Part shown: positions 1 through 64,000 of the stretch, piece after piece
Layout: each line of letters opens with the position of its first letter
How positions within the stretch are numbered: the stretch's first letter is position 1
Assembly (NCBI RefSeq): GCF_029504735.1
Contig: NZ_JAQFIP010000010.1
Span: 62,001-126,000 of the forward strand
DNA from: Ereboglobus sp. PH5-10
GTDB lineage: Bacteria; Verrucomicrobiota; Verrucomicrobiia; Opitutales; Opitutaceae
Length of the DNA stretch: 64,000 nt
Direction of reading: 5' to 3'
Made by a program: the position numbers and the translations under genes
The notes under the pieces: model-generated
The model's database searches: none
Told to the model about the DNA's origin: nothing
Seen by the model: the letters and a program-made list of their open reading frames with translations, nothing else

Positions 1-1
1 C

Positions 2-3000
2 ATCGAAGGCTCCTCCTCCGGCGCGGGCAGCGTCCAAATCGTCACAGGCGACCCCGCCACAGTCATTTCCACCATTGGCACCGGCGCCAACGGCATCCGT
101 GCCACCAGCGATACTGGCGCGGCCGTCACAGTTGACATGCAGGGCGGCTCCATCACGACCGCCGGCCCCGACGCCACGGGCATTTACGCCGCGCTCACCG
201 GCGCCGCCGCCACCGGCGATGTGGGCGTCCGCCTTGCCGGCTCCATCACGACCACCGGCAATGTTTCCCACGGCATCTCCGCCACCAATGCGGGCTCCGG
301 CGACTCCATCGTCGAACTGGCCGACACCGCGGCAATCACCACCTCCAACGGCTCGGCGGTTCACGCCACCACGGTTGACGGCGACATCTTCGTCACCGGC
401 ACAAAGGCCACCATCAACGCCGTCACCCGCGACGACGCCCTCAACGCCCTCAACACGGTCTCCACCGGCGCGGGTAACATCGAGGTCCTCGCCGCCGGCA
501 ACTACACCACCCACGGAGACGGCGCGCACGGCTGGAACCTCCAGACCGACGGCGGCAACATCCTTGCGATTCACAACAACGGCGCGCTCACCACGAGCGG
601 CGAGCTTTCGCACGCCGTCAACGCCGAGACCACCGGCGCGGGCACCGTCACGATCGGCCTGTCCGACGACACGGTTATCAGCACGGTTGACGGCTCGGCG
701 GTCAACGCGCTCTCCGAGGACGGCGACATCATCATTTCCGCCACAGGCGCAACCATCGACGCGAACACCGTGACCGACGGCATCGCCGCGCTCAACGCGG
801 TCGCCACCGGCGCGGGCGACATTCAGGTTGCTGCCCAAGGCAACTACACCACCACGGGCGACGGCTCGCATGGCTGGAACCTCCAGTCCGACGGCGGCAA
901 CATCACCGCGATTCACAACAACGGCGCGATCAAGACCTCTGGCGAAGTTTCGCACGCCGTCAACGCCGAGACCACCGGCGCGGGCAGCGTCACGATCGGC
1001 CTTTCCGACGACAGCGTGATCAGCACGGTTGACGGCTCGGCGGTCAACGCGCTCTCCGCGGACGGAGACATCATCATTTCCGCCACCGGCGCGACCATAA
1101 CCGCGAACACTGTCACCGACGGCCTCGCCGCGCTCAACGCGGTCGCCACCGGCACGGGCAATGTGTATGTTAAGACACAAGGCGACTACACCACCGCGGG
1201 CGACGGCGCGCACGGCTGGAATCTCCAATCCAATGGCGGCGCTATCGAGGCGATTCACGGCGGCGGCGCAATCACCACGACCGGCGAAATTTCGCACGCC
1301 ATCAACGCCGAGACCAGCGGCGCGGGCTCGGTTGTCGTTTCCATATCCGACGACACCGTGATCAGCACGGCGGACGGCTCGGCGGTCAACGCGCTCTCCG
1401 GGGACGGCGACATCACGATTGTCTCCGGCACTGCCACGAGCATCACCGCGAACACCGTGACCGACGGCATCCACGGCCTCAGCGCGGTTGCCACTGGCAC
1501 CGGCAGCATCCTCGTTGCGACGCAAGGCGACTACACCACTGCGGGCGACGGCGCGCACGGCTGGAACCTTGCGTCCAACGGCGGCAACATCCTCGCCCTG
1601 CACTCAAATGGCGCAATCACCACGACCGGCGAAATCTCGCACGCCATCAACGCCGAGACCAGCGGCACGGGCGCGGTTGTCGTTTCCATATCCGACGACA
1701 CCGTGATCAGCACGGCGGATGGCTCGGCGGTCAACGCGGTCTCCGAGGACGGTGACATCACGATCGTCTCCGGCACCGCTACGAGCATCACCGCGAACAC
1801 CGTGACCGACGGCATCCACGGCCTCAGCGCGGTTGCCACTGGCACCGGCAGCATCCTCGTTGCGACGCAAGGCGACTACACCACCGCGGGCGACGGCGCG
1901 CACGGCTGGAACCTTGAATCCAACGGCGGCAACATTGTCGCCTATTATGGCGGCGGCGCGCTTACGACGACCGGCGAGGTTTCCCACGCGATCAACGCCA
2001 CGACCAGCGGCAACGGCGGGGCTGGGATTTATCTCTCCGATGACACCGTGATCAGCACGGCGGACGGCTCGGCGGTCAACGCGGTCTCCGGGAACGGCGA
2101 CATCATCATCTCCGCCACTGCCGCGAGCATCGTTGCGAACACCGTGACCGATGGCATCCACGGCCTCAGCGCGGTCGCCACTGGCACCGGCAGCATCCTT
2201 GTTGCGACCCAAGGCGACTACACCACCGCCGGCGACAACGCGCACGGTTGGAACCTCCAAACCGACGGCGGTGCGATCACCGCGAACTACCTCGACGGCG
2301 CGATTTCCACCAATGGCGACAACTCCCACGGCATTTACGCCGAGACTAATTCCGTGGCCGACGGGGACATCACAATCAGGCACGGAGGCGCGATTTCCAC
2401 CAATGGCGACAACTCCCACGGCATTTTTGCCGACGCCTATGCGGGCAGCTCTGTCGATATCGGCCTGATCGACGGTTCCAGCATCACCACCGCCGACGGC
2501 TCCGCGATTGTCGCCTACACCGATGACGGAGACATCCTTATCCGCGGCGACGACGTGACAATCAACGCCAACACCATCACTGACAATGTTCACGGTCTTG
2601 ATGCAACCTCCTACGAGGCGGGCAATGTGTCCGTCATCACTAGGGGCAGCTACACCACCGCCGGCGACGGCGCGCACGGCTGGAACCTTGAAACCGACGG
2701 CGGCAATGTTTACGCCGAAATGCTCTCCGGCACGATCACAACCGCTGGCGCGGACGCCATCGGCATCAACGCCATGAACCATTCCGGCACGGGCGATGTC
2801 ACCGTCGTCTCCAACGCCATCATAAACACCACGGGTGCCGGCGCGCACGGCATCGTGGCCGAATCCGCCGATGGCGTTTCGACTATCATCAGCAAGGGTG
2901 CCGTCACGACCACCGGCGACTACGCCAATGCGCTCATGGCCGCGTGCCGCATCGCCGTTGTCCAGCTTGAGGCCAATGCCGACGCATCCGGATTCAACGC

Positions 3001-4912
3001 TTCCGCCATCGTTGTCGAGCCCTCGTTCAGCTCGACGGTCAACATCCTCGCCGGCATCTCGGCGCACGGCGGCTGGGGCGCCGGCGCGGCGGGCATCATC
3101 CTCGACGACACCGGCTCCGTCACGGGCGGGCACACCGTCACTAACGCCGGCTACATTGGCGCGTCCTCCGACAACGCCATCACAATCCTCGGCAACAGCG
3201 ACGTGACCGTGGTCAACACCGGCACCATCGTCGGCACCATCACTGGCGGCACCGGCCACCACACCATCGTCAACACCGGCGAATGGCACCACCGCAGCCA
3301 CGCCGACACCACCGGCGCCTCCGGACGCGACACACTCGGCGTTGCTGTCTCCCACCTTGGCGACGGAATCAACACCATCATCAACACCGGCACGATGCAC
3401 GTCGTCGGCGCTGATGAAAGCGACGTCGTCACCGTGGATGACACCGGCAGCTACCATCCCTTCCTGCACACCCAGCACGCCCTCGCCGCCAGCGGGGCCG
3501 CCCACGCGCACGTCCTCCGTGTCGCCTCCTTCCACAATCAGGGCGTCCTCAACCTCGCCAACGGAATCACCGGGGACATCCTCCTCCTCTCCGAAAGCGC
3601 CATCGCGGGCGACGCCGGCTCCGGCGTTTACATCTCCGACAACGGACGCCTCACCATCGACTTCGTTTACAACGAAGGCGGCGCGAACTCGCTCTCCGAC
3701 ATCCTTGTTGTTGACAGCACGCAAGTCGCCGGCGGCGCCACCATCATCACCGCCAATCCCGTCGGCGGCCCCGGCGCCCTCACCACGGGCAACGGCATCC
3801 CCGTCGTCGAGGTGCTCGGCGGCATGGGCGTTTCCGCCCGCGACGCCTTCGCCCTCGACAGCCGCCACTTCATCGGCCCCTTCGAATACCGCCTCTACCA
3901 CGGCGCGAAAGGCGGCAATCCCGCGAACGACGGCAACTGGTATCTGCGCTCGCACTACCGCCCCTCTGTCAGCGGGCACCTCGCCAACTGGTATGAAGGC
4001 GCGGTCATGTTCAACCACACGCACCACGAGCGCGTGAGCAACGACCTCTCCGCCGCCTCCGCGACCGACGCCTCCGCCTCCGGCAACGACAAGAAAAACA
4101 ACGGTTGGCTGCGCATCTCCGGACGCATGAACCTCGGCGACAGCGCCGCCAAGACGCACCGCGTGAACACGACAAACTACGTTGTCCATGCCGGCTACGA
4201 CATGCTCGCCACCGAGGGTGCCATCCTCGCCGGCGACCTCATTCGGGTCGGCGTCATGGGCGGCTACGGCAACTCCCAGACCGACATCAAGGTTGACGAC
4301 ATCTCCATCAAGGGCTCCTCCCGCATCGACGGATTCAACATCGGCGTTTACGGAAGCTGGTTTGCCGACAAGGCCGGCAAGCGCGGCTGGTATGCCGACG
4401 CATGGCTCTCGTTCGCGACCTACGACAACCAGGTCGATGACGACGGCATGCGCCGCCTCAAGTATGACTCGCACGGCATGAGCCTCAGCGTCGAAGGTGG
4501 ATACGCATGGTATCCGAAAAAGACCGGCATGGTCTTCGAGCCCCAGGCGCAACTCATCTACAACCGCCACAGCACGGACACGCACACCGACGAAGTCGGC
4601 ATGACCGTCCGCTCGCGCTCGTCGGAATACATGCGCTCGCGCCTCGGCCTCCGCGTCTATCCGCAGCGCCGGCACTTCTTCCAGCCCTTCGTCGAGGCCA
4701 GCTGGTGGCACGCCTACCAGTATGCCGAGCTTCGCTTCGACAGCCACCGCGTGAAATACAGCGTGCCGCGCGACATGTTCGGCTTCAAGTTCGGCGCCCA
4801 GGCTGACCTGGGCCGCGGCTGGACGATTTGGGGCGACGCCGGTGCGCACATTGGCACGAACTACAACTACATGGATGTGCGCGCCATGTTCGGAATCCGC
4901 TACGGCTGGTAA
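2..4912 (+). CDS. Autotransporter with repetitive passenger and C-terminal beta-barrel (5' end outside window)
   Basis: The frame is open from the first base, so the signal peptide and N-terminal passenger lie upstream of the window. Most of the visible protein is Gly/Ala/Thr/Asp-rich repeat sequence typical of a beta-helical passenger, with phrases such as GDGAHGWNL and STADGSAVNA recurring every 114-115 residues. From about 4100 to the stop the sequence changes to alternating aromatic/hydrophobic strands (NGWLRISGRMNLG onward) and ends in IRYGW, an aromatic C-terminus expected of an outer-membrane autotransporter barrel. By family knowledge the barrel inserts in the outer membrane and the passenger is displayed outside. 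The passenger ligand cannot be deduced. A strong terminator follows directly. A long open frame on the opposite strand is a codon-bias shadow. Confidence 0.88.
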   Translation: MEGSSSGAGSVQIVTGDPATVISTIGTGANGIRATSDTGAAVTVDMQGGSITTAGPDATGIYAALTGAAATGDVGVRLAGSITTTGNVSHGISATNAGSGDSIVELADTAAITTSNGSAVHATTVDGDIFVTGTKATINAVTRDDALNALNTVSTGAGNIEVLAAGNYTTHGDGAHGWNLQTDGGNILAIHNNGALTTSGELSHAVNAETTGAGTVTIGLSDDTVISTVDGSAVNALSEDGDIIISATGATIDANTVTDGIAALNAVATGAGDIQVAAQGNYTTTGDGSHGWNLQSDGGNITAIHNNGAIKTSGEVSHAVNAETTGAGSVTIGLSDDSVISTVDGSAVNALSADGDIIISATGATITANTVTDGLAALNAVATGTGNVYVKTQGDYTTAGDGAHGWNLQSNGGAIEAIHGGGAITTTGEISHAINAETSGAGSVVVSISDDTVISTADGSAVNALSGDGDITIVSGTATSITANTVTDGIHGLSAVATGTGSILVATQGDYTTAGDGAHGWNLASNGGNILALHSNGAITTTGEISHAINAETSGTGAVVVSISDDTVISTADGSAVNAVSEDGDITIVSGTATSITANTVTDGIHGLSAVATGTGSILVATQGDYTTAGDGAHGWNLESNGGNIVAYYGGGALTTTGEVSHAINATTSGNGGAGIYLSDDTVISTADGSAVNAVSGNGDIIISATAASIVANTVTDGIHGLSAVATGTGSILVATQGDYTTAGDNAHGWNLQTDGGAITANYLDGAISTNGDNSHGIYAETNSVADGDITIRHGGAISTNGDNSHGIFADAYAGSSVDIGLIDGSSITTADGSAIVAYTDDGDILIRGDDVTINANTITDNVHGLDATSYEAGNVSVITRGSYTTAGDGAHGWNLETDGGNVYAEMLSGTITTAGADAIGINAMNHSGTGDVTVVSNAIINTTGAGAHGIVAESADGVSTIISKGAVTTTGDYANALMAACRIAVVQLEANADASGFNASAIVVEPSFSSTVNILAGISAHGGWGAGAAGIILDDTGSVTGGHTVTNAGYIGASSDNAITILGNSDVTVVNTGTIVGTITGGTGHHTIVNTGEWHHRSHADTTGASGRDTLGVAVSHLGDGINTIINTGTMHVVGADESDVVTVDDTGSYHPFLHTQHALAASGAAHAHVLRVASFHNQGVLNLANGITGDILLLSESAIAGDAGSGVYISDNGRLTIDFVYNEGGANSLSDILVVDSTQVAGGATIITANPVGGPGALTTGNGIPVVEVLGGMGVSARDAFALDSRHFIGPFEYRLYHGAKGGNPANDGNWYLRSHYRPSVSGHLANWYEGAVMFNHTHHERVSNDLSAASATDASASGNDKKNNGWLRISGRMNLGDSAAKTHRVNTTNYVVHAGYDMLATEGAILAGDLIRVGVMGGYGNSQTDIKVDDISIKGSSRIDGFNIGVYGSWFADKAGKRGWYADAWLSFATYDNQVDDDGMRRLKYDSHGMSLSVEGGYAWYPKKTGMVFEPQAQLIYNRHSTDTHTDEVGMTVRSRSSEYMRSRLGLRVYPQRRHFFQPFVEASWWHAYQYAELRFDSHRVKYSVPRDMFGFKFGAQADLGRGWTIWGDAGAHIGTNYNYMDVRAMFGIRYGW
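497..2720 (+). repeat. Tandem 342-345 bp repeats in autotransporter passenger
   Basis: Equivalent points (codons for G-[ND/S]-Y-T-T) fall at 497, 839, 1181, 1526, 1871, 2213 and 2645. The spacings are 342, 342, 345, 345, 342 and 432 bp. The last interval is longer because a short ISTNGDNSHGI unit is duplicated there (2305-2430). Units starting near 1371 and 1716 are almost identical in DNA, indicating recent duplication or conversion. Each unit encodes 114-115 residues. Confidence 0.9.
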
Positions 4913-4955
4913 GCCCCGCGCAATTCCGAGGCAATCCACGCGCCTGCCATTTCGA

Positions 4956-4984
4956 CGCCCCCGGAACCCCGGGGGCGTTTTTTT
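4956..4984 (+). terminator. Rho-independent terminator of the autotransporter gene
   Basis: A perfect 9-bp stem (CGCCCCCGG / CCGGGGGCG) with an AACC loop is followed by seven T residues, 44 bp after the stop codon. Confidence 0.93.
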
Positions 4985-5112
4985 GGGAATGCGCCGGGGC
5001 GCGATTCGGCCGGACAACAATGAAGGCTCCTTCTCTCCTTGTGCCTCGTTGTGCCAGTTCCGAATGTTGGAAACCCGACCATCAACGCCCAGGCCGTGGC
5101 CGCCGCGCGGAA

Positions 5113-5140
5113 GTAGGGGCGCGCACCTTACGTGCGCCCA
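5113..5140. repeat. Single copy of GTAGGGGCGCAC-type palindromic repeat
   Basis: This matches the arms of the paired repeats at 25836-25936 and 51217-51321 with small differences. It can fold as an imperfect hairpin (GCGCAC / GTGCGC). The surrounding 4985-5431 stretch has no supportable gene. Confidence 0.6.
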
Positions 5141-5323
5141 AGTATGCTAATGGCAGGGCGGTTGGCGAACTGTCGCCAACGCTCGAACCGTCGTTACCGA
5201 GCACAGGCGTCATCTGTCAACCGCAGTGTTCATCTCCCGTATTTCTCGGCGCGCTCGGCGAGCGCGCCTCACCCAAAACTAGGGCTGTTTCGGTTTAAAT
5301 TGTCGCGAGGAAACGCCTTTTGG

Positions 5324-5382
5324 TAGGGCGAACCGTCCCGGTGAGCCACAACATCTCCGGCTTACCGGGACGGTTCGCCCTA
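5324..5382. repeat. Large inverted repeat, TAGGGCGAACC family
   Basis: Two 24-nt arms (5324-5347 and 5359-5382) are inverted copies with one mismatch, separated by an 11-nt loop. The same arm sequence recurs at 40617 beside a stop codon, and a diverged version at 56686. It lies between two convergent genes and may act as a transcript-end hairpin, though it has no T-run. Confidence 0.75.
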
Positions 5383-5431
5383 GCTCAAATGCGACAGAAT
5401 AAACCAAAAAAGCTCTGGCTCATGAATGGCC

Positions 5432-7480
5432 TCACTTTGCGAGGATGGGCGCGAGCCAGTCGGGAGGGGGAGGGGCGTAGGGACCGTCGAGTTTTTCTTT
5501 CCACATTTTGTCGGTGAGACGTTTGGTCAGGGCCCATTCCTCGTAATAGGAAAGCACCGCGCCGGTGCAGAGCAGCTCGCGTCCGCGCCAGGGATAAAGG
5601 ACAAACAATGCTCGCGCGCGTCCGGTGGCGACGCCGAGGGATTCATCGACGTTTGGATCATGCGCGACCTCCGCCCACCGCGGGGCGTTGTCGCGAGGTT
5701 TTCCCTCAGTGGATGAATGAAAATAACCCATCGCGTTGGCGAGCGTGTAGCCGAATTGAACGAGCGTGGCTCGTTCGGATTTGGTGAGTTCGATTTCGTC
5801 GAGCTGCTTGGCGAGAATGGTTTCCAACTGGCGTGAAAGGGTGGCGAGCTTGTTCCATCGGTTTTGCACACGCTCGCTACCGTCGCTGAATCCGGGTTCG
5901 TATTCTAGGGATTCACTTGTGTCGGCGTTTTCGTTTTCAAACGGAGTAAAAACGCCATGCTGTTCGAGCAGTGCAATCGTGCGCTCAACAAAACGCACGT
6001 ATTCGCGCCAGAATGCGGGGTTGGGTTCGACGAAACCGGGCGGAGGCGGACGGAGATCGCCGACGCCAGTAATGCGCATCACGGAAAGTTTTGCCTGCAA
6101 TGCGTAAGTGTGCCGGATTTGCGCCCAGCTCGCGAGTTGGGTCTGGCAGGTTTTTCTTTGCCAGGGGAGGCTGCCCATGAACGCCGGTGCTTCCTTGACC
6201 GGCGGCGCGTTGAGTGCGCGGAGCACGTCGATGTAATCGGCGTAGAGGCTGCGCGGTTCGCCTCCCTGCGAGAGTGTGATTTGTCGGGCTCGTTTGCACC
6301 ACGCCGCCCACTCTGCGCCATCGGGGTCGTCCTTGATTTTGGGCATGCGCTCATGCGCGAACGCGGAGCCGAGGAACGCGGCAACGGTGAGGCCGTTAGG
6401 GCGAATATTATCGTTGAGACACGAGGAAATGATTTCGGCGTCGGGAAGCGCGTGCGTGGGCATCACGCGGAAACGGATGTCGGAAAACGGCGAATGATTC
6501 GCTTGGGGCTCAATGCGGTTTTCGTCGTTGATGGCGGAGCGTGGCGGATTCTGGCGCGCGTCCTGAAGGAGTATTTCGCGCAGGCGATCGAGTCTAAGCG
6601 TTGCGGGCTGGACTTTGTTCTTAACAATATCCGAAGAGGGATGGCAGGCGGATCGAATGTCGGAATTGTTGACGATGATTGTGCGGTCGGCGATGGGCCC
6701 GGCAAAGATGCTCAGGCCGGTAAAGCTGGTTATGAACTCGGGATTCCCCCTCTCATTATACCATTCCCAAGTGTTGGAAACCCTGACCATGTTCGCCCAT
6801 GCCGCGAGCTCGGCGTCGTTGGTTGCCCGCATGGGGACGAGTTGCAGCCAGCGGACGGCGCGATGGTAGTCGGCGAGCGCGTCGTCGTCGGCGTAGAAAC
6901 TCACCGGTTCGCAGCGGCGATAGTCGATTTCAAAAAGCCAATCATCTTTGCTGTAATCGAGCCATGGAGGGCATTCCAAAACTTCGGCGTCGCGAATGAG
7001 CGCGACTTGCCGATTGATTTCAGGGAGCAGGGATTCGGAGAAATATTCGGTGGTCGCGGGAGTGCCGAGAATCACCATCGCGGGGCCGAGGATGTGTTGA
7101 ATGAGCGTGGATGGATAAACCGGTTTCTTCTTTTGGGAGGAGAAGGGTTTGCATGCATTGTAAAGGCCTTCCAAGTCGACGCGCAGGCGGGTGGCGCGGC
7201 GCAGTTCGAGTTCGCGGAACGAATCCTCGAACAATGCGTGATAGGCGGCGAGGGCGGCGTCGCTGGTGATGAAACGGATCGCTTGGGGCGACTTGCCGAG
7301 CGCGATGTAGGGTGTGAAGATTTGCGGATAATCTTTTGCTCCGATGATGAGTTTGTCGCGCTGGAGTTGTTCGTGTTGCGCGGGGGTAAGTTCGGAAACG
7401 GGAAGTTTGTCGCGCTGGGCGCTGGCGAAAGGTGAAAGCGCAAATGCGGCGGCGAGGGCAATCAGGGTTGGGCGAAGCAT
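5432..7480 (-). CDS. DUF3160-family secreted protein
   Basis: A 682-residue protein with an N-terminal signal peptide (hydrophobic stretch ending ASAQ near residue 21), so probably periplasmic or outer surface. Two regions recall DUF3160: the early FITSDAALAAYHALF segment (the family often reads F-x-T-S/T-D-x-x-x-x-A-Y-H) and the C-terminal tail with LVQFGYTLANAMGYFHSS, the Val/Asp-rich WAEVAHDPNVDESLG and LSYYEEWALTKRLTD. The middle has DYRRCEPVSFYADDDALADYHRAVRWLQL, where family members carry a P-R-G-H-Y-T type motif; that signature is degenerate here. DUF3160 has no established biochemical role. It is transcribed convergently with the autotransporter and divergently from gcvT, with only about 115 bp between the starts. 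Confidence 0.7.
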   Translation of the reverse strand: MLRPTLIALAAAFALSPFASAQRDKLPVSELTPAQHEQLQRDKLIIGAKDYPQIFTPYIALGKSPQAIRFITSDAALAAYHALFEDSFRELELRRATRLRVDLEGLYNACKPFSSQKKKPVYPSTLIQHILGPAMVILGTPATTEYFSESLLPEINRQVALIRDAEVLECPPWLDYSKDDWLFEIDYRRCEPVSFYADDDALADYHRAVRWLQLVPMRATNDAELAAWANMVRVSNTWEWYNERGNPEFITSFTGLSIFAGPIADRTIIVNNSDIRSACHPSSDIVKNKVQPATLRLDRLREILLQDARQNPPRSAINDENRIEPQANHSPFSDIRFRVMPTHALPDAEIISSCLNDNIRPNGLTVAAFLGSAFAHERMPKIKDDPDGAEWAAWCKRARQITLSQGGEPRSLYADYIDVLRALNAPPVKEAPAFMGSLPWQRKTCQTQLASWAQIRHTYALQAKLSVMRITGVGDLRPPPPGFVEPNPAFWREYVRFVERTIALLEQHGVFTPFENENADTSESLEYEPGFSDGSERVQNRWNKLATLSRQLETILAKQLDEIELTKSERATLVQFGYTLANAMGYFHSSTEGKPRDNAPRWAEVAHDPNVDESLGVATGRARALFVLYPWRGRELLCTGAVLSYYEEWALTKRLTDKMWKEKLDGPYAPPPPDWLAPILAK

Positions 7481-7594
7481 GTCGCGGAGTCTTCGGTTTT
7501 CCCTCGGTCAATGCAAGCCGTGAGCGCGCGGTTTCGGGCGGCGCCGCGCAATCGCGGGCTTGCGCCTTGGCGCGCGGGGCGTCGTAGTGTGGGC

Positions 7595-8746
7595 ATGACT
7601 CTTCAACGCACACCTCTTTACGACTTTCATGTGGCGCATGGCGGACGCATGGTGGACTTCGCCGGATGGGAAATGCCCGTCCAATACAAGAGCATTCTTG
7701 AGGAGCACAAAACCGTTCGCCGCGCCGCCGGTCTTTTTGATGTGAGCCACATGGGCGAATTCGATGTGCGCGGCGCGGACGCGTTTGCGTTTCTGCAGCG
7801 CCTCCTGACAAACGATCTTTCGAAAATGACGCCGGGGCGTATCGTGTATTCGCCGATGTGCTATCCGAGCGGCGGCGTTGTGGACGACCTGCTTGTTTAC
7901 AAGCGCGGCGACGGGGATTATTTTCTCTGCGTCAACGCTGGCAATATCGCCAAGGACCTCGATTGGATCGGCGGGCAACTGGTTGCGTTGCGCAAGCCCG
8001 ACGGGGCGCGCTATGACGTGACGGTCTCCAATCGTTCCGCTGACTACGCGCTGCTGGCGATTCAAGGGCCGCGCGCGCTTGAGATCGTGCAGTCGCTTGC
8101 GCCCTCCGCCGGACTTGGCGAGATCAAGTATTATCATTTTACGGACGGCATCGAGGTTGCCGGAGTGCGGTGTCTTGTGAGTCGCACGGGATACACGGGC
8201 GAGGACGGTTTCGAGCTTTACCACGCGCCCGCCGACGCGCGCGCGCTGGCCGACGCGCTTCTCGCCGCGGGCGCGCCGCTCGGCATGGAGCTCGCCGGAC
8301 TTGGCGCGCGCGACAGTTTGCGGCTCGAGGCAGGCTTCCCCCTCTACGGTCACGAAATCACGGCGGATATTTCGCCACTCACGGCGGGGCTCGACTGGAC
8401 GGTGAAGTTGAAAAAGGAGGGAGGCTTTGTCGGTTGCGAGCCGCTCGCGGCGGAGATGGAGTCGCGCGCCTCCACCGCGCCGCAAGCGCGGGCGGCGTTG
8501 CGGAAGGTTGTTTTCTTCAAAACCGGCGACAGGCGCATCGTGCGCGCGGGCGCTCAGGTGCTCGACGCGGCGGGCGAAAAAATCGGCGAAGTGCTTTCGG
8601 GCACGCTTTCGCCGGTGCTCAACGAGGCCATCGGCTCGGCGAGCGTCCCGGCCTCAGCGGCGCTTGAGCCGATGTTCACCGACATCCGCGGAACAAAAAT
8701 CGCTTTGCAACTCGTCAAACCTCCATTTGTTCAACTAAAGAAATAA
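7595..8746 (+). CDS. gcvT: Aminomethyltransferase, glycine cleavage T protein
   Basis: A 383-residue T protein, which transfers the one-carbon unit from lipoyl-bound aminomethyl to tetrahydrofolate and releases ammonia. The N-terminus TPLYDFHVAHGGRMVDFAGW, the GLFDVSHMGEF motif, and the segment GGVVDDLLVYKRGDGDYFLC followed by NAGN are hallmarks of the folate-binding GcvT fold. TGYTGEDGFELY near the middle is also diagnostic. The ATG at 7595 is chosen because homology begins there; an in-frame ATG at 7511 would add 28 unrelated residues that overlap the divergent gene's upstream region. gcvH follows after 9 bp, so the two are co-transcribed. No gcvP is in the window, and no glycine riboswitch fold was recognised in the short leader. 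Confidence 0.95.
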   Translation: MTLQRTPLYDFHVAHGGRMVDFAGWEMPVQYKSILEEHKTVRRAAGLFDVSHMGEFDVRGADAFAFLQRLLTNDLSKMTPGRIVYSPMCYPSGGVVDDLLVYKRGDGDYFLCVNAGNIAKDLDWIGGQLVALRKPDGARYDVTVSNRSADYALLAIQGPRALEIVQSLAPSAGLGEIKYYHFTDGIEVAGVRCLVSRTGYTGEDGFELYHAPADARALADALLAAGAPLGMELAGLGARDSLRLEAGFPLYGHEITADISPLTAGLDWTVKLKKEGGFVGCEPLAAEMESRASTAPQARAALRKVVFFKTGDRRIVRAGAQVLDAAGEKIGEVLSGTLSPVLNEAIGSASVPASAALEPMFTDIRGTKIALQLVKPPFVQLKK

Positions 8747-8755
8747 ACAAACATC

Positions 8756-9139
8756 ATGAGCAACCTCCCCCAAGACATCAAATATGCAGAGTCCCACGAA
8801 TGGCTCAAAATTGACGCCGACGGCATTGCGACCATCGGCATCACCGACTATGCGCAAGGCAGCCTCGGCGACATCACGTATGTGCAACTGCCCAAGGCCG
8901 GCGACTCGTTCAAGGTCGGCGAGAGCTTTGGCGTTGTCGAATCCGTGAAGGCTGCGTCCGACCTTTACGCGCCGGTGGCCGGCACGGTTGTCGAGGTCAA
9001 CGCCGCGCTCGACGCATCGCCCGACTTGGTGAACACGGCGCCGTTCACCGATGGCTGGATGTTGAAGATTCGCATGGATTCACCCGCAAGCACCGCCGCG
9101 CTTCTCGACGCGGAGGCATACGCAAAACTGACCGCCTGA
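8756..9139 (+). CDS. gcvH: Glycine cleavage H protein (lipoyl carrier)
   Basis: A 127-residue protein of normal family length. The lipoyl-attachment lysine is K65 in GVVESVKAASDL, flanked by the conserved ITDYAQGSLGDI strand and the C-terminal GWMLKIR segment. It shuttles the aminomethyl group between P, T and L proteins through a lipoyl arm, so the cell must also encode GcvP and a lipoyl ligase or synthase elsewhere. It starts 9 bp after gcvT in the same transcription unit. A GC-rich 8-bp hairpin (9130-9149) spans its stop codon but has no T-run, so read-through into the following corA gene, 29 bp away, is likely. Confidence 0.96.
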   Translation: MSNLPQDIKYAESHEWLKIDADGIATIGITDYAQGSLGDITYVQLPKAGDSFKVGESFGVVESVKAASDLYAPVAGTVVEVNAALDASPDLVNTAPFTDGWMLKIRMDSPASTAALLDAEAYAKLTA

Positions 9140-9168
9140 CAAGGCGGTCCGCGAAAAACCCGGAGCAC

Positions 9169-10155
9169 ATGATCCGTTCCCTCATATTCAGCGAAGGCAA
9201 GCTCGTGGGCCGCGACCTGGAGGTCGAGGCGCTCCGGCTTGTGCGCGCCGACAAGGGGCTTGTGATCTGGGTTGATCTTGAGGACCCGACGGACGACGAA
9301 ACCAAGGCCATCCTCGAGGGCGTCTTCCAGTTCCACCCGCTCGCAATCGAGGACTGTGTGTCGCCCAGCTCGCTTCCAAAAATCGAGGACTACGACGACT
9401 ACTTCTTCCTGGTCGCGCACTGCGTCGATCCCACGCGCGTCGAAAAATTCAACACAACCGAGATCAATCTCTTCCTCGGGCGCGACTTCATGGTCACGTT
9501 TCACCGCGCCAGGATGCACGTCGTCCAGTCGGTGCTTGAGCGTTGCGCCCGTTTCATCGGCGGCGTGATCGCGCGCGGCCCGGACCGGCTCGCGCACCTT
9601 TTGCTTGACGCGCTCATCGACAACTTCAAGCCGGTCACGGACGAATTGCGCAACGAACTCGAAATAATCGAGGAAAAGGTTCTCTCCGAGGAAACGGACC
9701 GGAAGCGCGCCCCGCAGCTCATCCCGAAACTCCTCGAGGTGCGCTCGGAAATAAACCATCTGCGCGAGATTATCCGCCCGTTGCGCGAAGTCGTCGGACG
9801 CCTGACGATGGGCAACACCAAAAACATACGCGCCGCCACGCTGCCCTATTTTCGCGATCTTAGGGACAACCTGATTCGCATCGATGAAACCGCGGCCACC
9901 TACGCCGACCAGTTGCTGATCTCGTTTGACCTCTATCTGAACAAATCGGATTTTTCGGCCAACGAAGGCATCAAGACACTCACCGCCCTCACCGCGCTCA
10001 CGCTTCCCGCGACGCTTGTCGGCACTTGGTATGGCATGAATTTTGAAAACATGCCCGAATTGCGAACGCCGCTCGGCTATCCAATCGCGATCGGCGTCAC
10101 CCTGCTGATCACCGCCGTGATCTGGTTCTGGTGCAAGCGCCGTCGCTGGATTTAA
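9169..10155 (+). CDS. corA: CorA-family divalent cation transporter (first copy)
   Basis: A 328-residue inner-membrane Mg2+/Co2+/Ni2+ channel-type transporter. The defining GMN motif is at residues 289-291 (TWYGMNFENMPEL), at the end of the first of two C-terminal transmembrane helices; the second helix is followed by the basic tail KRRRWI. The N-terminal two thirds is the cytoplasmic funnel with long helices. A GGAG box lies 3 nt before the ATG. It is followed after 13 bp by a second corA. The two proteins share layout but differ clearly in sequence, so the duplication is not recent. Substrate specificity cannot be read from sequence. Confidence 0.93.
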   Translation: MIRSLIFSEGKLVGRDLEVEALRLVRADKGLVIWVDLEDPTDDETKAILEGVFQFHPLAIEDCVSPSSLPKIEDYDDYFFLVAHCVDPTRVEKFNTTEINLFLGRDFMVTFHRARMHVVQSVLERCARFIGGVIARGPDRLAHLLLDALIDNFKPVTDELRNELEIIEEKVLSEETDRKRAPQLIPKLLEVRSEINHLREIIRPLREVVGRLTMGNTKNIRAATLPYFRDLRDNLIRIDETAATYADQLLISFDLYLNKSDFSANEGIKTLTALTALTLPATLVGTWYGMNFENMPELRTPLGYPIAIGVTLLITAVIWFWCKRRRWI

Positions 10156-10168
10156 AACACGCGACGCC

Positions 10169-11143
10169 ATGATCTCCTCGCTCGTATATCGCGGAAACAA
10201 ATTCTCGGCGCTCAATCCCGCGCCCGAGACGCTTGCCGCGGTGCGCGAGGAGCCCGGCGCGCTTCTTTGGGTCGACCTTTCGGACCCGACCGACGAGGAA
10301 ATCAAATTCATTCTCGACTCAACCTTTCGCTTCCACCCGCTTGCGATTGAGGACTGCGTGAGCGACGCGCCCGTGCCCAAGGTCGAAATGTATGACGACT
10401 GCATGCACCTCGTCATGCACGCGGTCACGTATGATGACGAGGAGCTTTTCAAGACCAACGAAATCGACCTGTTTGTGGGGCGAAACTTTCTCGTTTCCTA
10501 TCACCGCAATCCGCAGCCCCTGATCGAGTCCGTGCTGGAGCGCATGTCGAAACCATCCTCCGCGCCGGTGCGCGGCCCCGACCGTTTTGCGCACACGATT
10601 CTCGACGGCATGGTCGACGGCTACAAACCGTTCATCGAGACGCTCCGCCTCCAAGTCGAGGGGCTCGCGCAGCGCGTGATCCAGCGCATCGACGCCGAGG
10701 AGCTTTTCCCTCGCATCGTGGCGCTGCGCAAACAGCTTTCGCAACTGCGCCAGATCGTGCGCCCGCAGCGCGCCGTCGCCCTTGATCTCGCCCAGGGAAA
10801 AAACAGATACATCCGCAAGGTGATGCTGCCCTATTTTCGCGATCTCGAGGAGGAGCTTGGCCGCATCGAAAACCAGGCCGCGTCGCTGTCCGACCAGTTG
10901 ATTTTGTCGTTCCGGGTTTTCCTCAACAAATCCAACCACGAGGCAAACGCCGGCATTCGTGTGATGACCGCGATCACCGCGCTCACGTTTCCCACGATTC
11001 TCATCGGCGGCTGGTATGGCATGAATTTTCTCGACGACATGCCCGAATTGAAAATGCGCTACGGTTATCTTAGCGCGGCCGTGGCGGCGGTGCTGGGCAC
11101 GGTCGGCGTGTGGATTTTCATGCGTTGCAAGAAATGGTTGTGA
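10169..11143 (+). CDS. CorA-family divalent cation transporter (second copy)
   Basis: A 324-residue paralogue of the preceding gene, with the GMN motif at residues 284-286 (GWYGMNFLDDMPEL) and the basic tail RCKKWL after the second membrane helix. The shared N-terminal block (LWVDLSDPTDEE, FRFHPLAIEDCVSD) lines up with the first copy. By family knowledge CorA forms homopentamers; two adjacent genes allow mixed or separately tuned channels, which is inference. It is probably the last gene of the gcvT-gcvH-corA-corA unit. No T-rich terminator is visible before the next gene 95 bp downstream. Confidence 0.92.
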   Translation: MISSLVYRGNKFSALNPAPETLAAVREEPGALLWVDLSDPTDEEIKFILDSTFRFHPLAIEDCVSDAPVPKVEMYDDCMHLVMHAVTYDDEELFKTNEIDLFVGRNFLVSYHRNPQPLIESVLERMSKPSSAPVRGPDRFAHTILDGMVDGYKPFIETLRLQVEGLAQRVIQRIDAEELFPRIVALRKQLSQLRQIVRPQRAVALDLAQGKNRYIRKVMLPYFRDLEEELGRIENQAASLSDQLILSFRVFLNKSNHEANAGIRVMTAITALTFPTILIGGWYGMNFLDDMPELKMRYGYLSAAVAAVLGTVGVWIFMRCKKWL

Positions 11144-11238
11144 GCAACCAAAACTGATTACGTTTGCTTATAGGTTAAAATGGCGCGCATCCTTTTTGAG
11201 GAAACAGAGTCAGACACTGCAACCAACCCGCGCATCAC

Positions 11239-12813
11239 ATGAAAACGCCCAAACTCCTCGTTGTTCTGTGCCTCCTGTTAGCATGTCCACTCGCGGCGGA
11301 TACCGCGCAAGTCGATGTGCCAAAGTTAACGCCGGCTGAAGTCGAGACACTGGTCGGCCCCATCGCGCTTTATCCCGACGCGCTCATCGGCGTCATATTG
11401 CCCGCGTCAACATACGCGACCGAGATCGTGCTCGCCGCGCGTTATTTCGAAAATGGCGGAACCCTCGAGCAGGTCGAAAAACAGTTCTGGGATGAAAGCG
11501 TGCGCTCGCTCGCTCATTATCCCGAAGTGCTAAACTGGATGAATGAAAACCTCGAGTGGACGCGGCAGCTCGGAGTGACGTTTGTCGTGCAGCCCGAGGA
11601 CGTGATGGCGGCCATACAACGCCTGCGCGCGCGCGCCCACGCGCTCGGCAACCTAAAATCGACCTCGCAGCTCACCGTCATCAAGGAGCCCAATTACATC
11701 CGCATCATCCCGACCGTGGCTGAGACAATTTACATACCTCGCTATGATCCCGACGTGATCTATGTGTCGCGTCATTATTGGGGATTTGGTCCCGCGTGGT
11801 CGTGCGGCCCGTGGCTTCGATACGATTGCAACTGGCTGCTGGGCGGCATCTGGGTCGGCGCGTGGAGCTCCTCGCATTTTCATCGCCCGGCATGGATTCA
11901 TCACGCCGGACGCCCGCATCCGCCGCGCTATGTCCACCAGCACACATGGCGCCCAAAACCCGGGCACGGAATCACGCACAACAAACCGCCGAAGCACCGC
12001 CCCGGACATGTTGCGCGTCCGCGCCGCGTCATCAGCGATCCGCACTTCAATGATTCCGGCAGGCCGCCCGCCGGAAACCGTCCGTCGCGGCATGCCGGCA
12101 ATTACACGGAGCGCCGTCCGTCATCCGGAAAAGGAGCGCCGTCCGCAAATAAATCAGACGACCGCCGCCGCCCGTCCCAGCCCAAGGCGGGCGCATCAAC
12201 ACGCCCGTCCTCAAAACAAAGACCGGCTCATGCCACGAACAATCGCGGCAGCTCGCGGACAAATCTCACCGCGACAACAACCGCGCCCGAAAACACCGGC
12301 AACACACGCGCCACGCGCCAGCGCCGGCCACGCAATTCGGACGTGACTCGCCAGCCCGCGCAACAACGCCAGTCTCGCGACGTTTCAAGAACGCGCACAA
12401 ACTCCCGCGGCAACAGGGATGCGACCTCCTCTCGCAACTCGGGCACAAGGCAACCGCAGTCACAACCGCCACCGCGGAAAGCTGAATCGTCCCGTTCGTC
12501 GTCATCATCATCTTCCTCGTCGTCAAAATCAACGGCGTCCACTGGTGGCAGTTCCGAAACCAAAAGCTCCAGCAGCAGCTCCACCACATCCAGCTCCAGT
12601 TCGCGCAGTGACAGCAATAACAGCAGCAGTCGGAGCTCGGGCAGTTCGGATCGCGGTTCGAGCCGCGGTTCCGAGGCGAGATCCTCCTCGTCGTCGTCCT
12701 CAAGGTCATCTTCCTACCAACACCGCTCATCATCGGGCTCGTCGCAACGAGGCGGGCCGTCATCGGGATCGCGTTCATCCTCCGGGTCGGGTTCGCGCGG
12801 AGGCCGCCGGTAA
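11239..12813 (+). CDS. DUF3300 secreted protein with serine-rich low-complexity tail
   Basis: A 524-residue protein with a signal peptide (hydrophobic core to about residue 20, LAADT). Residues 25-170 match DUF3300: LTPAEVETLVGPIALYPDALI, the Ala-rich helix, WDESVRSLAHYPEVLNWM and the IYIPRYDPDVIYV segment. After this come a Trp/His-rich part (residues 175-240) and a long disordered tail of Arg/Ser/Thr/Pro, ending in runs of serine and glycine from about residue 415. DUF3300 has no assigned enzymatic role. The basic, Ser-rich tail suggests a surface or extracellular matrix function, which is inference only. It stands alone, with the Nudix gene about 180 bp downstream. Confidence 0.8.
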   Translation: MKTPKLLVVLCLLLACPLAADTAQVDVPKLTPAEVETLVGPIALYPDALIGVILPASTYATEIVLAARYFENGGTLEQVEKQFWDESVRSLAHYPEVLNWMNENLEWTRQLGVTFVVQPEDVMAAIQRLRARAHALGNLKSTSQLTVIKEPNYIRIIPTVAETIYIPRYDPDVIYVSRHYWGFGPAWSCGPWLRYDCNWLLGGIWVGAWSSSHFHRPAWIHHAGRPHPPRYVHQHTWRPKPGHGITHNKPPKHRPGHVARPRRVISDPHFNDSGRPPAGNRPSRHAGNYTERRPSSGKGAPSANKSDDRRRPSQPKAGASTRPSSKQRPAHATNNRGSSRTNLTATTTAPENTGNTRATRQRRPRNSDVTRQPAQQRQSRDVSRTRTNSRGNRDATSSRNSGTRQPQSQPPPRKAESSRSSSSSSSSSSKSTASTGGSSETKSSSSSSTTSSSSSRSDSNNSSSRSSGSSDRGSSRGSEARSSSSSSSRSSSYQHRSSSGSSQRGGPSSGSRSSSGSGSRGGRR

Positions 12814-12991
12814 AACCCAAGACATTTTTCCGGACGCAGTTTTTCAATTTGGGGCGGCGACTTGAAAATCGCCGCTCCGTTGCAAACGCCCTGCCCGGGT
12901 ATTTCCAAGCTTTGGGATTCGCCAACCACGACATGGCGCGTTTTTTTGAATTTGTCGCAAGCGTGCGGCTCGTCCATGAGTGTCGGGTATT

Positions 12992-13630
12992 ATGGAGTCG
13001 CACCCAGACACACGCTGGCTTGAGTGGAGCAGGCGGCTTCAAGCCATCGCCCAAACCGGGCTCACTTTTACCCGGGATTTCTACGACATTGAACGCTACA
13101 AGGCGATTCGCCAGCTGGCCGCCGAGATGCTCGCCGCGGGTTCAGGCATGGAGCAGTCTGCCATACTTGGTTTGATGGAAAACGAAACGGGTTACGCCAC
13201 GCCCAAGGTGGATGTTCGCGGCGTCGTTTTTCGCGGCGACAAATTGTTGCTGGTGCGCGAGCGTGCGGATGGAAAATGGACGCTGCCGGGAGGGTGGGCG
13301 GATGTCTGCGCGTCTCCGGCGGAGAATGTCGTGCGTGAGATTCATGAGGAGTCCGGGTTGCTGACCCGCGCGTTGAAAATCCTGGCGGTGTTTGATCGTG
13401 AAAAGCATGAGCACGCCCCGCCGTTTGCCTTTCACATATATAAAATTTTCATGCTGTGCGCCATTGAGGGCGGGAAGGAAACGACCAGTGAGGAGACCGA
13501 TTCTGTTGGTTTTTTTGGCGAACAGGATATTCCTGAACTGTCAATCAGCAGGGTCACAACGGCGCAAATTGCCAGGATGTTTGAGCATCATCGCAATCCG
13601 GATTTGCCGACGGATTTTGACCGTGACTGA
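12992..13630 (+). CDS. Nudix hydrolase with N-terminal helical domain
   Basis: About 212 residues. The N-terminal 60 residues (WLEWSRRLQAIAQTGLTFT, DFYDIERYKAIRQLA) match the helical Nudix-N domain found in a group of nucleotide-sugar or ADP-ribose pyrophosphatases. The Nudix box follows: GGWADVCASPAE, then VVREIHEESGL. The REUxEExGU half is intact, while the residue usually Glu at box position 7 is Ala; that position is variable in this subgroup, so activity is still expected. The exact substrate is unknown. An in-frame GTG at 12980 could extend the protein by four residues; the ATG at 12992 is preferred. Confidence 0.85.
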   Translation: MESHPDTRWLEWSRRLQAIAQTGLTFTRDFYDIERYKAIRQLAAEMLAAGSGMEQSAILGLMENETGYATPKVDVRGVVFRGDKLLLVRERADGKWTLPGGWADVCASPAENVVREIHEESGLLTRALKILAVFDREKHEHAPPFAFHIYKIFMLCAIEGGKETTSEETDSVGFFGEQDIPELSISRVTTAQIARMFEHHRNPDLPTDFDRD

Positions 13631-13663
13631 AATGAGCGAGGCGCGTTCGAGGGCGTCCGAATC

Positions 13664-14362
13664 TCATTGCCCGTCAACCGGCAGCACTTGCGCGGCCGGC
13701 GCCGGCGCATGATTGCTCTGGGATTGGTAGAGTTTTTTCTGCGCCTGGTTCACGACCATGCACACGCCGAAGATGATCACGATGATGGCGGCGATCATGT
13801 TGAGTCGTCGCAGGAACCCGTGGCCGAGCAAGCGCGACACCGTGTGCGCGCACATGCAAAGAAGCACCCACCATCCCATTGAGGCGACGAAGATTCCCGA
13901 AACCAGCATCGCGGCGTGCATGTGGTTTGTGTCGGGGCCGCCCATGCCCGTCGCGGCGATGATCGTCGTCATGCTGAACAGCGTGATGGGGTTCGACAAG
14001 GTGAGCACGCATGTCGAGAAGTAGGCGACAATCAGGTTGCGCTCATGCACGGGGCGCTTGACCTCCTTGATGCGCGGCGGCGTGCAAAGCAGAAAGATGC
14101 CCATCGAGATGACCACGCCGCCGCCGACGAACTGCACCGCGGTGTTGTGCGCGTCGAGAATCGGGAGTATCCACGAGAGGAAGAGCGCGCCGATCGCCCC
14201 GATGATGGCATCCGCAGTGGCCGCGCCGAAGCCCGACACGAGGCCGGCGAGCCGGCCGTCCGCCATCGTGCGGCGCAGGATCAAAATCGCAATGGGCCCG
14301 ATCGCCACACACACCGCAATGCCGGCTCCCAAACCTTGGGCGAAAGGTGTCAGGTCCATCAT
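13664..14362 (-). CDS. LysE-family amino-acid exporter
   Basis: A 232-residue membrane protein with about six hydrophobic helices. The N-terminal GLGAGIAVCVAIGPIAILIL matches the LysE/RhtB signature (G-x-x-x-A-x-x-x-G-P), and FSTCVLTLSNPITLFSM matches the second conserved block with the N-P pair. The family exports amino acids or related small molecules across the inner membrane; the substrate here is not predictable. The gene converges with the Nudix gene, 33 bp apart, and lies just downstream of the greA-fusion terminator on the same strand, so it has its own promoter or depends on read-through. Confidence 0.85.
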   Translation of the reverse strand: MMDLTPFAQGLGAGIAVCVAIGPIAILILRRTMADGRLAGLVSGFGAATADAIIGAIGALFLSWILPILDAHNTAVQFVGGGVVISMGIFLLCTPPRIKEVKRPVHERNLIVAYFSTCVLTLSNPITLFSMTTIIAATGMGGPDTNHMHAAMLVSGIFVASMGWWVLLCMCAHTVSRLLGHGFLRRLNMIAAIIVIIFGVCMVVNQAQKKLYQSQSNHAPAPAAQVLPVDGQ

Positions 14363-14377
14363 GGCTCCGGTTACAAT

Positions 14378-14412
14378 AAAAACAGGCCAGCAGTGTGTTT
14401 TCTGTTGGCCTG
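14378..14412 (-). terminator. Terminator of the GreA-fusion gene
   Basis: On the minus strand an 11-bp stem (CAGGCCAACAG / CTGCTGGCCTG, one G-U pair) with an 8-nt loop is followed by five T residues. It lies 25 bp after the stop at 14438. Confidence 0.88.
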
Positions 14413-14437
14413 CGAAACTAGGGAGTGCTGGGTCGTG

Positions 14438-16285
14438 TTACTTGGCATCCACGTAGCGTGAGATGGCGGTAACGGTGTAGGTCTCCTCGGCGTTGCCGAT
14501 TTTGACGGTGATGGTGTCGCCAACTTTTTTGGAAAGAAGAGCAAGGCCGAGCGGCGTTTTGTAAGCGATGATGTTTTGCTCGGGGATGCTGTCCCATGCG
14601 CCGAGGATCGTGTAGCGCGCGTTTTTGCCGGAGGCGGTCTTGACGTCCACGACGCTGCCGACGCTGACTTGGTCGGTGGTGGCCTCGGTGAAGTCGGTGA
14701 TGCGCGCGCGACCGATTTCCTTTTCGAGCTGCGCCTTCTGGGCCATGAGCACCTGCTGGTCCTGCTTGGCCATTTTGTATTCGGAGTTTTCCTTGAGATC
14801 GCCGTGCTCGCGGGCGGCGGCGATGGCGCGGGAGTTTTCCGGAATTTTTTTCGATTTGATTGTTTCGTATTCCTCGCGCTTGCGCTCGTAGCTTTCGCGG
14901 GAAACGAGGAGCTGCTCCTCCTTGCTTTCGGCGTCGCTGGCGACGAGCGACTGGATGGCCGGGAAAATTTTGATGAAGCGGGCGAGGAGCGACTTCTTGG
15001 TGAGTTCCTCGAAGCCCTGGTTGAGGAGAAGCGCGCTGGCGAGGTCGCGGGCGGTTTCAGGGTCGGCCTCGCGGAGGAGGTCGCCGATGAGCTCAAGGTC
15101 GTCGCTGAGCATTTCAGCCAGCGGAATGCGGCGGGCCGACGCGGCTTGAAGCGCCTCGTAATCGATCGCGTAGAAAATGGAGCTCAGGAGGCGCGGGGCG
15201 ATGAGGTCCTGAAGGAGCTTGGCAAATTTCTTCGAGTTGCGGTTCTTGATGATCCATTGGAGCACCGGCGCGCGAAGGTTTTGCTCGGTTTGCCAGCGCT
15301 TGAGCGTCTCGGCGAGTTTCTGCGACTGCTCGTTCTCCACAAGGAAGTTGATGCATTCGGTGGTGAACTTGCCCTGGCTGTTTTTGAGGAGGCCGAAGGT
15401 GATTTCGATGTAATCGCCGGGATGGGTTTCCTTGACGAGGTCGAGGAACTTGCCTTGGAACTGGACGGGGATTTTTTCGGCGATGGAGCCGAGTTCGCGC
15501 TGGTTGGCGACGAGCGCGCCCTGCGAGGGCTCAAGCGTGGTCACGTCGACGCCGGCATGGCGTGCGAGCGAGTCGCGGATGTGCGCGCCGTAGAGTTTTT
15601 GCGCGGCGTCAAGCTGGTTGCTGTTTTTTACAGCCTCGGTGACCGCGTCGAGAACCTTGCTGACATCCTTCTTGGTGTTTTTGGATGCGGTGAGCGTGTG
15701 CAGGAGTTCCTCGGCGAGCGCGATGCGGCGGCGGGCGGAACGGGTTGCGTTAAAATCGTCCTCAATCTCATCCTCGGCGGCGATGGGCACCTCGCGAAGA
15801 ATGTAGCACTCGGTTTTTTTCTCGGGAATGACGATGCGCGGATCGCGGGCGATGGCTTTTTTTGCGGCGGTCCACCATTTTTTAAACGCGGGCTGGCCGA
15901 CAACTTGCGCGAGGGTGAGCTCGAGGTCGATGGCGGTCGTGGCGTGGTTGGGGTAGGATTTCAGCGCCTCGACAATAAGCTCCGCGGGCGCCTCGGTGAT
16001 AAGTTTGTTGATCGTGGCGGCTTCCGTCTGTTTGCGAACGAGGAGGTGTTTTTCGTTTAGCACCTGCATGGTGTTCACGCAAAAGGCGGGGTCCATGGAG
16101 TGGCCTTTTTTCTCAAGAAAATCGATGATGAGGCGTTGCGAGCCCTCGTTGTAGGACTTGATCTGGCCGAAACCCCAGCTGTTGTGAATAACGTAGCTGC
16201 CGGCTTTCATGGCCTCGAGCTTGGCTTTGGACGCTTTGAGCGTGGGATTTTTTGCGATGAGCGCGTTGACAGCTTCCGAATTCAT
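14438..16285 (-). CDS. greA: Transcript-cleavage factor GreA fused to a long N-terminal domain
   Basis: A 615-residue protein. The last ~150 residues are a complete GreA/GreB factor: a coiled coil with the acidic tip in EHGDLKENSEYKMAKQDQQ (the site that positions Mg2+ in the RNA polymerase secondary channel), then the globular FKBP-like domain (VSVGSVVDVKTASGKNARYT to AISRYVDAK). Normal GreA is about 160 residues, so the ~460-residue N-terminal helical region is an extension. It includes an early SYVIHNSWGFGQIKSYNEG segment resembling a small beta domain and then alpha-helical, TPR-like sequence. Similar long GreA proteins are known in Chlamydiae, which supports a PVC-group origin. The ATG at 16285 is chosen; an earlier in-frame start adds 18 residues with no homology. 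Confidence 0.9.
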   Translation of the reverse strand: MNSEAVNALIAKNPTLKASKAKLEAMKAGSYVIHNSWGFGQIKSYNEGSQRLIIDFLEKKGHSMDPAFCVNTMQVLNEKHLLVRKQTEAATINKLITEAPAELIVEALKSYPNHATTAIDLELTLAQVVGQPAFKKWWTAAKKAIARDPRIVIPEKKTECYILREVPIAAEDEIEDDFNATRSARRRIALAEELLHTLTASKNTKKDVSKVLDAVTEAVKNSNQLDAAQKLYGAHIRDSLARHAGVDVTTLEPSQGALVANQRELGSIAEKIPVQFQGKFLDLVKETHPGDYIEITFGLLKNSQGKFTTECINFLVENEQSQKLAETLKRWQTEQNLRAPVLQWIIKNRNSKKFAKLLQDLIAPRLLSSIFYAIDYEALQAASARRIPLAEMLSDDLELIGDLLREADPETARDLASALLLNQGFEELTKKSLLARFIKIFPAIQSLVASDAESKEEQLLVSRESYERKREEYETIKSKKIPENSRAIAAAREHGDLKENSEYKMAKQDQQVLMAQKAQLEKEIGRARITDFTEATTDQVSVGSVVDVKTASGKNARYTILGAWDSIPEQNIIAYKTPLGLALLSKKVGDTITVKIGNAEETYTVTAISRYVDAK

Positions 16286-16668
16286 AATGGTCAGTTCAGT
16301 TTTTAGAATCTGAGAGTCAAACGCTACTGCGGCGCACATGTCAACCCAGCGGCTCCAGTTCGTGAAATTTGGACGAGTTCTTGAGTTTTTTGTTTTTCAA
16401 CCCCGTCGTTTTTTGACATTAGAGCGCGCGCCGTTTCCACTCTTGCTTTTGAAGATCGTGACGGCGGGCTTTGCTTGAAAAAACAGAGGGGCGCAATGCG
16501 GGTGTTGATGGGGGGTGCTTGTTGGATGTTTCGTGGGCGCGCAGAGATGGGTGGCCGAGTGGAAGTATTCCCGGGATTGGAGCGGGCTTTCCCCAAGCAA
16601 TCTCATGCAAACACACCCCTATATTACCGCACGGGACAAAACTCCCCTCATAGGGGGAAGGGGTAATA
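16286..16668. other. Intergenic stretch, no gene seen
   Basis: About 380 bp between the greA-fusion start and the tRNA-Leu gene. Open frames here are short, overlap each other on both strands and lack ribosome-binding sites. The promoter of the greA fusion should lie here, but no clear -35/-10 pair stands out. Confidence 0.5.
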
Positions 16669-16753
16669 TGGTGCCCAGAGGGGGACTCGAACCCCCATGC
16701 GGTTAGGCACAGGCTTCTGAGACCTGCGTGTCTACCAATTCCACCATCTGGGC
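16669..16753 (-). tRNA. tRNA-Leu (anticodon CAG)
   Basis: The minus strand reads GCCCAGATGGTGGAATTGG at the 5' end, has the anticodon loop CTCAGAA (anticodon CAG, decoding CUG), a class II variable arm, the T-loop GGTTCGAGTCC, and closes with CTCTGGGCA. The acceptor stem GCCCAGA/TCTGGGC pairs fully. CCA is encoded (16669-16671). Length is 82 nt plus CCA. Confidence 0.97.
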
Positions 16754-16949
16754 GACTTGGGAAACCGCAAAAGACACACTGCTGTCGGACGCGCGGCAAG
16801 CATAGAATTTCAGTGTTTTAAAGAGCACTCCTTTTTGCGCTTTCAGTTTGCATGCGACAACGCGGAGCATCCCGCCTCGTGATGGATTTTATTGCCGACA
16901 ACAGGGTAATTAGTGTTTCCCAAAACTTCATCCGTTGATTGTCAGAGAT

Positions 16950-17023
16950 TGGTGCGGCTGGACGGAATCGAACCGACGAGACCTGCTTGGAAGGCAGGAG
17001 TTTTACCACTAAACTACAGCCGC
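16950..17023 (-). tRNA. tRNA-Gly (anticodon TCC)
   Basis: The minus strand begins GCGGCTGTAGTTTAGTGG, has the anticodon loop CTTCCAA (anticodon TCC, decoding GGA/GGG), the T-loop GGTTCGATTCC and the acceptor end CAGCCGCA. CCA is encoded at 16950-16952. Length is 71 nt plus CCA. It is 196 bp upstream (in transcription order) of the tRNA-Leu gene. Confidence 0.97.
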
Positions 17024-17140
17024 GTGGGAAAATCTTGCCCTCATAATTTAGTGTTCGCGCCAGTGGTCAAGCTTTCGCTTTGGATTTCGTCTTGCGTTGC
17101 GCGTGAGCCAGACGCTTGGCGCATGGAGAATGTCGTATGC

Positions 17141-19018
17141 TTAGCGGCTGATGTCGCCGAGCATTTGGTCGAGCGTCGTGTAGGATTCGAGTTGCTTGAG
17201 CGCGGAGGCACAGCGGTCTTTCGGGGCTAGGGCTGTGTTTTCGGCGAGGAATACAATGTAGCCGGCCACATTTTTCGAGTAGTTGATCAGGCCTTCGTCG
17301 CTCACCGAATAGAAGCGGGCTCGCTGTCCGTAGCCGGCGGGCGAGTGGTCGCCGAGCGCCGCCTTCTCCGCCTTGCCGCCGCCGGCGAGGACGTAGAGGA
17401 AGTTATACTCAAACCAGAACATGTGCTCGGGGCTTGGTGTGAGCGAGTCAATCGCGGCGCGGGTGGCGGCCTCGTTGGCGAAAACATCGGTCGGGTTGCC
17501 GGATTTTTCGAGAGCGTCGATGATGAAGCTGCGCGCCATTTTTTGCTCGGTGACGTCGGTCGCGAACGCGCCTTTGACGGCGAGCTCGACGGTGAATTGA
17601 TACCAGTCTTCCCAGAGTGCCTGATCGGAGGGGTTCTTTGATGCGTGAAGGGCGCGGCCCATTTCGTAGGTGTAGCGTCCGCTGGTTTTGATTTCGAGGC
17701 AGCCGCCGGTGACCGCGCCCATGACTTGGTAGTTTTCAGCGGACTTGCCGGAGCCGGAATGGAAGCCGATGCTGACGCCGAATTGTTTGCAGACGTCCCA
17801 TTGTTTTTCGATGAGAGTCCGGAGCGCGGTGTTGTCGGGGTAGGGCATGTTTTTCTGGAAGCCGAAGGCGGGGGCGACGAAGTTGATCGTCATGCCCATC
17901 GCCTCGCAGAGGGCGAGCATGATGGCGGTGGTTTCGGGCGTGGTGAGTCCGGGGAGTTCGTCGATGGAGAGTTCGCGGAGGTAGGCGCAGCCTTCCTTGG
18001 TTGCGAAGAGTTGTTCGCGGGCGATGCGGTATTTTTCGTCGCGCACTTTCATTTTTTTCATCGCGGGCCAGACGTAGGCGAGGAGCTTGGCGAGCGCGTC
18101 CCCGTCGAGTTGGAGTCCGGCGGCGGCAACGCGTGTTTTCACTTTTTCGACGAGTTCGGGCGCCATGTTTTCGGCGACCCAGGCGCGGGCGTCGCCGGGG
18201 GCTTTTGTGAGGGCGAGCTCGGGCGAGATGTCGAAGGTGATGTAGCTGGCGAGCACGCAGCCGCGCACGAGTTGGTCTTCGCGCACGTCGAACTTGCCGC
18301 CGATGGGTTGGTGGTCGGCGTTGAAGCTCCATGCGATGCCGCGTTTGTGGAAACCGGTTTTTAGTTTGGAGAGCACGCAGCCGTGGCTCATGCCTTCGAC
18401 GGACTGGCCTTGGTGGCCTTCGGGGACGTTGGTGCCGATGAAGGGGAAGGGGACGGTGTCGAGTTTGCCATCGAGCATCGCGTTCACATCGTAAACGAGT
18501 TCGCGCGGGATGGAGTTTTGGTTGGCGGTCATGCCGATTTCGAGCGCGCTCATGGCCCACTCAACGGCGGGCCAGTGCAGCGTGGTGAAGCGCGCGCCGA
18601 TGCCGAGCGTGCTTTGGCCGAGGCGTTGCGACGCGGTGGGGAAAATGGTCGATTCGGGATTGTGCTCCTGTATGAGGTTTTTAATGCGGAGGAGGTTTGC
18701 GAAGGAGGCGGGGAAGGCGACCGCGCCGTCGTTGAGGGCGACGCCCCCGGCCAGCACTTTCACGGCGTCGGCGCCGAGTTCGGCGATGGGGGTGAGTTTC
18801 CACGCGCAATCTCCGGTCACGTCCTCAAGCAGCATCCATTGGCCGGCCTCGGTTTCAAAATTGCTTTTGGGGCAGGCCTTCACATCGGGCGAGGCGTTGG
18901 CGAGTTTCGCGGCCAGCGCGGGCCAGTCGAGGCAGAAGTCGGGTGACACGCAGGGGTTGCTGGCAATGCGGAGGTTGTTTTTGAGGAGAAACTGGTTGAT
19001 CGAGGCTGTGGAGATCAT
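17141..19018 (-). CDS. UxaE-like tagaturonate/fructuronate epimerase family protein
   Basis: A 625-residue cytoplasmic protein with no signal peptide when started at the ATG at 19018 (an upstream in-frame start would add 47 unconserved residues). Segments recall UxaE of hexuronate catabolism: STLGIGARFTTLHWPAVEWA, the metal-site-like FNADHQPIGGKFDVREDQL, and GFHSGSGKSAENYQVMGAVT followed by GGCLEIKTSGRYTYEMGRAL, comparable to the HSGSDKFS...ATGG...VKTAGTSYLEA stretch of UxaE. UxaE interconverts D-tagaturonate and D-fructuronate. This protein is longer than typical UxaE (roughly 480 residues), with extra sequence between the first two motifs, so it may act on a related keto-acid sugar. No other hexuronate gene is adjacent. 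Confidence 0.6.
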   Translation of the reverse strand: MISTASINQFLLKNNLRIASNPCVSPDFCLDWPALAAKLANASPDVKACPKSNFETEAGQWMLLEDVTGDCAWKLTPIAELGADAVKVLAGGVALNDGAVAFPASFANLLRIKNLIQEHNPESTIFPTASQRLGQSTLGIGARFTTLHWPAVEWAMSALEIGMTANQNSIPRELVYDVNAMLDGKLDTVPFPFIGTNVPEGHQGQSVEGMSHGCVLSKLKTGFHKRGIAWSFNADHQPIGGKFDVREDQLVRGCVLASYITFDISPELALTKAPGDARAWVAENMAPELVEKVKTRVAAAGLQLDGDALAKLLAYVWPAMKKMKVRDEKYRIAREQLFATKEGCAYLRELSIDELPGLTTPETTAIMLALCEAMGMTINFVAPAFGFQKNMPYPDNTALRTLIEKQWDVCKQFGVSIGFHSGSGKSAENYQVMGAVTGGCLEIKTSGRYTYEMGRALHASKNPSDQALWEDWYQFTVELAVKGAFATDVTEQKMARSFIIDALEKSGNPTDVFANEAATRAAIDSLTPSPEHMFWFEYNFLYVLAGGGKAEKAALGDHSPAGYGQRARFYSVSDEGLINYSKNVAGYIVFLAENTALAPKDRCASALKQLESYTTLDQMLGDISR

Positions 19019-19306
19019 GTCGTTGTTGTTTTGCGTTGATTGAAAAGAAGGGGCGAAGGGTGTTGTTTTTTGAAAAACGGACACGAGAACATTTGTGAAA
19101 CTTAGGGCGGTAGCGAGTGCAAAAAAACAGTTTTTTGCCTTGTCGTATCGCAAGTGCATTCCGTGCCGGAATCCCGGCGCGGGCGGGGCGCATGATGTTG
19201 TTTTGTTCAGGGGCGATTGATCTTTTCCGTTCGCAATGCGAGTTCACGTTGCGCGGGGTATTTCAGGCGGACGCGGTGGTCTTTTTTTGGGGGGATTAAA
19301 ATTGGA

Positions 19307-19793
19307 TTAGCTTTGGAGCCGGTAAGCCGGATTATGTAAGGCGCGCGTCCGAAGATTTGCGCCATGACCGTCATTTCTCTAAGCCGCTTGCGCGACTTCC
19401 GCGTCTTGCGACGCGATGCGGCATACCCGCGACTGTTGGACGGGCCGCCCAGCCGCCTATTTTGCCTTGCACCGGATTGGGTTTTTCGTGCCGCCCGCCT
19501 TGCGGCGGGGCGCGGTGGTCTCTTACACCACCTTTTCACTATGACCGGGCGCGAGGTCTTGCGACTTTGCGCCCGGCTACTTGTTTTCTGTGACACTGTC
19601 CGTCAACGCGGGATGTGGCCCGTGTTGCCCCGGCTTGAGTGGAGGCGTGTCCGACCGGCGCGTGCGCGGCCTTGCGGCGGCGCGCACCGGGTCGGCGCGA
19701 CAACTTTTCTTGCCGGGAGTCCTGCCCTGTGGTGTCCGGACTTTCCTCTCTGAGATCAAAGAACTCGGAGCGACGATCTGGCTCCAAAGCTAA
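19307..19793 (-). ncRNA. rnpB: RNase P RNA component
   Basis: On the minus strand the 5' end TTAGCTTTGGAGCC pairs perfectly over 14 bp with the 3' end GGCTCCAAAGCTAA (helix P1). Downstream of P1 come the universal GAGGAAAGTCCGGAC block and CACAGGGCAGGA. Near the middle is GTGAAAAGGTGG followed by GTGTAAGAGACCACCGCG, and at the 3' side ACATAATCCGGCTTACCGG. These are the conserved cores of bacterial RNase P RNA, the ribozyme that cuts the 5' leader from pre-tRNA. The span is 487 nt, on the long side for a bacterial type A RNA, so one or more peripheral helices are probably extended. Open reading frames crossing this interval on either strand are spurious. Confidence 0.95.
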
Positions 19794-19809
19794 GGTGTGC
19801 AGACAATGC

Positions 19810-19857
19810 AAACGCGCCCCGGCAACGCAATCACGATTGCGATCCGGGGCGCGTTTT
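19810..19857. terminator. Strong hairpin between MFS gene and rnpB
   Basis: A 13-bp perfect stem (AAACGCGCCCCGG / CCGGGGCGCGTTT) encloses a second 6-bp hairpin (GCAATC/GATTGC). T-runs are short on both sides (four T on plus, three on minus). It lies 25 bp after the MFS stop and 17 bp before the rnpB 5' end, so it probably separates the two minus-strand transcripts. Confidence 0.65.
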
Positions 19858-19881
19858 ATGCGAGTGCGTGTGTGTTGCGCG

Positions 19882-21168
19882 TTATTTGGCTCCCGCCGCT
19901 TTTTTCTCCTTAAAGAACACAAAGAAGATGACGGCGATCACCGCGGCGAACATCGCGGGCCAGAACCAGATTTGCTGCCAGTTAAAGACAACCTCCTTGG
20001 CGCCGCCGACGGTTTCCGTGATGGTGGTGTTTTTTCCAACGAGCCAGTTGATGGCTTGCGCGCCGATCAACATGCCGACGCCTTGCGTGATGAGAACGAA
20101 GAAGCTCTGCGCCTGTCCGCGGACTTCATGCGGGGTGTCCTTGTCCACATAAATTTGGCCGGCCACGAAGAAGAAGTCGTAGCAGATGCCGTGGAGGAGG
20201 ATGCCGCCGATGACCATCCATGCCACTTTGTCGGGCGCGCCGAGGGCGAACAATCCGTAGCGGGCCACCCATGCGAGCATTCCGAAGAGAAGCATTTTTT
20301 TCACGCCCAGGCGGACGATGATCAGGGGCATGATCGCCATGAAGAACACCTCGGACATTTGCCCGAAGGTCATCTTGAAGGCGGGGTCGGCCAGGCCTGA
20401 GAAATCGACAAAGTTGCGCGCTTGTTGATAGTAGCCCGACAGCGGTATGCAGATGAGCAGCGAGCAAAGCATGAAGAGCGCGAACTGCGGATTCTTGAGC
20501 AGCGAGATTGCGTCAAGGCCGAGCAACTGCCCCACGCCGACCTTTTTGCCGGCGAGCGGCGGGGGCGTGTTGGGGAGCGCGAAGCTCATGAACCCGAGGG
20601 CGACGCCGGCGATGCCGACAAGATAAAACTGCCAGGGTGATTTGTCGCCGCCGGGCAGCAGCATCGAGACCACCAGGCCCGCGATGATCCAGCCGATGGT
20701 GCCGGAGACGCGGACAATGGGAAATTGTTTTTCGACGCTCGTGAGATGCGCCAGCGCCACCGAGCTGCTAAGCGCCAGCGTGGGCATGTAGCACAGGGCG
20801 TGTCCCAGCATCAGCAGCACGCACGGATGCCAGAAGCTCGTCGGCGCGGTTCCCGCCACCGAATCCTTCGTGATCATCGTCGGAATCAAAAACATGAAGA
20901 CCGCCCCGACGAGGTGCAGTATGCCGAGCACTTTTTGCGAAGCAAAAAAACGATCCGCGATCATGCCCAGAAAGATGGGCGAAACAATCGCCGCGATCGG
21001 GCACACGCTGAAAACCCAGACTGTCAGGCCGCCAAGCCCCAGGTCGTTGAGCCAGCCCGTCACGGGCACATACCATGCGCCCCAGACAAAAAACTGGAGG
21101 AACATCATGGCTGATAATACCGGAAGCGCGCCGGCCGAGGGTTTCGCGGAAGCGGATGAGGAGGTCAT
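19882..21168 (-). CDS. MFS transporter, nucleoside:H+ symporter type
   Basis: A 428-residue inner-membrane protein with about 12 hydrophobic helices. The start MMFLQFFVWGAWYVPVTGWL, the central FPIVRVSGTIGWIIAGL and the later GICYDFFFVAGQIYVDKDTP, VRGQAQSFFVLITQGVG are typical of the NupG/XapB-like nucleoside symporter branch, in which GTIGWI and YDFFFVAGQIYVD are highly conserved. In Verrucomicrobia and Planctomycetes this branch is expanded and often near sugar genes, so the substrate may be a nucleoside or a sugar. It is monocistronic, followed by a strong hairpin and rnpB. The 240 bp upstream (21169-21408) contains no gene. Confidence 0.85.
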   Translation of the reverse strand: MTSSSASAKPSAGALPVLSAMMFLQFFVWGAWYVPVTGWLNDLGLGGLTVWVFSVCPIAAIVSPIFLGMIADRFFASQKVLGILHLVGAVFMFLIPTMITKDSVAGTAPTSFWHPCVLLMLGHALCYMPTLALSSSVALAHLTSVEKQFPIVRVSGTIGWIIAGLVVSMLLPGGDKSPWQFYLVGIAGVALGFMSFALPNTPPPLAGKKVGVGQLLGLDAISLLKNPQFALFMLCSLLICIPLSGYYQQARNFVDFSGLADPAFKMTFGQMSEVFFMAIMPLIIVRLGVKKMLLFGMLAWVARYGLFALGAPDKVAWMVIGGILLHGICYDFFFVAGQIYVDKDTPHEVRGQAQSFFVLITQGVGMLIGAQAINWLVGKNTTITETVGGAKEVVFNWQQIWFWPAMFAAVIAVIFFVFFKEKKAAGAK

Positions 21169-21408
21169 ATTTGATAATGCTGCAATATTGGTTGGTTGAG
21201 GGTTGGTGTCCTTGGCATTGGGGACACAAGAGCCAGAAAACAGGTGCGAATCTATGAATGCGCATCCGATTCAGGTCAATCTTTGGAATCAAAATAAATG
21301 CGGCATAAATATGCGTCCTGTGTTGGGTTGCTCTCGCCGCGCCGGGCTTGTTTGCGAGCGTGCGCGGCAATCATCGGGAATAAATCAAATCGGGAATCCC
21401 GGCTGGCT

Positions 21409-22737
21409 TCAATTGTTGGGGAGTTCGATGATTGGCGTCCAATCGGGGGCGGGGGGGCGTGCGGAGAGGTTTAGCGATATTTCGTGGTAGCGCGCGGAGA
21501 CGGCGTCATCGGGGCGGAGCATGACCGCGTGCGCGAAGGCCTCCGAGGCCGGCCCGAAGCGGCGTGCGCACCAGGCGTCGAATCCGTCGGCGCACGCTTG
21601 CAGATAGGCTCGTTGCGACGCGCTGATCGCGGTCATTTCGCCGATGAGTTCGTGCGCCTTGATGGCTGCGGGTTTGCCCTTGGCGCGAAGCAGCGCGACG
21701 GGGCGCGCGGCCATCAAGCAGTGGACACGTTGCGCGGTGAGCGGGCCGATGAGCACGCCGGTGCCGAACTCCTTGTTCGCGTTCGCGAGGCGCGCGGCGA
21801 TGCTTACGGCGTCGCCGAGCACGGTGTAGTTTTTCATTTTCTCGGAGCCAACATTTCCGAGCGCCATGCCGCCCGTGTTGATGCCGATGCGGATGCCGAG
21901 GCGCTCGCCGTATTCGATCTCGATGCGCTCGTTGATCGCGTCGAGCCGGCGGCGGCTTTCGAGCGCGGCCCGGCAGGCGCACAGCGCGTCGTTGCCGAGC
22001 GGCTCGGGCGCGCCGAAAACCGCCATCAGTGCGCCGCCTATGTATTTATCGATGTATCCGCCGTGCGCGATCACGCACTCGCTGAGTTCATGCAGGCAGG
22101 TGTTGACGAGCGAGACGAGCTGCGTGGAAGAGAGGCGTTCACTGAGCGCGGTGAAATTGGCGATGCCGGAAAACAGCACCGTCAACTCCCGGCGTTCGCC
22201 GCCGAGCGTGAACGCCTCGGGATTTTGCATGATTTTTTTTACCATCGCGGGAGGGACATGTGCTCCAAGCCAGCCCTGGATTTCGCGTTTTTTTTTCCGC
22301 GCGCGGAAAACCCCCGACGCGCTTTCGATCCCGAATCCGAATATCACGCCAGCGACGATGGGCGCGGGTGCGAACCACACGCCGCCGAGCACGAAAAGCG
22401 CCGCGCCGCCGCCGGTCGCAATCGCGAGCAGGCTGGCGGACAGGATCGCGAGCCGCATTGGGCCGGTTCCCTTGCGCGCCGCGAAACTGATGAGCGCGAC
22501 CGCAAGCAGCATCGCGACGAGCGCGCGCAACGAGTGTCCTTCAACAAGCGAGCGGGCGATTTGTTCGCGCCCGGATGAGCGCCCTGTGAAGAGGTGTTGG
22601 AGCGATTCAAACCACGCGCGATCAACCGCCGTCAGTATTCCCGTCGCGCCAAGCAGGAGCACAAGCACAATCGCGCACACCGCCGGAGCGAGCGCGGCGG
22701 TTGTGTTGCGGAGTGACGATTGCGCGCGGAAGGTCAT
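21409..22737 (-). CDS. Membrane-anchored class III nucleotide cyclase homologue with degenerate catalytic site
   Basis: About 442 residues. The N-terminal part has three to four hydrophobic segments (ALAPAVCAIVLVLLLGATG, VAMLLAVALISFAA, and the ILSASLLAIATGGGAALF stretch), then a C-terminal class III adenylate/guanylate cyclase domain: RRELTVLFSGIANFTALSER, HGGYIDKYIGGALMAVFG, RIGINTGGMALGNVGS and YTVLGDAVSIAARLANA. The two metal-binding aspartates, normally in FSDI and IGD, are both Gly here (FSGI, IGG), confirmed as GGC codons, and the usual transition-state Asn in DAVN is Ser. By family knowledge such a domain should not make cAMP. It may bind nucleotide or be a pseudo-enzyme. The start is uncertain: ATG at 22737 or 22758; neither has a clear ribosome-binding site. 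Confidence 0.82.
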   Translation of the reverse strand: MTFRAQSSLRNTTAALAPAVCAIVLVLLLGATGILTAVDRAWFESLQHLFTGRSSGREQIARSLVEGHSLRALVAMLLAVALISFAARKGTGPMRLAILSASLLAIATGGGAALFVLGGVWFAPAPIVAGVIFGFGIESASGVFRARKKKREIQGWLGAHVPPAMVKKIMQNPEAFTLGGERRELTVLFSGIANFTALSERLSSTQLVSLVNTCLHELSECVIAHGGYIDKYIGGALMAVFGAPEPLGNDALCACRAALESRRRLDAINERIEIEYGERLGIRIGINTGGMALGNVGSEKMKNYTVLGDAVSIAARLANANKEFGTGVLIGPLTAQRVHCLMAARPVALLRAKGKPAAIKAHELIGEMTAISASQRAYLQACADGFDAWCARRFGPASEAFAHAVMLRPDDAVSARYHEISLNLSARPPAPDWTPIIELPNN

Positions 22738-23065
22738 GCGTGGGTGCGGCTGTCGCATGCGAGCGTCGCCAGGTGTTGCGAATCGGAATTGAAGGGAGCC
22801 ACCACGCGCGGGATGGCGGGCTGGGAAACCGGGGGGCTCACAACAAGGATTGCGATTTGGTGCACACGGGTTTTCATTGATAACAAGTATTAAGGGGTGC
22901 TTTCCGCCTACTTTTGCATTGGGAAGTTTTCGCAATCAGTTGCGCTTTTTTCGAAGCAAGATGTGCGCGGAAAGGGGGTGAATGGCATGGAATAATTATT
23001 CCATTAGGTTCTTCTTGTCGAAGGCGTTAATCATGGCGTAATCGAACAGAACCCTATTTTTCCCT

Positions 23066-24418
23066 ATGCGCACCCAACCTCCACTCCGTCGCTTCAAGTC
23101 CGTCATCACCGCAACCGCCATGCTTGCGGTTTTGCTTTCCTCCGCGGGATTCTCCGCCGAGCCGCCGCCCGGTTTCACGGCTCTGTTCAACGGCCGCGAT
23201 CTCGACGGCTGGTGGGGCGCGAAGACCGAGGATCCGCGCAAATACATGGCCATGTCCGCCGACGAATTCGCGAAAAAACGCGACGCCAGCCTGGACGATA
23301 TTCGCGCGCACTGGAGCGTCGAAAACGGCGAGCTCGTCAACGACGGCAAGGGACTCTTTCTCACCACCGACAAGTATTACGGCGACTTTGAATTGCTTCT
23401 CGAATACAAGGCGCTTCCGCTCGGCGACAGCGGCGTTTACTTGCGCGGATGCCCGCAGGTGCAGATTTGGGATTACACCAATCCGAAGGAGTTGAAGAAC
23501 GGCGCGGACAAGGGGTCCGGCGCGCTTTGGAACAACTTCAAGGGCTCGCCGGGCCGCTTCCCGCTCGTGCTCGCCGACAAGCCTTTCGGCGAATGGAACC
23601 ACCTGCGCGTCATCATGGTCGGTTCGCGCGTGTGGGTCTGGCTCAACCACCAGCTCACCGTGGACGGCGCCATCATGGACAACTATTACGACCGCAAACT
23701 CCCGAAGGCGGAGCGCGCCCCGGTTCCGCCGCGCGGCCCCATCCAACTCCAGACGCACGGCTCGGAAATCCGCTGGCGCGATGTCTTCATCCGCGAAATC
23801 CCCGGAGACGAAGCCATCTCCATTTTGCGCAAACGAAGCGGCGTCGGTTTCACGCCCATTTTTAATGGCAAAAACCTCGACGGTTGGGCGGGCGCGATCG
23901 ACGCCGTGCGCGCGAAGGACGGCGTGATCATCTGGCAGCCGAAAAAAGGAGGCACGCTTTACACGAAGGCCGAGTATTCCGATTTCGTGGCGCAGTTGGA
24001 TTTTAAACTCCCCCCCGGCGGGAACAACGGCCTCGCGATTCGTTATCCCGGCAAGGGCAACCCCGCTTATGTCGGCATGTGCGAGAACCAGATCCTCGAC
24101 GACAATTACGAAAAGAACACCGGCAAGAAGCTCAAAAAACTTCAGGTGCACGGTTCGGCCTACGGCATGGTCGCGGCGCATCGCGGCTACCAGCGCCCCG
24201 TCGGCGAGTGGAATTACCAGGAAGTCACCGTCGTCGGCTCGACCATCATGGTCGAGCTGAACGGAACGCCCATCCTCAACGCCGATCTATCGACCGTCAC
24301 CGAGTTCATGGACAACAAGCAGCATCCGGGCAAGGATGTCGAAAAAGGCCATTTCGGATTCGCCGGCCACAACGACCCCGTCGCCTTCCGCGAAATCGCC
24401 ATCAAGCGGCTGAAATAA
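23066..24418 (+). CDS. Secreted protein with two DUF1080 (3-keto-glycoside hydrolase/lyase type) domains
   Basis: A 450-residue protein with a signal peptide (basic start, hydrophobic core, cleavage near GFSAEPP, residue 30). Two DUF1080 domains lie in tandem: residues about 33-245, opening GFTALFNGRDLDGWW, and about 255-450, opening GFTPIFNGKNLDGWAG. Both have the expected jelly-roll features such as GDSGVYLRG in the first and NNGLAIRYPG in the second, and each ends in a FREIAIKRL-like strand. DUF1080 members act on 3-keto sugars or glycosides in oxidise-then-cleave pathways. The next genes (Gfo/Idh/MocA, TIM-barrel isomerase, Gfo/Idh/MocA) fit such a pathway. Spacing to the next gene is 40 bp, so they are probably co-transcribed. 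Confidence 0.88.
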   Translation: MRTQPPLRRFKSVITATAMLAVLLSSAGFSAEPPPGFTALFNGRDLDGWWGAKTEDPRKYMAMSADEFAKKRDASLDDIRAHWSVENGELVNDGKGLFLTTDKYYGDFELLLEYKALPLGDSGVYLRGCPQVQIWDYTNPKELKNGADKGSGALWNNFKGSPGRFPLVLADKPFGEWNHLRVIMVGSRVWVWLNHQLTVDGAIMDNYYDRKLPKAERAPVPPRGPIQLQTHGSEIRWRDVFIREIPGDEAISILRKRSGVGFTPIFNGKNLDGWAGAIDAVRAKDGVIIWQPKKGGTLYTKAEYSDFVAQLDFKLPPGGNNGLAIRYPGKGNPAYVGMCENQILDDNYEKNTGKKLKKLQVHGSAYGMVAAHRGYQRPVGEWNYQEVTVVGSTIMVELNGTPILNADLSTVTEFMDNKQHPGKDVEKGHFGFAGHNDPVAFREIAIKRLK

Positions 24419-24458
24419 ACAACCGCCTCACTCTTCCACTCGTCTCATCCATTCACAC

Positions 24459-25832
24459 ATGAAAATGAAAACCCGCTCCACCTCGCCCTTCGCCCTTGCG
24501 CCGCACACACGCCGCTCGTTCCTGAAAATGCTCGGCGCCGCGGCCGCCACCGCGCCGTTCATCACGCGAAACCTCTTTGCCAACACACCCTCCACGCGCA
24601 TCCGCCACGCCGCCGTCGGCGTGGGGCACATGGGCTGGCAGGACCTCGTGCAAATCGCCGGTTGCGACAACCTCGACATCGTCGCCCTCTGCGATGTGGA
24701 CGAGAAATTCCTGGCCAGGGCCAAGGAGGCGCATCCGAACGCGCGCGTCTTCAGCGACTGGCGCAAAATGCTCGACGCAATGGGCTCGCAAATCGACACG
24801 ATCAACGTGTCCACGCCCGACCACATGCACGCGGCCATCGCCGTGAGCGCGATGCAGCGCGGCATCCACGCCTACGTTGAAAAACCCCTCGCGCACGAAC
24901 TCCACGAAGTGCGCCGCATGGCCGAGATCGCCCGCGAGAAAAAACTCGTCACGCAAATGGGCATCCAGATTCATTCCAACGCCCACTATCGCATCGCCGT
25001 GCAAACGCTGCGCTCCGGCGCCATCGGCAAGGTCCGCGAAGTGCACTCCTGGTGCTACAAAACCTGGGGTGACGACAAGCCGATGCCCGCCCGCACCGAT
25101 CCCGTGCCCGCGGGCCTCGATTGGGATTGCTGGCTCGGCGTCCGCGAGGCGCGCCCCTACATCGGCCCCGATTATTATCACCCGAAAAACTGGCGCAAAC
25201 GCCTCGACTTCGGCACCGGCACGCTCGGCGACATGGCCTGCCATATTTTCGATCCCGTTTTCAAGGGACTCGACCTCGCCGCGCCCATCTCCGTCCGCTC
25301 CGAGGGCCCGCTCTCCGAGCACGGCAATTGGGCGCTCAACGCCCGCGCCATCTACACCTTCGCCAAGACGCGTTACACCGCCGGCGACACGATGCGCCTT
25401 TGCTGGTATGACGGCACCGAGCGCCCGCCCGCGGAGGTCACCTCCCTCATCGAGCTCGACAAGCTCAAGGACAACAAACTGCCCAACAACGGCTCGATAT
25501 TTGTCGGCGAAAAAGGCGCGCTCCTGCTCCCGCACTACTCGCGCCTCTCGCTCTATCCCTCGGTGAAGTTCGCCGACTTCCAACTGCCGCGCGAACGCGG
25601 CGCAAACCACTGGAAGCAGTTCATCGAGGCGTGCCGCGGCAACGGCAAAACTTCCACGCATTTCGATTACTCCGGCCCGCTCACCGAGGCCGTGCTCCTC
25701 GGCGGCATCGCCTCCCGCTTCCCGCAAACGACGCTCAAGTGGGACAGCCCCGCGTTGCGCTTCGACCTCGCCGCCGCCAACCGCCACGTCCGCCGTCCCT
25801 ACCGCAAAGGCTGGGAAGTCGCCGGACTCTGA
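24459..25832 (+). CDS. Gfo/Idh/MocA oxidoreductase with Tat signal
   Basis: A 457-residue protein with a twin-arginine signal: TRRSFLKMLGAAAATAPF near residues 17-34, so it is exported folded with its nicotinamide cofactor. The Rossmann part begins IRHAAVGVGHMGWQDLVQIA, with DVDEKFLARAKE and the conserved EKPLAHELHEVRRM (E-K-P motif). The C-terminal part carries GTGTLGDMACHIFDPVFKGL, typical of exported Gfo/Idh family members. The family oxidises sugar hydroxyls. Together with DUF1080 it suggests 3-oxidation of glycosides, which is inference. An in-frame ATG two codons in is an alternative start. A paired repeat follows the stop. Confidence 0.9.
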   Translation: MKMKTRSTSPFALAPHTRRSFLKMLGAAAATAPFITRNLFANTPSTRIRHAAVGVGHMGWQDLVQIAGCDNLDIVALCDVDEKFLARAKEAHPNARVFSDWRKMLDAMGSQIDTINVSTPDHMHAAIAVSAMQRGIHAYVEKPLAHELHEVRRMAEIAREKKLVTQMGIQIHSNAHYRIAVQTLRSGAIGKVREVHSWCYKTWGDDKPMPARTDPVPAGLDWDCWLGVREARPYIGPDYYHPKNWRKRLDFGTGTLGDMACHIFDPVFKGLDLAAPISVRSEGPLSEHGNWALNARAIYTFAKTRYTAGDTMRLCWYDGTERPPAEVTSLIELDKLKDNKLPNNGSIFVGEKGALLLPHYSRLSLYPSVKFADFQLPRERGANHWKQFIEACRGNGKTSTHFDYSGPLTEAVLLGGIASRFPQTTLKWDSPALRFDLAAANRHVRRPYRKGWEVAGL

Positions 25833-25835
25833 CCT

Positions 25836-25936
25836 GTGGGGGCGCACCTTGCGTGCGCCCTCGTGTCAGCCCGCTTTGTGCGAACGTGTGCGAACAGTCA
25901 TTCGCACATGAGGGCGCACGCCAGGTGCGCCCCCAC
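25836..25936. repeat. Paired palindromic repeat (BIME-like), GGGCGCAC family
   Basis: Two inverted arms, each itself a hairpin with an 8-bp stem GGGCGCAC/GTGCGCCC and a 5-nt loop (25840-25860 and 25912-25932), are separated by about 50 bp. The outer bases GTGGGGG and CCCCCAC also pair. The same paired arrangement occurs at 51217-51321 and a single arm at 5113-5140. Confidence 0.9.
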
Positions 25937-25988
25937 GGCGCAAAATTAACACTCACACACAACACCTTAAATCCGCCAAAACCCAACC

Positions 25989-26840
25989 ATGCCCACAGAA
26001 ACCGCTCCCTCCACCAACGCCGCCGAACGCATCGCCGTTTGCTCATGGTCACTTGAACCCGCAAACCTGCGCGACCTGCTCGACAAACTCGCGCTCACCG
26101 GCGCGACCCGCGTGCAACTCGACCTCGACCCGCTGCATGTCTCACCCGACGCATGGAGCGATTGCGCCGCCATATTTGCGCAAAACAAAATCGCGCTCGT
26201 CTCCGGCATGGTGCGCTGCGTCGGCGAGGACTACTCGACGCTCGAAAGTATTCGCGTCACCGGCGGCATCGCGCCCGACGGCACATGGGCGCAAAACCTC
26301 GAAAACTTCGGCAAATGCGCCGCCATCGCCGCGCAACTCCGCATTCTGCTCATCACGCTCCACGCCGGATTTTTCCCGCACAAGGAGGACAAGGCCGGCT
26401 TCGAAAAAATGATCTCTCGCGTCGCCGCAGTCGCGGACCTTTTCGCCTCGCACGGCATCGCCCTCGGCCTTGAAACCGGCCAGGAAACCGCCGCCGAACT
26501 CGCGGAGTTTTTAACCGCGCTGAACAACAAAAACACCGGCGTGAACTTCGACCCCGCCAACATGATTCTCTACGGCAAGGGCGACCCGGTTGACGCGCTC
26601 GGCGTGCTCGCGCCGTGGCTGCGCCAAATCCACATCAAGGACGCCCGCTACGCCAAAACCGCCGGCGAATGGGGCGAGGAAGTCGCGGCGGGGGAGGGTG
26701 CCGTGGACTGGCCGCGCTTCCTCGAAAAACTCGCCTCGCTCAACTACACCGGCGACCTCGTCATTGAGCGCGAAGCCGGCGCGCAACGCGTCGCCGACAT
26801 CCGCACCGCCCGCGAGCTGCTCGCGAAATATTTAAAATAA
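25989..26840 (+). CDS. Sugar phosphate isomerase/epimerase family TIM-barrel protein
   Basis: A 283-residue cytoplasmic protein of the xylose-isomerase-like TIM-barrel (AP endonuclease 2) superfamily. Recognisable elements are ICSW-type strand IAVCSWSLEP, then LGLETGQETAAELAEFLTAL, VNFDPANMILYGKGDPVDAL and LRQIHIKDARYAKTAGEWGE, with metal ligands expected at the E, D, H and D/E positions of these strands, ending GDLVIEREAG. Members isomerise or epimerise keto sugars, and such genes sit beside Gfo/Idh/MocA and DUF1080 genes in 3-keto-sugar pathways. It lies between two Gfo/Idh genes, with repeats on both sides, so operon continuity through the repeats is likely but unproven. Confidence 0.85.
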   Translation: MPTETAPSTNAAERIAVCSWSLEPANLRDLLDKLALTGATRVQLDLDPLHVSPDAWSDCAAIFAQNKIALVSGMVRCVGEDYSTLESIRVTGGIAPDGTWAQNLENFGKCAAIAAQLRILLITLHAGFFPHKEDKAGFEKMISRVAAVADLFASHGIALGLETGQETAAELAEFLTALNNKNTGVNFDPANMILYGKGDPVDALGVLAPWLRQIHIKDARYAKTAGEWGEEVAAGEGAVDWPRFLEKLASLNYTGDLVIEREAGAQRVADIRTARELLAKYLK

Positions 26841-26844
26841 TACA

Positions 26845-26930
26845 ACCACGGGTTACGCGGATTAACACCCGTAGGGGCGTCGCTTGCGACGCCTGGATCG
26901 TCATCCGTGTTAATCTGTGAAATCCGTGGT
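26845..26930. repeat. Inverted repeat enclosing a small GGCGTCGC hairpin
   Basis: The outer arms ACCACGGGTTACGCGG... and ...AATCCGTGGT (24 nt each, a few mismatches, both including ATTAACAC or its inverse) enclose a GTAGGGGCGTCGCTTGCGAC hairpin at 26871-26894. The inner hairpin recurs at 28013-28035. The outer sequence type (ggatttcacagattaacac) is a repeat seen widely in bacteria. Confidence 0.75.
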
Positions 26931-26959
26931 CCCAAAAACACCTCTCAAAAAATATACAC

Positions 26960-27988
26960 ATGAAAAAAACAAAACACATTAACGTCGCCGTGGTTGGTCT
27001 CGGCTTCATGGGAGTCACTCATCTGCGCGCATGGCAAAAAGTCCGCAACGCGCGCATCGTCGCCGTGTGCGACGCGATTCGCCAGCCCGAGAACGGCGTG
27101 TTGCGCGGAGTCTCCGGCAACATCAAGCGCTCCGACGACATCCACCTCGGCGCCAAAGTGCGCAGCTTCCGCGAATTCGACGCACTGCTCGAAGCGCCCG
27201 GCGTTGACGTCATCGACATCTGCACGCCCACCGCGCTGCACCCCGCGCAAGTCATCGCGGCGTTGCGCGCGGGCCGTCACGTGCTCTGCGAAAAACCGCT
27301 CGCGTCCACCTCGGCGGAGACGAAAAAAATCCTTCAAGTCGCGAAAAAATCGCGCGGTTTCCTGATGCCCGCCATGTGCATGCGCTTCTGGCCCGGCTGG
27401 CGCGAACTCAAGGAGCTCATCGCCAAAAACACTCACGGACGCCTGCTGAGCGCCAGCTTCCGCCGCGTGTCGCAAATGCCCGGCTGGAACGCCGCGCAAA
27501 CCTATTCCACCGCGGCGGCGGGCGGCGCGCTTTACGACCTGCACATACACGACACTGATTTTGTCCACTACCTCTTCGGACGCCCCGCCTCGGTTTTTTC
27601 GAGTGGCGTCACCGGCCCCAACGGCGCGATCAACCACATCGTCACCCAATACCAATATCCCAAGGGCCCGGCGGTATCCGCCACCGGCACCTGGTTGCAC
27701 CAAGGCGCCTTCAACATGGGCTTCACGCTCAACTTCGAGCGCGCGACGCTCACCTGCGACCTGACAAACGGCGGCGCGTGGCATATTGACGCCATCGGCA
27801 AAAAAACGCGCGTCATCAAGCCGCGCGGCACCGACGGCTACGACGCGGAAATTCGTTACTTCGCGGACTGCCTCGCGCGCGGCGCAGCCCCGGAAGCGGT
27901 CACTGTCGCCGACGCCGTCGCCACGCTCCAAACCTGCGAAGCCGAGGAACGCTCCGTCCGCCAATCCCGCTGCGTAAAACTCGCCTGA
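26960..27988 (+). CDS. Gfo/Idh/MocA oxidoreductase (cytoplasmic)
   Basis: A 342-residue dehydrogenase without a signal peptide. It has the Rossmann start INVAVVGLGFMGVTHLRAWQ, DVIDICTPTALHPAQVI, and the catalytic E-K-P motif in VLCEKPLASTSAETKK. The later segment GGALYDLHIHDTDFVHYLFG carries the D-x-x-x-H-D pattern typical of the family's substrate end. It would oxidise or reduce a sugar with NAD(P), complementing the exported paralogue at 24459-25832. A short repeat hairpin with a T-run follows its stop at 28016-28040 and probably ends the operon. Confidence 0.9.
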   Translation: MKKTKHINVAVVGLGFMGVTHLRAWQKVRNARIVAVCDAIRQPENGVLRGVSGNIKRSDDIHLGAKVRSFREFDALLEAPGVDVIDICTPTALHPAQVIAALRAGRHVLCEKPLASTSAETKKILQVAKKSRGFLMPAMCMRFWPGWRELKELIAKNTHGRLLSASFRRVSQMPGWNAAQTYSTAAAGGALYDLHIHDTDFVHYLFGRPASVFSSGVTGPNGAINHIVTQYQYPKGPAVSATGTWLHQGAFNMGFTLNFERATLTCDLTNGGAWHIDAIGKKTRVIKPRGTDGYDAEIRYFADCLARGAAPEAVTVADAVATLQTCEAEERSVRQSRCVKLA

Positions 27989-28015
27989 TTTCAGGCTCGC
28001 GGATTTCACCCGTAG

Positions 28016-28040
28016 GGGCGTCGCTTGCGACGCCCTTTTT
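28016..28040 (+). terminator. Repeat-derived terminator after the sugar operon
   Basis: A 9-bp perfect stem GGGCGTCGC/GCGACGCCC with a TT loop is followed by TTTTT. The hairpin is the same repeat as at 26871-26894, here placed so that it can terminate transcription 28 bp after the stop of the upstream gene. Confidence 0.75.
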
Positions 28041-28394
28041 GTTTATAAGGAGCGGCTTCGTCTCGCTGCCGAACGAGGCGCGCATCGGTTTTTGCATGCA
28101 TCCGCTCGCTGTTTCCGCGCGGGAAAACCCGTGTCCGGAGCGTTTATAAAAAGAATCCCATAACCGGCGCGACTGTTGACGCGACTCCATGTCCGAGAAT
28201 CACACTCGCGCAAGTCAAGGCAGCCCCTGCCATTCGGAAAACAATCTTATGGTGACGGCCTTGCCGTGGCGGGATTCATTGGCGCGGGCCGATTGTCTTG
28301 CGCGGTGTGAAATGGCGCGTTGCGCGGCGGGGATCGTAAAATTTTTTTAAAACATTATTTGCCAACCACACCAAGGCATTTCACATGTTTGGAG
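28041..28394. other. Intergenic stretch, no gene seen
   Basis: About 350 bp with no credible coding frame on either strand. Two GTTTATAA motifs (28040 and 28142) lie about 100 bp apart, but no repeat or RNA fold was recognised. The ald promoter should be near its end. Confidence 0.4.
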
Positions 28395-29483
28395 ATGATC
28401 ATCGGCATCCCCAAGGAAATCAAAAATGGAGAAACTCGCGTATCAGTAACGCCCTCGCTTGTCGCGCGGTGTGTCAGTCTCGGAGCCACCGTGCTCGTGC
28501 AAAAAGGCGCGGGACTGCCCGCCGGGTTTGCCGATGCCGAATATGCCGCAGCCGGCGCGGAGATCGAATCGAAGGCGCGCACGATTTGGAAAAACGCCGA
28601 ACTGATCGTGAAGGTGAAGGAACCGCTCGAAGCCGAATACGGGCTGCTGCAAAACGGCCAGACGCTTTTCACTTACCTGCACCTCGCCGCCGTGCCCGAG
28701 CTCGCGAAGGTTTTGCTCAAGAAAAACGTGCTCGGCATCGCCTACGAAACCATCGAGGCGCGCGACGGCTCGCTGCCGTTGCTCAAGCCAATGTCGCAAA
28801 TCGCGGGACGCCTTTCGCTCCAGATCGGAGCTTATTTTCTGCAAAGCCAGAACGGCGGCTCGGGTGTGCTGCTCGGCGGCGTGCCCGGCGTGAAATCGGG
28901 CGCGGTGGCGATTGTCGGCGCGGGCAACTCCGGCGCGCACGCGTGCCGCATCGCCGCGGGCATGGGTGCGCGCGTCACGATTCTCGACCTCGACACGCGC
29001 AAGCTCGACATGATCGACGACTTGTATCGCGGAGCCGTCACCACGCTCGCGGCGAATCCCGCCAATATCGAGGCCGCCGTGGCCAACGCGGACCTCGTCG
29101 TCGGCGCGGTGCTGATTCCGGGGGCGAAAGCCCCGGTTGTCGTCACCCGTCAAATGGTGCGGCAGATGCGTCCCGGCAGCGTGCTTGTTGACATCGCGGT
29201 CGATCAGGGCGGCTGCATGGAAACGATCCGTCCGACATCGCACGAATCGCCCACCTACAAGCGCGACGGAGTCGTGCACTATGCGGTGCCGAACATGCCG
29301 GCGATGGTCGGGCGCACTTCGACAATTGCGCTCACGCAGGCGACGGAGCCGTTCCTCGTGCGCTTTATCGAAAAAGGCGTGAAGTCCGCGATCGAGGAAA
29401 CGCAAGGCCTCGCCAAGGGCGTCAACACGCGCGACGGCAAAATCGTGAACACGGCCGTGGCGAAGGCGCTTGGATACGCCTGA
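28395..29483 (+). CDS. ald: Alanine dehydrogenase
   Basis: A 362-residue enzyme interconverting L-alanine and pyruvate plus ammonia with NAD. The N-terminus [20 protein letters not shown] is diagnostic. The substrate-binding lysine and catalytic histidine appear as K75 in VKVKEPL and H96 in TYLHLAA. The nucleotide fold is [20 protein letters not shown] followed by [14 protein letters not shown] replaces the more common GAGVVG. The later [10 protein letters not shown] and [16 protein letters not shown] segments are conserved. The ATG at 28395 is preceded immediately by GGAG; an upstream in-frame start would add 25 unrelated residues. It stands alone between the sugar operon and the sulfatase and probably handles ammonia/alanine balance. 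Confidence 0.93.
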
Positions 29484-29678
29484 TAAACCAGTTCGGTTTT
29501 CCAACCGTATCCCTGTCCCGCAAATCCTGCTCATCCCGCCCGCAATTCCATTCAAAGATGGTTTGGGTGGCATGAGTGTCCTGTCCGTGGGAACGGATGT
29601 AACGTTACGCGAGTTTTGCTTTGCCGTTTTATTGCGCGTGTTCACAGGATTTCCTGAAAGGCTTGAACGTTCCCCGAC

Positions 29679-31148
29679 ATGAAAAAAAACGACATATTGA
29701 AGGCCGGCGTCATCGCCCTTGCGGCTCCCTTGTTTGCGCAGGCCGATGCGACGGTGAAAAACATTGTTGTGATTCTGGCCGACGATCTCGGCGTCATGGA
29801 TCTCGGTTGTTATAACAAGGGCACTTTTTATGAGACTCCAAATTTGGACAGGCTTGCCGCGCAGGGCGTTCGCTTCACCAATGGTTATGCATCCTGCCCC
29901 GTGTGCAGTCCCTCGCGGTTCGGTCTGATGACCGGGCGCTATGCCACGCGCGCCGACGCCACCGACTGGTTTGGCGCAAAGCGCGGCGGCAGATTTCAAC
30001 CGGCGCAAATGATTCATCACATGCCGCTGGAGGAGGTCACCCTGGCCGGGCGTTTGCGCGAAACGGGCTACCAGACGTTTTTTGTCGGCAAATGGCATTT
30101 GGGGGAGGACGAAAAATACTGGCCCGAGCACCGGGGGTTCGACACCAATGTCGCGGGTTGGATGCGGGGAAGTCCCGGGAGTTATTTTTCCCCTTACAAA
30201 AATCCGCGCCTGCCCGACGGTCCCGCTGGAGAATTTCTTACGGACAGGCTTGCGAGCGAAAGCATCGCGCTTTTGCGGAGCAGGGACAAGACGCGTCCTT
30301 TTTTGTTGTATCATAGTTTTTACCAAGTGCACACGCCGTTGAGGGCTCCGTCCGAGTTGATTGAAAAATACAAGGCAAAGGCGGAAAAACTCGGTCTTGA
30401 TCGCGGGGAAGATTTTGGTGAGGAGGAGCAATCCTGGCAGCGCGCCCAGCCGCGTCGCGTGCGCATTCGGCAAAACCATGCCGTCTATGCGGCCATGGTG
30501 GAGAGCATGGACACCGCGGTTGGGCGGATTCTGGACGAGCTCGGCAAACAGGGCCTTCTGGAAAACACCCTTGTTATTTTCACATCCGACAACGGCGGGT
30601 TGAGCACCAGTGAAGGCCATCCCACATGCAATTTGCCTTATCGCGGAGGCAAGGGCTGGATGTATGAAGGCGGGTTGCGCGTGCCGTATATTGCGAGACT
30701 TCCCGGAGCGGCGCGCGACGGGCGCGTATGCGACACGCCGGTGTGCGGCATCGATTTGCTGCCAACCACGCTTGCGTTTGCCGGCGTGGCGTTGCCGGTG
30801 AATCGCGAAATCGACGGTGTTAACTTGATGCCCCTGTTGGAAAAAAATGAAGCGCCGGAGCGGGATGCGCTTTACTGGCATTATCCCCACTACGGCAATC
30901 AAGGCGGGTTTCCCTCCTCGGCCATTCGCATGGGCGATTGGAAACTGATAGAGCGGTTGGAGGACGGACGAGTGCACTTGTATAATTTGCGCGCGGACAT
31001 TGGCGAAAAACGTGATCTGGCCGCGCGGGAACCCGAGCGTGTCGCCAAAATGCGTGCGAAACTTCATGCTTGGTATAAACAAACCGGGGCGCGTTTCTTG
31101 GAGCCAAAGCCCGGCGGTCCGGTTCCTTGGCGGCCTGATGATAAATGA
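29679..31148 (+). CDS. Secreted arylsulfatase-type sulfatase
   Basis: A 489-residue sulfatase with a signal-like N-terminus (hydrophobic to about residue 21, FAQA). The active-site motif is CSPSR at residues 76-80 (CPVCSPSRFGLMTGRYATR); C76 would be converted to formylglycine. The metal-binding LADDLG at the N-terminus, GKWHLG, and the later FTSDNGG are all present. Sulfatases of this class remove sulfate esters from polysaccharides such as host glycans or algal glycans. A formylglycine-generating enzyme or anaerobic maturase is required and is not in the window. The next gene is a GH106 glycosidase 173 bp away, suggesting joint action on a sulfated rhamnose-containing glycan, which is inference. 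Confidence 0.92.
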   Translation: MKKNDILKAGVIALAAPLFAQADATVKNIVVILADDLGVMDLGCYNKGTFYETPNLDRLAAQGVRFTNGYASCPVCSPSRFGLMTGRYATRADATDWFGAKRGGRFQPAQMIHHMPLEEVTLAGRLRETGYQTFFVGKWHLGEDEKYWPEHRGFDTNVAGWMRGSPGSYFSPYKNPRLPDGPAGEFLTDRLASESIALLRSRDKTRPFLLYHSFYQVHTPLRAPSELIEKYKAKAEKLGLDRGEDFGEEEQSWQRAQPRRVRIRQNHAVYAAMVESMDTAVGRILDELGKQGLLENTLVIFTSDNGGLSTSEGHPTCNLPYRGGKGWMYEGGLRVPYIARLPGAARDGRVCDTPVCGIDLLPTTLAFAGVALPVNREIDGVNLMPLLEKNEAPERDALYWHYPHYGNQGGFPSSAIRMGDWKLIERLEDGRVHLYNLRADIGEKRDLAAREPERVAKMRAKLHAWYKQTGARFLEPKPGGPVPWRPDDK

Positions 31149-31321
31149 TAATAAACATCAGGTGACATTTCCGCACTGTTGAAAAGCAGCGGTAACACGA
31201 AACCAAATGATATGTCGGCGATACCGGGCATTGGTCGCGATATTCCCTTCGCGCACATTTCGAAATATCGCCACTATACAGCTCGCTTGGCATTGGTGGA
31301 TTTTTTGCAATGATTCAGGCC

Positions 31322-33991
31322 ATGCGTATTCGAATTACCCTTTTCATCATCGCTTTGGTTGCGCTCGTTTCCGGCGAGTTTGGCTTGCAATCCGCAGTCA
31401 ACGCCCAGGTTGCCTGGCCCGAAGTCACTCGCGAGGCGAAGCCTTGGACGCGTTGGTGGTGGCTTGGCAATGCGGTTGACGAGCAAAACCTCTCGCGAGA
31501 ACTCAAGCTCTTCGCCGAGGCGGGACTCGGGGGTGTGGAGATCACGCCGATTTACGGCGCGAAGGGCTATGAGGAGCGTTTCATTCCGTTTCTCTCGGAG
31601 CGTTACATCGAGGTGCTCGGCCACACAATCAACGAGGCAAACAAACTCGGACTTTCGGTTGACATGGCCACGGGCACGGGCTGGCCGTTCGGCGGTTCGC
31701 AGGTGCGCGACGAGGACGCCGAACTTAAAATCGCGTTTGATGCCGAGCGGAAGTTTGCGCCCGTTCCCACAAATTTTCGCGTGAAGCGCGCCGCGCCGGG
31801 AGGCGAGGGCTTGGTGCTCAACCCTTACTCGGCCGATGCGCTCGCGCGCTATCTCGCGCCGATTTCGGACGCGCTGGCGAAGCTGCCCGAGGGCGCGCGC
31901 GTGCACGGGCAGCTTCATGATTCATTTCAATACAAGGCAAACTGGGCGAATGAGCTTCCTGCGGCGTTTGAAAAAATGCACGGCTACAAACTTGCCGATC
32001 ATTCCGCGCTTCTCTCCACGCGCGGCGCCGACATTTCCGCGCTTTCGCCCGGGGACGCCGACAAGCTCGCGCGCATTAAATCCGATTACCGCGAAACGCT
32101 TGCCTCGTTGCACATGGACTTCGTTCGCGAGTGGGTGAAGTGGACGCATGGCGTCGGCGGAATCGCGCGCGAGCAGGCCCACGGCGCGCCGGCCAACCTG
32201 ATCGACCTTTACGCGCTCGCCGATATTCCCGAAACGGAAATCTACGGTTCGTCGGTGTTTCCCATCCCCTATTATCGCAATTCCGACGCGACCGGACGCC
32301 GTGAGTCGCCGCACCCGCTTGTCAACCGCTTCGCGTCATCCGCGGCGCACCTTGCCGGGAAGAATCTCGTCTCCGCGGAAACCTTCACCTGGACTCGAGA
32401 GCATTTTCACGGGTCGCCCGCGGCGCTGAAACCCGAGCTCGATCAGCTTTTTCTCACAGGCGTGAACCATGTTTTTTATCACGGCTCGGCTTACAGCCCC
32501 GTGGACGTGCCGTGGCCGGGCTGGCTCTTCTACGCCTCGACGCAATACAATCCGCGCAATCCGCTCTGGCCCGCGTTCACCGCGTTCAACACTTACATCA
32601 CCCGCGTGCAATCCTTCCTGCAAATGGGGCGGCATGATAACGACATGCTCATCTACTGGCCCGTTCACGACCTCTGGCACCGCGCCGCCGGCTGGAATCG
32701 CAACTTCGGCGTGCACGGCAGGGGCTGGATGCTCGATTCGCCGACCGAGGAAATCGCGCGCGTCCTCGTTGCGCAGGGGCGCCAGTTCGATTTTGTATCC
32801 GACGATCAACTACAAAAAGCGGTGGCCGACAAAACACGCCGCGCCTTGGTCACCGAAAGCGGGGCGACCTACAAGCAACTTGTCGTTCCGCCGGTCACGC
32901 ACATGCCCGTGGAAACCTTTGCCGCCATCATACGGCTCGTCGAAGCCGGCGCGCAGGTGACCTTCATGAAGGACATCCCTCGCGATGTTCCCGGTTTTGC
33001 CCGCGTTGAGGAGCGTCGCGCCAGGCTTCGCCAGATGCAATTTGGGTTTCCCGCCTCGTTCAATCCCCGCGCGCCGCTCACCCCCGTGCGCACCATGCGC
33101 GGCACCTTTCACGTCATGTCAATGGAGGCGCTCGAGAAAATGCCCGCGCCGTTTGCAAACCAGGGACTCGGCATGGTGCGTCGCAAATATGACGAAGGCG
33201 AAATCTACTTCCTCACCAACCTCACAGGAAAAGCGTTTGACGGCATGGTCACGCTGAAGCTCGGACGGCTTCCCTCGCCAGCCGAGGCCGAAAATGAAGT
33301 CGCCACAATTCACGATCCGCGCACGGGCACCATCGGCATGGCCGATCTTCATCGTGTTTCCGGAAAAATTCCGCGCACGGAAATACGCCTTCAGCTCGCG
33401 CCCGGCGAAAGCCTCGTCGTCAAGGTTGCCCGCGACGGCGCGCGCACCCGCCTCTGGAAATACGCCAAGCCCGCGGGAATTCCCGTGACGATTTCTGACG
33501 ATCGCGAATGGCGCGTCACGTTCACGGAGGGAGCGCCCGCGATTCCGCCTGCCCATGTCACTCGCGAACTCAAGTCGTGGACGGAGCAGGGCGGGGAGGC
33601 CGGGCGCTACGCGGGCACGGCGCGCTACGAAACGACATTCACGCTGCCCGGGGGCGCGAAATATGACGACTGGCGGCTCGACCTCGGTGATGTGCGCGAG
33701 GTGGCGCGCGTTTTTGTCAACGGCAATGAAGTCGATTATCTTTGGTGCCTGCCGTTTCGCACACGCGTGGGCAAACATTTGAAGCCCGGTGAAAACACGC
33801 TCGCAATCGAGGTCACAAATCTCGCGGCAAACCGCATCCGCGACATGGATGTGCGCGGCGAACAATGGAAAAATTTCCATGAAATCAATTTTGTGAACGT
33901 CCACTACAAGCCGCTCGACGCCTCGAAGTGGCCGCTGCAACCCTCCGGCCTTCTCGGCCCCGTGACGCTCACTCCTTTGAAATTGGAGTGA
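31322..33991 (+). CDS. GH106-type alpha-L-rhamnosidase-like glycosidase
   Basis: About 889 residues with a signal peptide (IRITLFIIALVALVSGEFGL, cleavage near VNAQ). The mature N-terminus has WTRWWWLGNAVDEQNLSREL and GLGGVEITPIYGAKGYEERF, then VDMATGTGWPFGG, a block typical of the GH106 (beta/alpha)8 catalytic domain. The C-terminus is a beta-sandwich with RVFVNGNEVDYLWCLPFRTR, ending in PSGLLGPVTLTPLKLE, the usual end of these proteins. GH106 enzymes remove alpha-L-rhamnose from rhamnogalacturonans or from glycosides in the periplasm. The ATG at 31322 gives the best signal peptide; one at 31310 adds four residues. It follows a sulfatase on the same strand. Confidence 0.85.
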   Translation: MRIRITLFIIALVALVSGEFGLQSAVNAQVAWPEVTREAKPWTRWWWLGNAVDEQNLSRELKLFAEAGLGGVEITPIYGAKGYEERFIPFLSERYIEVLGHTINEANKLGLSVDMATGTGWPFGGSQVRDEDAELKIAFDAERKFAPVPTNFRVKRAAPGGEGLVLNPYSADALARYLAPISDALAKLPEGARVHGQLHDSFQYKANWANELPAAFEKMHGYKLADHSALLSTRGADISALSPGDADKLARIKSDYRETLASLHMDFVREWVKWTHGVGGIAREQAHGAPANLIDLYALADIPETEIYGSSVFPIPYYRNSDATGRRESPHPLVNRFASSAAHLAGKNLVSAETFTWTREHFHGSPAALKPELDQLFLTGVNHVFYHGSAYSPVDVPWPGWLFYASTQYNPRNPLWPAFTAFNTYITRVQSFLQMGRHDNDMLIYWPVHDLWHRAAGWNRNFGVHGRGWMLDSPTEEIARVLVAQGRQFDFVSDDQLQKAVADKTRRALVTESGATYKQLVVPPVTHMPVETFAAIIRLVEAGAQVTFMKDIPRDVPGFARVEERRARLRQMQFGFPASFNPRAPLTPVRTMRGTFHVMSMEALEKMPAPFANQGLGMVRRKYDEGEIYFLTNLTGKAFDGMVTLKLGRLPSPAEAENEVATIHDPRTGTIGMADLHRVSGKIPRTEIRLQLAPGESLVVKVARDGARTRLWKYAKPAGIPVTISDDREWRVTFTEGAPAIPPAHVTRELKSWTEQGGEAGRYAGTARYETTFTLPGGAKYDDWRLDLGDVREVARVFVNGNEVDYLWCLPFRTRVGKHLKPGENTLAIEVTNLAANRIRDMDVRGEQWKNFHEINFVNVHYKPLDASKWPLQPSGLLGPVTLTPLKLE

Positions 33992-34146
33992 TGCGGCGAC
34001 GCCGCGCGTCATGCCGCGTTTCAAGGCACGGGAGCGGACGGGGAGAGTTCCAATGCGCCGAACAAGGCCGCGCCGCCCGTTTGCTGAATTGGATAACAAG
34101 TGCGGGCGGCTCGCGCTTCGGGCGCACGGGGCAGGGGAGTCGCGGC

Positions 34147-34587
34147 TTATCTTGCGCGCGGAACGATTACCACAGGGCAGGCTGCCTTGCGCAGGACGGT
34201 TTGCGTGGTGCTGCCGATGAGCAGGTCGTAGAAGGCAGTGTGGCCGTGCGAGCCCATCACAATATAATCGGCATTATGTGTCTGGGCTTCCGCGAGGATC
34301 CCGGTTTGGGCGGGCCCGCTGATTTGCACGGTTTGCACGTGTTGCAGGCCGCGGGATCTTAGCTCCTCGCTGATTTCGGCGAGGCGGCGCGTGGCGTGTT
34401 TTTCGCTGGAGGCGATGGTTTCCTGGAAGTTTTCCATCGTCAGGCCATAGTCGCTCGTGATGATCAGTGGTTGCACGACATGGAGCAAAACAATGCGCGC
34501 GTTCATGGTGGAGGCGAGGGTGGTCGCCGCTTCGATAACCCCTTTTGTGGCTTTCGAGAAGTCGATTGGAACGAGTATCGTTTTCAT
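34147..34587 (-). CDS. Universal stress protein UspA family
   Basis: A 146-residue single-domain UspA protein. It starts MKTILVPIDFSKATKGVIEA and ends with the ATP-binding loop MGSHGHTAFYDLLIGSTTQT followed by PVVIVPRAR, so the G-x2-G-x8/9-G-S/T pattern is intact and ATP binding is expected. Uncertain physiological role, usually stress or energy status. The chosen ATG at 34587 begins the conserved strand; the longer frame to 34665 adds 26 unrelated residues. It faces the GH106 gene (convergent) and is divergent from the first paralogue of the tandem pair, with about 300 bp of non-coding sequence between. Confidence 0.93.
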   Translation of the reverse strand: MKTILVPIDFSKATKGVIEAATTLASTMNARIVLLHVVQPLIITSDYGLTMENFQETIASSEKHATRRLAEISEELRSRGLQHVQTVQISGPAQTGILAEAQTHNADYIVMGSHGHTAFYDLLIGSTTQTVLRKAACPVVIVPRAR

Positions 34588-34890
34588 GGCGATTTCAGGA
34601 TACGCGGAATTTGTGTTTTGGCCATGACGAAATAGTGTTTGCGGAGCAAAAAAATGAAAAAACACGGCTGTTTTGGGCGCGCGTTTTGTTGCGCGTTATT
34701 CGGCGTTCACTTTCTGCCTGCGCAACGGTTTGCGCCCTTGGCGCGGGGCGCGTGTGTGTTGGCTCTGCATCATGCGGCGTCTTCATGGCGCGGCAGGGGC
34801 GTGCTTGTCGTCCAAATATTTTGAGGCCAGTAAAATGACATGGACATTGTCCGTGTTTTTGAGCAAAACGCAGACCTGTTCCTCAATGAT
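34588..34890. other. Intergenic stretch between divergent genes
   Basis: About 300 bp. A 56-codon frame at 34654-34824 begins with ATG after a GGAG-like box, but has no recognisable homology and an unusual composition. The interval should carry the promoters for the UspA gene and the gene at 34891. Confidence 0.4.
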
Positions 34891-36726
34891 ATGAATTCCT
34901 CATACACTCTCGGCAGTTGTGCTAGGTTTATCTCAGGAGTGGCTCTCCTTTTTGGCCTCGCTTATTTTTCACCTGCCGTTGCCCAGACCAGGCTCGGCAT
35001 CAAGGCCGCGCCCGACGACCCGAATGGCGAAATCGTTGAGCTGCCGCGCTACACCGTCACTGATTCACGCATCCTTCCGCCACCCGAATCTTGGCGCCAC
35101 GCCACGTTACCCGGCTACGAAATCCTCTCCAATGCCCGCGATTTTACCACGCAAAATTTCCTGAAGGATTTTCAGCAACTCCAAGCCGCCATCGGAATTG
35201 TGTGGCCGACGTTGGTAGACAGCAGGGCCAACACTCCCACGCTGATAATCCTTTGCGCGCGTGGAAATTCCTTTCAGCAATTCGTTCCGGAGGATGCTGA
35301 TCCCAGCGTTTTTATTACACGCACCAGCTTGTTTGTTGAGGACAAGGAGCGCGGAGCCATCGTAATCGATTTCACAATGCAGGAAGTGTTTGAAGACCAA
35401 ATACTTGAAGATAGTGAGGGGCAGAAAATTTCCGCAATGAGCGATCCTTATGGTGAGTTTTACCGCCAATACTCACGGTTTCTTATGCGCCATGCAAACG
35501 GCGGCGTGCCTCTTCCTGAATGGCTGGAGGAGGGATTATCCCGTCTTTTCACCACGCTCGACTTTCGCAAAAAATGGATCGAGTTCGGAAAAGTGGAGCA
35601 CGGCTTTAGCCAAACAGCGGTATCCAACCTCGAGTCGGATGGTTCAAAAGAGATCAGGGATATCGATGAATCTAGCAGTTGGTGGGATTCCGCTCCGCAG
35701 TCGCCAGATTCAAATATTGGCGGCATGCCTGAAGGTGGTCGAATCACAACCAAGAGCAGGAGGGAGCGGCACGGTGCCATCTTTTCATTCGACAAAATGT
35801 TCGATTACGAAAAAGGAAAATCGACAACATTCAATCACAGTCGCTGGAGCAATCAGTGTTTCGCTTTCGTTCACATGTGCATTTACGGGTTGCAGAAAAA
35901 ATACCAAAAACAATTTATCAAGTTTGCGCTTCGCGCGTGCAAGGGGCCGGTGAACGAAAATGATTTCAAGGAATGCTTCAACCGCAGCTATGAGCAGATG
36001 GCCACCATGATGAGCATGCATGTGGACACGCTCGCGCAAGAGTCGGTGCTTTTCAAGGTCAAGCGCGGACAGGAAGGACTGCCTGATCCCATGCCGGTCG
36101 AATTGCGCGAAGCCACGCAGGCGGAAATTGGGCGCATCAAGGGCGAGGCGCTCCGGCTTGCCGGCCATGTGGACGCCTCGCGCGAGGCGTTCATCGTTCC
36201 CTATCTGCGCAAAGAGCGCGATGCCGGGCTGCTAGCCTCGCTTGGTTTGCTCGAAGTGATTGAGCAACGCGACGCGCGCGCGCGCAAATTCCTCGAGGCC
36301 GCGGCCAAGGAAGACGTCGTGCGTCCGCGGGCCTATGTTGAGCTTGCGCGCCTGCGGTTGAACGAGGCGCTTGCCGCCCCGGCGGGATCCAACGGCAGGC
36401 TCAGCGCGGCGCAAACCGCCAATGTGCTCGAGCCGCTTTTCACGGCGCGCACACAACCGCCGCCGATGGAGGATGTGTATTCGCTCATTGGATACACGTG
36501 GATGTGCAGTGAAGTGCCGCCCAAGGAGACCCACCTCGAGGTGTTGCTCGAGGGGGCGTTGATATTCCCCGGGAGCGCGCGCGTCATGCGGTATGCCGCC
36601 ACACTCTACGCGCTCCACGGCGGCAACAAGACTTTGGCAAGATCGCTTGTCGACATGGGTGTCAGGATTTCACCCGACCAAGAAACGCGTGAAAGCTTCG
36701 AGTCGCTTCGCGGCAGGCTGGATTAG
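34891..36726 (+). CDS. Secreted protein resembling an inactivated metallopeptidase (tandem paralogue 1)
   Basis: About 611 residues with a signal peptide (FISGVALLFGLAYFSPAVAQ). After a short start with EIVELPRYTVTDSRILPPPE, residues 60-290 resemble a peptidase-MA/DUF1570-like fold: GYEILSNARDFTTQNFLKDF, then FYRQYSRFLMRHANGG and LPEWLEEGLSRLFTT. In active relatives the first of these carries H-E-x-x-H and the second W-L-x-E-G-L; here the HExxH position reads RQYSR while EGL is kept, so zinc catalysis is not expected. The C-terminal 250 residues are helical, TPR-like. The function is unknown. The gene 85 bp downstream is a paralogue sharing nearly identical C-terminal DNA. Started at 34891 for the signal peptide; the frame also opens at 34840. 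Confidence 0.65.
   Translation: MNSSYTLGSCARFISGVALLFGLAYFSPAVAQTRLGIKAAPDDPNGEIVELPRYTVTDSRILPPPESWRHATLPGYEILSNARDFTTQNFLKDFQQLQAAIGIVWPTLVDSRANTPTLIILCARGNSFQQFVPEDADPSVFITRTSLFVEDKERGAIVIDFTMQEVFEDQILEDSEGQKISAMSDPYGEFYRQYSRFLMRHANGGVPLPEWLEEGLSRLFTTLDFRKKWIEFGKVEHGFSQTAVSNLESDGSKEIRDIDESSSWWDSAPQSPDSNIGGMPEGGRITTKSRRERHGAIFSFDKMFDYEKGKSTTFNHSRWSNQCFAFVHMCIYGLQKKYQKQFIKFALRACKGPVNENDFKECFNRSYEQMATMMSMHVDTLAQESVLFKVKRGQEGLPDPMPVELREATQAEIGRIKGEALRLAGHVDASREAFIVPYLRKERDAGLLASLGLLEVIEQRDARARKFLEAAAKEDVVRPRAYVELARLRLNEALAAPAGSNGRLSAAQTANVLEPLFTARTQPPPMEDVYSLIGYTWMCSEVPPKETHLEVLLEGALIFPGSARVMRYAATLYALHGGNKTLARSLVDMGVRISPDQETRESFESLRGRLD
36240..36510 (+). repeat. Near-identical tract shared with 38143-38413
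   Basis: The two tandem paralogues are moderately different over their N-terminal halves but nearly identical in DNA over about 270 bp here (offset 1,903 bp), including third codon positions. This pattern indicates gene conversion rather than uniform divergence after duplication. Confidence 0.8.
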
Positions 36727-36810
36727 ACTCGGCGGCGGTGGGGCAAATTTCAAAAGATGCGCCACCTTTTTTCATTATCAGGTTTGCTCTAAAGATTCCT
36801 TCTCCATTCA

Positions 36811-38655
36811 ATGGATCCTCTCTGCATCAAATCCATTCACGGTATCGGATTTATCCTTGGTCTGGCCTTGGTTCTCAGCTTGGCCGTGCATACGAATGCC
36901 AGTGCGCAAAGGCATCTCAACATCAAGGCCGCGCCCGACGACGAAATTGTCGAGCTGCCCCGCTACGTTGTTACCGACGAGCGTATTCTTCCACCACCCG
37001 AATCTTGGCGCCATGCCAAGTTGCCCGGCTATGAAATTCTCTCCAACGCATCCACCCGTGCCACACGCAGGTTTCTGGAGGATTTCCAGCAGCTTCAGCA
37101 AGCTCTTCATATAGTCTGGCCAACGCTAATAGACCGTAAAATCAATGTGCCTACCCTCATTGTCGTCTGCGGACGGGGCAATTCATTCAGGCCTTTTGTC
37201 GAAAAGGCGCGCGAGGACGGCATTTTCATCACACCGATGAGTCTTTTCGTCGAGGACAAGGAGCGCGGTGCCATCGTCATAGACTTTTTTTTCCAGGAAA
37301 TGGGCGACTTTGGAGTGCTCACCTCAATCAACGATCCTTCAGATTCGGGGATGATCGATGCTTCAACTGAAGGAGCCTTTGCGGAAGCATCAATCAGCGG
37401 CGGCTCCAGTGCGTCCTTTGCTTCAGCCATTGATCCCTATCAGGAGTTTTACCGCCAGTATGCGCGATTCCTCATGCGTCGCGCCAATGACAACAAGCCG
37501 CTTCCCCCGTGGCTTGAGGAGGGACTCACCCGGCTTTTCGCAACACTTGATGTGAGGAAAAAAAACATTGAGTTCGGACGAGTTGAATACTTTGGCGGAG
37601 GGCGGATGGTCGGAATGGGTTCAATGGTGGGGGATAGCGCGGCGGAGAAGGCGGCATTTAACCCCATTTTTGTTGCATTCGGACACCTCGATTCCCTCGA
37701 CAAAATCATCGACTATGTTCCGGGGAGCGAGTTGCCGCGCCCTTCAAATTGGGCCAATGCATGTTTCGCCTTCGTTCACATGTGCCTTTATGGGTATCAA
37801 AAAAAATATCAAAAGGGCTTTCTCTCTTTTTCCCGGCGTGCGATGACCGGCCCTGTGACGGAGGCCGATTTTAAGGAATGCTTTGGCCGCACACACAAAC
37901 AAATGACCATGCTGTTGCGTGGGTATGTTGAGGCTTCCGACCATGGTTCCATTCTATTCAAGGCGAAGAAGGGCACGGATGGATTGGGTGACCTGCCGCC
38001 TATTGAAATTCGCGAGGCGACCCAGGCCGAGATCGGACGCATCAAGGGCGAGGCGCTTCGTTTGGCCAACAACATGGACGCCTCGCGCGAGGCGTTCATC
38101 ATTCCCTACCTGCGCCAGGAGCGCGACGCAGGGCTGCTTGCCTCGCTTGGTTTGCTCGAAGCGCTTGAGCAACGCGGCGCGCGCGCGCGCAAATTCCTCG
38201 AGGCCGCGGCCAAGGAAAACGTCGTGCGTCCGCGGGCCTATGTTGAGCTGGCGCGCCTGCGGTTGAACGAGGCGCTTGCCGCCCCGGCGGGATCTAACGG
38301 CAGGCTCAGCGCGGCGCAAACCGCCAATGTGCTCGAGCCGCTTTTCACGGCGCGCACACAACCGCCGCCAATGGAGGATGTGTATTCGCTCATTGGATAC
38401 ACGTGGATGTGCAGCGACGCGACGCCCAAGGAGTCCCATCTCGAGGTGTTGCTCGAGGGCGCGTTAATATTCCCCGGGAGCGCGCGTATCATGCATCATG
38501 CCGCCACACTCTACGCGCTTCACGGCAGCAACAAGACTCTGGCGAAGTCACTTGTCGACATGGGCGTCAGGATATCGCCAGACCAGGAAACGCGTGAAAG
38601 CTTCGAGTCACTTCGCAGCAGGTTGGAGCAGGAGCATGTTCAGGCTGCAAATTGA
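36811..38655 (+). CDS. Secreted protein resembling an inactivated metallopeptidase (tandem paralogue 2)
   Basis: A 614-residue paralogue of the gene ending at 36726, with its own signal peptide (GIGFILGLALVLSLAVHTNA). It shares EIVELPRYVVTDERILPPPE and the same order of blocks. The HExxH position reads RQYAR in FYRQYARFLMRRANDNK, while LPPWLEEGLTRLFATL keeps the Glu of the EGL motif. Compared with paralogue 1 it carries extra Ser/Ala-rich sequence around residues 175-205 (FAEASISGGSSASFASAID). Both have PEW/PPWLEEGL and a helical C-terminus, so the fold is retained though catalysis appears lost in both. Function unknown. It is followed after 79 bp by two secreted endonuclease/exonuclease/phosphatase-fold genes. 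Confidence 0.65.
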   Translation: MDPLCIKSIHGIGFILGLALVLSLAVHTNASAQRHLNIKAAPDDEIVELPRYVVTDERILPPPESWRHAKLPGYEILSNASTRATRRFLEDFQQLQQALHIVWPTLIDRKINVPTLIVVCGRGNSFRPFVEKAREDGIFITPMSLFVEDKERGAIVIDFFFQEMGDFGVLTSINDPSDSGMIDASTEGAFAEASISGGSSASFASAIDPYQEFYRQYARFLMRRANDNKPLPPWLEEGLTRLFATLDVRKKNIEFGRVEYFGGGRMVGMGSMVGDSAAEKAAFNPIFVAFGHLDSLDKIIDYVPGSELPRPSNWANACFAFVHMCLYGYQKKYQKGFLSFSRRAMTGPVTEADFKECFGRTHKQMTMLLRGYVEASDHGSILFKAKKGTDGLGDLPPIEIREATQAEIGRIKGEALRLANNMDASREAFIIPYLRQERDAGLLASLGLLEALEQRGARARKFLEAAAKENVVRPRAYVELARLRLNEALAAPAGSNGRLSAAQTANVLEPLFTARTQPPPMEDVYSLIGYTWMCSDATPKESHLEVLLEGALIFPGSARIMHHAATLYALHGSNKTLAKSLVDMGVRISPDQETRESFESLRSRLEQEHVQAAN

Positions 38656-38734
38656 TGAGGCATTTCTCCGCTTGTCTGATTCCGCGGAAGCGGCAACATG
38701 CTGTGTTTTCACACCTCATCCCCCTTAATCACAC

Positions 38735-39649
38735 ATGAATAAAATCATTCCGGCACTCCTGTTGTTTTTCGCTTCACATGTCGCGCTGGCGGACAATCTG
38801 TATGTTGCGTCGTTTAACATTCGCACCGACGCCGCCTCCGATTATAAAAAATTCGACGGCTGGTCGCAGCGTGTCCCCGTCATCTCCAGCCTCATCCGTT
38901 TTCACGATTTTGATTTTGTCGGCACGCAGGAGGTGAAACCCAACCAGCTTGCGGACATGCTTAATCTCATGCCGGAATACGCCTACATCGGCGTTGGCCG
39001 CGACGACGGCACGGACAAGGGTGAGCACTGCGCCCTATTTTATAAAAAGGACAAATACACGCTGCTCGAGCAGGACTCATTCTGGCTTTCCGAAACCCCC
39101 GACATTCCCGGAAGCAAGGGCTGGGACGCCCGATACGCGCGCATCTGCACTTGGGGAAAATTCCAAGCCAAGACCGGCGCGAAGCAAACCGTGTATATAT
39201 TTAACCTGCACATGGATCACAGGGGCGTGCAGGCGCGAGAGGAGAGCGCAAAGCTCGTGCTCAAAATGATGAAGTCGATCGCCGGCAAATCGCCCGCCCT
39301 CATCATGGGTGACTTCAATGTGACGCAAAAAAGCGCCCCCTACGCCGTTCTCGCAAAGTCGAATTACGTGACCGATTGTTTCGACGCCGCGCCGATTAAG
39401 CACCTCCCCAACGGCACCTTCAACGGTTTCAACGTAAACCGTCGCACCGACGAACGCATCGATCATATTTTTGTGACAAAACAATTCGCCGTTGAGCGTT
39501 ACGCGATTCTAGGTGAATGTTATTGGATTCCGGTTCCCAAGGAGTTGATGAAGGAGGGCGACACCGAAAAATCGCTTGCGAAAAAAGGCCTGCCCAAGCT
39601 TCCGTCCGATCACTTCCCGGTCGCGGTCAAATTGCGCTTGGCCGAGTGA
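38735..39649 (+). CDS. Secreted endonuclease/exonuclease/phosphatase-family hydrolase
   Basis: A 304-residue protein with a signal peptide (IPALLLFFASHVALADN). The fold is marked by VASFNIRTDAA (N of the metal site), DFVGTQEVKPNQ (Glu metal ligand in Q-E-V), NLHMDHRGVQAREESA, ALIMGDFNVTQKS (catalytic D and N) and SDHFPVAVKLRL (the terminal S-D-H). All the expected catalytic residues are present, so an active Mg2+-dependent phosphodiesterase or nuclease is likely. Substrates of this superfamily range from DNA to inositol phosphates and sphingomyelin and cannot be fixed here. A related gene follows 115 bp downstream. Confidence 0.9.
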   Translation: MNKIIPALLLFFASHVALADNLYVASFNIRTDAASDYKKFDGWSQRVPVISSLIRFHDFDFVGTQEVKPNQLADMLNLMPEYAYIGVGRDDGTDKGEHCALFYKKDKYTLLEQDSFWLSETPDIPGSKGWDARYARICTWGKFQAKTGAKQTVYIFNLHMDHRGVQAREESAKLVLKMMKSIAGKSPALIMGDFNVTQKSAPYAVLAKSNYVTDCFDAAPIKHLPNGTFNGFNVNRRTDERIDHIFVTKQFAVERYAILGECYWIPVPKELMKEGDTEKSLAKKGLPKLPSDHFPVAVKLRLAE

Positions 39650-39764
39650 CCTTTCAACGCGCTTGGCGCTGTCGGGCGCCGGCGCGTTTTGATCAGTTCC
39701 TTCGCTTTCACACACTGCGTATTTTGCACTGTTCAGCGGACGCATGCGCGAGCAAACTACTCAC

Positions 39765-40619
39765 ATGCGCATCAATATTATTTTCCGAATTGGTTTAGTT
39801 CTCGCATTAGCAATCGGTGTTGCCAGCACGGCGCCGGCGGAGACACCGTTGCGCGTTGTCAGTTACAATATTCATGCCGGACGCGGTATGGACAAGCAGC
39901 TCGACTTGACGCGCATCGCCGGAGTTTTGCGGCGGCTCAATGCCGACGCCATCCTGCTGCAGGAAGTGGATGTGCTAACGAAGCGTTCGGGCGGCGTCGA
40001 CCAGGCGGCGGAATTGGGGAGGATGCTGGGGATGCATTCCTATTTCGCGAGGGCCATGAGTTATGGCGGCGGCGAATACGGAAACGCGGTTTTGTCGAAG
40101 CTGCCGTTTGCGCACACGTCCACGCTGTCGCTTGCGGGCGGGGTCGAGCCGCGCTCGGCGGGAATCGTGGAAATCGTGGTGCCCCGATCCGGCGCGAAGG
40201 ATGCCTCGGCAGCGCACAATGGGCATCGGGTCATGTTGGTGAGCGTGCATCTGGATCACAAAAAAAAGGAAACGCAGATGGAGCATGCGAAACAGATTTC
40301 GGAGGAAGTGGAGCGTCTGATGGAGAAGAACTCATCGGCGGTGGCGATCTGGGGCGGCGATTTCAACGCGAGGGAAACCTCGCCGATTTGGGATGTGGTA
40401 AGAAAGCAACACAACTGGTTGATGCCTCAAAAACACGAAACAGCGAAAGCAACATTCCCTTCTCACAATCCAAAATCGGAAATTGACTGGTTCTTATACC
40501 GGACGCGCGGAACAAAAACCCCGGCACCTGAGGTGCGGGAATACAAGGCAATCCCCGAGCCGGTGGCCTCTGATCATTGTCCCGTGGTGTTTGCCGTGGA
40601 GCTGCGCGCCGGACGGTAG
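39765..40619 (+). CDS. Secreted endonuclease/exonuclease/phosphatase-family hydrolase, second
   Basis: About 284 residues with a signal peptide (IGLVLALAIGVASTAPAE). Catalytic landmarks are complete: VVSYNIHAGRGMDKQLD, AILLQEVDVLTKRSGG (Q-E-V), VSVHLDHKKKETQMEHA, AIWGGDFNARETSPIWD and SDHCPVVFAVEL. The H-A-G-R-G/N-I-H arrangement resembles the group including predicted metal-dependent phosphodiesterases. The stop codon TAG at 40617-40619 is also the first three bases of a dispersed repeat (TAGGGCGAACC family). Started at 39765, where the signal peptide begins; the frame opens at 39744. Confidence 0.9.
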   Translation: MRINIIFRIGLVLALAIGVASTAPAETPLRVVSYNIHAGRGMDKQLDLTRIAGVLRRLNADAILLQEVDVLTKRSGGVDQAAELGRMLGMHSYFARAMSYGGGEYGNAVLSKLPFAHTSTLSLAGGVEPRSAGIVEIVVPRSGAKDASAAHNGHRVMLVSVHLDHKKKETQMEHAKQISEEVERLMEKNSSAVAIWGGDFNARETSPIWDVVRKQHNWLMPQKHETAKATFPSHNPKSEIDWFLYRTRGTKTPAPEVREYKAIPEPVASDHCPVVFAVELRAGR

Positions 40620-40715
40620 GGCGAACCGTCCCCCGGTGAGCCGGGATCGGAATCAAACCCCTCATAACCCGCCTTGCTTCGACACAAGTCGATTTGCGTC
40701 GATTCATGTCGAAGG
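40617..40715. repeat. TAGGGCGAACC repeat plus TCGA-periodic repeat
   Basis: 40617-40650 matches the arm of the inverted repeat at 5324-5382 (TAGGGCGAACCGTCCC, here with an extra CC) and its first three bases form the stop codon of the upstream gene. At 40683-40712 lies a second element with TCGA every ten bases (AAGTCGATTT, GCGTCGATTC, ATGTCGAAGG), related to those at 46591 and 53449. Confidence 0.7.
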
Positions 40716-40728
40716 CTCGCGTGACGCC

Positions 40729-43700
40729 CTATCGCTTGAAGAACGAATCGAGCGCGTTGAGACTTTTTAGCGGGGCGGATTTTTTTCCGGGGGAGGGCGT
40801 CATTGAAATGAGCGGCTTGGGCGAGGGCGCCGCGGCGGGGGCGGGCGCGGCGGATGCGCCGGACGGAGGCGCGCCGGTTTTTCTCAGCGCGGCCAGCGCG
40901 CGGTCGAGCTTCACGGCGGAGACGGGCTCGGCGGTGCCGAGTTCCTGCGCGAAGAGGCTCACGCGAAATTCCTCGACGAGCCAGCGGAAGGTTTGCGCCT
41001 CGGGGCGCGGATCGGCGGCGAGCGACGCCGCGGCTTTTTCGTAGGGCGCGAGTTGCTTGGCGCGCTCGGCGTCCTTCGCGGGGTTTTGTTTGTGGCGTTC
41101 GGCGCGCAGGCGCATCGCCTTCAGGTAGCGCGGAAATTGCGAGAGGCGTTCGAGCGTGACGGACGGGTCTTGCAGGAAGTTTTCCGAAATGAGCGAGGCC
41201 GCGTCGCGCGCGAGCGTGGCGTGCGCGCCGGGGAGGACTTGGAGCGTGACGCGCGCGGTGAGGATTTCGCGAAGCAGTTCGGTGAGGCGCGGGATGATCG
41301 TGCGCACGTCGTGCGTGGCTTGCGTCGCGGCGGCGGCGAAGGCGGATGCGGTGAGCGCGCGCACGCGCGCGGGGTCGCAGATGTGGCGGCGCAGAAGCGC
41401 GAAGGCGCCGGCCTGGAGTTTTTCAAAGGAGAGAAAGGAGGCGGCGAGCGGGGCGAGGGCGCGGAGGCTTTTGGCGAGGTCGCGCTCCGTCCAGGCGAGT
41501 TCGTATTTGAGGTGGAGCTCGAGGAGGCGGAAGAGGCCGCGCCGGGTTTCCTCGCGCGCGGTTTCGGGTGTGCGAAAGAGGCGGAGGGAGACGCCGTCGT
41601 CGGGGGGTGGCGCGGCACGGGCGGCCCGTCCGTGTGGTTTGTGCGGCATGGGCGAACCGCCCATGTTTTTGATCTTTGCATTTTCCAAACCCACGGGCGA
41701 GTCGCCCGTGCCACTCAAACCGATGCACAATCCCGGATACGCCTCGACGGGGACGCCGGCGAGGTCGCCGATGATGATGCGCTCGGGGATGTCGCCGAAG
41801 GCCCATGTTTCGGCGGGCGGTTTTTCGTGGCGCTTGCGCGCGCGTTTCCACATGGCGGGATCGTCGCGCGAGACAGCGGCGCTGACTTCGCGGGTGCGGG
41901 CGCCGAGCGCGGCGCGGATTTCATCGAGTTCGCGGCTGGCGCAGATTTCCCCGCCGTCGTCGTCGAGCACGCGGACGCGGACGCGGAGGTGGTCGGGCGG
42001 CGGTTTTTGCGCGAAGGTGACGACGGGGATTTGTATATTGAAGCGCTCGGCGATTTGCGCGGCAAGGGATTCGGCGATGGTTTCGCGGCGGCCTGTGAGG
42101 CGGTCGCGCGAGGTGATTTGCGCGGCGAGCGTTTTCGCGGTTTCGGCGAGGGGCATGAACGCGCGGCGGAGTTCCTTGGGCACGGCGCGCAGGTGGTGCT
42201 CGACCTTGGCTTCGAGGTGCCCGGGCACGGCCCAGTCGAGCGCGGCGGGCGTGAGCGCCTCGGCTTCGCGGATGTTGACTTGGATGGTGACGCCGTCGTC
42301 GGCCTGGCCGGGTTTGTAGGCGTAGGAGAGCGGGAGAGCGCGGTTTTCGAGGGGGACGGTTTCGGGGAAGGCGAGGGTGTCGTGCCGGAGTTCCTCGGGC
42401 GCGCGCAGGTCCTCGATTTGCATTTCGAGGAAATGCGGGTCGCGCGGTTTGCGTTCGCGGACGAGGGTGATGAGTTCGGGGACGGAGGACACGGAGTGCG
42501 GTGATTCATCACCGCTTTTGACGGCGGGATTTATCCCGTCGCTTCCGGAAGATTGCGGACCGATGAATCGGCCCGTCGAAAGCGGCGATGAATCGCCGCA
42601 CGCCAAACGCCCGGCGTAAAAGCGGTAGACGCCTTCGTCGAGGTTCATGTAGCGGTTGTCGCGGGCGCGGGTGAGCAGGTCCTCGACTTTTTCGCGGATG
42701 GCGCGGTTGTGGATGAGGAAGTCGAAGGGCCAGGTGATGGTGTCGTTGACGAGCGCTTCGCGGATGAAGATTTCGGTGGCTTCGCGCGGGTTGATTTTGC
42801 CGTAGCCGACGGCGTGGGTTTCGAGTTCGAGTCCGTGGAGGCGCGTGCGCTGCTTGACAAGGACGCGGCCTTTTTGCCCGTCCCAAAAGGGTTCGCTGTG
42901 GGTGCGCTTGAGGAGGTGCTCGCCGAGTTCGATCGCCCATTGCGGGTCGATGCGGGCGCAGGTGCGCGCGTAGAGGCGCGTGGTTTCCATGATCTCGGCG
43001 GCCATCAACGCGGCGGGGGACTTGGGCGCTTTTTTGTTGCGCGCGTCGTTGCCGCGCGTCGATGACGCGTCTTTTCGTTTCGGTTCGTCGCGGGTGAAGA
43101 GGACGGAGCCGGGGAAGATCGCGACGCGGCGGTCGTGCGTGGATTTGTAGCCGCCGCGCTCGTCGTCGCGGAGCGCGATGTTGCCGAGCAGGCCGGAGAG
43201 GATCGAGCGGTGGATGGCGCGGTAGGCGGGCGTGCCGTAGTGGAGGGGGACGCCGCCCTCGCGCGCGAGGCGTTTGGCGTCGAGTCCGTCGGCGACGGAG
43301 CTGGGTTGCTTGCGAAAGTCGTTGCGGGTGGTGAGGACTTCGAGGAGTTGCGCGTGGATGTCGCGCCATTCGCGCATGCGGGTGTAGCTGAGAAAATGCT
43401 CGCGGCAGAATTTGCGCAGGCGCGACTGGGTCATCGTCTCGAACTGGTCGTGAAAGGTTTCCCAGATGTTGAGCAGCGTGAGGAAATCGGAATCGGCGTG
43501 GGCGAAGCGGCGGTGCGCGGCGTCGGCCTGGGCTTGTTTTTCGAGGGGGCGTTCGCGCGGGTCCTGGATCGAAAGGCCGGCGGCGATGATGGCGACTTCG
43601 CGCACGCATTTTTCCTTGCGCGCCTCAAGGATCATGCGGCCGACGGTGGGATCGACGGGAAGGCGCGCGAGCTCGCGGCCGATGGGGGTGAGAGAAGAGG

Positions 43701-45204
43701 CCGGAAAGCCAGAGGCCAGAAGGCCAGAGACCAGAGTGCCAGAGGCCGGAGTGCCAGATGTCGGAGAAGTAGATGTCGGAGGGGCGGAGTGGTCTGTCTT
43801 CTGGCCTTCTGGCCTCTGGCTTTCTGGCACTCTGTCCTCTGGCCTTCTGGCTTCTTCCAGCGCGCCCAGCTCTTCCAATAACGCGTAGCCGGCGCGGATG
43901 GATTTCGCGGCGGGCATGTTGATGAAGGGGAAGCGTTCGATGTCGCCGAGGCCGAAGGCCTTCATGCGGAGGATGACGTCGGCGAGGTTGGCGCGCTGGA
44001 TCTCGGGCTGCGCAAAACGGGGGCGGTCGTTGTAGTCGTTTTCCGAATACAGGCGGACGCACACGCCCTCGGCGACACGGCCGCAGCGGCCCTTGCGCTG
44101 GTCGGCGCTTGATTGCGCGATTTCCTCGATGGGGAGGCGGCGCGTGCGCGCTTGCGGGGCGTAACGGCTGACGCGCGCGAGGCCGGTGTCCACGACGAAG
44201 CGGATGCCGGGAATGGTGAGCGAGGTTTCGGCGATGTTGGTCGAGATGACGATTTTGCGGCGTTGCGTGGGTGCGAAGACGCGCTGTTGCTCGGTGTTGG
44301 AGAGGCGCCCGAAGAGGGGGATGATTTCGCAGTTTTTCAGGCGCGCGCTGGCGGAGCGTCCGCGGCCTTCGAGGAGGTCGGTGGTTTCGCGGATGTCGCG
44401 CTCGGCGGGCATGAAGACGAGGATGTCGCCTCCCGCGCCGGTGTCGGTTTCGCGGACGATGCGCTCGACGGCCTCGACGGCGCCGTCGATGTAGTGGAGC
44501 GCCTCGGCGCGGGCGTTTTTGTCGTTCTCGTCGGAGGCGGAATCGGAGCCGAGGTCGTCGAGCGGGGCGTAAATGACTTCGACGGGATAGGTGCGTCCGG
44601 AGACTTCTATTATCGGGGCGTCGTCGAAGGCCTTTGAAAACATCTCCGTGTCGATGGTGGCGGAGGTGATGATGATTTTGAGCTCGGGGCGCTTGAAGCG
44701 GAGGTTGCGGAGGTGGCCGAGGAGGAAGTCGATGTTGAGGGAGCGCTCGTGCGCCTCGTCGAGGATGACGGTGTCGTAGGCGCGGAGCATGGGGTCGCTC
44801 TGCACCTCGGCGAGGAGCATGCCGTCGGTCATGAACTTGATGACGGTGGCGCGCGAGGTGCGGTCGTCGAAACGGATTTTGCAACCGACTTCGCGGCCCC
44901 AGTTGACGTTGAGTTCCTCGGCGACGCGGCGCGAGATGGAGAGCGCGGCGACACGCCGGGGTTGCGTGCAGGCGATTTGGCCGCGCGAGCCGCGCCCGGC
45001 GGCGAGGCACATTTTGGGGATTTGCGTGGTTTTGCCGGAGCCGGTTTCGCCGGCGAGGATGACGACTTGGTGTTGCGCGATGGCGGCGGTGATTTCGTCC
45101 GCGCGCGCGCTGATGGGCAGTTCCGGCGGAAACTCCAGGCGGAACGGGAAGGGCGTTCGGCCTTCGGCGGGCGGTTGGGATGAATCTGGGAGGTTTTCGG
45201 TCAC
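40729..45204 (-). CDS. hrpA: HrpA-type DEAH-box ATP-dependent RNA helicase
   Basis: A 1,491-residue DEAH/RHA helicase, longer than typical HrpA (about 1,300). Walker A is GETGSGKT at residues 52-59, DEAH at 149-152 in VILDEAHERSLNIDFLLG, SATIDTEMF (motif III) and TNIAETSLTIPGIRFVVDTG plus QRKGRCGR (motifs V and VI) are all intact. It also has the HrpA-specific C-terminal region. Three stretches of compositionally odd sequence are inserted in frame, each coinciding with palindromic DNA repeats: residues 444-503, 868-902 and about 1155-1190. HrpA-type helicases unwind RNA and help rescue stalled ribosomes. It stands alone, divergent from the gene at 45341 with short inverted repeats in the gap (45205-45340). 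Confidence 0.93.
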   Translation of the reverse strand: MTENLPDSSQPPAEGRTPFPFRLEFPPELPISARADEITAAIAQHQVVILAGETGSGKTTQIPKMCLAAGRGSRGQIACTQPRRVAALSISRRVAEELNVNWGREVGCKIRFDDRTSRATVIKFMTDGMLLAEVQSDPMLRAYDTVILDEAHERSLNIDFLLGHLRNLRFKRPELKIIITSATIDTEMFSKAFDDAPIIEVSGRTYPVEVIYAPLDDLGSDSASDENDKNARAEALHYIDGAVEAVERIVRETDTGAGGDILVFMPAERDIRETTDLLEGRGRSASARLKNCEIIPLFGRLSNTEQQRVFAPTQRRKIVISTNIAETSLTIPGIRFVVDTGLARVSRYAPQARTRRLPIEEIAQSSADQRKGRCGRVAEGVCVRLYSENDYNDRPRFAQPEIQRANLADVILRMKAFGLGDIERFPFINMPAAKSIRAGYALLEELGALEEARRPEDRVPESQRPEGQKTDHSAPPTSTSPTSGTPASGTLVSGLLASGFPASSLTPIGRELARLPVDPTVGRMILEARKEKCVREVAIIAAGLSIQDPRERPLEKQAQADAAHRRFAHADSDFLTLLNIWETFHDQFETMTQSRLRKFCREHFLSYTRMREWRDIHAQLLEVLTTRNDFRKQPSSVADGLDAKRLAREGGVPLHYGTPAYRAIHRSILSGLLGNIALRDDERGGYKSTHDRRVAIFPGSVLFTRDEPKRKDASSTRGNDARNKKAPKSPAALMAAEIMETTRLYARTCARIDPQWAIELGEHLLKRTHSEPFWDGQKGRVLVKQRTRLHGLELETHAVGYGKINPREATEIFIREALVNDTITWPFDFLIHNRAIREKVEDLLTRARDNRYMNLDEGVYRFYAGRLACGDSSPLSTGRFIGPQSSGSDGINPAVKSGDESPHSVSSVPELITLVRERKPRDPHFLEMQIEDLRAPEELRHDTLAFPETVPLENRALPLSYAYKPGQADDGVTIQVNIREAEALTPAALDWAVPGHLEAKVEHHLRAVPKELRRAFMPLAETAKTLAAQITSRDRLTGRRETIAESLAAQIAERFNIQIPVVTFAQKPPPDHLRVRVRVLDDDGGEICASRELDEIRAALGARTREVSAAVSRDDPAMWKRARKRHEKPPAETWAFGDIPERIIIGDLAGVPVEAYPGLCIGLSGTGDSPVGLENAKIKNMGGSPMPHKPHGRAARAAPPPDDGVSLRLFRTPETAREETRRGLFRLLELHLKYELAWTERDLAKSLRALAPLAASFLSFEKLQAGAFALLRRHICDPARVRALTASAFAAAATQATHDVRTIIPRLTELLREILTARVTLQVLPGAHATLARDAASLISENFLQDPSVTLERLSQFPRYLKAMRLRAERHKQNPAKDAERAKQLAPYEKAAASLAADPRPEAQTFRWLVEEFRVSLFAQELGTAEPVSAVKLDRALAALRKTGAPPSGASAAPAPAAAPSPKPLISMTPSPGKKSAPLKSLNALDSFFKR
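41647..41710. repeat. Intragenic paired palindrome in hrpA
   Basis: Two hairpins, CATGGGCG/CGCCCATG (41647-41665) and CACGGGCG/CGCCCGTG (41692-41710), each with an 8-bp stem and 3-nt loop, are separated by 26 bp. Read on the coding strand they give GTGDSPV...MGGSPMP, inserted in frame in the C-terminal part of HrpA. Confidence 0.85.
42498..42599. repeat. Intragenic multi-hairpin repeat in hrpA
   Basis: A 102-bp element with mini-hairpins built on a GAT-GA-ATC core: GCGGTGA/TCACCGC (42498-42515), CCGAT/ATCGG (42560-42571) and GCGGCGAT/ATCGCCGC (42582-42599), with a less perfect one between. 102 bp equals 34 codons, keeping the frame of HrpA. Confidence 0.85.
43698..43858. repeat. Intragenic inverted cluster of degenerate 7-8 bp repeats in hrpA
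   Basis: The left part (43698-43765) repeats units like AGGCCAG, AAGCCAG, AGACCAG, AGTGCCAG; the right part (43801-43858) is the inverse (CTGGCCTTCTGGCCTCTGGC). Together they form a large imperfect inverted repeat that encodes Pro/Ser/Gly-rich low-complexity sequence in the middle of the helicase. Confidence 0.8.
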
Positions 45205-45340
45205 GCAGGGGGAAATTAAGAATTAAGATTTGAGAAGTAAGAAGCCGGAAATGTTGCGGCGGGAGTTTTCTCGTTTTGCCTTTTGGCGAATTGGCGGATT
45301 GTCCTTCTTAAATCGCAATTCTTGATTCTTAATTTTAACC

Positions 45341-45898
45341 ATGTCCGCCAAACCTCCACCCATTCCCGAACTCGTTTACCAGCGCGTAATGAAAGTCGCG
45401 CGGTTCGACGGCCATATGGTCATGTGGATAGCCGGCATCGGGGCGCTTTTGGCTGCGGCGGGCGGCAGTCATACCGCCGCGGTGGCGGCGTGCCTCGCGG
45501 CGGGCACGGGCGCGATGGAGATACATGGTTCGCAACAATTGGCGCGCGGCAACGAAAGGGGTGTCAACTGGCTGGTTCGCGCGCAATTGCTGCTCATGTT
45601 TGTGATACTTGCCTATGCGACATGGCAGCTCACGCATTTTAACGAGGGACTTTACCGGGAGTTGATCCCGCAGTTTCGCGAATACACGGAACAGGCAAGC
45701 CGACGCTACAAAGTGAACAATCCTTATGACGCGCTCGACGACGCGCAGCTCATGTTATTGTTCCGGATGTGTCACACGCTGCTTTACGCAGTGGTGGGGT
45801 TTGTGACATGCATATATCAAGGTTTGATGGCCCGGTATTATCACAAGCGCCGGGCGGCGGTGGCGAAGGCGTTGGATATCTATTACGGCGTGGAATAA
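45341..45898 (+). CDS. Membrane protein of unknown function
   Basis: A 185-residue protein I do not recognise. It has a hydrophobic segment near residues 28-55 (MWIAGIGALLAAAGGSHTAA), another near 80-100 (AQLLLMFVILAYATWQL) and a third near 145-165 (MCHTLLYAVVGFVTCIYQGL), with charged soluble stretches between, so it is probably a three-pass inner-membrane protein. The charged segment YREYTEQASRRYKVNNPYDAL lies between helices two and three. It is followed by a terminator shared with the convergent PepSY gene. No neighbour gives a functional clue. Confidence 0.7.
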   Translation: MSAKPPPIPELVYQRVMKVARFDGHMVMWIAGIGALLAAAGGSHTAAVAACLAAGTGAMEIHGSQQLARGNERGVNWLVRAQLLLMFVILAYATWQLTHFNEGLYRELIPQFREYTEQASRRYKVNNPYDALDDAQLMLLFRMCHTLLYAVVGFVTCIYQGLMARYYHKRRAAVAKALDIYYGVE

Positions 45899-45916
45899 GG
45901 TGTGGGACGTGTGGCG

Positions 45917-45959
45917 ATAAATCGGCGCGGCCCCGTGTTCGTGACCCGCGCCGGTTTAT
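45917..45959. terminator. Bidirectional terminator between convergent genes
   Basis: A 14-bp stem (ATAAATCGGCGCGG / CCGCGCCGGTTTAT, one G-U pair) with a 15-nt loop lies exactly between the stop at 45898 and the minus-strand stop at 45960. AT-rich ends on both sides give short U-tracts in either direction. Confidence 0.75.
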
Positions 45960-46577
45960 TTACAAACTGAGCCAGGCGATGATGCACGGAATGATGATGC
46001 CGAGGGCGGCGAGGAGGCCGCCGCGCCGGGTGATGCCGTTTTTGCCGCGCAGGAGGAAGAGGCCGGTGACGGCGATAATGAGGAGCGAGGCGGCGAAGGC
46101 GTCGGCGAACCAGAGCCAGGCGCGTCCGGGGTTGAGGTGGAGCCTGTTGAAGGTGGCGAGGACCGGGCGGCGGCGCAGGACTTCGATGTCGAGCGCGCCG
46201 GTCTGGCGGTCGAGCGTGGCGGCGCCGTTGTCCACGAAGATGCGGATGTGGCGGTCGTCGGGCGCGAAGTGTTTTTTGTAGCGCGCATCGACTTTTGCGT
46301 CGGCGAGGAGGGCGAGCGCGGCGTCCTTGGTGAACGGGGTGCGCGCGGCGAGTTCGGCGGGCGCGGCGTGCGTGCGTTTTTCGACGCTGTAGTTGGGGTT
46401 CCAGTCGGCGCGGTGGTTCACGGCGAGGCCGGAAACGGCATACACGATTGTCGCGCCGAAAAAGAGGTAGCCGAGGTCGCGGTGCAGCACGCGAAACAGG
46501 GCGCGCCAGCGGGGAGGGCGTTGCGGGGGCGGCGGAGCGGCGGGAGTGGCGGGAGTGGGCGGGCGGGCGGTGCTCAA
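45960..46577 (-). CDS. PepSY-associated transmembrane protein
   Basis: A 205-residue inner-membrane protein. After a Pro-rich start come FRVLHRDLGYLFFGATIVYA and VSGLAVNHRADWN, the H-x-x-L and S-G-x-x-x-N-H pattern of PepSY_TM proteins, then a soluble loop (residues 70-140), and FNRLHLNPGRAWLWFADAFA leading into two more helices. PepSY_TM proteins are often tied to periplasmic iron or metal reduction and TonB-linked uptake. Here it is next to a secreted metal-binding-type gene and a TonB-like gene. The start is a TTG at 46577; no in-frame ATG lies near the first helix, so the start is uncertain. The 5' flank carries a TCGA-type palindrome. Confidence 0.75.
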   Translation of the reverse strand: MSTARPPTPATPAAPPPPQRPPRWRALFRVLHRDLGYLFFGATIVYAVSGLAVNHRADWNPNYSVEKRTHAAPAELAARTPFTKDAALALLADAKVDARYKKHFAPDDRHIRIFVDNGAATLDRQTGALDIEVLRRRPVLATFNRLHLNPGRAWLWFADAFAASLLIIAVTGLFLLRGKNGITRRGGLLAALGIIIPCIIAWLSL

Positions 46578-46590
46578 GGATGGCGGGCGT

Positions 46591-46626
46591 CTTAAATCGA
46601 CTTAAATCGACGGGAGTCGATTTAAG
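46591..46626. repeat. TCGA-type palindromic repeat upstream of the PepSY gene
   Basis: The tandem CTTAAATCGA CTTAAATCGA is followed by its inverse, giving a perfect 11-bp stem CTTAAATCGAC/GTCGATTTAAG around GGGA (46601-46626). Confidence 0.85.
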
Positions 46627-46661
46627 TCGGGATGAAGGGATGGCTGCGGCGTCGCGGGGGC

Positions 46662-47267
46662 TCAGTCCGCTTTTTGCCACGAGAGGCTTTCGAACGAGAG
46701 CGAGGACAGATAGCCTTTTTTGCTCTTGGCGAGCAGTTCGCGATGTTTGGCGATGCGGGCGAGCTGGGCCTGCTTTGTCTTGGCGAGCTGTTCAGCGGAG
46801 ACCTCTTGCTTCTTGGTGGGGCAGCTTTCGCAATCGTCGTCCTTGCCGTGGCCGTGATCGTGATCGTGCGCGCCGGTGTTTTTCGGATTCTTGATGGCGG
46901 CCTCCTGTTCGTCGAGGTCGGCGGCGGTGACGCGGGTTTCGTGAAGGATGCCGGTGACGCGGAGGGTGTCGCCGCGAAGCTCGGGCGAGAACTTGGGCGC
47001 GCCCTTGCCCTGGGTGAGGAGGAGCGCGGTCTTGGATTCGCCGTCGGCGTTGATGATCTGCGCCTTGCAGCCCATGTGCGGGCAAACCCAGGTGGCCATG
47101 CCCTCGACGACGATTTGTTTGCCGACGTTGGCGTCAATGGCGGCGACGAGATCGGTGACCGAAAGCGGTTTGGCGTCGGCTTGGGCGTTGAGCGTCGCGG
47201 AGCCGGCGAGAAGGGCGAGCGCGAGAGCGGCGGTGAGTGAAGTCAGGCGTGTGAGCGTGTTGTTCAT
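46662..47267 (-). CDS. Secreted OB-like protein with His/Cys metal-binding region
   Basis: A 201-residue protein with a signal peptide (LTAALALALLAGSATLNAQA). The middle, VGKQIVVEGMATWVCPHMGC through LRVTGILHETRVTAADLDE, looks like an OB-fold (tRNA_anti-like) domain with a Cys-x-His-x-x-Cys site (CPHMGC). It is followed by a His/Asp-rich strip (HDHDHGHGKDDDCESCP) and a Lys/Gln-rich helical tail. The combination suggests binding of a metal such as zinc, copper or iron in the periplasm; this is inference. It is on the same strand as the PepSY protein and just upstream of it, 84 bp apart, and divergent from the TonB-like gene. Confidence 0.7.
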   Translation of the reverse strand: MNNTLTRLTSLTAALALALLAGSATLNAQADAKPLSVTDLVAAIDANVGKQIVVEGMATWVCPHMGCKAQIINADGESKTALLLTQGKGAPKFSPELRGDTLRVTGILHETRVTAADLDEQEAAIKNPKNTGAHDHDHGHGKDDDCESCPTKKQEVSAEQLAKTKQAQLARIAKHRELLAKSKKGYLSSLSFESLSWQKAD

Positions 47268-47352
47268 GATGTTAGTGTTAAAAAAATGAATAGTTTGATT
47301 TTTTTATCGCAACGGGACGATTTTCGCGATGTTACTGGGAGTCAATCTCAAT

Positions 47353-47367
47353 CTCATTATTAATGAG
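47353..47367. promoter_or_regulatory. Perfect 7-1-7 palindrome, candidate metal-regulator operator
   Basis: CTCATTA-T-TAATGAG lies in the AT-rich gap between the divergent secreted metal-binding-type gene and the TonB-like gene. The 7-1-7 spacing equals that of Fur-family operators (TGATAAT-N-ATTATCA); the half-site differs. Nearby TCTCA motifs (47345, 47374) may be extra half-sites. Confidence 0.45.
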
Positions 47368-47539
47368 CCATTGTCTCATATGTGTTTAATCATTGGTCTT
47401 AATGCTCTTAAGTAATTGGAAAAAAAATATTTTCTCGTTCATGTTCATTTTTTTAGGTGAATGGAGCGGTTTGTTGCGCCGAGGGGATGGAGTTTTTGCA
47501 AGCAGAGATCACGCACTGGATGCGTCTCATGCGGAAAGA

Positions 47540-48412
47540 ATGAACGCGAGGTTTCGTCTTTTGACTTGGTGCTGGAAGCGCGTGCCGGAGAGGTGCAAGT
47601 GGGCGGTGGTTGCGTTCCGGCAATTCAGCGCGACCACGGTCATTGGCGCGTGGTTTGCGCAATATGCGTTCTCGATGCTCATCACGGCGGCGTTGCTTGC
47701 GGCGCTGTTTTTGATGCCGGCGACCCCGACCAGGGATGCGGGTATTGCGGGAGGTGGTGCCGAGACGGATGCTGAAAATGCGTTTGTGCTGGTCGATGCC
47801 TCCTCCATGAGCGCGGCGCGCGCGGGCGGAGGCTCGGTTGGAGGCGAAACAACGAACGCACCGACGGATGAGGATTTGCCGGCGTTGACGCGAGACGAAC
47901 TGGCTGCGGTGGCATCGGAATTTGCTTCGGAGGAATTGACGCAATCGCGTTTGGATGCGTTCGCGTGGATCGAGGCATGCGGACAAATATCCGCTGCAGG
48001 CGGGGACGGGGCGTTCGGGACGGCGGGGCTGCACGGGGCATCGCTTGCCGGAGGTCCGGGCGGGTTTGATGCGGGCGGATTTTCTTTTGCAGGGTTTGAA
48101 AGCGGTAAATTTGGCGGCTCCAAATCGGGCAGGCTGGGGGGGGCGGTGACGTTTATGCCCGAGCCGCTTTATCCGGAACTGGCGCGACGTGAAGGCCGCG
48201 AGGGCGTGGTGGAACTGGCCGTGGTGGTTGATGCATCGGGCCGCGCGCGCTCGGTTGATGTTGAGCGGAGTTCGGGGCATGCGGATTTGGACGATATTGC
48301 GCGTTCAACGGTTTTGCGCCAGTGGCGTTTTCAACGCGCCACAACAGGGGCAAACCGCGAATGCGTGGTGCAGGTTTCGTTTGATTTGAGAAGAAGCCGC
48401 GGCAGAGGGTGA
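47540..48412 (+). CDS. TonB-family energy-transducer-like protein
   Basis: About 290 residues. One transmembrane helix near residues 33-60 (GAWFAQYAFSMLITAALLAA), a long Gly/Ala-rich periplasmic linker, and a C-terminal TonB domain: FMPEPLYPELARREGREGVV, then VDVERSSGHADLDDIARSTV and LRQWRFQRA. The Y-P-x-x-A-R-x-x-x-x-E-G pattern is diagnostic of TonB C-termini, which deliver proton-motive energy to outer-membrane receptors. No exbB/exbD follows. The ATG at 47540 is chosen since a GGAAAG-like box precedes it; a longer frame begins with TTG at 47393. The candidate operator lies about 190 bp upstream. Together with PepSY and Feo genes it suggests metal uptake. Confidence 0.82.
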   Translation: MNARFRLLTWCWKRVPERCKWAVVAFRQFSATTVIGAWFAQYAFSMLITAALLAALFLMPATPTRDAGIAGGGAETDAENAFVLVDASSMSAARAGGGSVGGETTNAPTDEDLPALTRDELAAVASEFASEELTQSRLDAFAWIEACGQISAAGGDGAFGTAGLHGASLAGGPGGFDAGGFSFAGFESGKFGGSKSGRLGGAVTFMPEPLYPELARREGREGVVELAVVVDASGRARSVDVERSSGHADLDDIARSTVLRQWRFQRATTGANRECVVQVSFDLRRSRGRG

Positions 48413-48513
48413 GGCAAACAGGGGTGCCGCAAACGACGCCCTTGCGCAAAGGCTGATTGTCGTGGACGCGACTTTGATCGCGCTGACTCCGGCTTACTCG
48501 CCTTCGTGTGTTT

Positions 48514-49545
48514 TCAGGACGGTGCGCCGCCGAGGATTTTTGAGGGGTTGGACGGATCGCGTTTCCAAATGTAGAGCGGCGGATGCGCGGGGGCGCGGTC
48601 GAGTTGTTTGAAGAGGACGGTGGCGTCGCGTTTGTAGAGGGTGAGGTCGTTGACGCCGCCGGCGTCGCAACTGCAGATCGCGGCGTGCGCCTTGTGGATG
48701 CGGGGGCGGCCGATGATGCGGGCGGCAGCGTCGGGGACGACGCTGTCAGCACGCGAGACGCGCGCGGTCCCCGCTGAAGGAGCGGATTTTTTTTGAAGAA
48801 CGAGAAAACTGTAGGGGAGGCTGCGCAGATCGACGCCGGCGCGCTTGCCAAATTTCACCCAATCAGAATCGGCGTAGATGTTGCGCGGGGGCTCGGCGAA
48901 ATTGTGGCACCAGTGGCGTTCCGCGCCGGGCGCGAGGAGTCCGCAGGGGGCGGCGTGCGCGCAGGGGGCGACGATGTCGAAATCAACGCGCAATTTTTCG
49001 CGCACCGACACGAGCGCGCGGCTGTCGGCATGCGTGCCGGGTTCGACCCAGATGACCGCCCCGGCGCGGCGGGCGAGGGCGGTGAGCTCGGCGAGCGAGG
49101 CGTCGGAAAGCTCGTTGATGACGTGGCTGAGGAGGAGGACAAATGCGGAAGGCGGAGTGCGGAGCGCGGAGTGCTCGATCTTCAAGTCGGGGAAGTCGCG
49201 GCGTGCGGCTTGCGCGGCGAAGTCGCGCGCGAGCGGCGAGTGATCCCAGAGGTGCAACGTGTCGAAGTTTTCCGGTCCGAAGGCGCGCAGCACGCGGCGC
49301 GAGGCGACGCCGCTGCCGCATCCCCAGTCGAGGAGAGCGCGCGCGGAGGCGGGAGGCGTCCAGTTGCGGCGGCGGAGTTCGGAGAGGACGGCGTCCCATT
49401 TCCAGCCGATGCGCTCGGCGTAGGTCATGTCGTAGTTGGCGAGGTCGGCGGGCGTGCGCCAATAGGGGCCGGCGGCGGCGGTTCCCTTGATGAAGCCGTC
49501 GCGCAACCGGTCGAGCGCCTGCCAGTCGAGTTGTGTCCAATCCAT
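48514..49545 (-). CDS. Rsm22-like SAM-dependent methyltransferase
   Basis: A 343-residue protein. The SAM motif is ALLDWGCGSGVASRRVLRAF, with FDTLHLWDHSP and LLLSHVINELSDASLAELTA, the L-S-H-x-L/I-N-E-L block of the Rsm22 family. CAHAAPCGLL followed by HWCHNFAEPPRNIY matches the family's cysteine/tryptophan motif (C-P-H-x-x-x-C, W-C-H). Family members are predicted to act on the small ribosomal subunit. Two repeat-derived in-frame stretches are present: an array of GCGGAGT units at 49145-49172 giving ALRTPPSAF, and a palindrome at 48732-48773 giving GTARVSRADSVVPD near the C-terminus. The ATG at 49545 is used; the frame extends upstream by 44 unconserved residues. It is divergent from putP. 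Confidence 0.82.
   Translation of the reverse strand: MDWTQLDWQALDRLRDGFIKGTAAAGPYWRTPADLANYDMTYAERIGWKWDAVLSELRRRNWTPPASARALLDWGCGSGVASRRVLRAFGPENFDTLHLWDHSPLARDFAAQAARRDFPDLKIEHSALRTPPSAFVLLLSHVINELSDASLAELTALARRAGAVIWVEPGTHADSRALVSVREKLRVDFDIVAPCAHAAPCGLLAPGAERHWCHNFAEPPRNIYADSDWVKFGKRAGVDLRSLPYSFLVLQKKSAPSAGTARVSRADSVVPDAAARIIGRPRIHKAHAAICSCDAGGVNDLTLYKRDATVLFKQLDRAPAHPPLYIWKRDPSNPSKILGGAPS
48732..48773. repeat. Intragenic palindrome in the Rsm22-like gene
   Basis: CGGGGAC/GTCCCCG arms (48732-48738 and 48767-48773) enclose a GC-rich loop with a GACGC repeat. It is translated in frame as part of GTARVSRADSVVPDA. Confidence 0.65.
49145..49172. repeat. Heptanucleotide array (GCGGAGT-like, 4 units) in the Rsm22-like gene
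   Basis: GCGGAAG, GCGGAGT, GCGGAGC, GCGGAGT follow one another exactly every 7 bp inside the coding region. Confidence 0.75.
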
Positions 49546-49726
49546 GCCGGTTAGAGAGGCGTTTTGCGGCGGGGTGACAAGCCGGTTTGTGCGCTTGCGG
49601 GTGATCAAACCTTTGGGACGCGCGTTTTTTTGCGAAACGCTGTTTTTGTCATTCCCACCCATTCGAGTTTTTCCCACTCTGTGCGGTTTTTATTGCACCA
49701 CGAAATTCTACCATCTGTTTGACCCT

Positions 49727-51220
49727 ATGATCGTTGACACTCCCACCATCGTCACTTTTGCCGTTTATATTGTGCTTATGCTCCTCGTGGGCTGGCTCGG
49801 ATACCGCTCAACGAGCAACCTGTCCGACTACATCCTCGGCGGGCGGAGGCTCGGCAGTTTTGTGACGGCGCTGTCGGCGGGCGCGTCGGATATGAGCGGC
49901 TGGTTGCTCATGGGGCTGCCCGGGGCGATTTTTCTTTCCGGCGTGTCGCAATCGTGGATCGCAATCGGTCTCATCGTCGGCCAGTGGTTCAACTGGAAAT
50001 TCGTCGCGGGCCGCCTGCGCATCTACACCGAGAAATGCGACAACGCGCTCACGCTCGCCGATTACTTCAGCGTGCGCTTCAAGGATAAGAGCAGCATCCT
50101 GCGCATTTTCACGGCGGCGGTGATTCTTGTGTTCTTCACGCTTTACTGCGCGTCGGGTGTCGTGGCGGGCGCGCGTTTGTTCGAGTCGATGTTCGGCATG
50201 CCTTACAACACCGCGCTCTGGATTGGCGCGCTGGCGACGATCACGTATGTGTTCATCGGCGGCTTCCTCGCCGTGAGCTGGACGGACACGATTCAGGCCT
50301 CGCTCATGATCACCGCGCTGATCATCACGCCGCTCATGGTGATTTATTCGGGCGGCGGAGTCGCGCAAAGTTTTGCCGACACGGTGGCGGTGAAGCCCGG
50401 CTTCTTCAGCCTCACGCACGATCTCGACACGCTCGCCATCATTTCGCTCGCGGCGTGGGGGCTCGGTTACGTCGGGCAGCCGCACATCCTCGTGCGTTTC
50501 ATGGCGGCGGAAAGCGCCGCGAAGATTCCGGCCGCGCGTCGCATCGGCATGACGTGGATGGTGGTTTGCCTCGCGGGCGCGGTGGCCGTGGGCGTTTTCG
50601 GCTGGTCGTATTTCGCGAACAATCCCGCGATTGCGGGCGCGGTGGGCAAGAACAGCGAATTGGTGTTCATCGAGCTGGTGCGCCATCTTTTCAATCCGTG
50701 GATCGCGGGCGTGTTTCTGGCGGCCATTCTGGCGGCGATCATGAGCACGCTTTCGTGCCAGTTGCTCGTCACCTCGAGCGCGCTGACGGAGGATATTTAC
50801 CGCGCGTTTCTGCGCAAAACGGCATCGCAAAAGGAGCTCGTCTGGTGCGGACGCATCATGGTGCTCGTCGTCGCGGTGATCGCGATTGTCATCGCGATGA
50901 ATCCGAACAGCAAGGTGCTCAAAATGGTCAGCGACGCGTGGGCCGGTTTCGGCGCGGCGTTCGGCCCCGCCGTGGTGCTGTCGCTTTTCTGGCCGCGCAT
51001 GACGCGCAACGGCGCCGCCGCGGGCATGTTCGTGGGCGCGGCGACGGTGCTTTTGATGATCCTGTTCAAGCATCATCTGCCCTTTGCGATTTATGAAATC
51101 ATCCCCGGCTTCGTCCTCGGCGGAATTACCATCGTGGTTGTGAGCCTGCTCGGCAAGCCGCCCGCGAAGGAAATCGTCGAGCGCCACGAGGCGGTGAACG
51201 CGGAAGTGCGCGGGATGTAG
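49727..51220 (+). CDS. putP: Sodium/proline symporter
   Basis: A 497-residue transporter of the sodium:solute symporter family with about 13 transmembrane helices. The segment FVTALSAGASDMSGWLLMGL (then PGAIF) is nearly identical to the Na+-binding region of PutP, and the run TLADYFSVRFKDKSSILRIF plus GGFLAVSWTDTIQASLM and WGLGYVGQPHILVRFMA are diagnostic. It takes up L-proline with sodium across the inner membrane. The chosen ATG at 49727 begins the first helix; a longer frame reaches back into the Rsm22 region. The stop TAG (51218-51220) is also the first bases of a BIME-like repeat. It is divergent from the Rsm22-like gene, with about 180 bp between starts. Confidence 0.95.
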   Translation: MIVDTPTIVTFAVYIVLMLLVGWLGYRSTSNLSDYILGGRRLGSFVTALSAGASDMSGWLLMGLPGAIFLSGVSQSWIAIGLIVGQWFNWKFVAGRLRIYTEKCDNALTLADYFSVRFKDKSSILRIFTAAVILVFFTLYCASGVVAGARLFESMFGMPYNTALWIGALATITYVFIGGFLAVSWTDTIQASLMITALIITPLMVIYSGGGVAQSFADTVAVKPGFFSLTHDLDTLAIISLAAWGLGYVGQPHILVRFMAAESAAKIPAARRIGMTWMVVCLAGAVAVGVFGWSYFANNPAIAGAVGKNSELVFIELVRHLFNPWIAGVFLAAILAAIMSTLSCQLLVTSSALTEDIYRAFLRKTASQKELVWCGRIMVLVVAVIAIVIAMNPNSKVLKMVSDAWAGFGAAFGPAVVLSLFWPRMTRNGAAAGMFVGAATVLLMILFKHHLPFAIYEIIPGFVLGGITIVVVSLLGKPPAKEIVERHEAVNAEVRGM

Positions 51221-51321
51221 GGGCGCACCTGGCGTGCGCCCTCGGTTTCGAAAATCATTTTGTTTGCGCGCCCGGCCGTAATGCGGACGGGTGCGAGGGC
51301 GCACGCGAGGTGCGCCCCTAC
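51217..51321. repeat. Paired palindromic repeat (BIME-like) overlapping the putP stop codon
   Basis: The outer arms GTAGGGGCGCACCTGGCGTG and its inverse end (GAGGTGCGCCCCTAC) flank about 55 bp. The inner GGGCGCAC/GTGCGCCC hairpin of the left arm begins at 51221. The family matches 25836-25936. The stop codon of putP is the TAG in GTAGGGGCG. Confidence 0.9.
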
Positions 51322-51361
51322 TTGACAAGCAGCCGCTTTATGCCGTCGCATGGAGGGCATC

Positions 51362-53428
51362 ATGGATCATCCCTTTCTCGACGCCCGTTTTGAAATACCC
51401 TGGTCGCGGCTCACGCCTGATCGCGTCAAGCCCGACATCACCAAGGCCATCGCCGACGCGAAGGCGCAAGTCGACGCCATCGCCGCGCTGCCGCTTGGCT
51501 CGCTCACTTACGAAAACACGTTCGCCGCGCTTGAGCGCGTGACGGAACACTTCAGGGGCGTTTGGAATCGCGTCGAGCATCTGAAATCCGTGGCGGACTC
51601 GCCCGCGGTGCGCGCGGCCTACAACGAAATGCAGCCCGTCGTCACCGCGTTTGGCGCGAGCATTCCACTCAACGCGGAATTATGGAAGCGGCTGAAAACG
51701 TATTCGGAATCCGGGGACGCGAAGGGCGCGGCGCGCAAGCCGGTCGAGCTTCGCCTCATCAGCGAAACGCTCGCGGAGTTTCGCCAGCAGGGCGCGGATT
51801 TGCCGCCGGAGAAACGCGCGCGCATGGCCGAGCTTGAAAAGGAGCTCGCGCAACTCACGCAGAAATTTTCCGAAAACGTGCTCGACGCAACCAATGCCTA
51901 CGAGCTCGTGATCACCGACGAGTCGCGCCTGGCCGGGCTGCCGGAGCGCGCCAAAAACGCCGCGCGCGCCAACGCCGAATCGAAGGGACTCTCCACGCCC
52001 GAAAAGCCCGCGTGGCGTTTCACCTTGCACGCGCCGTCGCTCAATCCCGTGCTCACCTACGCGGACGATGCGAGTTTGCGCCGCGAGCTGTTTGAGGCGT
52101 CCAACGCCGTCGGCGCGCGGGCGCCGTCCGACAACACGCCGCTCATTCCGCGCATCCTCGCGTTGCGCGCCGAGAAGGCCGCGCTGCTCGGCAAGGCGCA
52201 TTTCCCGGACATGATTCTCGAGCGCCGCATGGCGAAATCCGGCGCGCGCGCAATCGCGTTCGTCAACGACCTGCAACGCCGCACCAAGCCCGCGTTCGAT
52301 CGCGAGTGCGAGTCACTGGAGGCGTTTGCGGGAAGGAAGGGCGAGCATCTCGCGCCGTGGGACCTCAGTTATTACGCCGAAAAAATGCGCAAGAAACTGC
52401 ACGATTTCGACGAGGAGGCGTTGCGTCCGTATTTCCCGGCGGATCGTGTGTTCGCGGGGCTGTTTGAAGTGTGCAATCGCATTTACGGCATCACCGTCAA
52501 GGAGCGTGAAACCGGCACGGGACCGGGCAAGGTCGAGGTGTGGCATCCCGACGTGAAGTTTTACGAGGTGTATGACGCGAACGGCACGCATCTCGGCTCG
52601 TTTTACTCCGACTGGTATCCGCGCGAGTCGAAACGCTCGGGCGCGTGGATGGACGCGTTCGTCACCGGCGGGCCGCGCGCGGACGGTTCATGGGCACCGC
52701 ATCTCGGGCTGATTTGCGGCAACATGACGCCGCCCGTTGATGGCAAGCCCGCGCTGCTCGACCATCGCGAGGTCGAGACGATTTTCCACGAGTTCGGCCA
52801 CCTGATGCATCACCTGTTTGGGGCTGTGCCCGTGAAATCGCTCAACGGCACCAACGTCGCGTGGGATTTTGTCGAACTGCCCTCGCAGATCATGGAAAAC
52901 TGGACGTGGGAGCGCGAGGGCTTGGATTTGTTTGCGCGCCATTACAAGACGGGCGAGAAAATCCCGGACGAACTTTTCCGCCGCATGATTGCCGCGCGCA
53001 ATTTCCGCTCGGCGTGCGGGCAGATGCGCCAGCTTTCGTTTGGCACGATGGATTTGCTGCTGCACATCAGCGCGGGCGAGTTCAAGCGCGAGCCCGACGT
53101 CGAGCCGGGCATCCGCCGCCTGATCACCGACTGCCTGATTCCGACCAACCCGCCCGCGCGCACGAACGTGAACCGTTTTCACCATTTGTTTTCGAGCCCG
53201 GTCGGTTACGCGTCGGGGTATTATTCCTACAAATGGGCCGAGGTGCTCGACGCGGACGCGTTCACGCGCTTCCAGCGCGAGGGCATTTTTAACGCGGCAA
53301 CTGGAAAGGCGTTTCGCGACACGGTTTTGAGCAAGGGCAACAGCGAGGATGCCGACAAACTCTACCGCGATTTCATGGGCCGCGACCCAAGCATCGACGC
53401 GCTGATGAAGCGCAACGGGCTGGCGTGA
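51362..53428 (+). CDS. M3-family oligopeptidase (oligopeptidase A type)
   Basis: About 688 residues, the length of PrlC/oligopeptidase A. The zinc site HEFGH is at residues 476-480 in [16 protein letters not shown], with the distal Glu in [16 protein letters not shown], and the conserved [15 protein letters not shown] region downstream. [20 protein letters not shown] and [20 protein letters not shown] are other family signatures. It degrades short peptides in the cytoplasm. The ATG at 51362 is chosen because GGAGGG lies 4 nt upstream (51352-51357); an ATG 12 bp earlier would place that box inside the coding region. A TCGA-periodic repeat follows its stop. Confidence 0.94.
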
Positions 53429-53448
53429 GGCGGCTTCCGATTCGACTG

Positions 53449-53478
53449 GAATCGACTGAAATCGACGCAAGTCGAAGA
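53449..53478. repeat. TCGA-periodic repeat after the M3 peptidase
   Basis: GATTCGACTG, GAATCGACTG, AAATCGACGC, AAGTCGAAG follow every 10 bp, related to elements at 40683 and 46591. Confidence 0.75.
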
Positions 53479-53552
53479 AAATGGGAACTGCGGGGCAGCC
53501 TTTGGTTGACATTGAAACCCAGTCTCATTTTAGTCGGTGTTTCACTTTTCAA

Positions 53553-53852
53553 ATGACAACCAGACCGCATAATCCGCACGGTCGCACCCAGTCGCACGGG
53601 GGCGGGCAGCGCATGAAGCTCACCGAGCTTCCGGCGGGGGCGTCGGGGCGCGTGTGCGAGTTGTCGGGGAAGGTCGAGGTGTGCCAGCGGTTGCGCGAGA
53701 TGGGGTTTTGCGAATCGGCGGTCGTCGATAAGATTTCCGGCAGGCACACGCTTCTCTGCCAGCTTTGCGGCGTGCGCGTGGCGCTCAGCTCGGTTGCGGC
53801 GCAGCATATCGTCGTCGAGCCAATCCGCGGCGCGGCGGCGCGCGCGGTGTGA
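53553..53852 (+). CDS. FeoA-domain protein, cysteine-rich variant
   Basis: About 99 residues. The SH3-like FeoA domain runs from KLTELPAGASGRVCELSGKV and CQRLREMGFCESAVV to LLCQLCGVRVALSSVAAQHI. R-L-R-E-M-G is the family hallmark. It has five cysteines (in VCEL, VCQR, FCES, LLC and QLC) where the next gene's FeoA has none, so a bound metal or cluster is possible (inference). FeoA-type proteins regulate or assist FeoB ferrous-iron import. The ATG start at 53553 versus 53613 is uncertain; the longer version adds a His/Arg-rich strip. An inverted repeat separates it from the second feoA, but both precede feoB in one direction. Confidence 0.85.
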   Translation: MTTRPHNPHGRTQSHGGGQRMKLTELPAGASGRVCELSGKVEVCQRLREMGFCESAVVDKISGRHTLLCQLCGVRVALSSVAAQHIVVEPIRGAAARAV

Positions 53853-53873
53853 GTTTTTTCAATTCAATCTATC

Positions 53874-53956
53874 AACCGCGAATGGACGCCAATGAACGCG
53901 AATAGACAAAAGTATTTCTGCCTTTATTCGCGTCAATTCGCGTTCATTCGCGGTTA
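53874..53956. repeat. Inverted repeat, AACCGCGAATGGACGC family
   Basis: AACCGCGAATGGACGCCAAT near 53874 is mirrored by GCGTTCATTCGCGGTTA ending near 53956, arms of about 30 nt with a few mismatches. The left-arm type recurs at 56402. It lies between the two feoA genes. Confidence 0.8.
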
Positions 53957-53965
53957 GAAAATTTC

Positions 53966-54201
53966 ATGCCAAACACCCGCAAACTTTCCGAGCTCACCAT
54001 CGGCGCGACGGCTGTCGTGCGCGAAATGCCGAAAACCGGCGCGGCTTCGCTGCGCCTGCGCGAAATGGGCCTGTTGCCCGGCGCAAAAATAACTTTCATG
54101 CGCGCCGCGCCGCTCGGCGATCCGCTCGAAATAAAAGTGCGCGGTTACAATCTCACGCTGCGCAAAAGCGAGGCCGAGCTCGTGATCGTGGAGGCGGCGC
54201 A

Positions 54202-54205
<4 letters not shown>
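53966..54205 (+). CDS. feoA: FeoA ferrous iron transport protein
   Basis: A 79-residue FeoA of canonical length. KLSELTIGATAVVREMPKTG and SLRLREMGLLPGAKITFMRA, then GDPLEIKVRGYNLTLRKSEA, match the SH3-like fold with the L-R-E-M-G-L motif. It acts with FeoB in ferrous iron uptake. The stop overlaps the feoB start (54202-54205), so translation is coupled. It follows an inverted repeat. Confidence 0.93.
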
Positions 54206-56401
<2,196 letters not shown>

Positions 56402-56403
<2 letters not shown>

Positions 56404-56531
56404 CCGCGAATGGACGCGAATGAACACGAATAAAAACAGAAGACGGCGCTCGCAAGGTAGCACAGACATTCCTGTCTGTGCCGAGCGGCGCACGATTCAT
56501 GGCACAGACAAAAATGTCTGTGCCACCTTGC
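56402..56531. repeat. Repeats between feoB and the small Cys-rich gene
   Basis: 56402-56431 is a left-arm copy of the AACCGCGAATGGACGC family. 56452-56531 is a paired element with two hairpins, GCACAGACA/TGTCTGTGC (56460-56481) and GGCACAGACA/TGTCTGTGCC (56501-56524), enclosed by matching GCAAGG/CCTTGC ends. It stops 1 bp before the ATG of the next gene. Confidence 0.85.
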
Positions 56532-56532
56532 C

Positions 56533-56688
56533 ATGAGCGCGACGTTTCAGACTGTGGCGGCGTTGGTGATCGTTGGGGTCGCCGCGACGTGGCTTGTGTG
56601 GCGCGCGTGGAGCAAGCGCAAGAAACCCGGCTGCGGCGACAACTGCGCGTGCCCGGCGGACGAGTTTAGGAAGAAGCTCAAACGGTAG
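56533..56688 (+). CDS. FeoB-associated small Cys-rich membrane protein
   Basis: A 51-residue protein: one N-terminal transmembrane helix (TVAALVIVGVAATWLVWRAW), a basic patch (SKRKK), then GCGDNCACP and DEFRKKLKR. A single helix plus a short Cys-rich cytoplasmic or periplasmic tail right after feoB is the pattern of FeoB-associated Cys-rich membrane proteins, thought to support ferrous-iron import. It is shorter than the usual gene-calling threshold but is placed and composed as expected. Its stop TAG (56686-56688) opens a repeat related to the TAGGGCGAACC family (TAGGGCGAAGCC). No strong ribosome-binding site is visible since the repeat abuts the ATG. Confidence 0.75.
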   Translation: MSATFQTVAALVIVGVAATWLVWRAWSKRKKPGCGDNCACPADEFRKKLKR

Positions 56689-56785
56689 GGCGAAGCCTCC
56701 GGCTGGGCCGAAATGTGGGCGATAGACGAACGGTCCCCGGCTGTTTCACCCCGCCAAAGGCGCCGGATGTTTTTGCGGACAGGGA

Positions 56786-57946
56786 ATGACGGCTTGCATC
56801 GGGCGGGTTGTGATTTTTTATCAGCGGTTCTTGAAAACGATCGACCGGCATATTTTGCGCGAATGGTTGGGCTTCCTGCTCATCGTGGTGTTGGCCACGC
56901 TGGGGATGTTGCTCGTCCAGTGCATGATTCAGGACTTCGGCGATTTGCGAAACAAGGGCGCGAATATCGTGGACATGGGGCAGTATTTCGCGGTCAGGGT
57001 GCCGAGTTTTTTGTCATTTGTGCTGCCGATCATCCTGCTCGTGTCGCTTCTGTATGTGCTGGGACGGTTGCACCGCGGAAACGAAATCACGGCGATGCGC
57101 GCGGCGGGGCTGGGCTACGGGCAGATAACGCGGAGCATTTGGGTCGTGGGCGTGCTGATGTGCGGCGTGATGTGGTGGCTCAATGCGAGCATCGTGCCCT
57201 GGTCGGTGGAGAAATCGCTGACAATGTTGCAGGAGCTCGGATTTCGCAACGAGGCGAAGGCCGCGACCGACGCGGGTTCGATCGGGGTGACGCGCATGGT
57301 GACGTTCGACAACGACCGCGAGGGGCGCATTTGGTTTATGAACCGTTACAGCCGCTACGCGCAGCGCGGTTACGGCGTGACGGTGTCCGAGTTCACCGTG
57401 CGGAGACAGGAAAAGCTGCGCATTTACGCAAAGGAGGCTCATCTCGACAAGGAGCTTGGCTGCTGGGTGTTTCACAATGGGCGCGAGACTTTGTTTGATC
57501 CCGAAACCGGCGCGGTGACGGGCTCCGCGCCTTTCGACGAGAAGGCGGTTTCGTATTACAAGGAGGCTCCTGAGTTGATGTTGAGTTTCGACGTAAAACC
57601 GAAGGACCTGTCATTTTTTCGACTCAGGCAGATCATGGATTATTTCGAGGTGCTGGAGAGCCCGAAGCTCAAGATTTACGCGATGCGCTACTACGGGATT
57701 CTGGCGGGAACATTCGCGCCGCTGATTGTGATTTTGATCGCGATTCCATTTGCCATCACCGGCGTGCGCGTGAATCCGGCGGTCGGCGTGTCGAAATCGC
57801 TCGGTTTGTTTGCGATTTATTTTGCGCTGGAAAAAGTGGCCGAGTCGATGGGGTCGCAGGGCATTTTGCCGCCTGTTGTCGCGGCATGCCTGCCGGGCGC
57901 GGCGTTGTTGCTCATCGGCGGTTGGTTTTACGCGCGGATGCGCTGA
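56786..57946 (+). CDS. LptF/LptG-family LPS export permease
   Basis: A 386-residue inner-membrane protein of the YjgP/YjgQ family. N-terminal KTIDRHILREWLGFLLIVVL with later LRNKGANIVDMGQYFAVRVP, and the strongly conserved LLVSLLYVLGRLHRGNEITA followed by MRAAGLG, are diagnostic. A periplasmic jelly-roll stretch (residues about 140-270) and three C-terminal helices (TFAPLIVILIAIPFAITGVR onwards) complete the fold. With LptB and a partner permease it extracts LPS for transport to the outer membrane. Family members come in pairs (LptF and LptG); only one is here, and which of the two cannot be told. The ATG start at 56786 is tentative. Confidence 0.88.
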   Translation: MTACIGRVVIFYQRFLKTIDRHILREWLGFLLIVVLATLGMLLVQCMIQDFGDLRNKGANIVDMGQYFAVRVPSFLSFVLPIILLVSLLYVLGRLHRGNEITAMRAAGLGYGQITRSIWVVGVLMCGVMWWLNASIVPWSVEKSLTMLQELGFRNEAKAATDAGSIGVTRMVTFDNDREGRIWFMNRYSRYAQRGYGVTVSEFTVRRQEKLRIYAKEAHLDKELGCWVFHNGRETLFDPETGAVTGSAPFDEKAVSYYKEAPELMLSFDVKPKDLSFFRLRQIMDYFEVLESPKLKIYAMRYYGILAGTFAPLIVILIAIPFAITGVRVNPAVGVSKSLGLFAIYFALEKVAESMGSQGILPPVVAACLPGAALLLIGGWFYARMR

Positions 57947-58147
57947 TGTGATAAACCGCGTTTGAGGGGATGTCTGAGAAGCCGTCTGTTTTTTTCAGTT
58001 TCTAAACGCGGCAGATTTCATAGGGAGTGCAACCTATTGGGGGCCACTGAAACGAATGGCATTTGGGGCAAAATTAGGTAACGGGGTTTTGACTGATGCT
58101 GCTGTTTGCGTGTTCGCGCGGGCGGTGAAGCGTCTTTGGCGTGGAAT
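57947..58147. other. Intergenic stretch, no gene seen
   Basis: About 200 bp between the convergent LptF/G-type gene and the GH106 gene. No coding frame or RNA was recognised; the minus-strand terminator follows at 58148. Confidence 0.4.
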
Positions 58148-58182
58148 AAAAAAATCGGACGAAGCGGAATGCTTCGTCCGAT
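58148..58182 (-). terminator. Rho-independent terminator of the large GH106 gene
   Basis: On the minus strand a perfect 12-bp stem (ATCGGACGAAGC/GCTTCGTCCGAT) with a 5-nt loop is followed by a T-run (complement of the A-run 58148-58154), 25 bp after the stop at 58208. Confidence 0.93.
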
Positions 58183-58207
58183 GGAATAGGGAGGACTGGA
58201 GGGATGC

Positions 58208-61200
58208 TTACTTTTCCTCGACGAGTTTTGAGAACGCGAGTTTTGCCGTGCCGATCAGGCCGGAGGGCAGGGGGCCGTAAGCCCAGTGGATGGAGTTGGC
58301 CGGCTTGGCCTTTTTGGGATCGGGAAAGTGGACGTCCATCGTGTTCGCCCAGGTGAGGCGCTCGGATTCCGGCAGGGTGGCGTCGTGCAGGCAGCGGTTC
58401 ACCCATGTGTTGGCCACGGCGATTTGCAGCGTGTTTTTGCCGGGACGCACGGCGTCGGTGATGTCGAGCCGGTAGGGCGGACGCCAGAGCGTGCCGGCGA
58501 GTTTTCCGTTCACCGTGACTTGCGCGACTTCGCAGACCTGGTCGATCTCAAGATACACGCGCTGGCCGGCGGCGGTTTCGTTTTTGTCGAGCGCGATCTC
58601 CTTCTCATACGTCGCGACGCCGGAGTAGTGCTTGATGCCGGGCTCCCGCGACTCCGTCCACGAAGTGAGTGTGGCGAAGCGTTGCGGGCCGGCGGGCGCG
58701 CCCCATTTGGCGTCGAATGTCACTGCCCACGGGCCGGCGAGCGTTTTGGGCTCGGGGATTTTGTCGGCGGCGAGCGCGCGCGTTTGGCCGCCGGCTTTCT
58801 TGATTTCAACTTTCCCAGGCGTGAAAAATTCCGCGCCCATTTTGCCCTTGGTTGTCACGTAAAGGCGGGGCGATTTCGGCTCCGGTTCGGCGCATTCGGG
58901 GGGCGGCGCTTTCGCGAGGTCGAGAGCGGCGATTTTTTTGGCGTCGAATGCCTTGTCATACACGGCAAAGCCGGTCGCGCGGCCCTTGAACAAGCCTTGG
59001 ATGGCCGCAGGCGGGTGGACGACGCGGCCGGAGGCGGAGCCGGTGGCGATTTGTTTGCCGTTGAGGTAGAGCGCGGGGACGTTGTTTTTGTAGACGAGGG
59101 CGATGCGCGCGTTTTCAGGCACGGGGTTGTCCCAAACCAGAACGGTGTTGCGGAAACGGGCTCCGTGCTCGAAGACGGCGATGGAGTTGCGGCCCACGCT
59201 CAGGCCGGCGCAGGCGTGGGCGTCGTCGCCGGCTTTCTTGTGCATTTCCTCGGGATAGAGGAGAATGTTTTCGTTTTTCAACGATATGACGCCCTTGGTT
59301 TGTTGTTCGGTGAGCGGACGGTCGGCGGCGGGCGTCGCGGTCACGAGGACGGTGAAGTTCGTCGCGATGGCGGCGTTGTCGGCCAGGGCGGGCGGGGAGT
59401 CTTGCATGTTGCGCGCCCTGCCGCTGGCGCTGGCGCGGGAGTCGGCTGTTATTTTTTTGGCGTCGAGCGCGGTGTCATAAACGGCGAATTCGCGGGCCTT
59501 GCCCTTGAACGCCTCGCGGGTGCCGGCGGGCGGGTGGACGATGCGGCCGGAGGCGGAGCCGGCGGCGATTTGTTTGCCGTTGAGGTAGAGCGCGGGGACG
59601 TTGTCCTTGTAGACGAGGGCGATGCGCGCGTTTTTGGGCACGGGGTTGTCCCAGACCAGGACGCTGTTGCGGAAACGCTCGCCGTGCTCGAAGACGGCGA
59701 TGGAGTTGCGGCCCACGCTCAGGCCGGCGCAGGCGTGGTTATTGTCGCCGAGGGCCTTGTGCATCTGGTCGGGATAGAGGACGAGGTTTTCGTTGTCCAG
59801 CGACACGATGCCACGGGTGTTTTGCTTGGTGAGCGGGCGGTCGGCCGAGGGCGAGGCGGTCACGAAAACCGTGAAGTCGCCCGCGAGCGCCGTGTTGTCG
59901 GCCAGCGCGGGGCGCTCGGACGGGGCGGTGTTTTTGATTGTGTCCGGCGCGACGTTTTTGGCGCGGGCGTCGGCGAGGATTTTGGAGGCGTCGAATGTCG
60001 TGTCATGCACGGAGAATCCGTCCGCCCCGCCCCTGAACGCTCCCCGGAGGGTCGCGGGCGGGTGGACGACGCGGCCGGAGGCGGAGCCGGCGGCGATTTG
60101 CCTGCCGTTGAGGTAGAGCGTGGGGACGTTGTTTTTATAAACGAGGGCGATGCGCGCGTTTTGGGGCACGGGGTTGTTCCAGACCAGGACGCTGTTGCGG
60201 AAACTGGCTCCGTGCTCGAAGACGGCGATGGAGTTGCGGCCCACGCTCAGGCCGGCGCAGGCGTGCTTTTTGTCGCCGACTTTCTTGTGCATTTCCTCGG
60301 GGACGAGGAGGATGTTTTCCCCGTCCAGCGATATGACGCCCGTGGTGCTCCGCTCGGTGACGCGGCGTTTCGCGGCGGGCGAGACGGTCACGAAAACCGT
60401 GAAGTTTTTGGTGATGGTTTTGTTGTCAATGATGGTTTGGTCGTCGGCGGGGGGAGGCGGCGTGACGGGAAACGCCGGCTTGCCGTCCACGGTCACGCTC
60501 GACGCGGGTTGCGCGCGCGGCGCGTTTTTGCCGCCGAACACGACAAAGACGCCTTCGAGGGGCGCGAGCGCGAGGGGGATGCGCGTGCGGCCATCGGCTT
60601 CGTCGAGCACGGGCACGGGTGTGATTTCGCCGGTTTCGGGGTGCCAGATGGAGGCGGGTTTTCCGGCGACGTCGAAGGACATGATTCCCGAGCGCGGCGC
60701 GGTGGAGTCCTTGTTGGCGATGTGGAACCACTCGGAGCCGTCGATGTGCTCGCGGTGCGTCCACGCGATGTCCTTGGGGGCGAAGGCATCATCGAGCATG
60801 CATGTGAACGGTTCGCGGAGGCCGAGGGCGGCGATGGCCTCGTCGGGCGTGTGGCCGGCGTAGAAAACGCCCTTGCCGATTTTGCGGGCTGACTTGGAGC
60901 CGTCGCCGAAAAGTTCCGCGACGAGTTTTTGCCAGCGGGCGCCGGCTTCGGCGCCGCCGCGCAGGGTCGGGTTGAAGGCGGGCTTTTTTTCGGCGGAGAC
61001 ACGCGCGCCCGCCTCGACGAGGGTTTTTAGTTTTTCGAGTGTTTCGGGGAGCAGCGTGGTGTCCTTGGAGACGACCATGAGCTCGTAGTTCATGCGGCCG
61101 GGGCTGGCGAGGCGTCCGTTTTCGACGCGGAGGAAATTGCGCACGGCGTCGCCGTCGGCGATGTCGTATTGATGATTGGAGCGGAGCGCGAGGTGGGCGC

Positions 61201-62908
61201 TTCCCGAGGGGACTTGGTCGCTGTAAAAGTAGAGGACGCGGTTGGCGGTCTTGCCCTGCTGGAGCATGTATTGCGTGCGCGAGATGTAGGTGAACCACGG
61301 CTTGGAGAACGGCCACCAGGTGAGCTTGCGGTTTTGGGCGGTGCCCCAGGGGTTCATTTGCCAGCCGGGGGAGCGCTCGTCGGGCTGGTGCGAGAAGGTG
61401 TGGAAGACGAGGAGGTTCGCGCCGTCAAGAAAGCTGCTGTCCACCGTGCCCTTGAGGCTCCAGGGGGAATGCGCCCAGTTGCCGCGCCGTCCGGTGATCG
61501 TTTCGATGGCGACATAGCGCTTGCCATAAAAATGCGAGGCACTGGCGGCCTCGGCGCGGCGCGACAGCTTGGCGGGGCCGGAGACGCGGATGTTGTTGAT
61601 GAGGTTTTTCTCGCGGTGCGGCTGCCAGAGGGTTCCCATCGGGACGTCGGAGGCGCGGTAGCCGCCGAGCGGGTTGCGCGCGAAGCTTTCAACGAGGTCC
61701 TGCGTTTCGTAGCGCAGGCCGGCGGCGTGGATGCGCGCGGCCATTGTTTCGTAGAAGTTTTTTGCGATGAGGGCGGCGAAGGTTTGGCGGAGGTCGCGGA
61801 GGAAATTTTCCGTCGTGGTTATGTCCCCGATGCATTCGCCCGCGTAAACGGCCAGCCACGGCAGGATGTCGTAGCCGTTTTGCTCGCGGAAATAGCGCTC
61901 GAAATTTTGCGTCCAGTTCTGGTGCCCCGCCTCCCATGAGTCGGTCTCGATGACGGAAAATGTTTTCCCGGCGAGCGGGCCGGCGGCGTCGAGCATTTTT
62001 TTCGAGTAGCCGTCGAAGTGCTGGTTGACGAAGGCGGGCTCGAACTTGTCCACCTCGAGGCCGCGTCCCTCGGCGGTGGCGGGATAGGTGGTCTTGCCCG
62101 TGGTGGTGTAGCCGACGCGCATGACAACCCACTCGCCGTCGGGCACGCGCCAGCGGAGCGCGCCGCCGGTGACGCTGGCGGTGAGGTTGCGAATCTCGTC
62201 GAGGCGCAGGGCGCGCTCGGGAGGGACGGGCTTGGAGGGCGCGGCTCCCTCGGGGCCGGAACCGCGGTCGCTGGCGGCACCCGCCATGAACTTGAAGCGC
62301 GTGACGGGTGACTTGCCCGAGGGGCCTTTCGCGGGCCAGGCGAGCACGGCGATGTCGCGGACGAAGTCGAGCTTGCGGTCGAGCTCGGGCAGCGCGATGG
62401 ACTGCTCCGCGCCGTTGCCCGTGACACGAAGGGTTTTGAACGTGAGCTCCTTCATCGATTGCTCGGGAGTGATCCACGGGCCGCCGGCCTCGGACCAGCC
62501 GTCGCAATTATGAATGCCGACTTCAATGCCGTGTTTCGCGGCGGTTTCGGTGGCGAAGCGAAAGAGGTCGAACCACTCGGGCGAGGCGAAGGGGACGGGC
62601 GCGGGGTTTTTGTCGCGATTGCCGACGGAGAAAACCTGCGCCTGCCCGATGCCCTTGTCGGCCATCTCGCGCAAGTCGGCCTCGATGCCCGCGCGCGAAA
62701 CATTGCCGTTGAGCCAGTGCCACCAAGTTTGCGGACGCGCCCAGCCCGAGGGCGAGGCGAAGGCCGCGGCGTCGAGCGTGTGCTCGGGCTGATCGGGATT
62801 GTGGCTGGTGTATTTGAGGAAATCCCCATCCGCGTTTGCGGCGTGAAGGAATGTTCCGGCGAGGAACAGGCTGGCGATGAGTGCGGGGATGAGTGCGCGC
62901 AGTTTCAT
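58208..62908 (-). CDS. GH106-type glycosidase with three inserted LamG-like modules
   Basis: A 1,566-residue secreted protein with a signal peptide (LIPALIASLFLAGTFLHAAN). The catalytic region (residues about 45-820) begins WARPQTWWHWLNGNVSRAGI and has MADKGIGQAQVFSVGNR and EVGIHNCDGWSEAGGPWI, typical of GH106 and related rhamnosidase-like proteins. Between it and the C-terminal beta-sandwich lie three tandem ~175-residue modules (residues about 830-1335), each with FTVFVTxSP, HACAGLSVGRNSIAVFEHG, NARIALVYKNNVPxLYLNGR and ASGRxVHPPA, which look like LamG/concanavalin-type carbohydrate-binding domains. The end, with RVYLEIDQVCEVAQVTVNGK, GTLWRPPYRLDI and SGLIGTAKL, matches the C-terminal sugar-binding domain. 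It probably removes rhamnose from a complex polymer in or outside the outer membrane. Confidence 0.85.
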   Translation of the reverse strand: MKLRALIPALIASLFLAGTFLHAANADGDFLKYTSHNPDQPEHTLDAAAFASPSGWARPQTWWHWLNGNVSRAGIEADLREMADKGIGQAQVFSVGNRDKNPAPVPFASPEWFDLFRFATETAAKHGIEVGIHNCDGWSEAGGPWITPEQSMKELTFKTLRVTGNGAEQSIALPELDRKLDFVRDIAVLAWPAKGPSGKSPVTRFKFMAGAASDRGSGPEGAAPSKPVPPERALRLDEIRNLTASVTGGALRWRVPDGEWVVMRVGYTTTGKTTYPATAEGRGLEVDKFEPAFVNQHFDGYSKKMLDAAGPLAGKTFSVIETDSWEAGHQNWTQNFERYFREQNGYDILPWLAVYAGECIGDITTTENFLRDLRQTFAALIAKNFYETMAARIHAAGLRYETQDLVESFARNPLGGYRASDVPMGTLWQPHREKNLINNIRVSGPAKLSRRAEAASASHFYGKRYVAIETITGRRGNWAHSPWSLKGTVDSSFLDGANLLVFHTFSHQPDERSPGWQMNPWGTAQNRKLTWWPFSKPWFTYISRTQYMLQQGKTANRVLYFYSDQVPSGSAHLALRSNHQYDIADGDAVRNFLRVENGRLASPGRMNYELMVVSKDTTLLPETLEKLKTLVEAGARVSAEKKPAFNPTLRGGAEAGARWQKLVAELFGDGSKSARKIGKGVFYAGHTPDEAIAALGLREPFTCMLDDAFAPKDIAWTHREHIDGSEWFHIANKDSTAPRSGIMSFDVAGKPASIWHPETGEITPVPVLDEADGRTRIPLALAPLEGVFVVFGGKNAPRAQPASSVTVDGKPAFPVTPPPPADDQTIIDNKTITKNFTVFVTVSPAAKRRVTERSTTGVISLDGENILLVPEEMHKKVGDKKHACAGLSVGRNSIAVFEHGASFRNSVLVWNNPVPQNARIALVYKNNVPTLYLNGRQIAAGSASGRVVHPPATLRGAFRGGADGFSVHDTTFDASKILADARAKNVAPDTIKNTAPSERPALADNTALAGDFTVFVTASPSADRPLTKQNTRGIVSLDNENLVLYPDQMHKALGDNNHACAGLSVGRNSIAVFEHGERFRNSVLVWDNPVPKNARIALVYKDNVPALYLNGKQIAAGSASGRIVHPPAGTREAFKGKAREFAVYDTALDAKKITADSRASASGRARNMQDSPPALADNAAIATNFTVLVTATPAADRPLTEQQTKGVISLKNENILLYPEEMHKKAGDDAHACAGLSVGRNSIAVFEHGARFRNTVLVWDNPVPENARIALVYKNNVPALYLNGKQIATGSASGRVVHPPAAIQGLFKGRATGFAVYDKAFDAKKIAALDLAKAPPPECAEPEPKSPRLYVTTKGKMGAEFFTPGKVEIKKAGGQTRALAADKIPEPKTLAGPWAVTFDAKWGAPAGPQRFATLTSWTESREPGIKHYSGVATYEKEIALDKNETAAGQRVYLEIDQVCEVAQVTVNGKLAGTLWRPPYRLDITDAVRPGKNTLQIAVANTWVNRCLHDATLPESERLTWANTMDVHFPDPKKAKPANSIHWAYGPLPSGLIGTAKLAFSKLVEEK
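58900..60430 (-). repeat. Three tandem LamG-like modules (518-529 bp period)
   Basis: The codons for Q-I-A lie at 59048, 59577 and 60095 (plus-strand landmarks GATTTG), spaced 529 and 518 bp. The modules are closely similar in DNA, so the triplication is fairly recent. Each encodes about 175 residues including a linker. Confidence 0.88.
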
Positions 62909-63307
62909 TGAGTGTCGGATGTTTTTAGTGGATGTTGTTGCGAAAACGGGGATGCGGCGTAACGGGATGCGAAGGCAGGCGTTGAGGGATTTGAACGATT
63001 GGGGACCAGGGGGCTTATTTATGATTCAAGTCGGTCATATAATTTTTAGAGAAATCCTTATTCTCGAATGACCGTCAAGCCCTTTCAGGAATTTTCAGCC
63101 AGTGAAACATGCTTCGGGTTGCCGTGGAGTAACGAGGTGCGGCGATGCGCGGGGATACCCCTTCGGGGCAGGGGGGGATACAACGATTTTTACTTAAAAC
63201 ATCGAACAAATGGATGGGTCAATTTTTTTAGATTGGTGCGATCACTTCCTCATATGCGCAAATCGCGCGCACGTTGTTGGATTTCACCCGCGCCGAGGGG
63301 GCCGGGG
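62909..63307. other. Intergenic stretch, no gene seen
   Basis: About 400 bp upstream of the GH106 gene. Only short frames of atypical composition occur. A small CCCCTTCGGGG hairpin lies near 63158. The GH106 promoter should be in the first part. Confidence 0.4.
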
Positions 63308-64000
63308 TCACTCGAATCCGCAGAGCGAGATGCCCCATGCCTTGGCCTGCGCGATCACGGCTGGCTTGTCGAGCATGATGACTCGTCCGGCCTCGAGCGC
63401 GGCGGCGTGCAGACCGGATTCGCGCATCACTTCAAGCGTGCGTTGTCCAAAAACAGGCACGTCAAACCGATAATCCTGGTTGGCCTTGACCGTTTTTACA
63501 AAGAGCGTGCCGTCGGTCTTGAATGTTCCCGCGCGGCGCAGCATTTCGTCGGTGCCCTCAAACGCCTCGACCGCGAGCACGGTGCCTTTGCGGACGACGC
63601 AGCCCTGGCCGATGTCGAGGCGCGCGGATTCGCGCGCGATGTGGATGCCGTGCTCCAAGTATTCGTTGTTGATGGGGAATCTTCCCCCGGTCATGACGCC
63701 TGTTGAGGCGAGTTGCTCGTCCAGAAAGCAGCGGGCGTCGAGCATGCGCACGCCGGCTTTTTCGATTTCGGCGGCGAGCGCGCCAAAAATTGTTTCCGCG
63801 TTGCGGCGTTTCAACGAAAAGAGGATTTTGATTGCGAGCAAATCGGGGTGCAGCCCGCCAAAGAGGCGCTTGGGCGTGATCTGCCCCGCCATGAGCGCGT
63901 AGCCGGTGCCAAACTCGCGCAGCGCGCGCAGCGCCTTGCCCAGTTGTCCGACATAAACCATGCGCCGCTCGGCGTCGGGGAAGGTGGCGTAAAGCTCGGG
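63308..64000 (-). CDS. lpxI: UDP-2,3-diacylglucosamine pyrophosphatase LpxI (5' end outside window)
   Basis: The last 230 codons of a DUF1009/LpxI protein; the frame remains open through the window edge (upstream codons read PELYATFPDAERR before MVYVGQLGK), so the N-terminus is missing. Landmarks are VGQLGKALRALREFGTGYAL, MAGQITPKRLFGG, and the C-terminal block with GQGCVVRKGTVLAVEAFEGT, VKTVKANQDYRFDVPVFGQR and AAALEAGRVIMLDKPAVIAQ. LpxI hydrolyses UDP-2,3-diacylglucosamine to lipid X and UMP in lipid A synthesis, as an alternative to LpxH. It is on the same strand as, and upstream of, the GH106 gene. Confidence 0.92.
   Translation of the reverse strand, partial: PELYATFPDAERRMVYVGQLGKALRALREFGTGYALMAGQITPKRLFGGLHPDLLAIKILFSLKRRNAETIFGALAAEIEKAGVRMLDARCFLDEQLASTGVMTGGRFPINNEYLEHGIHIARESARLDIGQGCVVRKGTVLAVEAFEGTDEMLRRAGTFKTDGTLFVKTVKANQDYRFDVPVFGQRTLEVMRESGLHAAALEAGRVIMLDKPAVIAQAKAWGISLCGFE

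Follow-up and report, generated by a model that had tools for sequence, protein, structure and literature searches.

A GTGG-tagged, REPIN-like element read in frame within hrpA of Ereboglobus, and RAYT genes lying in the open frames of host genes in its relatives

How two matching hairpins come to lie in the reading frame of a conserved helicase, and why they are kept there, is the question raised by one gene in the window, by which we mean the whole 64-kb stretch of Ereboglobus sp. PH5-10 DNA that was analysed. The open reading frame concerned (40729..45204, minus strand, 1491 aa) matches the ATP-dependent RNA helicase HrpA (TIGR01967, 1138 bits; cut-off 723), has the Pfam domains DEAD, Helicase_C, HA2_C, OB_NTP_bind and DUF3418, and carries three palindromic in-frame inserts. 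A preliminary description had reported two hairpins with 8-bp stems and 3-nt loops in a helicase gene, and both are present: the first in the direction of the gene, with the tag GTGG upstream, at 41692..41710 on the minus strand (CACGGGCG-AGT-CGCCCGTG), and the second, in the opposite orientation and with the degenerate tag GCGG, at 41647..41665 on the plus strand (CATGGGCG-AAC-CGCCCATG). That description overlooked a third hairpin with an imperfect stem, also tagged GCGG (41616..41634, plus strand), as well as two more palindromic inserts elsewhere in hrpA. All three hairpins match our repeat model R1 (49.6 bits for 41692-41721 on the minus strand, 40.1 for 41636-41665 and 35.9 for 41605-41634 on the plus strand), and the element, hereafter F1, therefore extends over about 41605..41721 (minus strand) as a REPIN-like array of three REP units, occupying 39 codons at HrpA site 1 (residues ~1162-1200). 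As had been claimed, the 1491-aa frame stays open through the hairpins; the peptide there reads ...GLSGTGDSPVGLENAKIKNMGGSPMPHKPHGRAARAAPPP..., with GLSGTGDSPV at the entry. The number of perfect 8-bp/3-nt hairpins in the window (five) is unremarkable by itself, since 100 first-order simulations averaged 1.96 and reached up to five, and the two matches to the core GGGCGNNNCGCCC within the window were reached by 9 of 100 shuffles. A close pair of hairpins with matching arms occurs once in the window and in none of the 100 simulations.

The hairpins of hrpA are one copy of a dispersed family of GTGG-tagged REPs. A BLAST search of the organism's own genome (G000, 3.58 Mb) with a 101-nt query returned 51 matches at E<=10, the query's own locus among them, and the core GGGCGNNNCGCCC was found at 61 places compared with 15 for the pattern read backwards. 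R1 gave 78 matches at E<=0.1, of which 42 were at E<=3.5e-4, in a search that scored 150 of 6054 candidates, so that these counts may be low; as R1 was itself built from 39 such units, the independent evidence for dispersal is that of the BLAST and core-pattern counts. Weak single matches in G000 (e.g. C7:87552, C11:112872, C5:19474) were excluded from the list of elements. The 39 aligned units give a consensus of about GGATYGRGTGG followed by CAYGGGCG-NNN-CGCCCRTG, in which 97.7% of the stem cells are paired (91.7% in shuffles) and two-sided changes affect 20 cells (5.3 in shuffles) but only two stem pairs, a number no higher than in shuffles (195 of 500 reach it). The tag GTGG is borne by 33 of 39 units in G000, 20 of 22 in the congener G001 and 66 of 74 in the congener G002, summing to 119 of 135 full-length units. 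A short palindrome (8-bp stem, 3-nt loop) with a terminal tetranucleotide tag is the form of a REP, and the copies are moderately many (the 42 of G000 at the stricter threshold, 165 in G002 at E<=0.01). The extragenic location of REPs is not the rule in G000, where 14 of 17 hand-defined elements are intragenic. At E<=0.01, R1 matched 11 of 38 genomes including its own, namely all four Ereboglobus (54, 28, 165 and 79 matches, the 165 being those of G002) and seven others of the same family, and none of 13 genomes from other families. When grouped into 66 clusters, units occurred in both orientations in 39, singly in 22 and as same-orientation groups in five, and no target-site duplication or excision footprint was recognised at the insertions.

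Comparison of HrpA proteins shows that F1 is absent from site 1 of the aligned homologues. Our alignment comprised 75 rows, 52 of which have sequence at site 1; with the window and its own copy set aside, none of the remaining 50 carries the F1 peptide, and 45 of the 50 have 24-25 residues there compared with 63 in the window. HrpA of G001 is 93% identical over the whole protein and is 54 nt shorter at site 1. A second palindromic insert, F2 (42494..42602, minus strand; site 2, residues ~868-904), is unlike F1 in sequence and has no other copy in the own genome at E<=1e-3, while the region of a third (43694..43855, minus strand; site 3, residues ~451-504), a heptamer-like inverted repeat, is dispersed, with 29 match rows elsewhere in the own genome, many of which are two-strand matches of one palindromic place. 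The occupants of these sites differ among the congeners: sites 2 and 3 hold, respectively, F2 and a CCAGAAG-type repeat in G000, and F1 and a GTAGGGCG-type inverted repeat in G002, whereas G001 has a GAATGCG-type repeat at both, and site 2 of G003 holds F1-like hairpins. The loops of the nearest named HrpA record, from an Ereboglobus metagenome-assembled genome (L120), are equal to those of G002. To judge from these sequences, hrpA is a landing place for different inserts, and its loops would be tolerant of them. An AlphaFold2 model of residues 640-1440 (mean pLDDT 79.6, pTM 0.54, 32 sequences) predicts F1 to be a disordered loop, with pLDDT<50 at F2 and F1 (residues ~870-901 and 1165-1201; model segments 231-262 and 526-562) and confident structure on both sides of each; other low-confidence segments of the model are 58-91, 93-104 and 299-301. 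The suggestion in the preliminary description that this is a mobile or amplifying element tolerated within proteins, for which it proposed a genome-wide nucleotide search and a check of HrpA homologues, is thus supported by both the recurrence in the genome and the insert-less homologues.

Its comparison with the palindromic elements of Rickettsia holds insofar as both are translated in place; the tag, the stem and the candidate RAYT association would place F1 in the REP/REPIN class. Rickettsia palindromic elements, compared here by description as cited in the available text of PMC3733652, share palindromic in-frame insertion into genes of likely functional proteins, and differ in belonging to another clade and in that neither a GTAG tag nor a RAYT link appears in that description. 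As to known REPs, the portions of PMC3116915 (2011) at hand describe an inverted REP pair as the unit, RAYTs near their own REPs and single-copy RAYTs, all of which appear to have counterparts here, whereas the REPs described there are predominantly extragenic and most G000 elements are intragenic. A parallel comes from the family itself: Opitutus terrae belongs to the Opitutaceae. Intragenic translated REPs were published in 2013, with the GTAG type most numerous in O. terrae and its GTAG-20 elements mostly GTGG-tagged (PMC3733652). In the text of that account as available, these REPs resemble F1 as tagged short hairpins that form inverted dimers and are translated in ORFs, and the two sets also share double insertion in one gene and repair-gene hosts; F1 may be akin to GTAG-20, to judge from the text description. 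Those portions of the text mention no fixed entry frame and no RAYT in a host ORF (PMC3733652). The element in hrpA is by itself, then, a new case of an already known phenomenon, and the embedded RAYTs considered below are the wider find.

All of the 14 intragenic elements of G000 lie in coding-like open frames, in frame in conserved genes. Besides HrpA, 13 hosts have Pfam support and were named from their Pfam domains: a Nuo antiporter-like subunit, NuoG, two lipoyl acyltransferases, two RND pumps, a U32 peptidase, DnaE, a PDDEXK protein, a histidine kinase, a CoA-activase-like protein, MutL and PurH, with Pfam domains spanning the element in PurH, the histidine kinase and DnaE. The frame of entry was determined with the coding phase taken from the codon usage of 330-nt flanks, the element itself being left unused, on the 66 clusters (G000 16, G001 11, G002 39, with G003 excluded; the 29 loci from G002 and 11 from G001 are best-scoring R1 rows). 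The analysis took 99 of 107 unit matches, the rest being overlapped, partial or gapped, and one element judged among the 17 (C1:1086 in G000) is absent from it. It yielded 24 in-frame clusters (G000 10, G001 4, G002 10) and three shifted ones, with 35 lacking two coding flanks and four having short flanks. All 24 in-frame clusters enter in frame 0, and with four G000 elements that failed the flank codon score and were added by hand on Pfam support the figure becomes 28 of 28 across the three congeners. Among these 28 copies, 17 are open in three frames, 10 in two and one in a single frame, so picking uniformly from the open frames would produce this outcome with a probability of 10^-11.1; the pairs L010/L219 and L005/L228 look like common insertions, which reduces the independent events to at most 26. 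A real exit frameshift was found at L220 (G001), where entry is in frame 0 and the gene is out of frame afterwards, whereas L235 and L226 were rejected as phase shifts, the former sitting past the gene end and the latter having its frameshift upstream of an in-frame element. The one-frame rule is not universal, for hrpA of G003 reads its F1-like hairpins in a different frame, as RASRP. Clusters in frame within genes are a minority outside G000 (4 of 11 in G001, 10 of 39 in G002), and it may be that, after activity was lost, extragenic copies were eroded and intragenic ones held by coding constraint. A separate open frame of 2099 aa in G002 (L241, C22:12600-19600) contains four separate in-frame F1 elements.

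We consider it highly probable that F1 is a RAYT-spread, GTGG-tagged REPIN-like element that is kept in hrpA as translationally transparent, and that whole RAYT-REP units are kept likewise. F1 would be a three-unit member of a REP family of Opitutaceae near Ereboglobus, spread by a RAYT (REP-associated tyrosine, HUH-Y1, transposase) acting on single-stranded hairpins; having inserted into an hrpA loop, it would have been kept because entry in one frame is read as a Gly/Ser/Asp/Pro-rich linker (GSSGTGDSPV), with the host frame preserved and the fold spared, and selection on the peptide would fix the entry frame. That the inserts are instead ordinary repeat-rich variable linkers, immobile and arising by slippage or local duplication, might be suggested by the HrpA and alaS loops, which differ in both length and sequence across the family, but seems scarcely credible to us given that one 30-nt unit with inverted pairing, a conserved stem and mostly GTGG recurs in several congeners, in unrelated genes and outside genes, which slippage does not account for. 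A domesticated element, whose peptides or mRNA hairpins serve a selected host function, would agree with the single entry frame of 28 out of 28 copies though 17 are open in all three, and with sites that look common to G000 and G001 (MutL, U32 peptidase, RND pump). It is very unlikely, however, as the host enzymes are unrelated, sister species hold unrelated inserts in the equivalent HrpA loops, and tolerance alone already predicts a bland linker frame. The single frame might also come from the insertion machinery through a target-site rule in place of peptide selection; C directly precedes the element in 24 of the 28 copies, so a site preference may exist, but C would be common at third codon positions of this GC-rich coding DNA, and both the RASRP reading in G003 and the VGWHGLPARG reading of the REPs beside a RAYT embedded in menF use other frames, leaving this explanation unlikely. 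Our preferred reading thus remains that of an element tolerated as a translated linker.

The own genome has eight PF01797 matches, and F1 stands beside none of these loci, L047 having partial matches only (13.7 bits); a RAYT of the own genome adjoining F1 was thus rejected, and the G000 copies are either orphans or were moved by another RAYT. Three of the eight (L047, L048, L051) are bracketed by inverted repeats of other kinds. L048 (G000 C3) and L051 (G000 C4) are free-standing RAYTs between long GTAG-containing inverted repeats, and the flanking repeat of L051 resembles the GTAGGGCG-type insert at hrpA site 3 of G002. Among 42 RAYT loci of relatives, some of which are one place counted twice, L212 of G002 is the only one with strong R1 matches, and these lie on both sides of the RAYT. 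Its REPs, GTGGCACGGGCTTCCAGCCCGTG and kin, have the tag and stem of F1, but a loop of TTCCA or ATCCT compared with GACTC. The RAYT of L212 is on these grounds the best candidate transposase for F1, which it may have moved.

The L212 RAYT has no stop of its own and lies inside a 770-aa open frame, the N-terminal part of which aligns with menF of congeners and the C-terminal part of which is isochorismate synthase; this is the copy whose REPs are read as VGWHGLPARG. An equal arrangement of 800 aa occurs in another genus (G007), with repeats similar by eye to those of L212, and G000, G001 and G006 have no RAYT in menF. In G000 and G001, another RAYT lies in frame in ORFs of 731 and 744 aa, with a creatininase domain on each side of it, a place where G002 and G006 have none. 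The alaS of G002 (1145 aa; L301, C37:117870-121304) likewise holds a RAYT, and no second alaS was found in that genome, which is 96% complete; further cases are L339 of G068, L340 of G106 and L342 of G042. The unit is located in a loop before the LYDTYGFP motif, the length of which varies much in relatives, and the alaS match runs through a RAYT in at least five of 120 family genomes (G000, G002, G042, G068, G106), representing four genera, while among the matches listed the alaS frames or loops of the congeners G001, G008 and G052 are too short for one. The alaS halves of G000 end at two contig ends (C18, C19) in poly-C/poly-G at the embedded unit, which is probably an assembly break at the hairpins. 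Beyond the family, HsdR of G031 (another family of the order, 1253 aa) contains a RAYT with host domains on both sides, and weaker cases, with the host part recognised on one side only, come from G003 (an HsdR-like ORF) and from G009 (a methylase-like ORF, whose host match, at E 0.005, is below its cut-off). At the level of the assembled sequence, then, open frames run through the embedded RAYTs, and each has hairpin repeats of its own type on both sides by eye. These RAYTs score 38.9-78.7 bits against NF047646, all below the cut-off of 80, and pass the PF01797 cut-off of 23, so the RAYT label rests on PF01797, the motifs and the flanking repeats. A Y..NP-type motif with the catalytic tyrosine is present in 20 of 22 chosen RAYTs, and the H-V-H motif in 22 of 22, the latter having been the handle by which ORFs were picked.

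For the RAYT part, simple counting gave a dN/dS of 0.12 in the creatininase pair, at a dS of 0.31, and of 0.13 in the alaS pair, at a dS of 0.97, ratios that indicate purifying selection on both RAYTs. The corresponding value for the menF RAYT was rejected as dS is saturated, as was that for the N-terminal part of AlaRS against G000 (0.725), where the G000 locus starts at a contig end in poly-C. In a tree of the 22 RAYTs, which were chosen by us and for which the tool gave a long-branch warning, the alaS group is recovered as a single clade (100/99), and four changes, two of them forced by strong branches, are required to explain the label 'embedded'. RAYT identities roughly track those of the AlaRS C-terminal part, and AlaRS of G001 is 95-99% identical to that of G000 yet lacks the RAYT insert. 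Our reading is that the alaS RAYTs may be old insertions that were later lost in some genomes, in preference to repeated insertion at one site.

The host-RAYT fusions would be translated whole. It is conceivable but doubtful that they are not fusions in the cell and that re-initiation, bypass or removal yields host protein and transposase separately: a foreign domain of ~150-200 aa in AlaRS should burden the enzyme, and the menF-embedded RAYT has an in-frame TTG close to its start, but in menF, creatininase, alaS and G031 HsdR the frame of the host is preserved before and after the RAYT and no stop interrupts it, and these four two-sided cases count against bypass or removal, which would not require a kept frame. 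Inteins are mobile units that are also kept in frame in essential genes with an enzyme on board. The embedded RAYTs are unlike them in that no intein family was matched in these ORFs (Pfam and NCBIfam, the latter covering the best 25 of 28 matches for the two isochorismate synthase ORFs) and in that the insert is expected to remain in the protein.

Returning to insertion as a translated whole, entire RAYT-plus-REP units would persist in the same manner as F1, as stop-less in-frame insertions that include the only alaS found in G002. Whether RAYT-REP units of Opitutales can more generally live as translationally transparent elements, and persist by embedding, is a view to which we give even chances of being right or wrong. 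A transposase without its own stop, and often without an obvious start, would become an in-frame domain of a host protein such as the essential AlaRS; the host gene would express it, and only an in-frame deletion would remove it. This would go some way towards accounting for the persistence of a single-copy RAYT together with its REPIN population. Intragenic REPINs such as that in hrpA would represent this mode of life on a small scale. A transposase placed in frame in an essential enzyme would be immune to loss by ordinary knock-out mutations. How the RAYT-REPIN association escapes extinction is asked but left unanswered in the available portions of PMC3116915, where an addiction system is one of the proposals; embedding makes part of that question testable. 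Some of the relatives' RAYTs are stop-less in host ORFs, unlike the RAYTs described there.

We found no report of a RAYT embedded in frame in a host ORF in our searches of the CC-licensed PMC literature. One survey, in the text available, discarded unexpectedly long RAYT-containing proteins as fusions or annotation errors (PMC6006769), and our data suggest that such proteins deserve inspection before they are set aside. Core enzymes appear, as far as sequence can tell, to bear peptides coded by mobile DNA, namely HrpA, DnaE, MutL and PurH, and AlaRS in relatives. G003 has 42 Y1_Tnp matches at 65% completeness, compared with 6-8 in its congeners.
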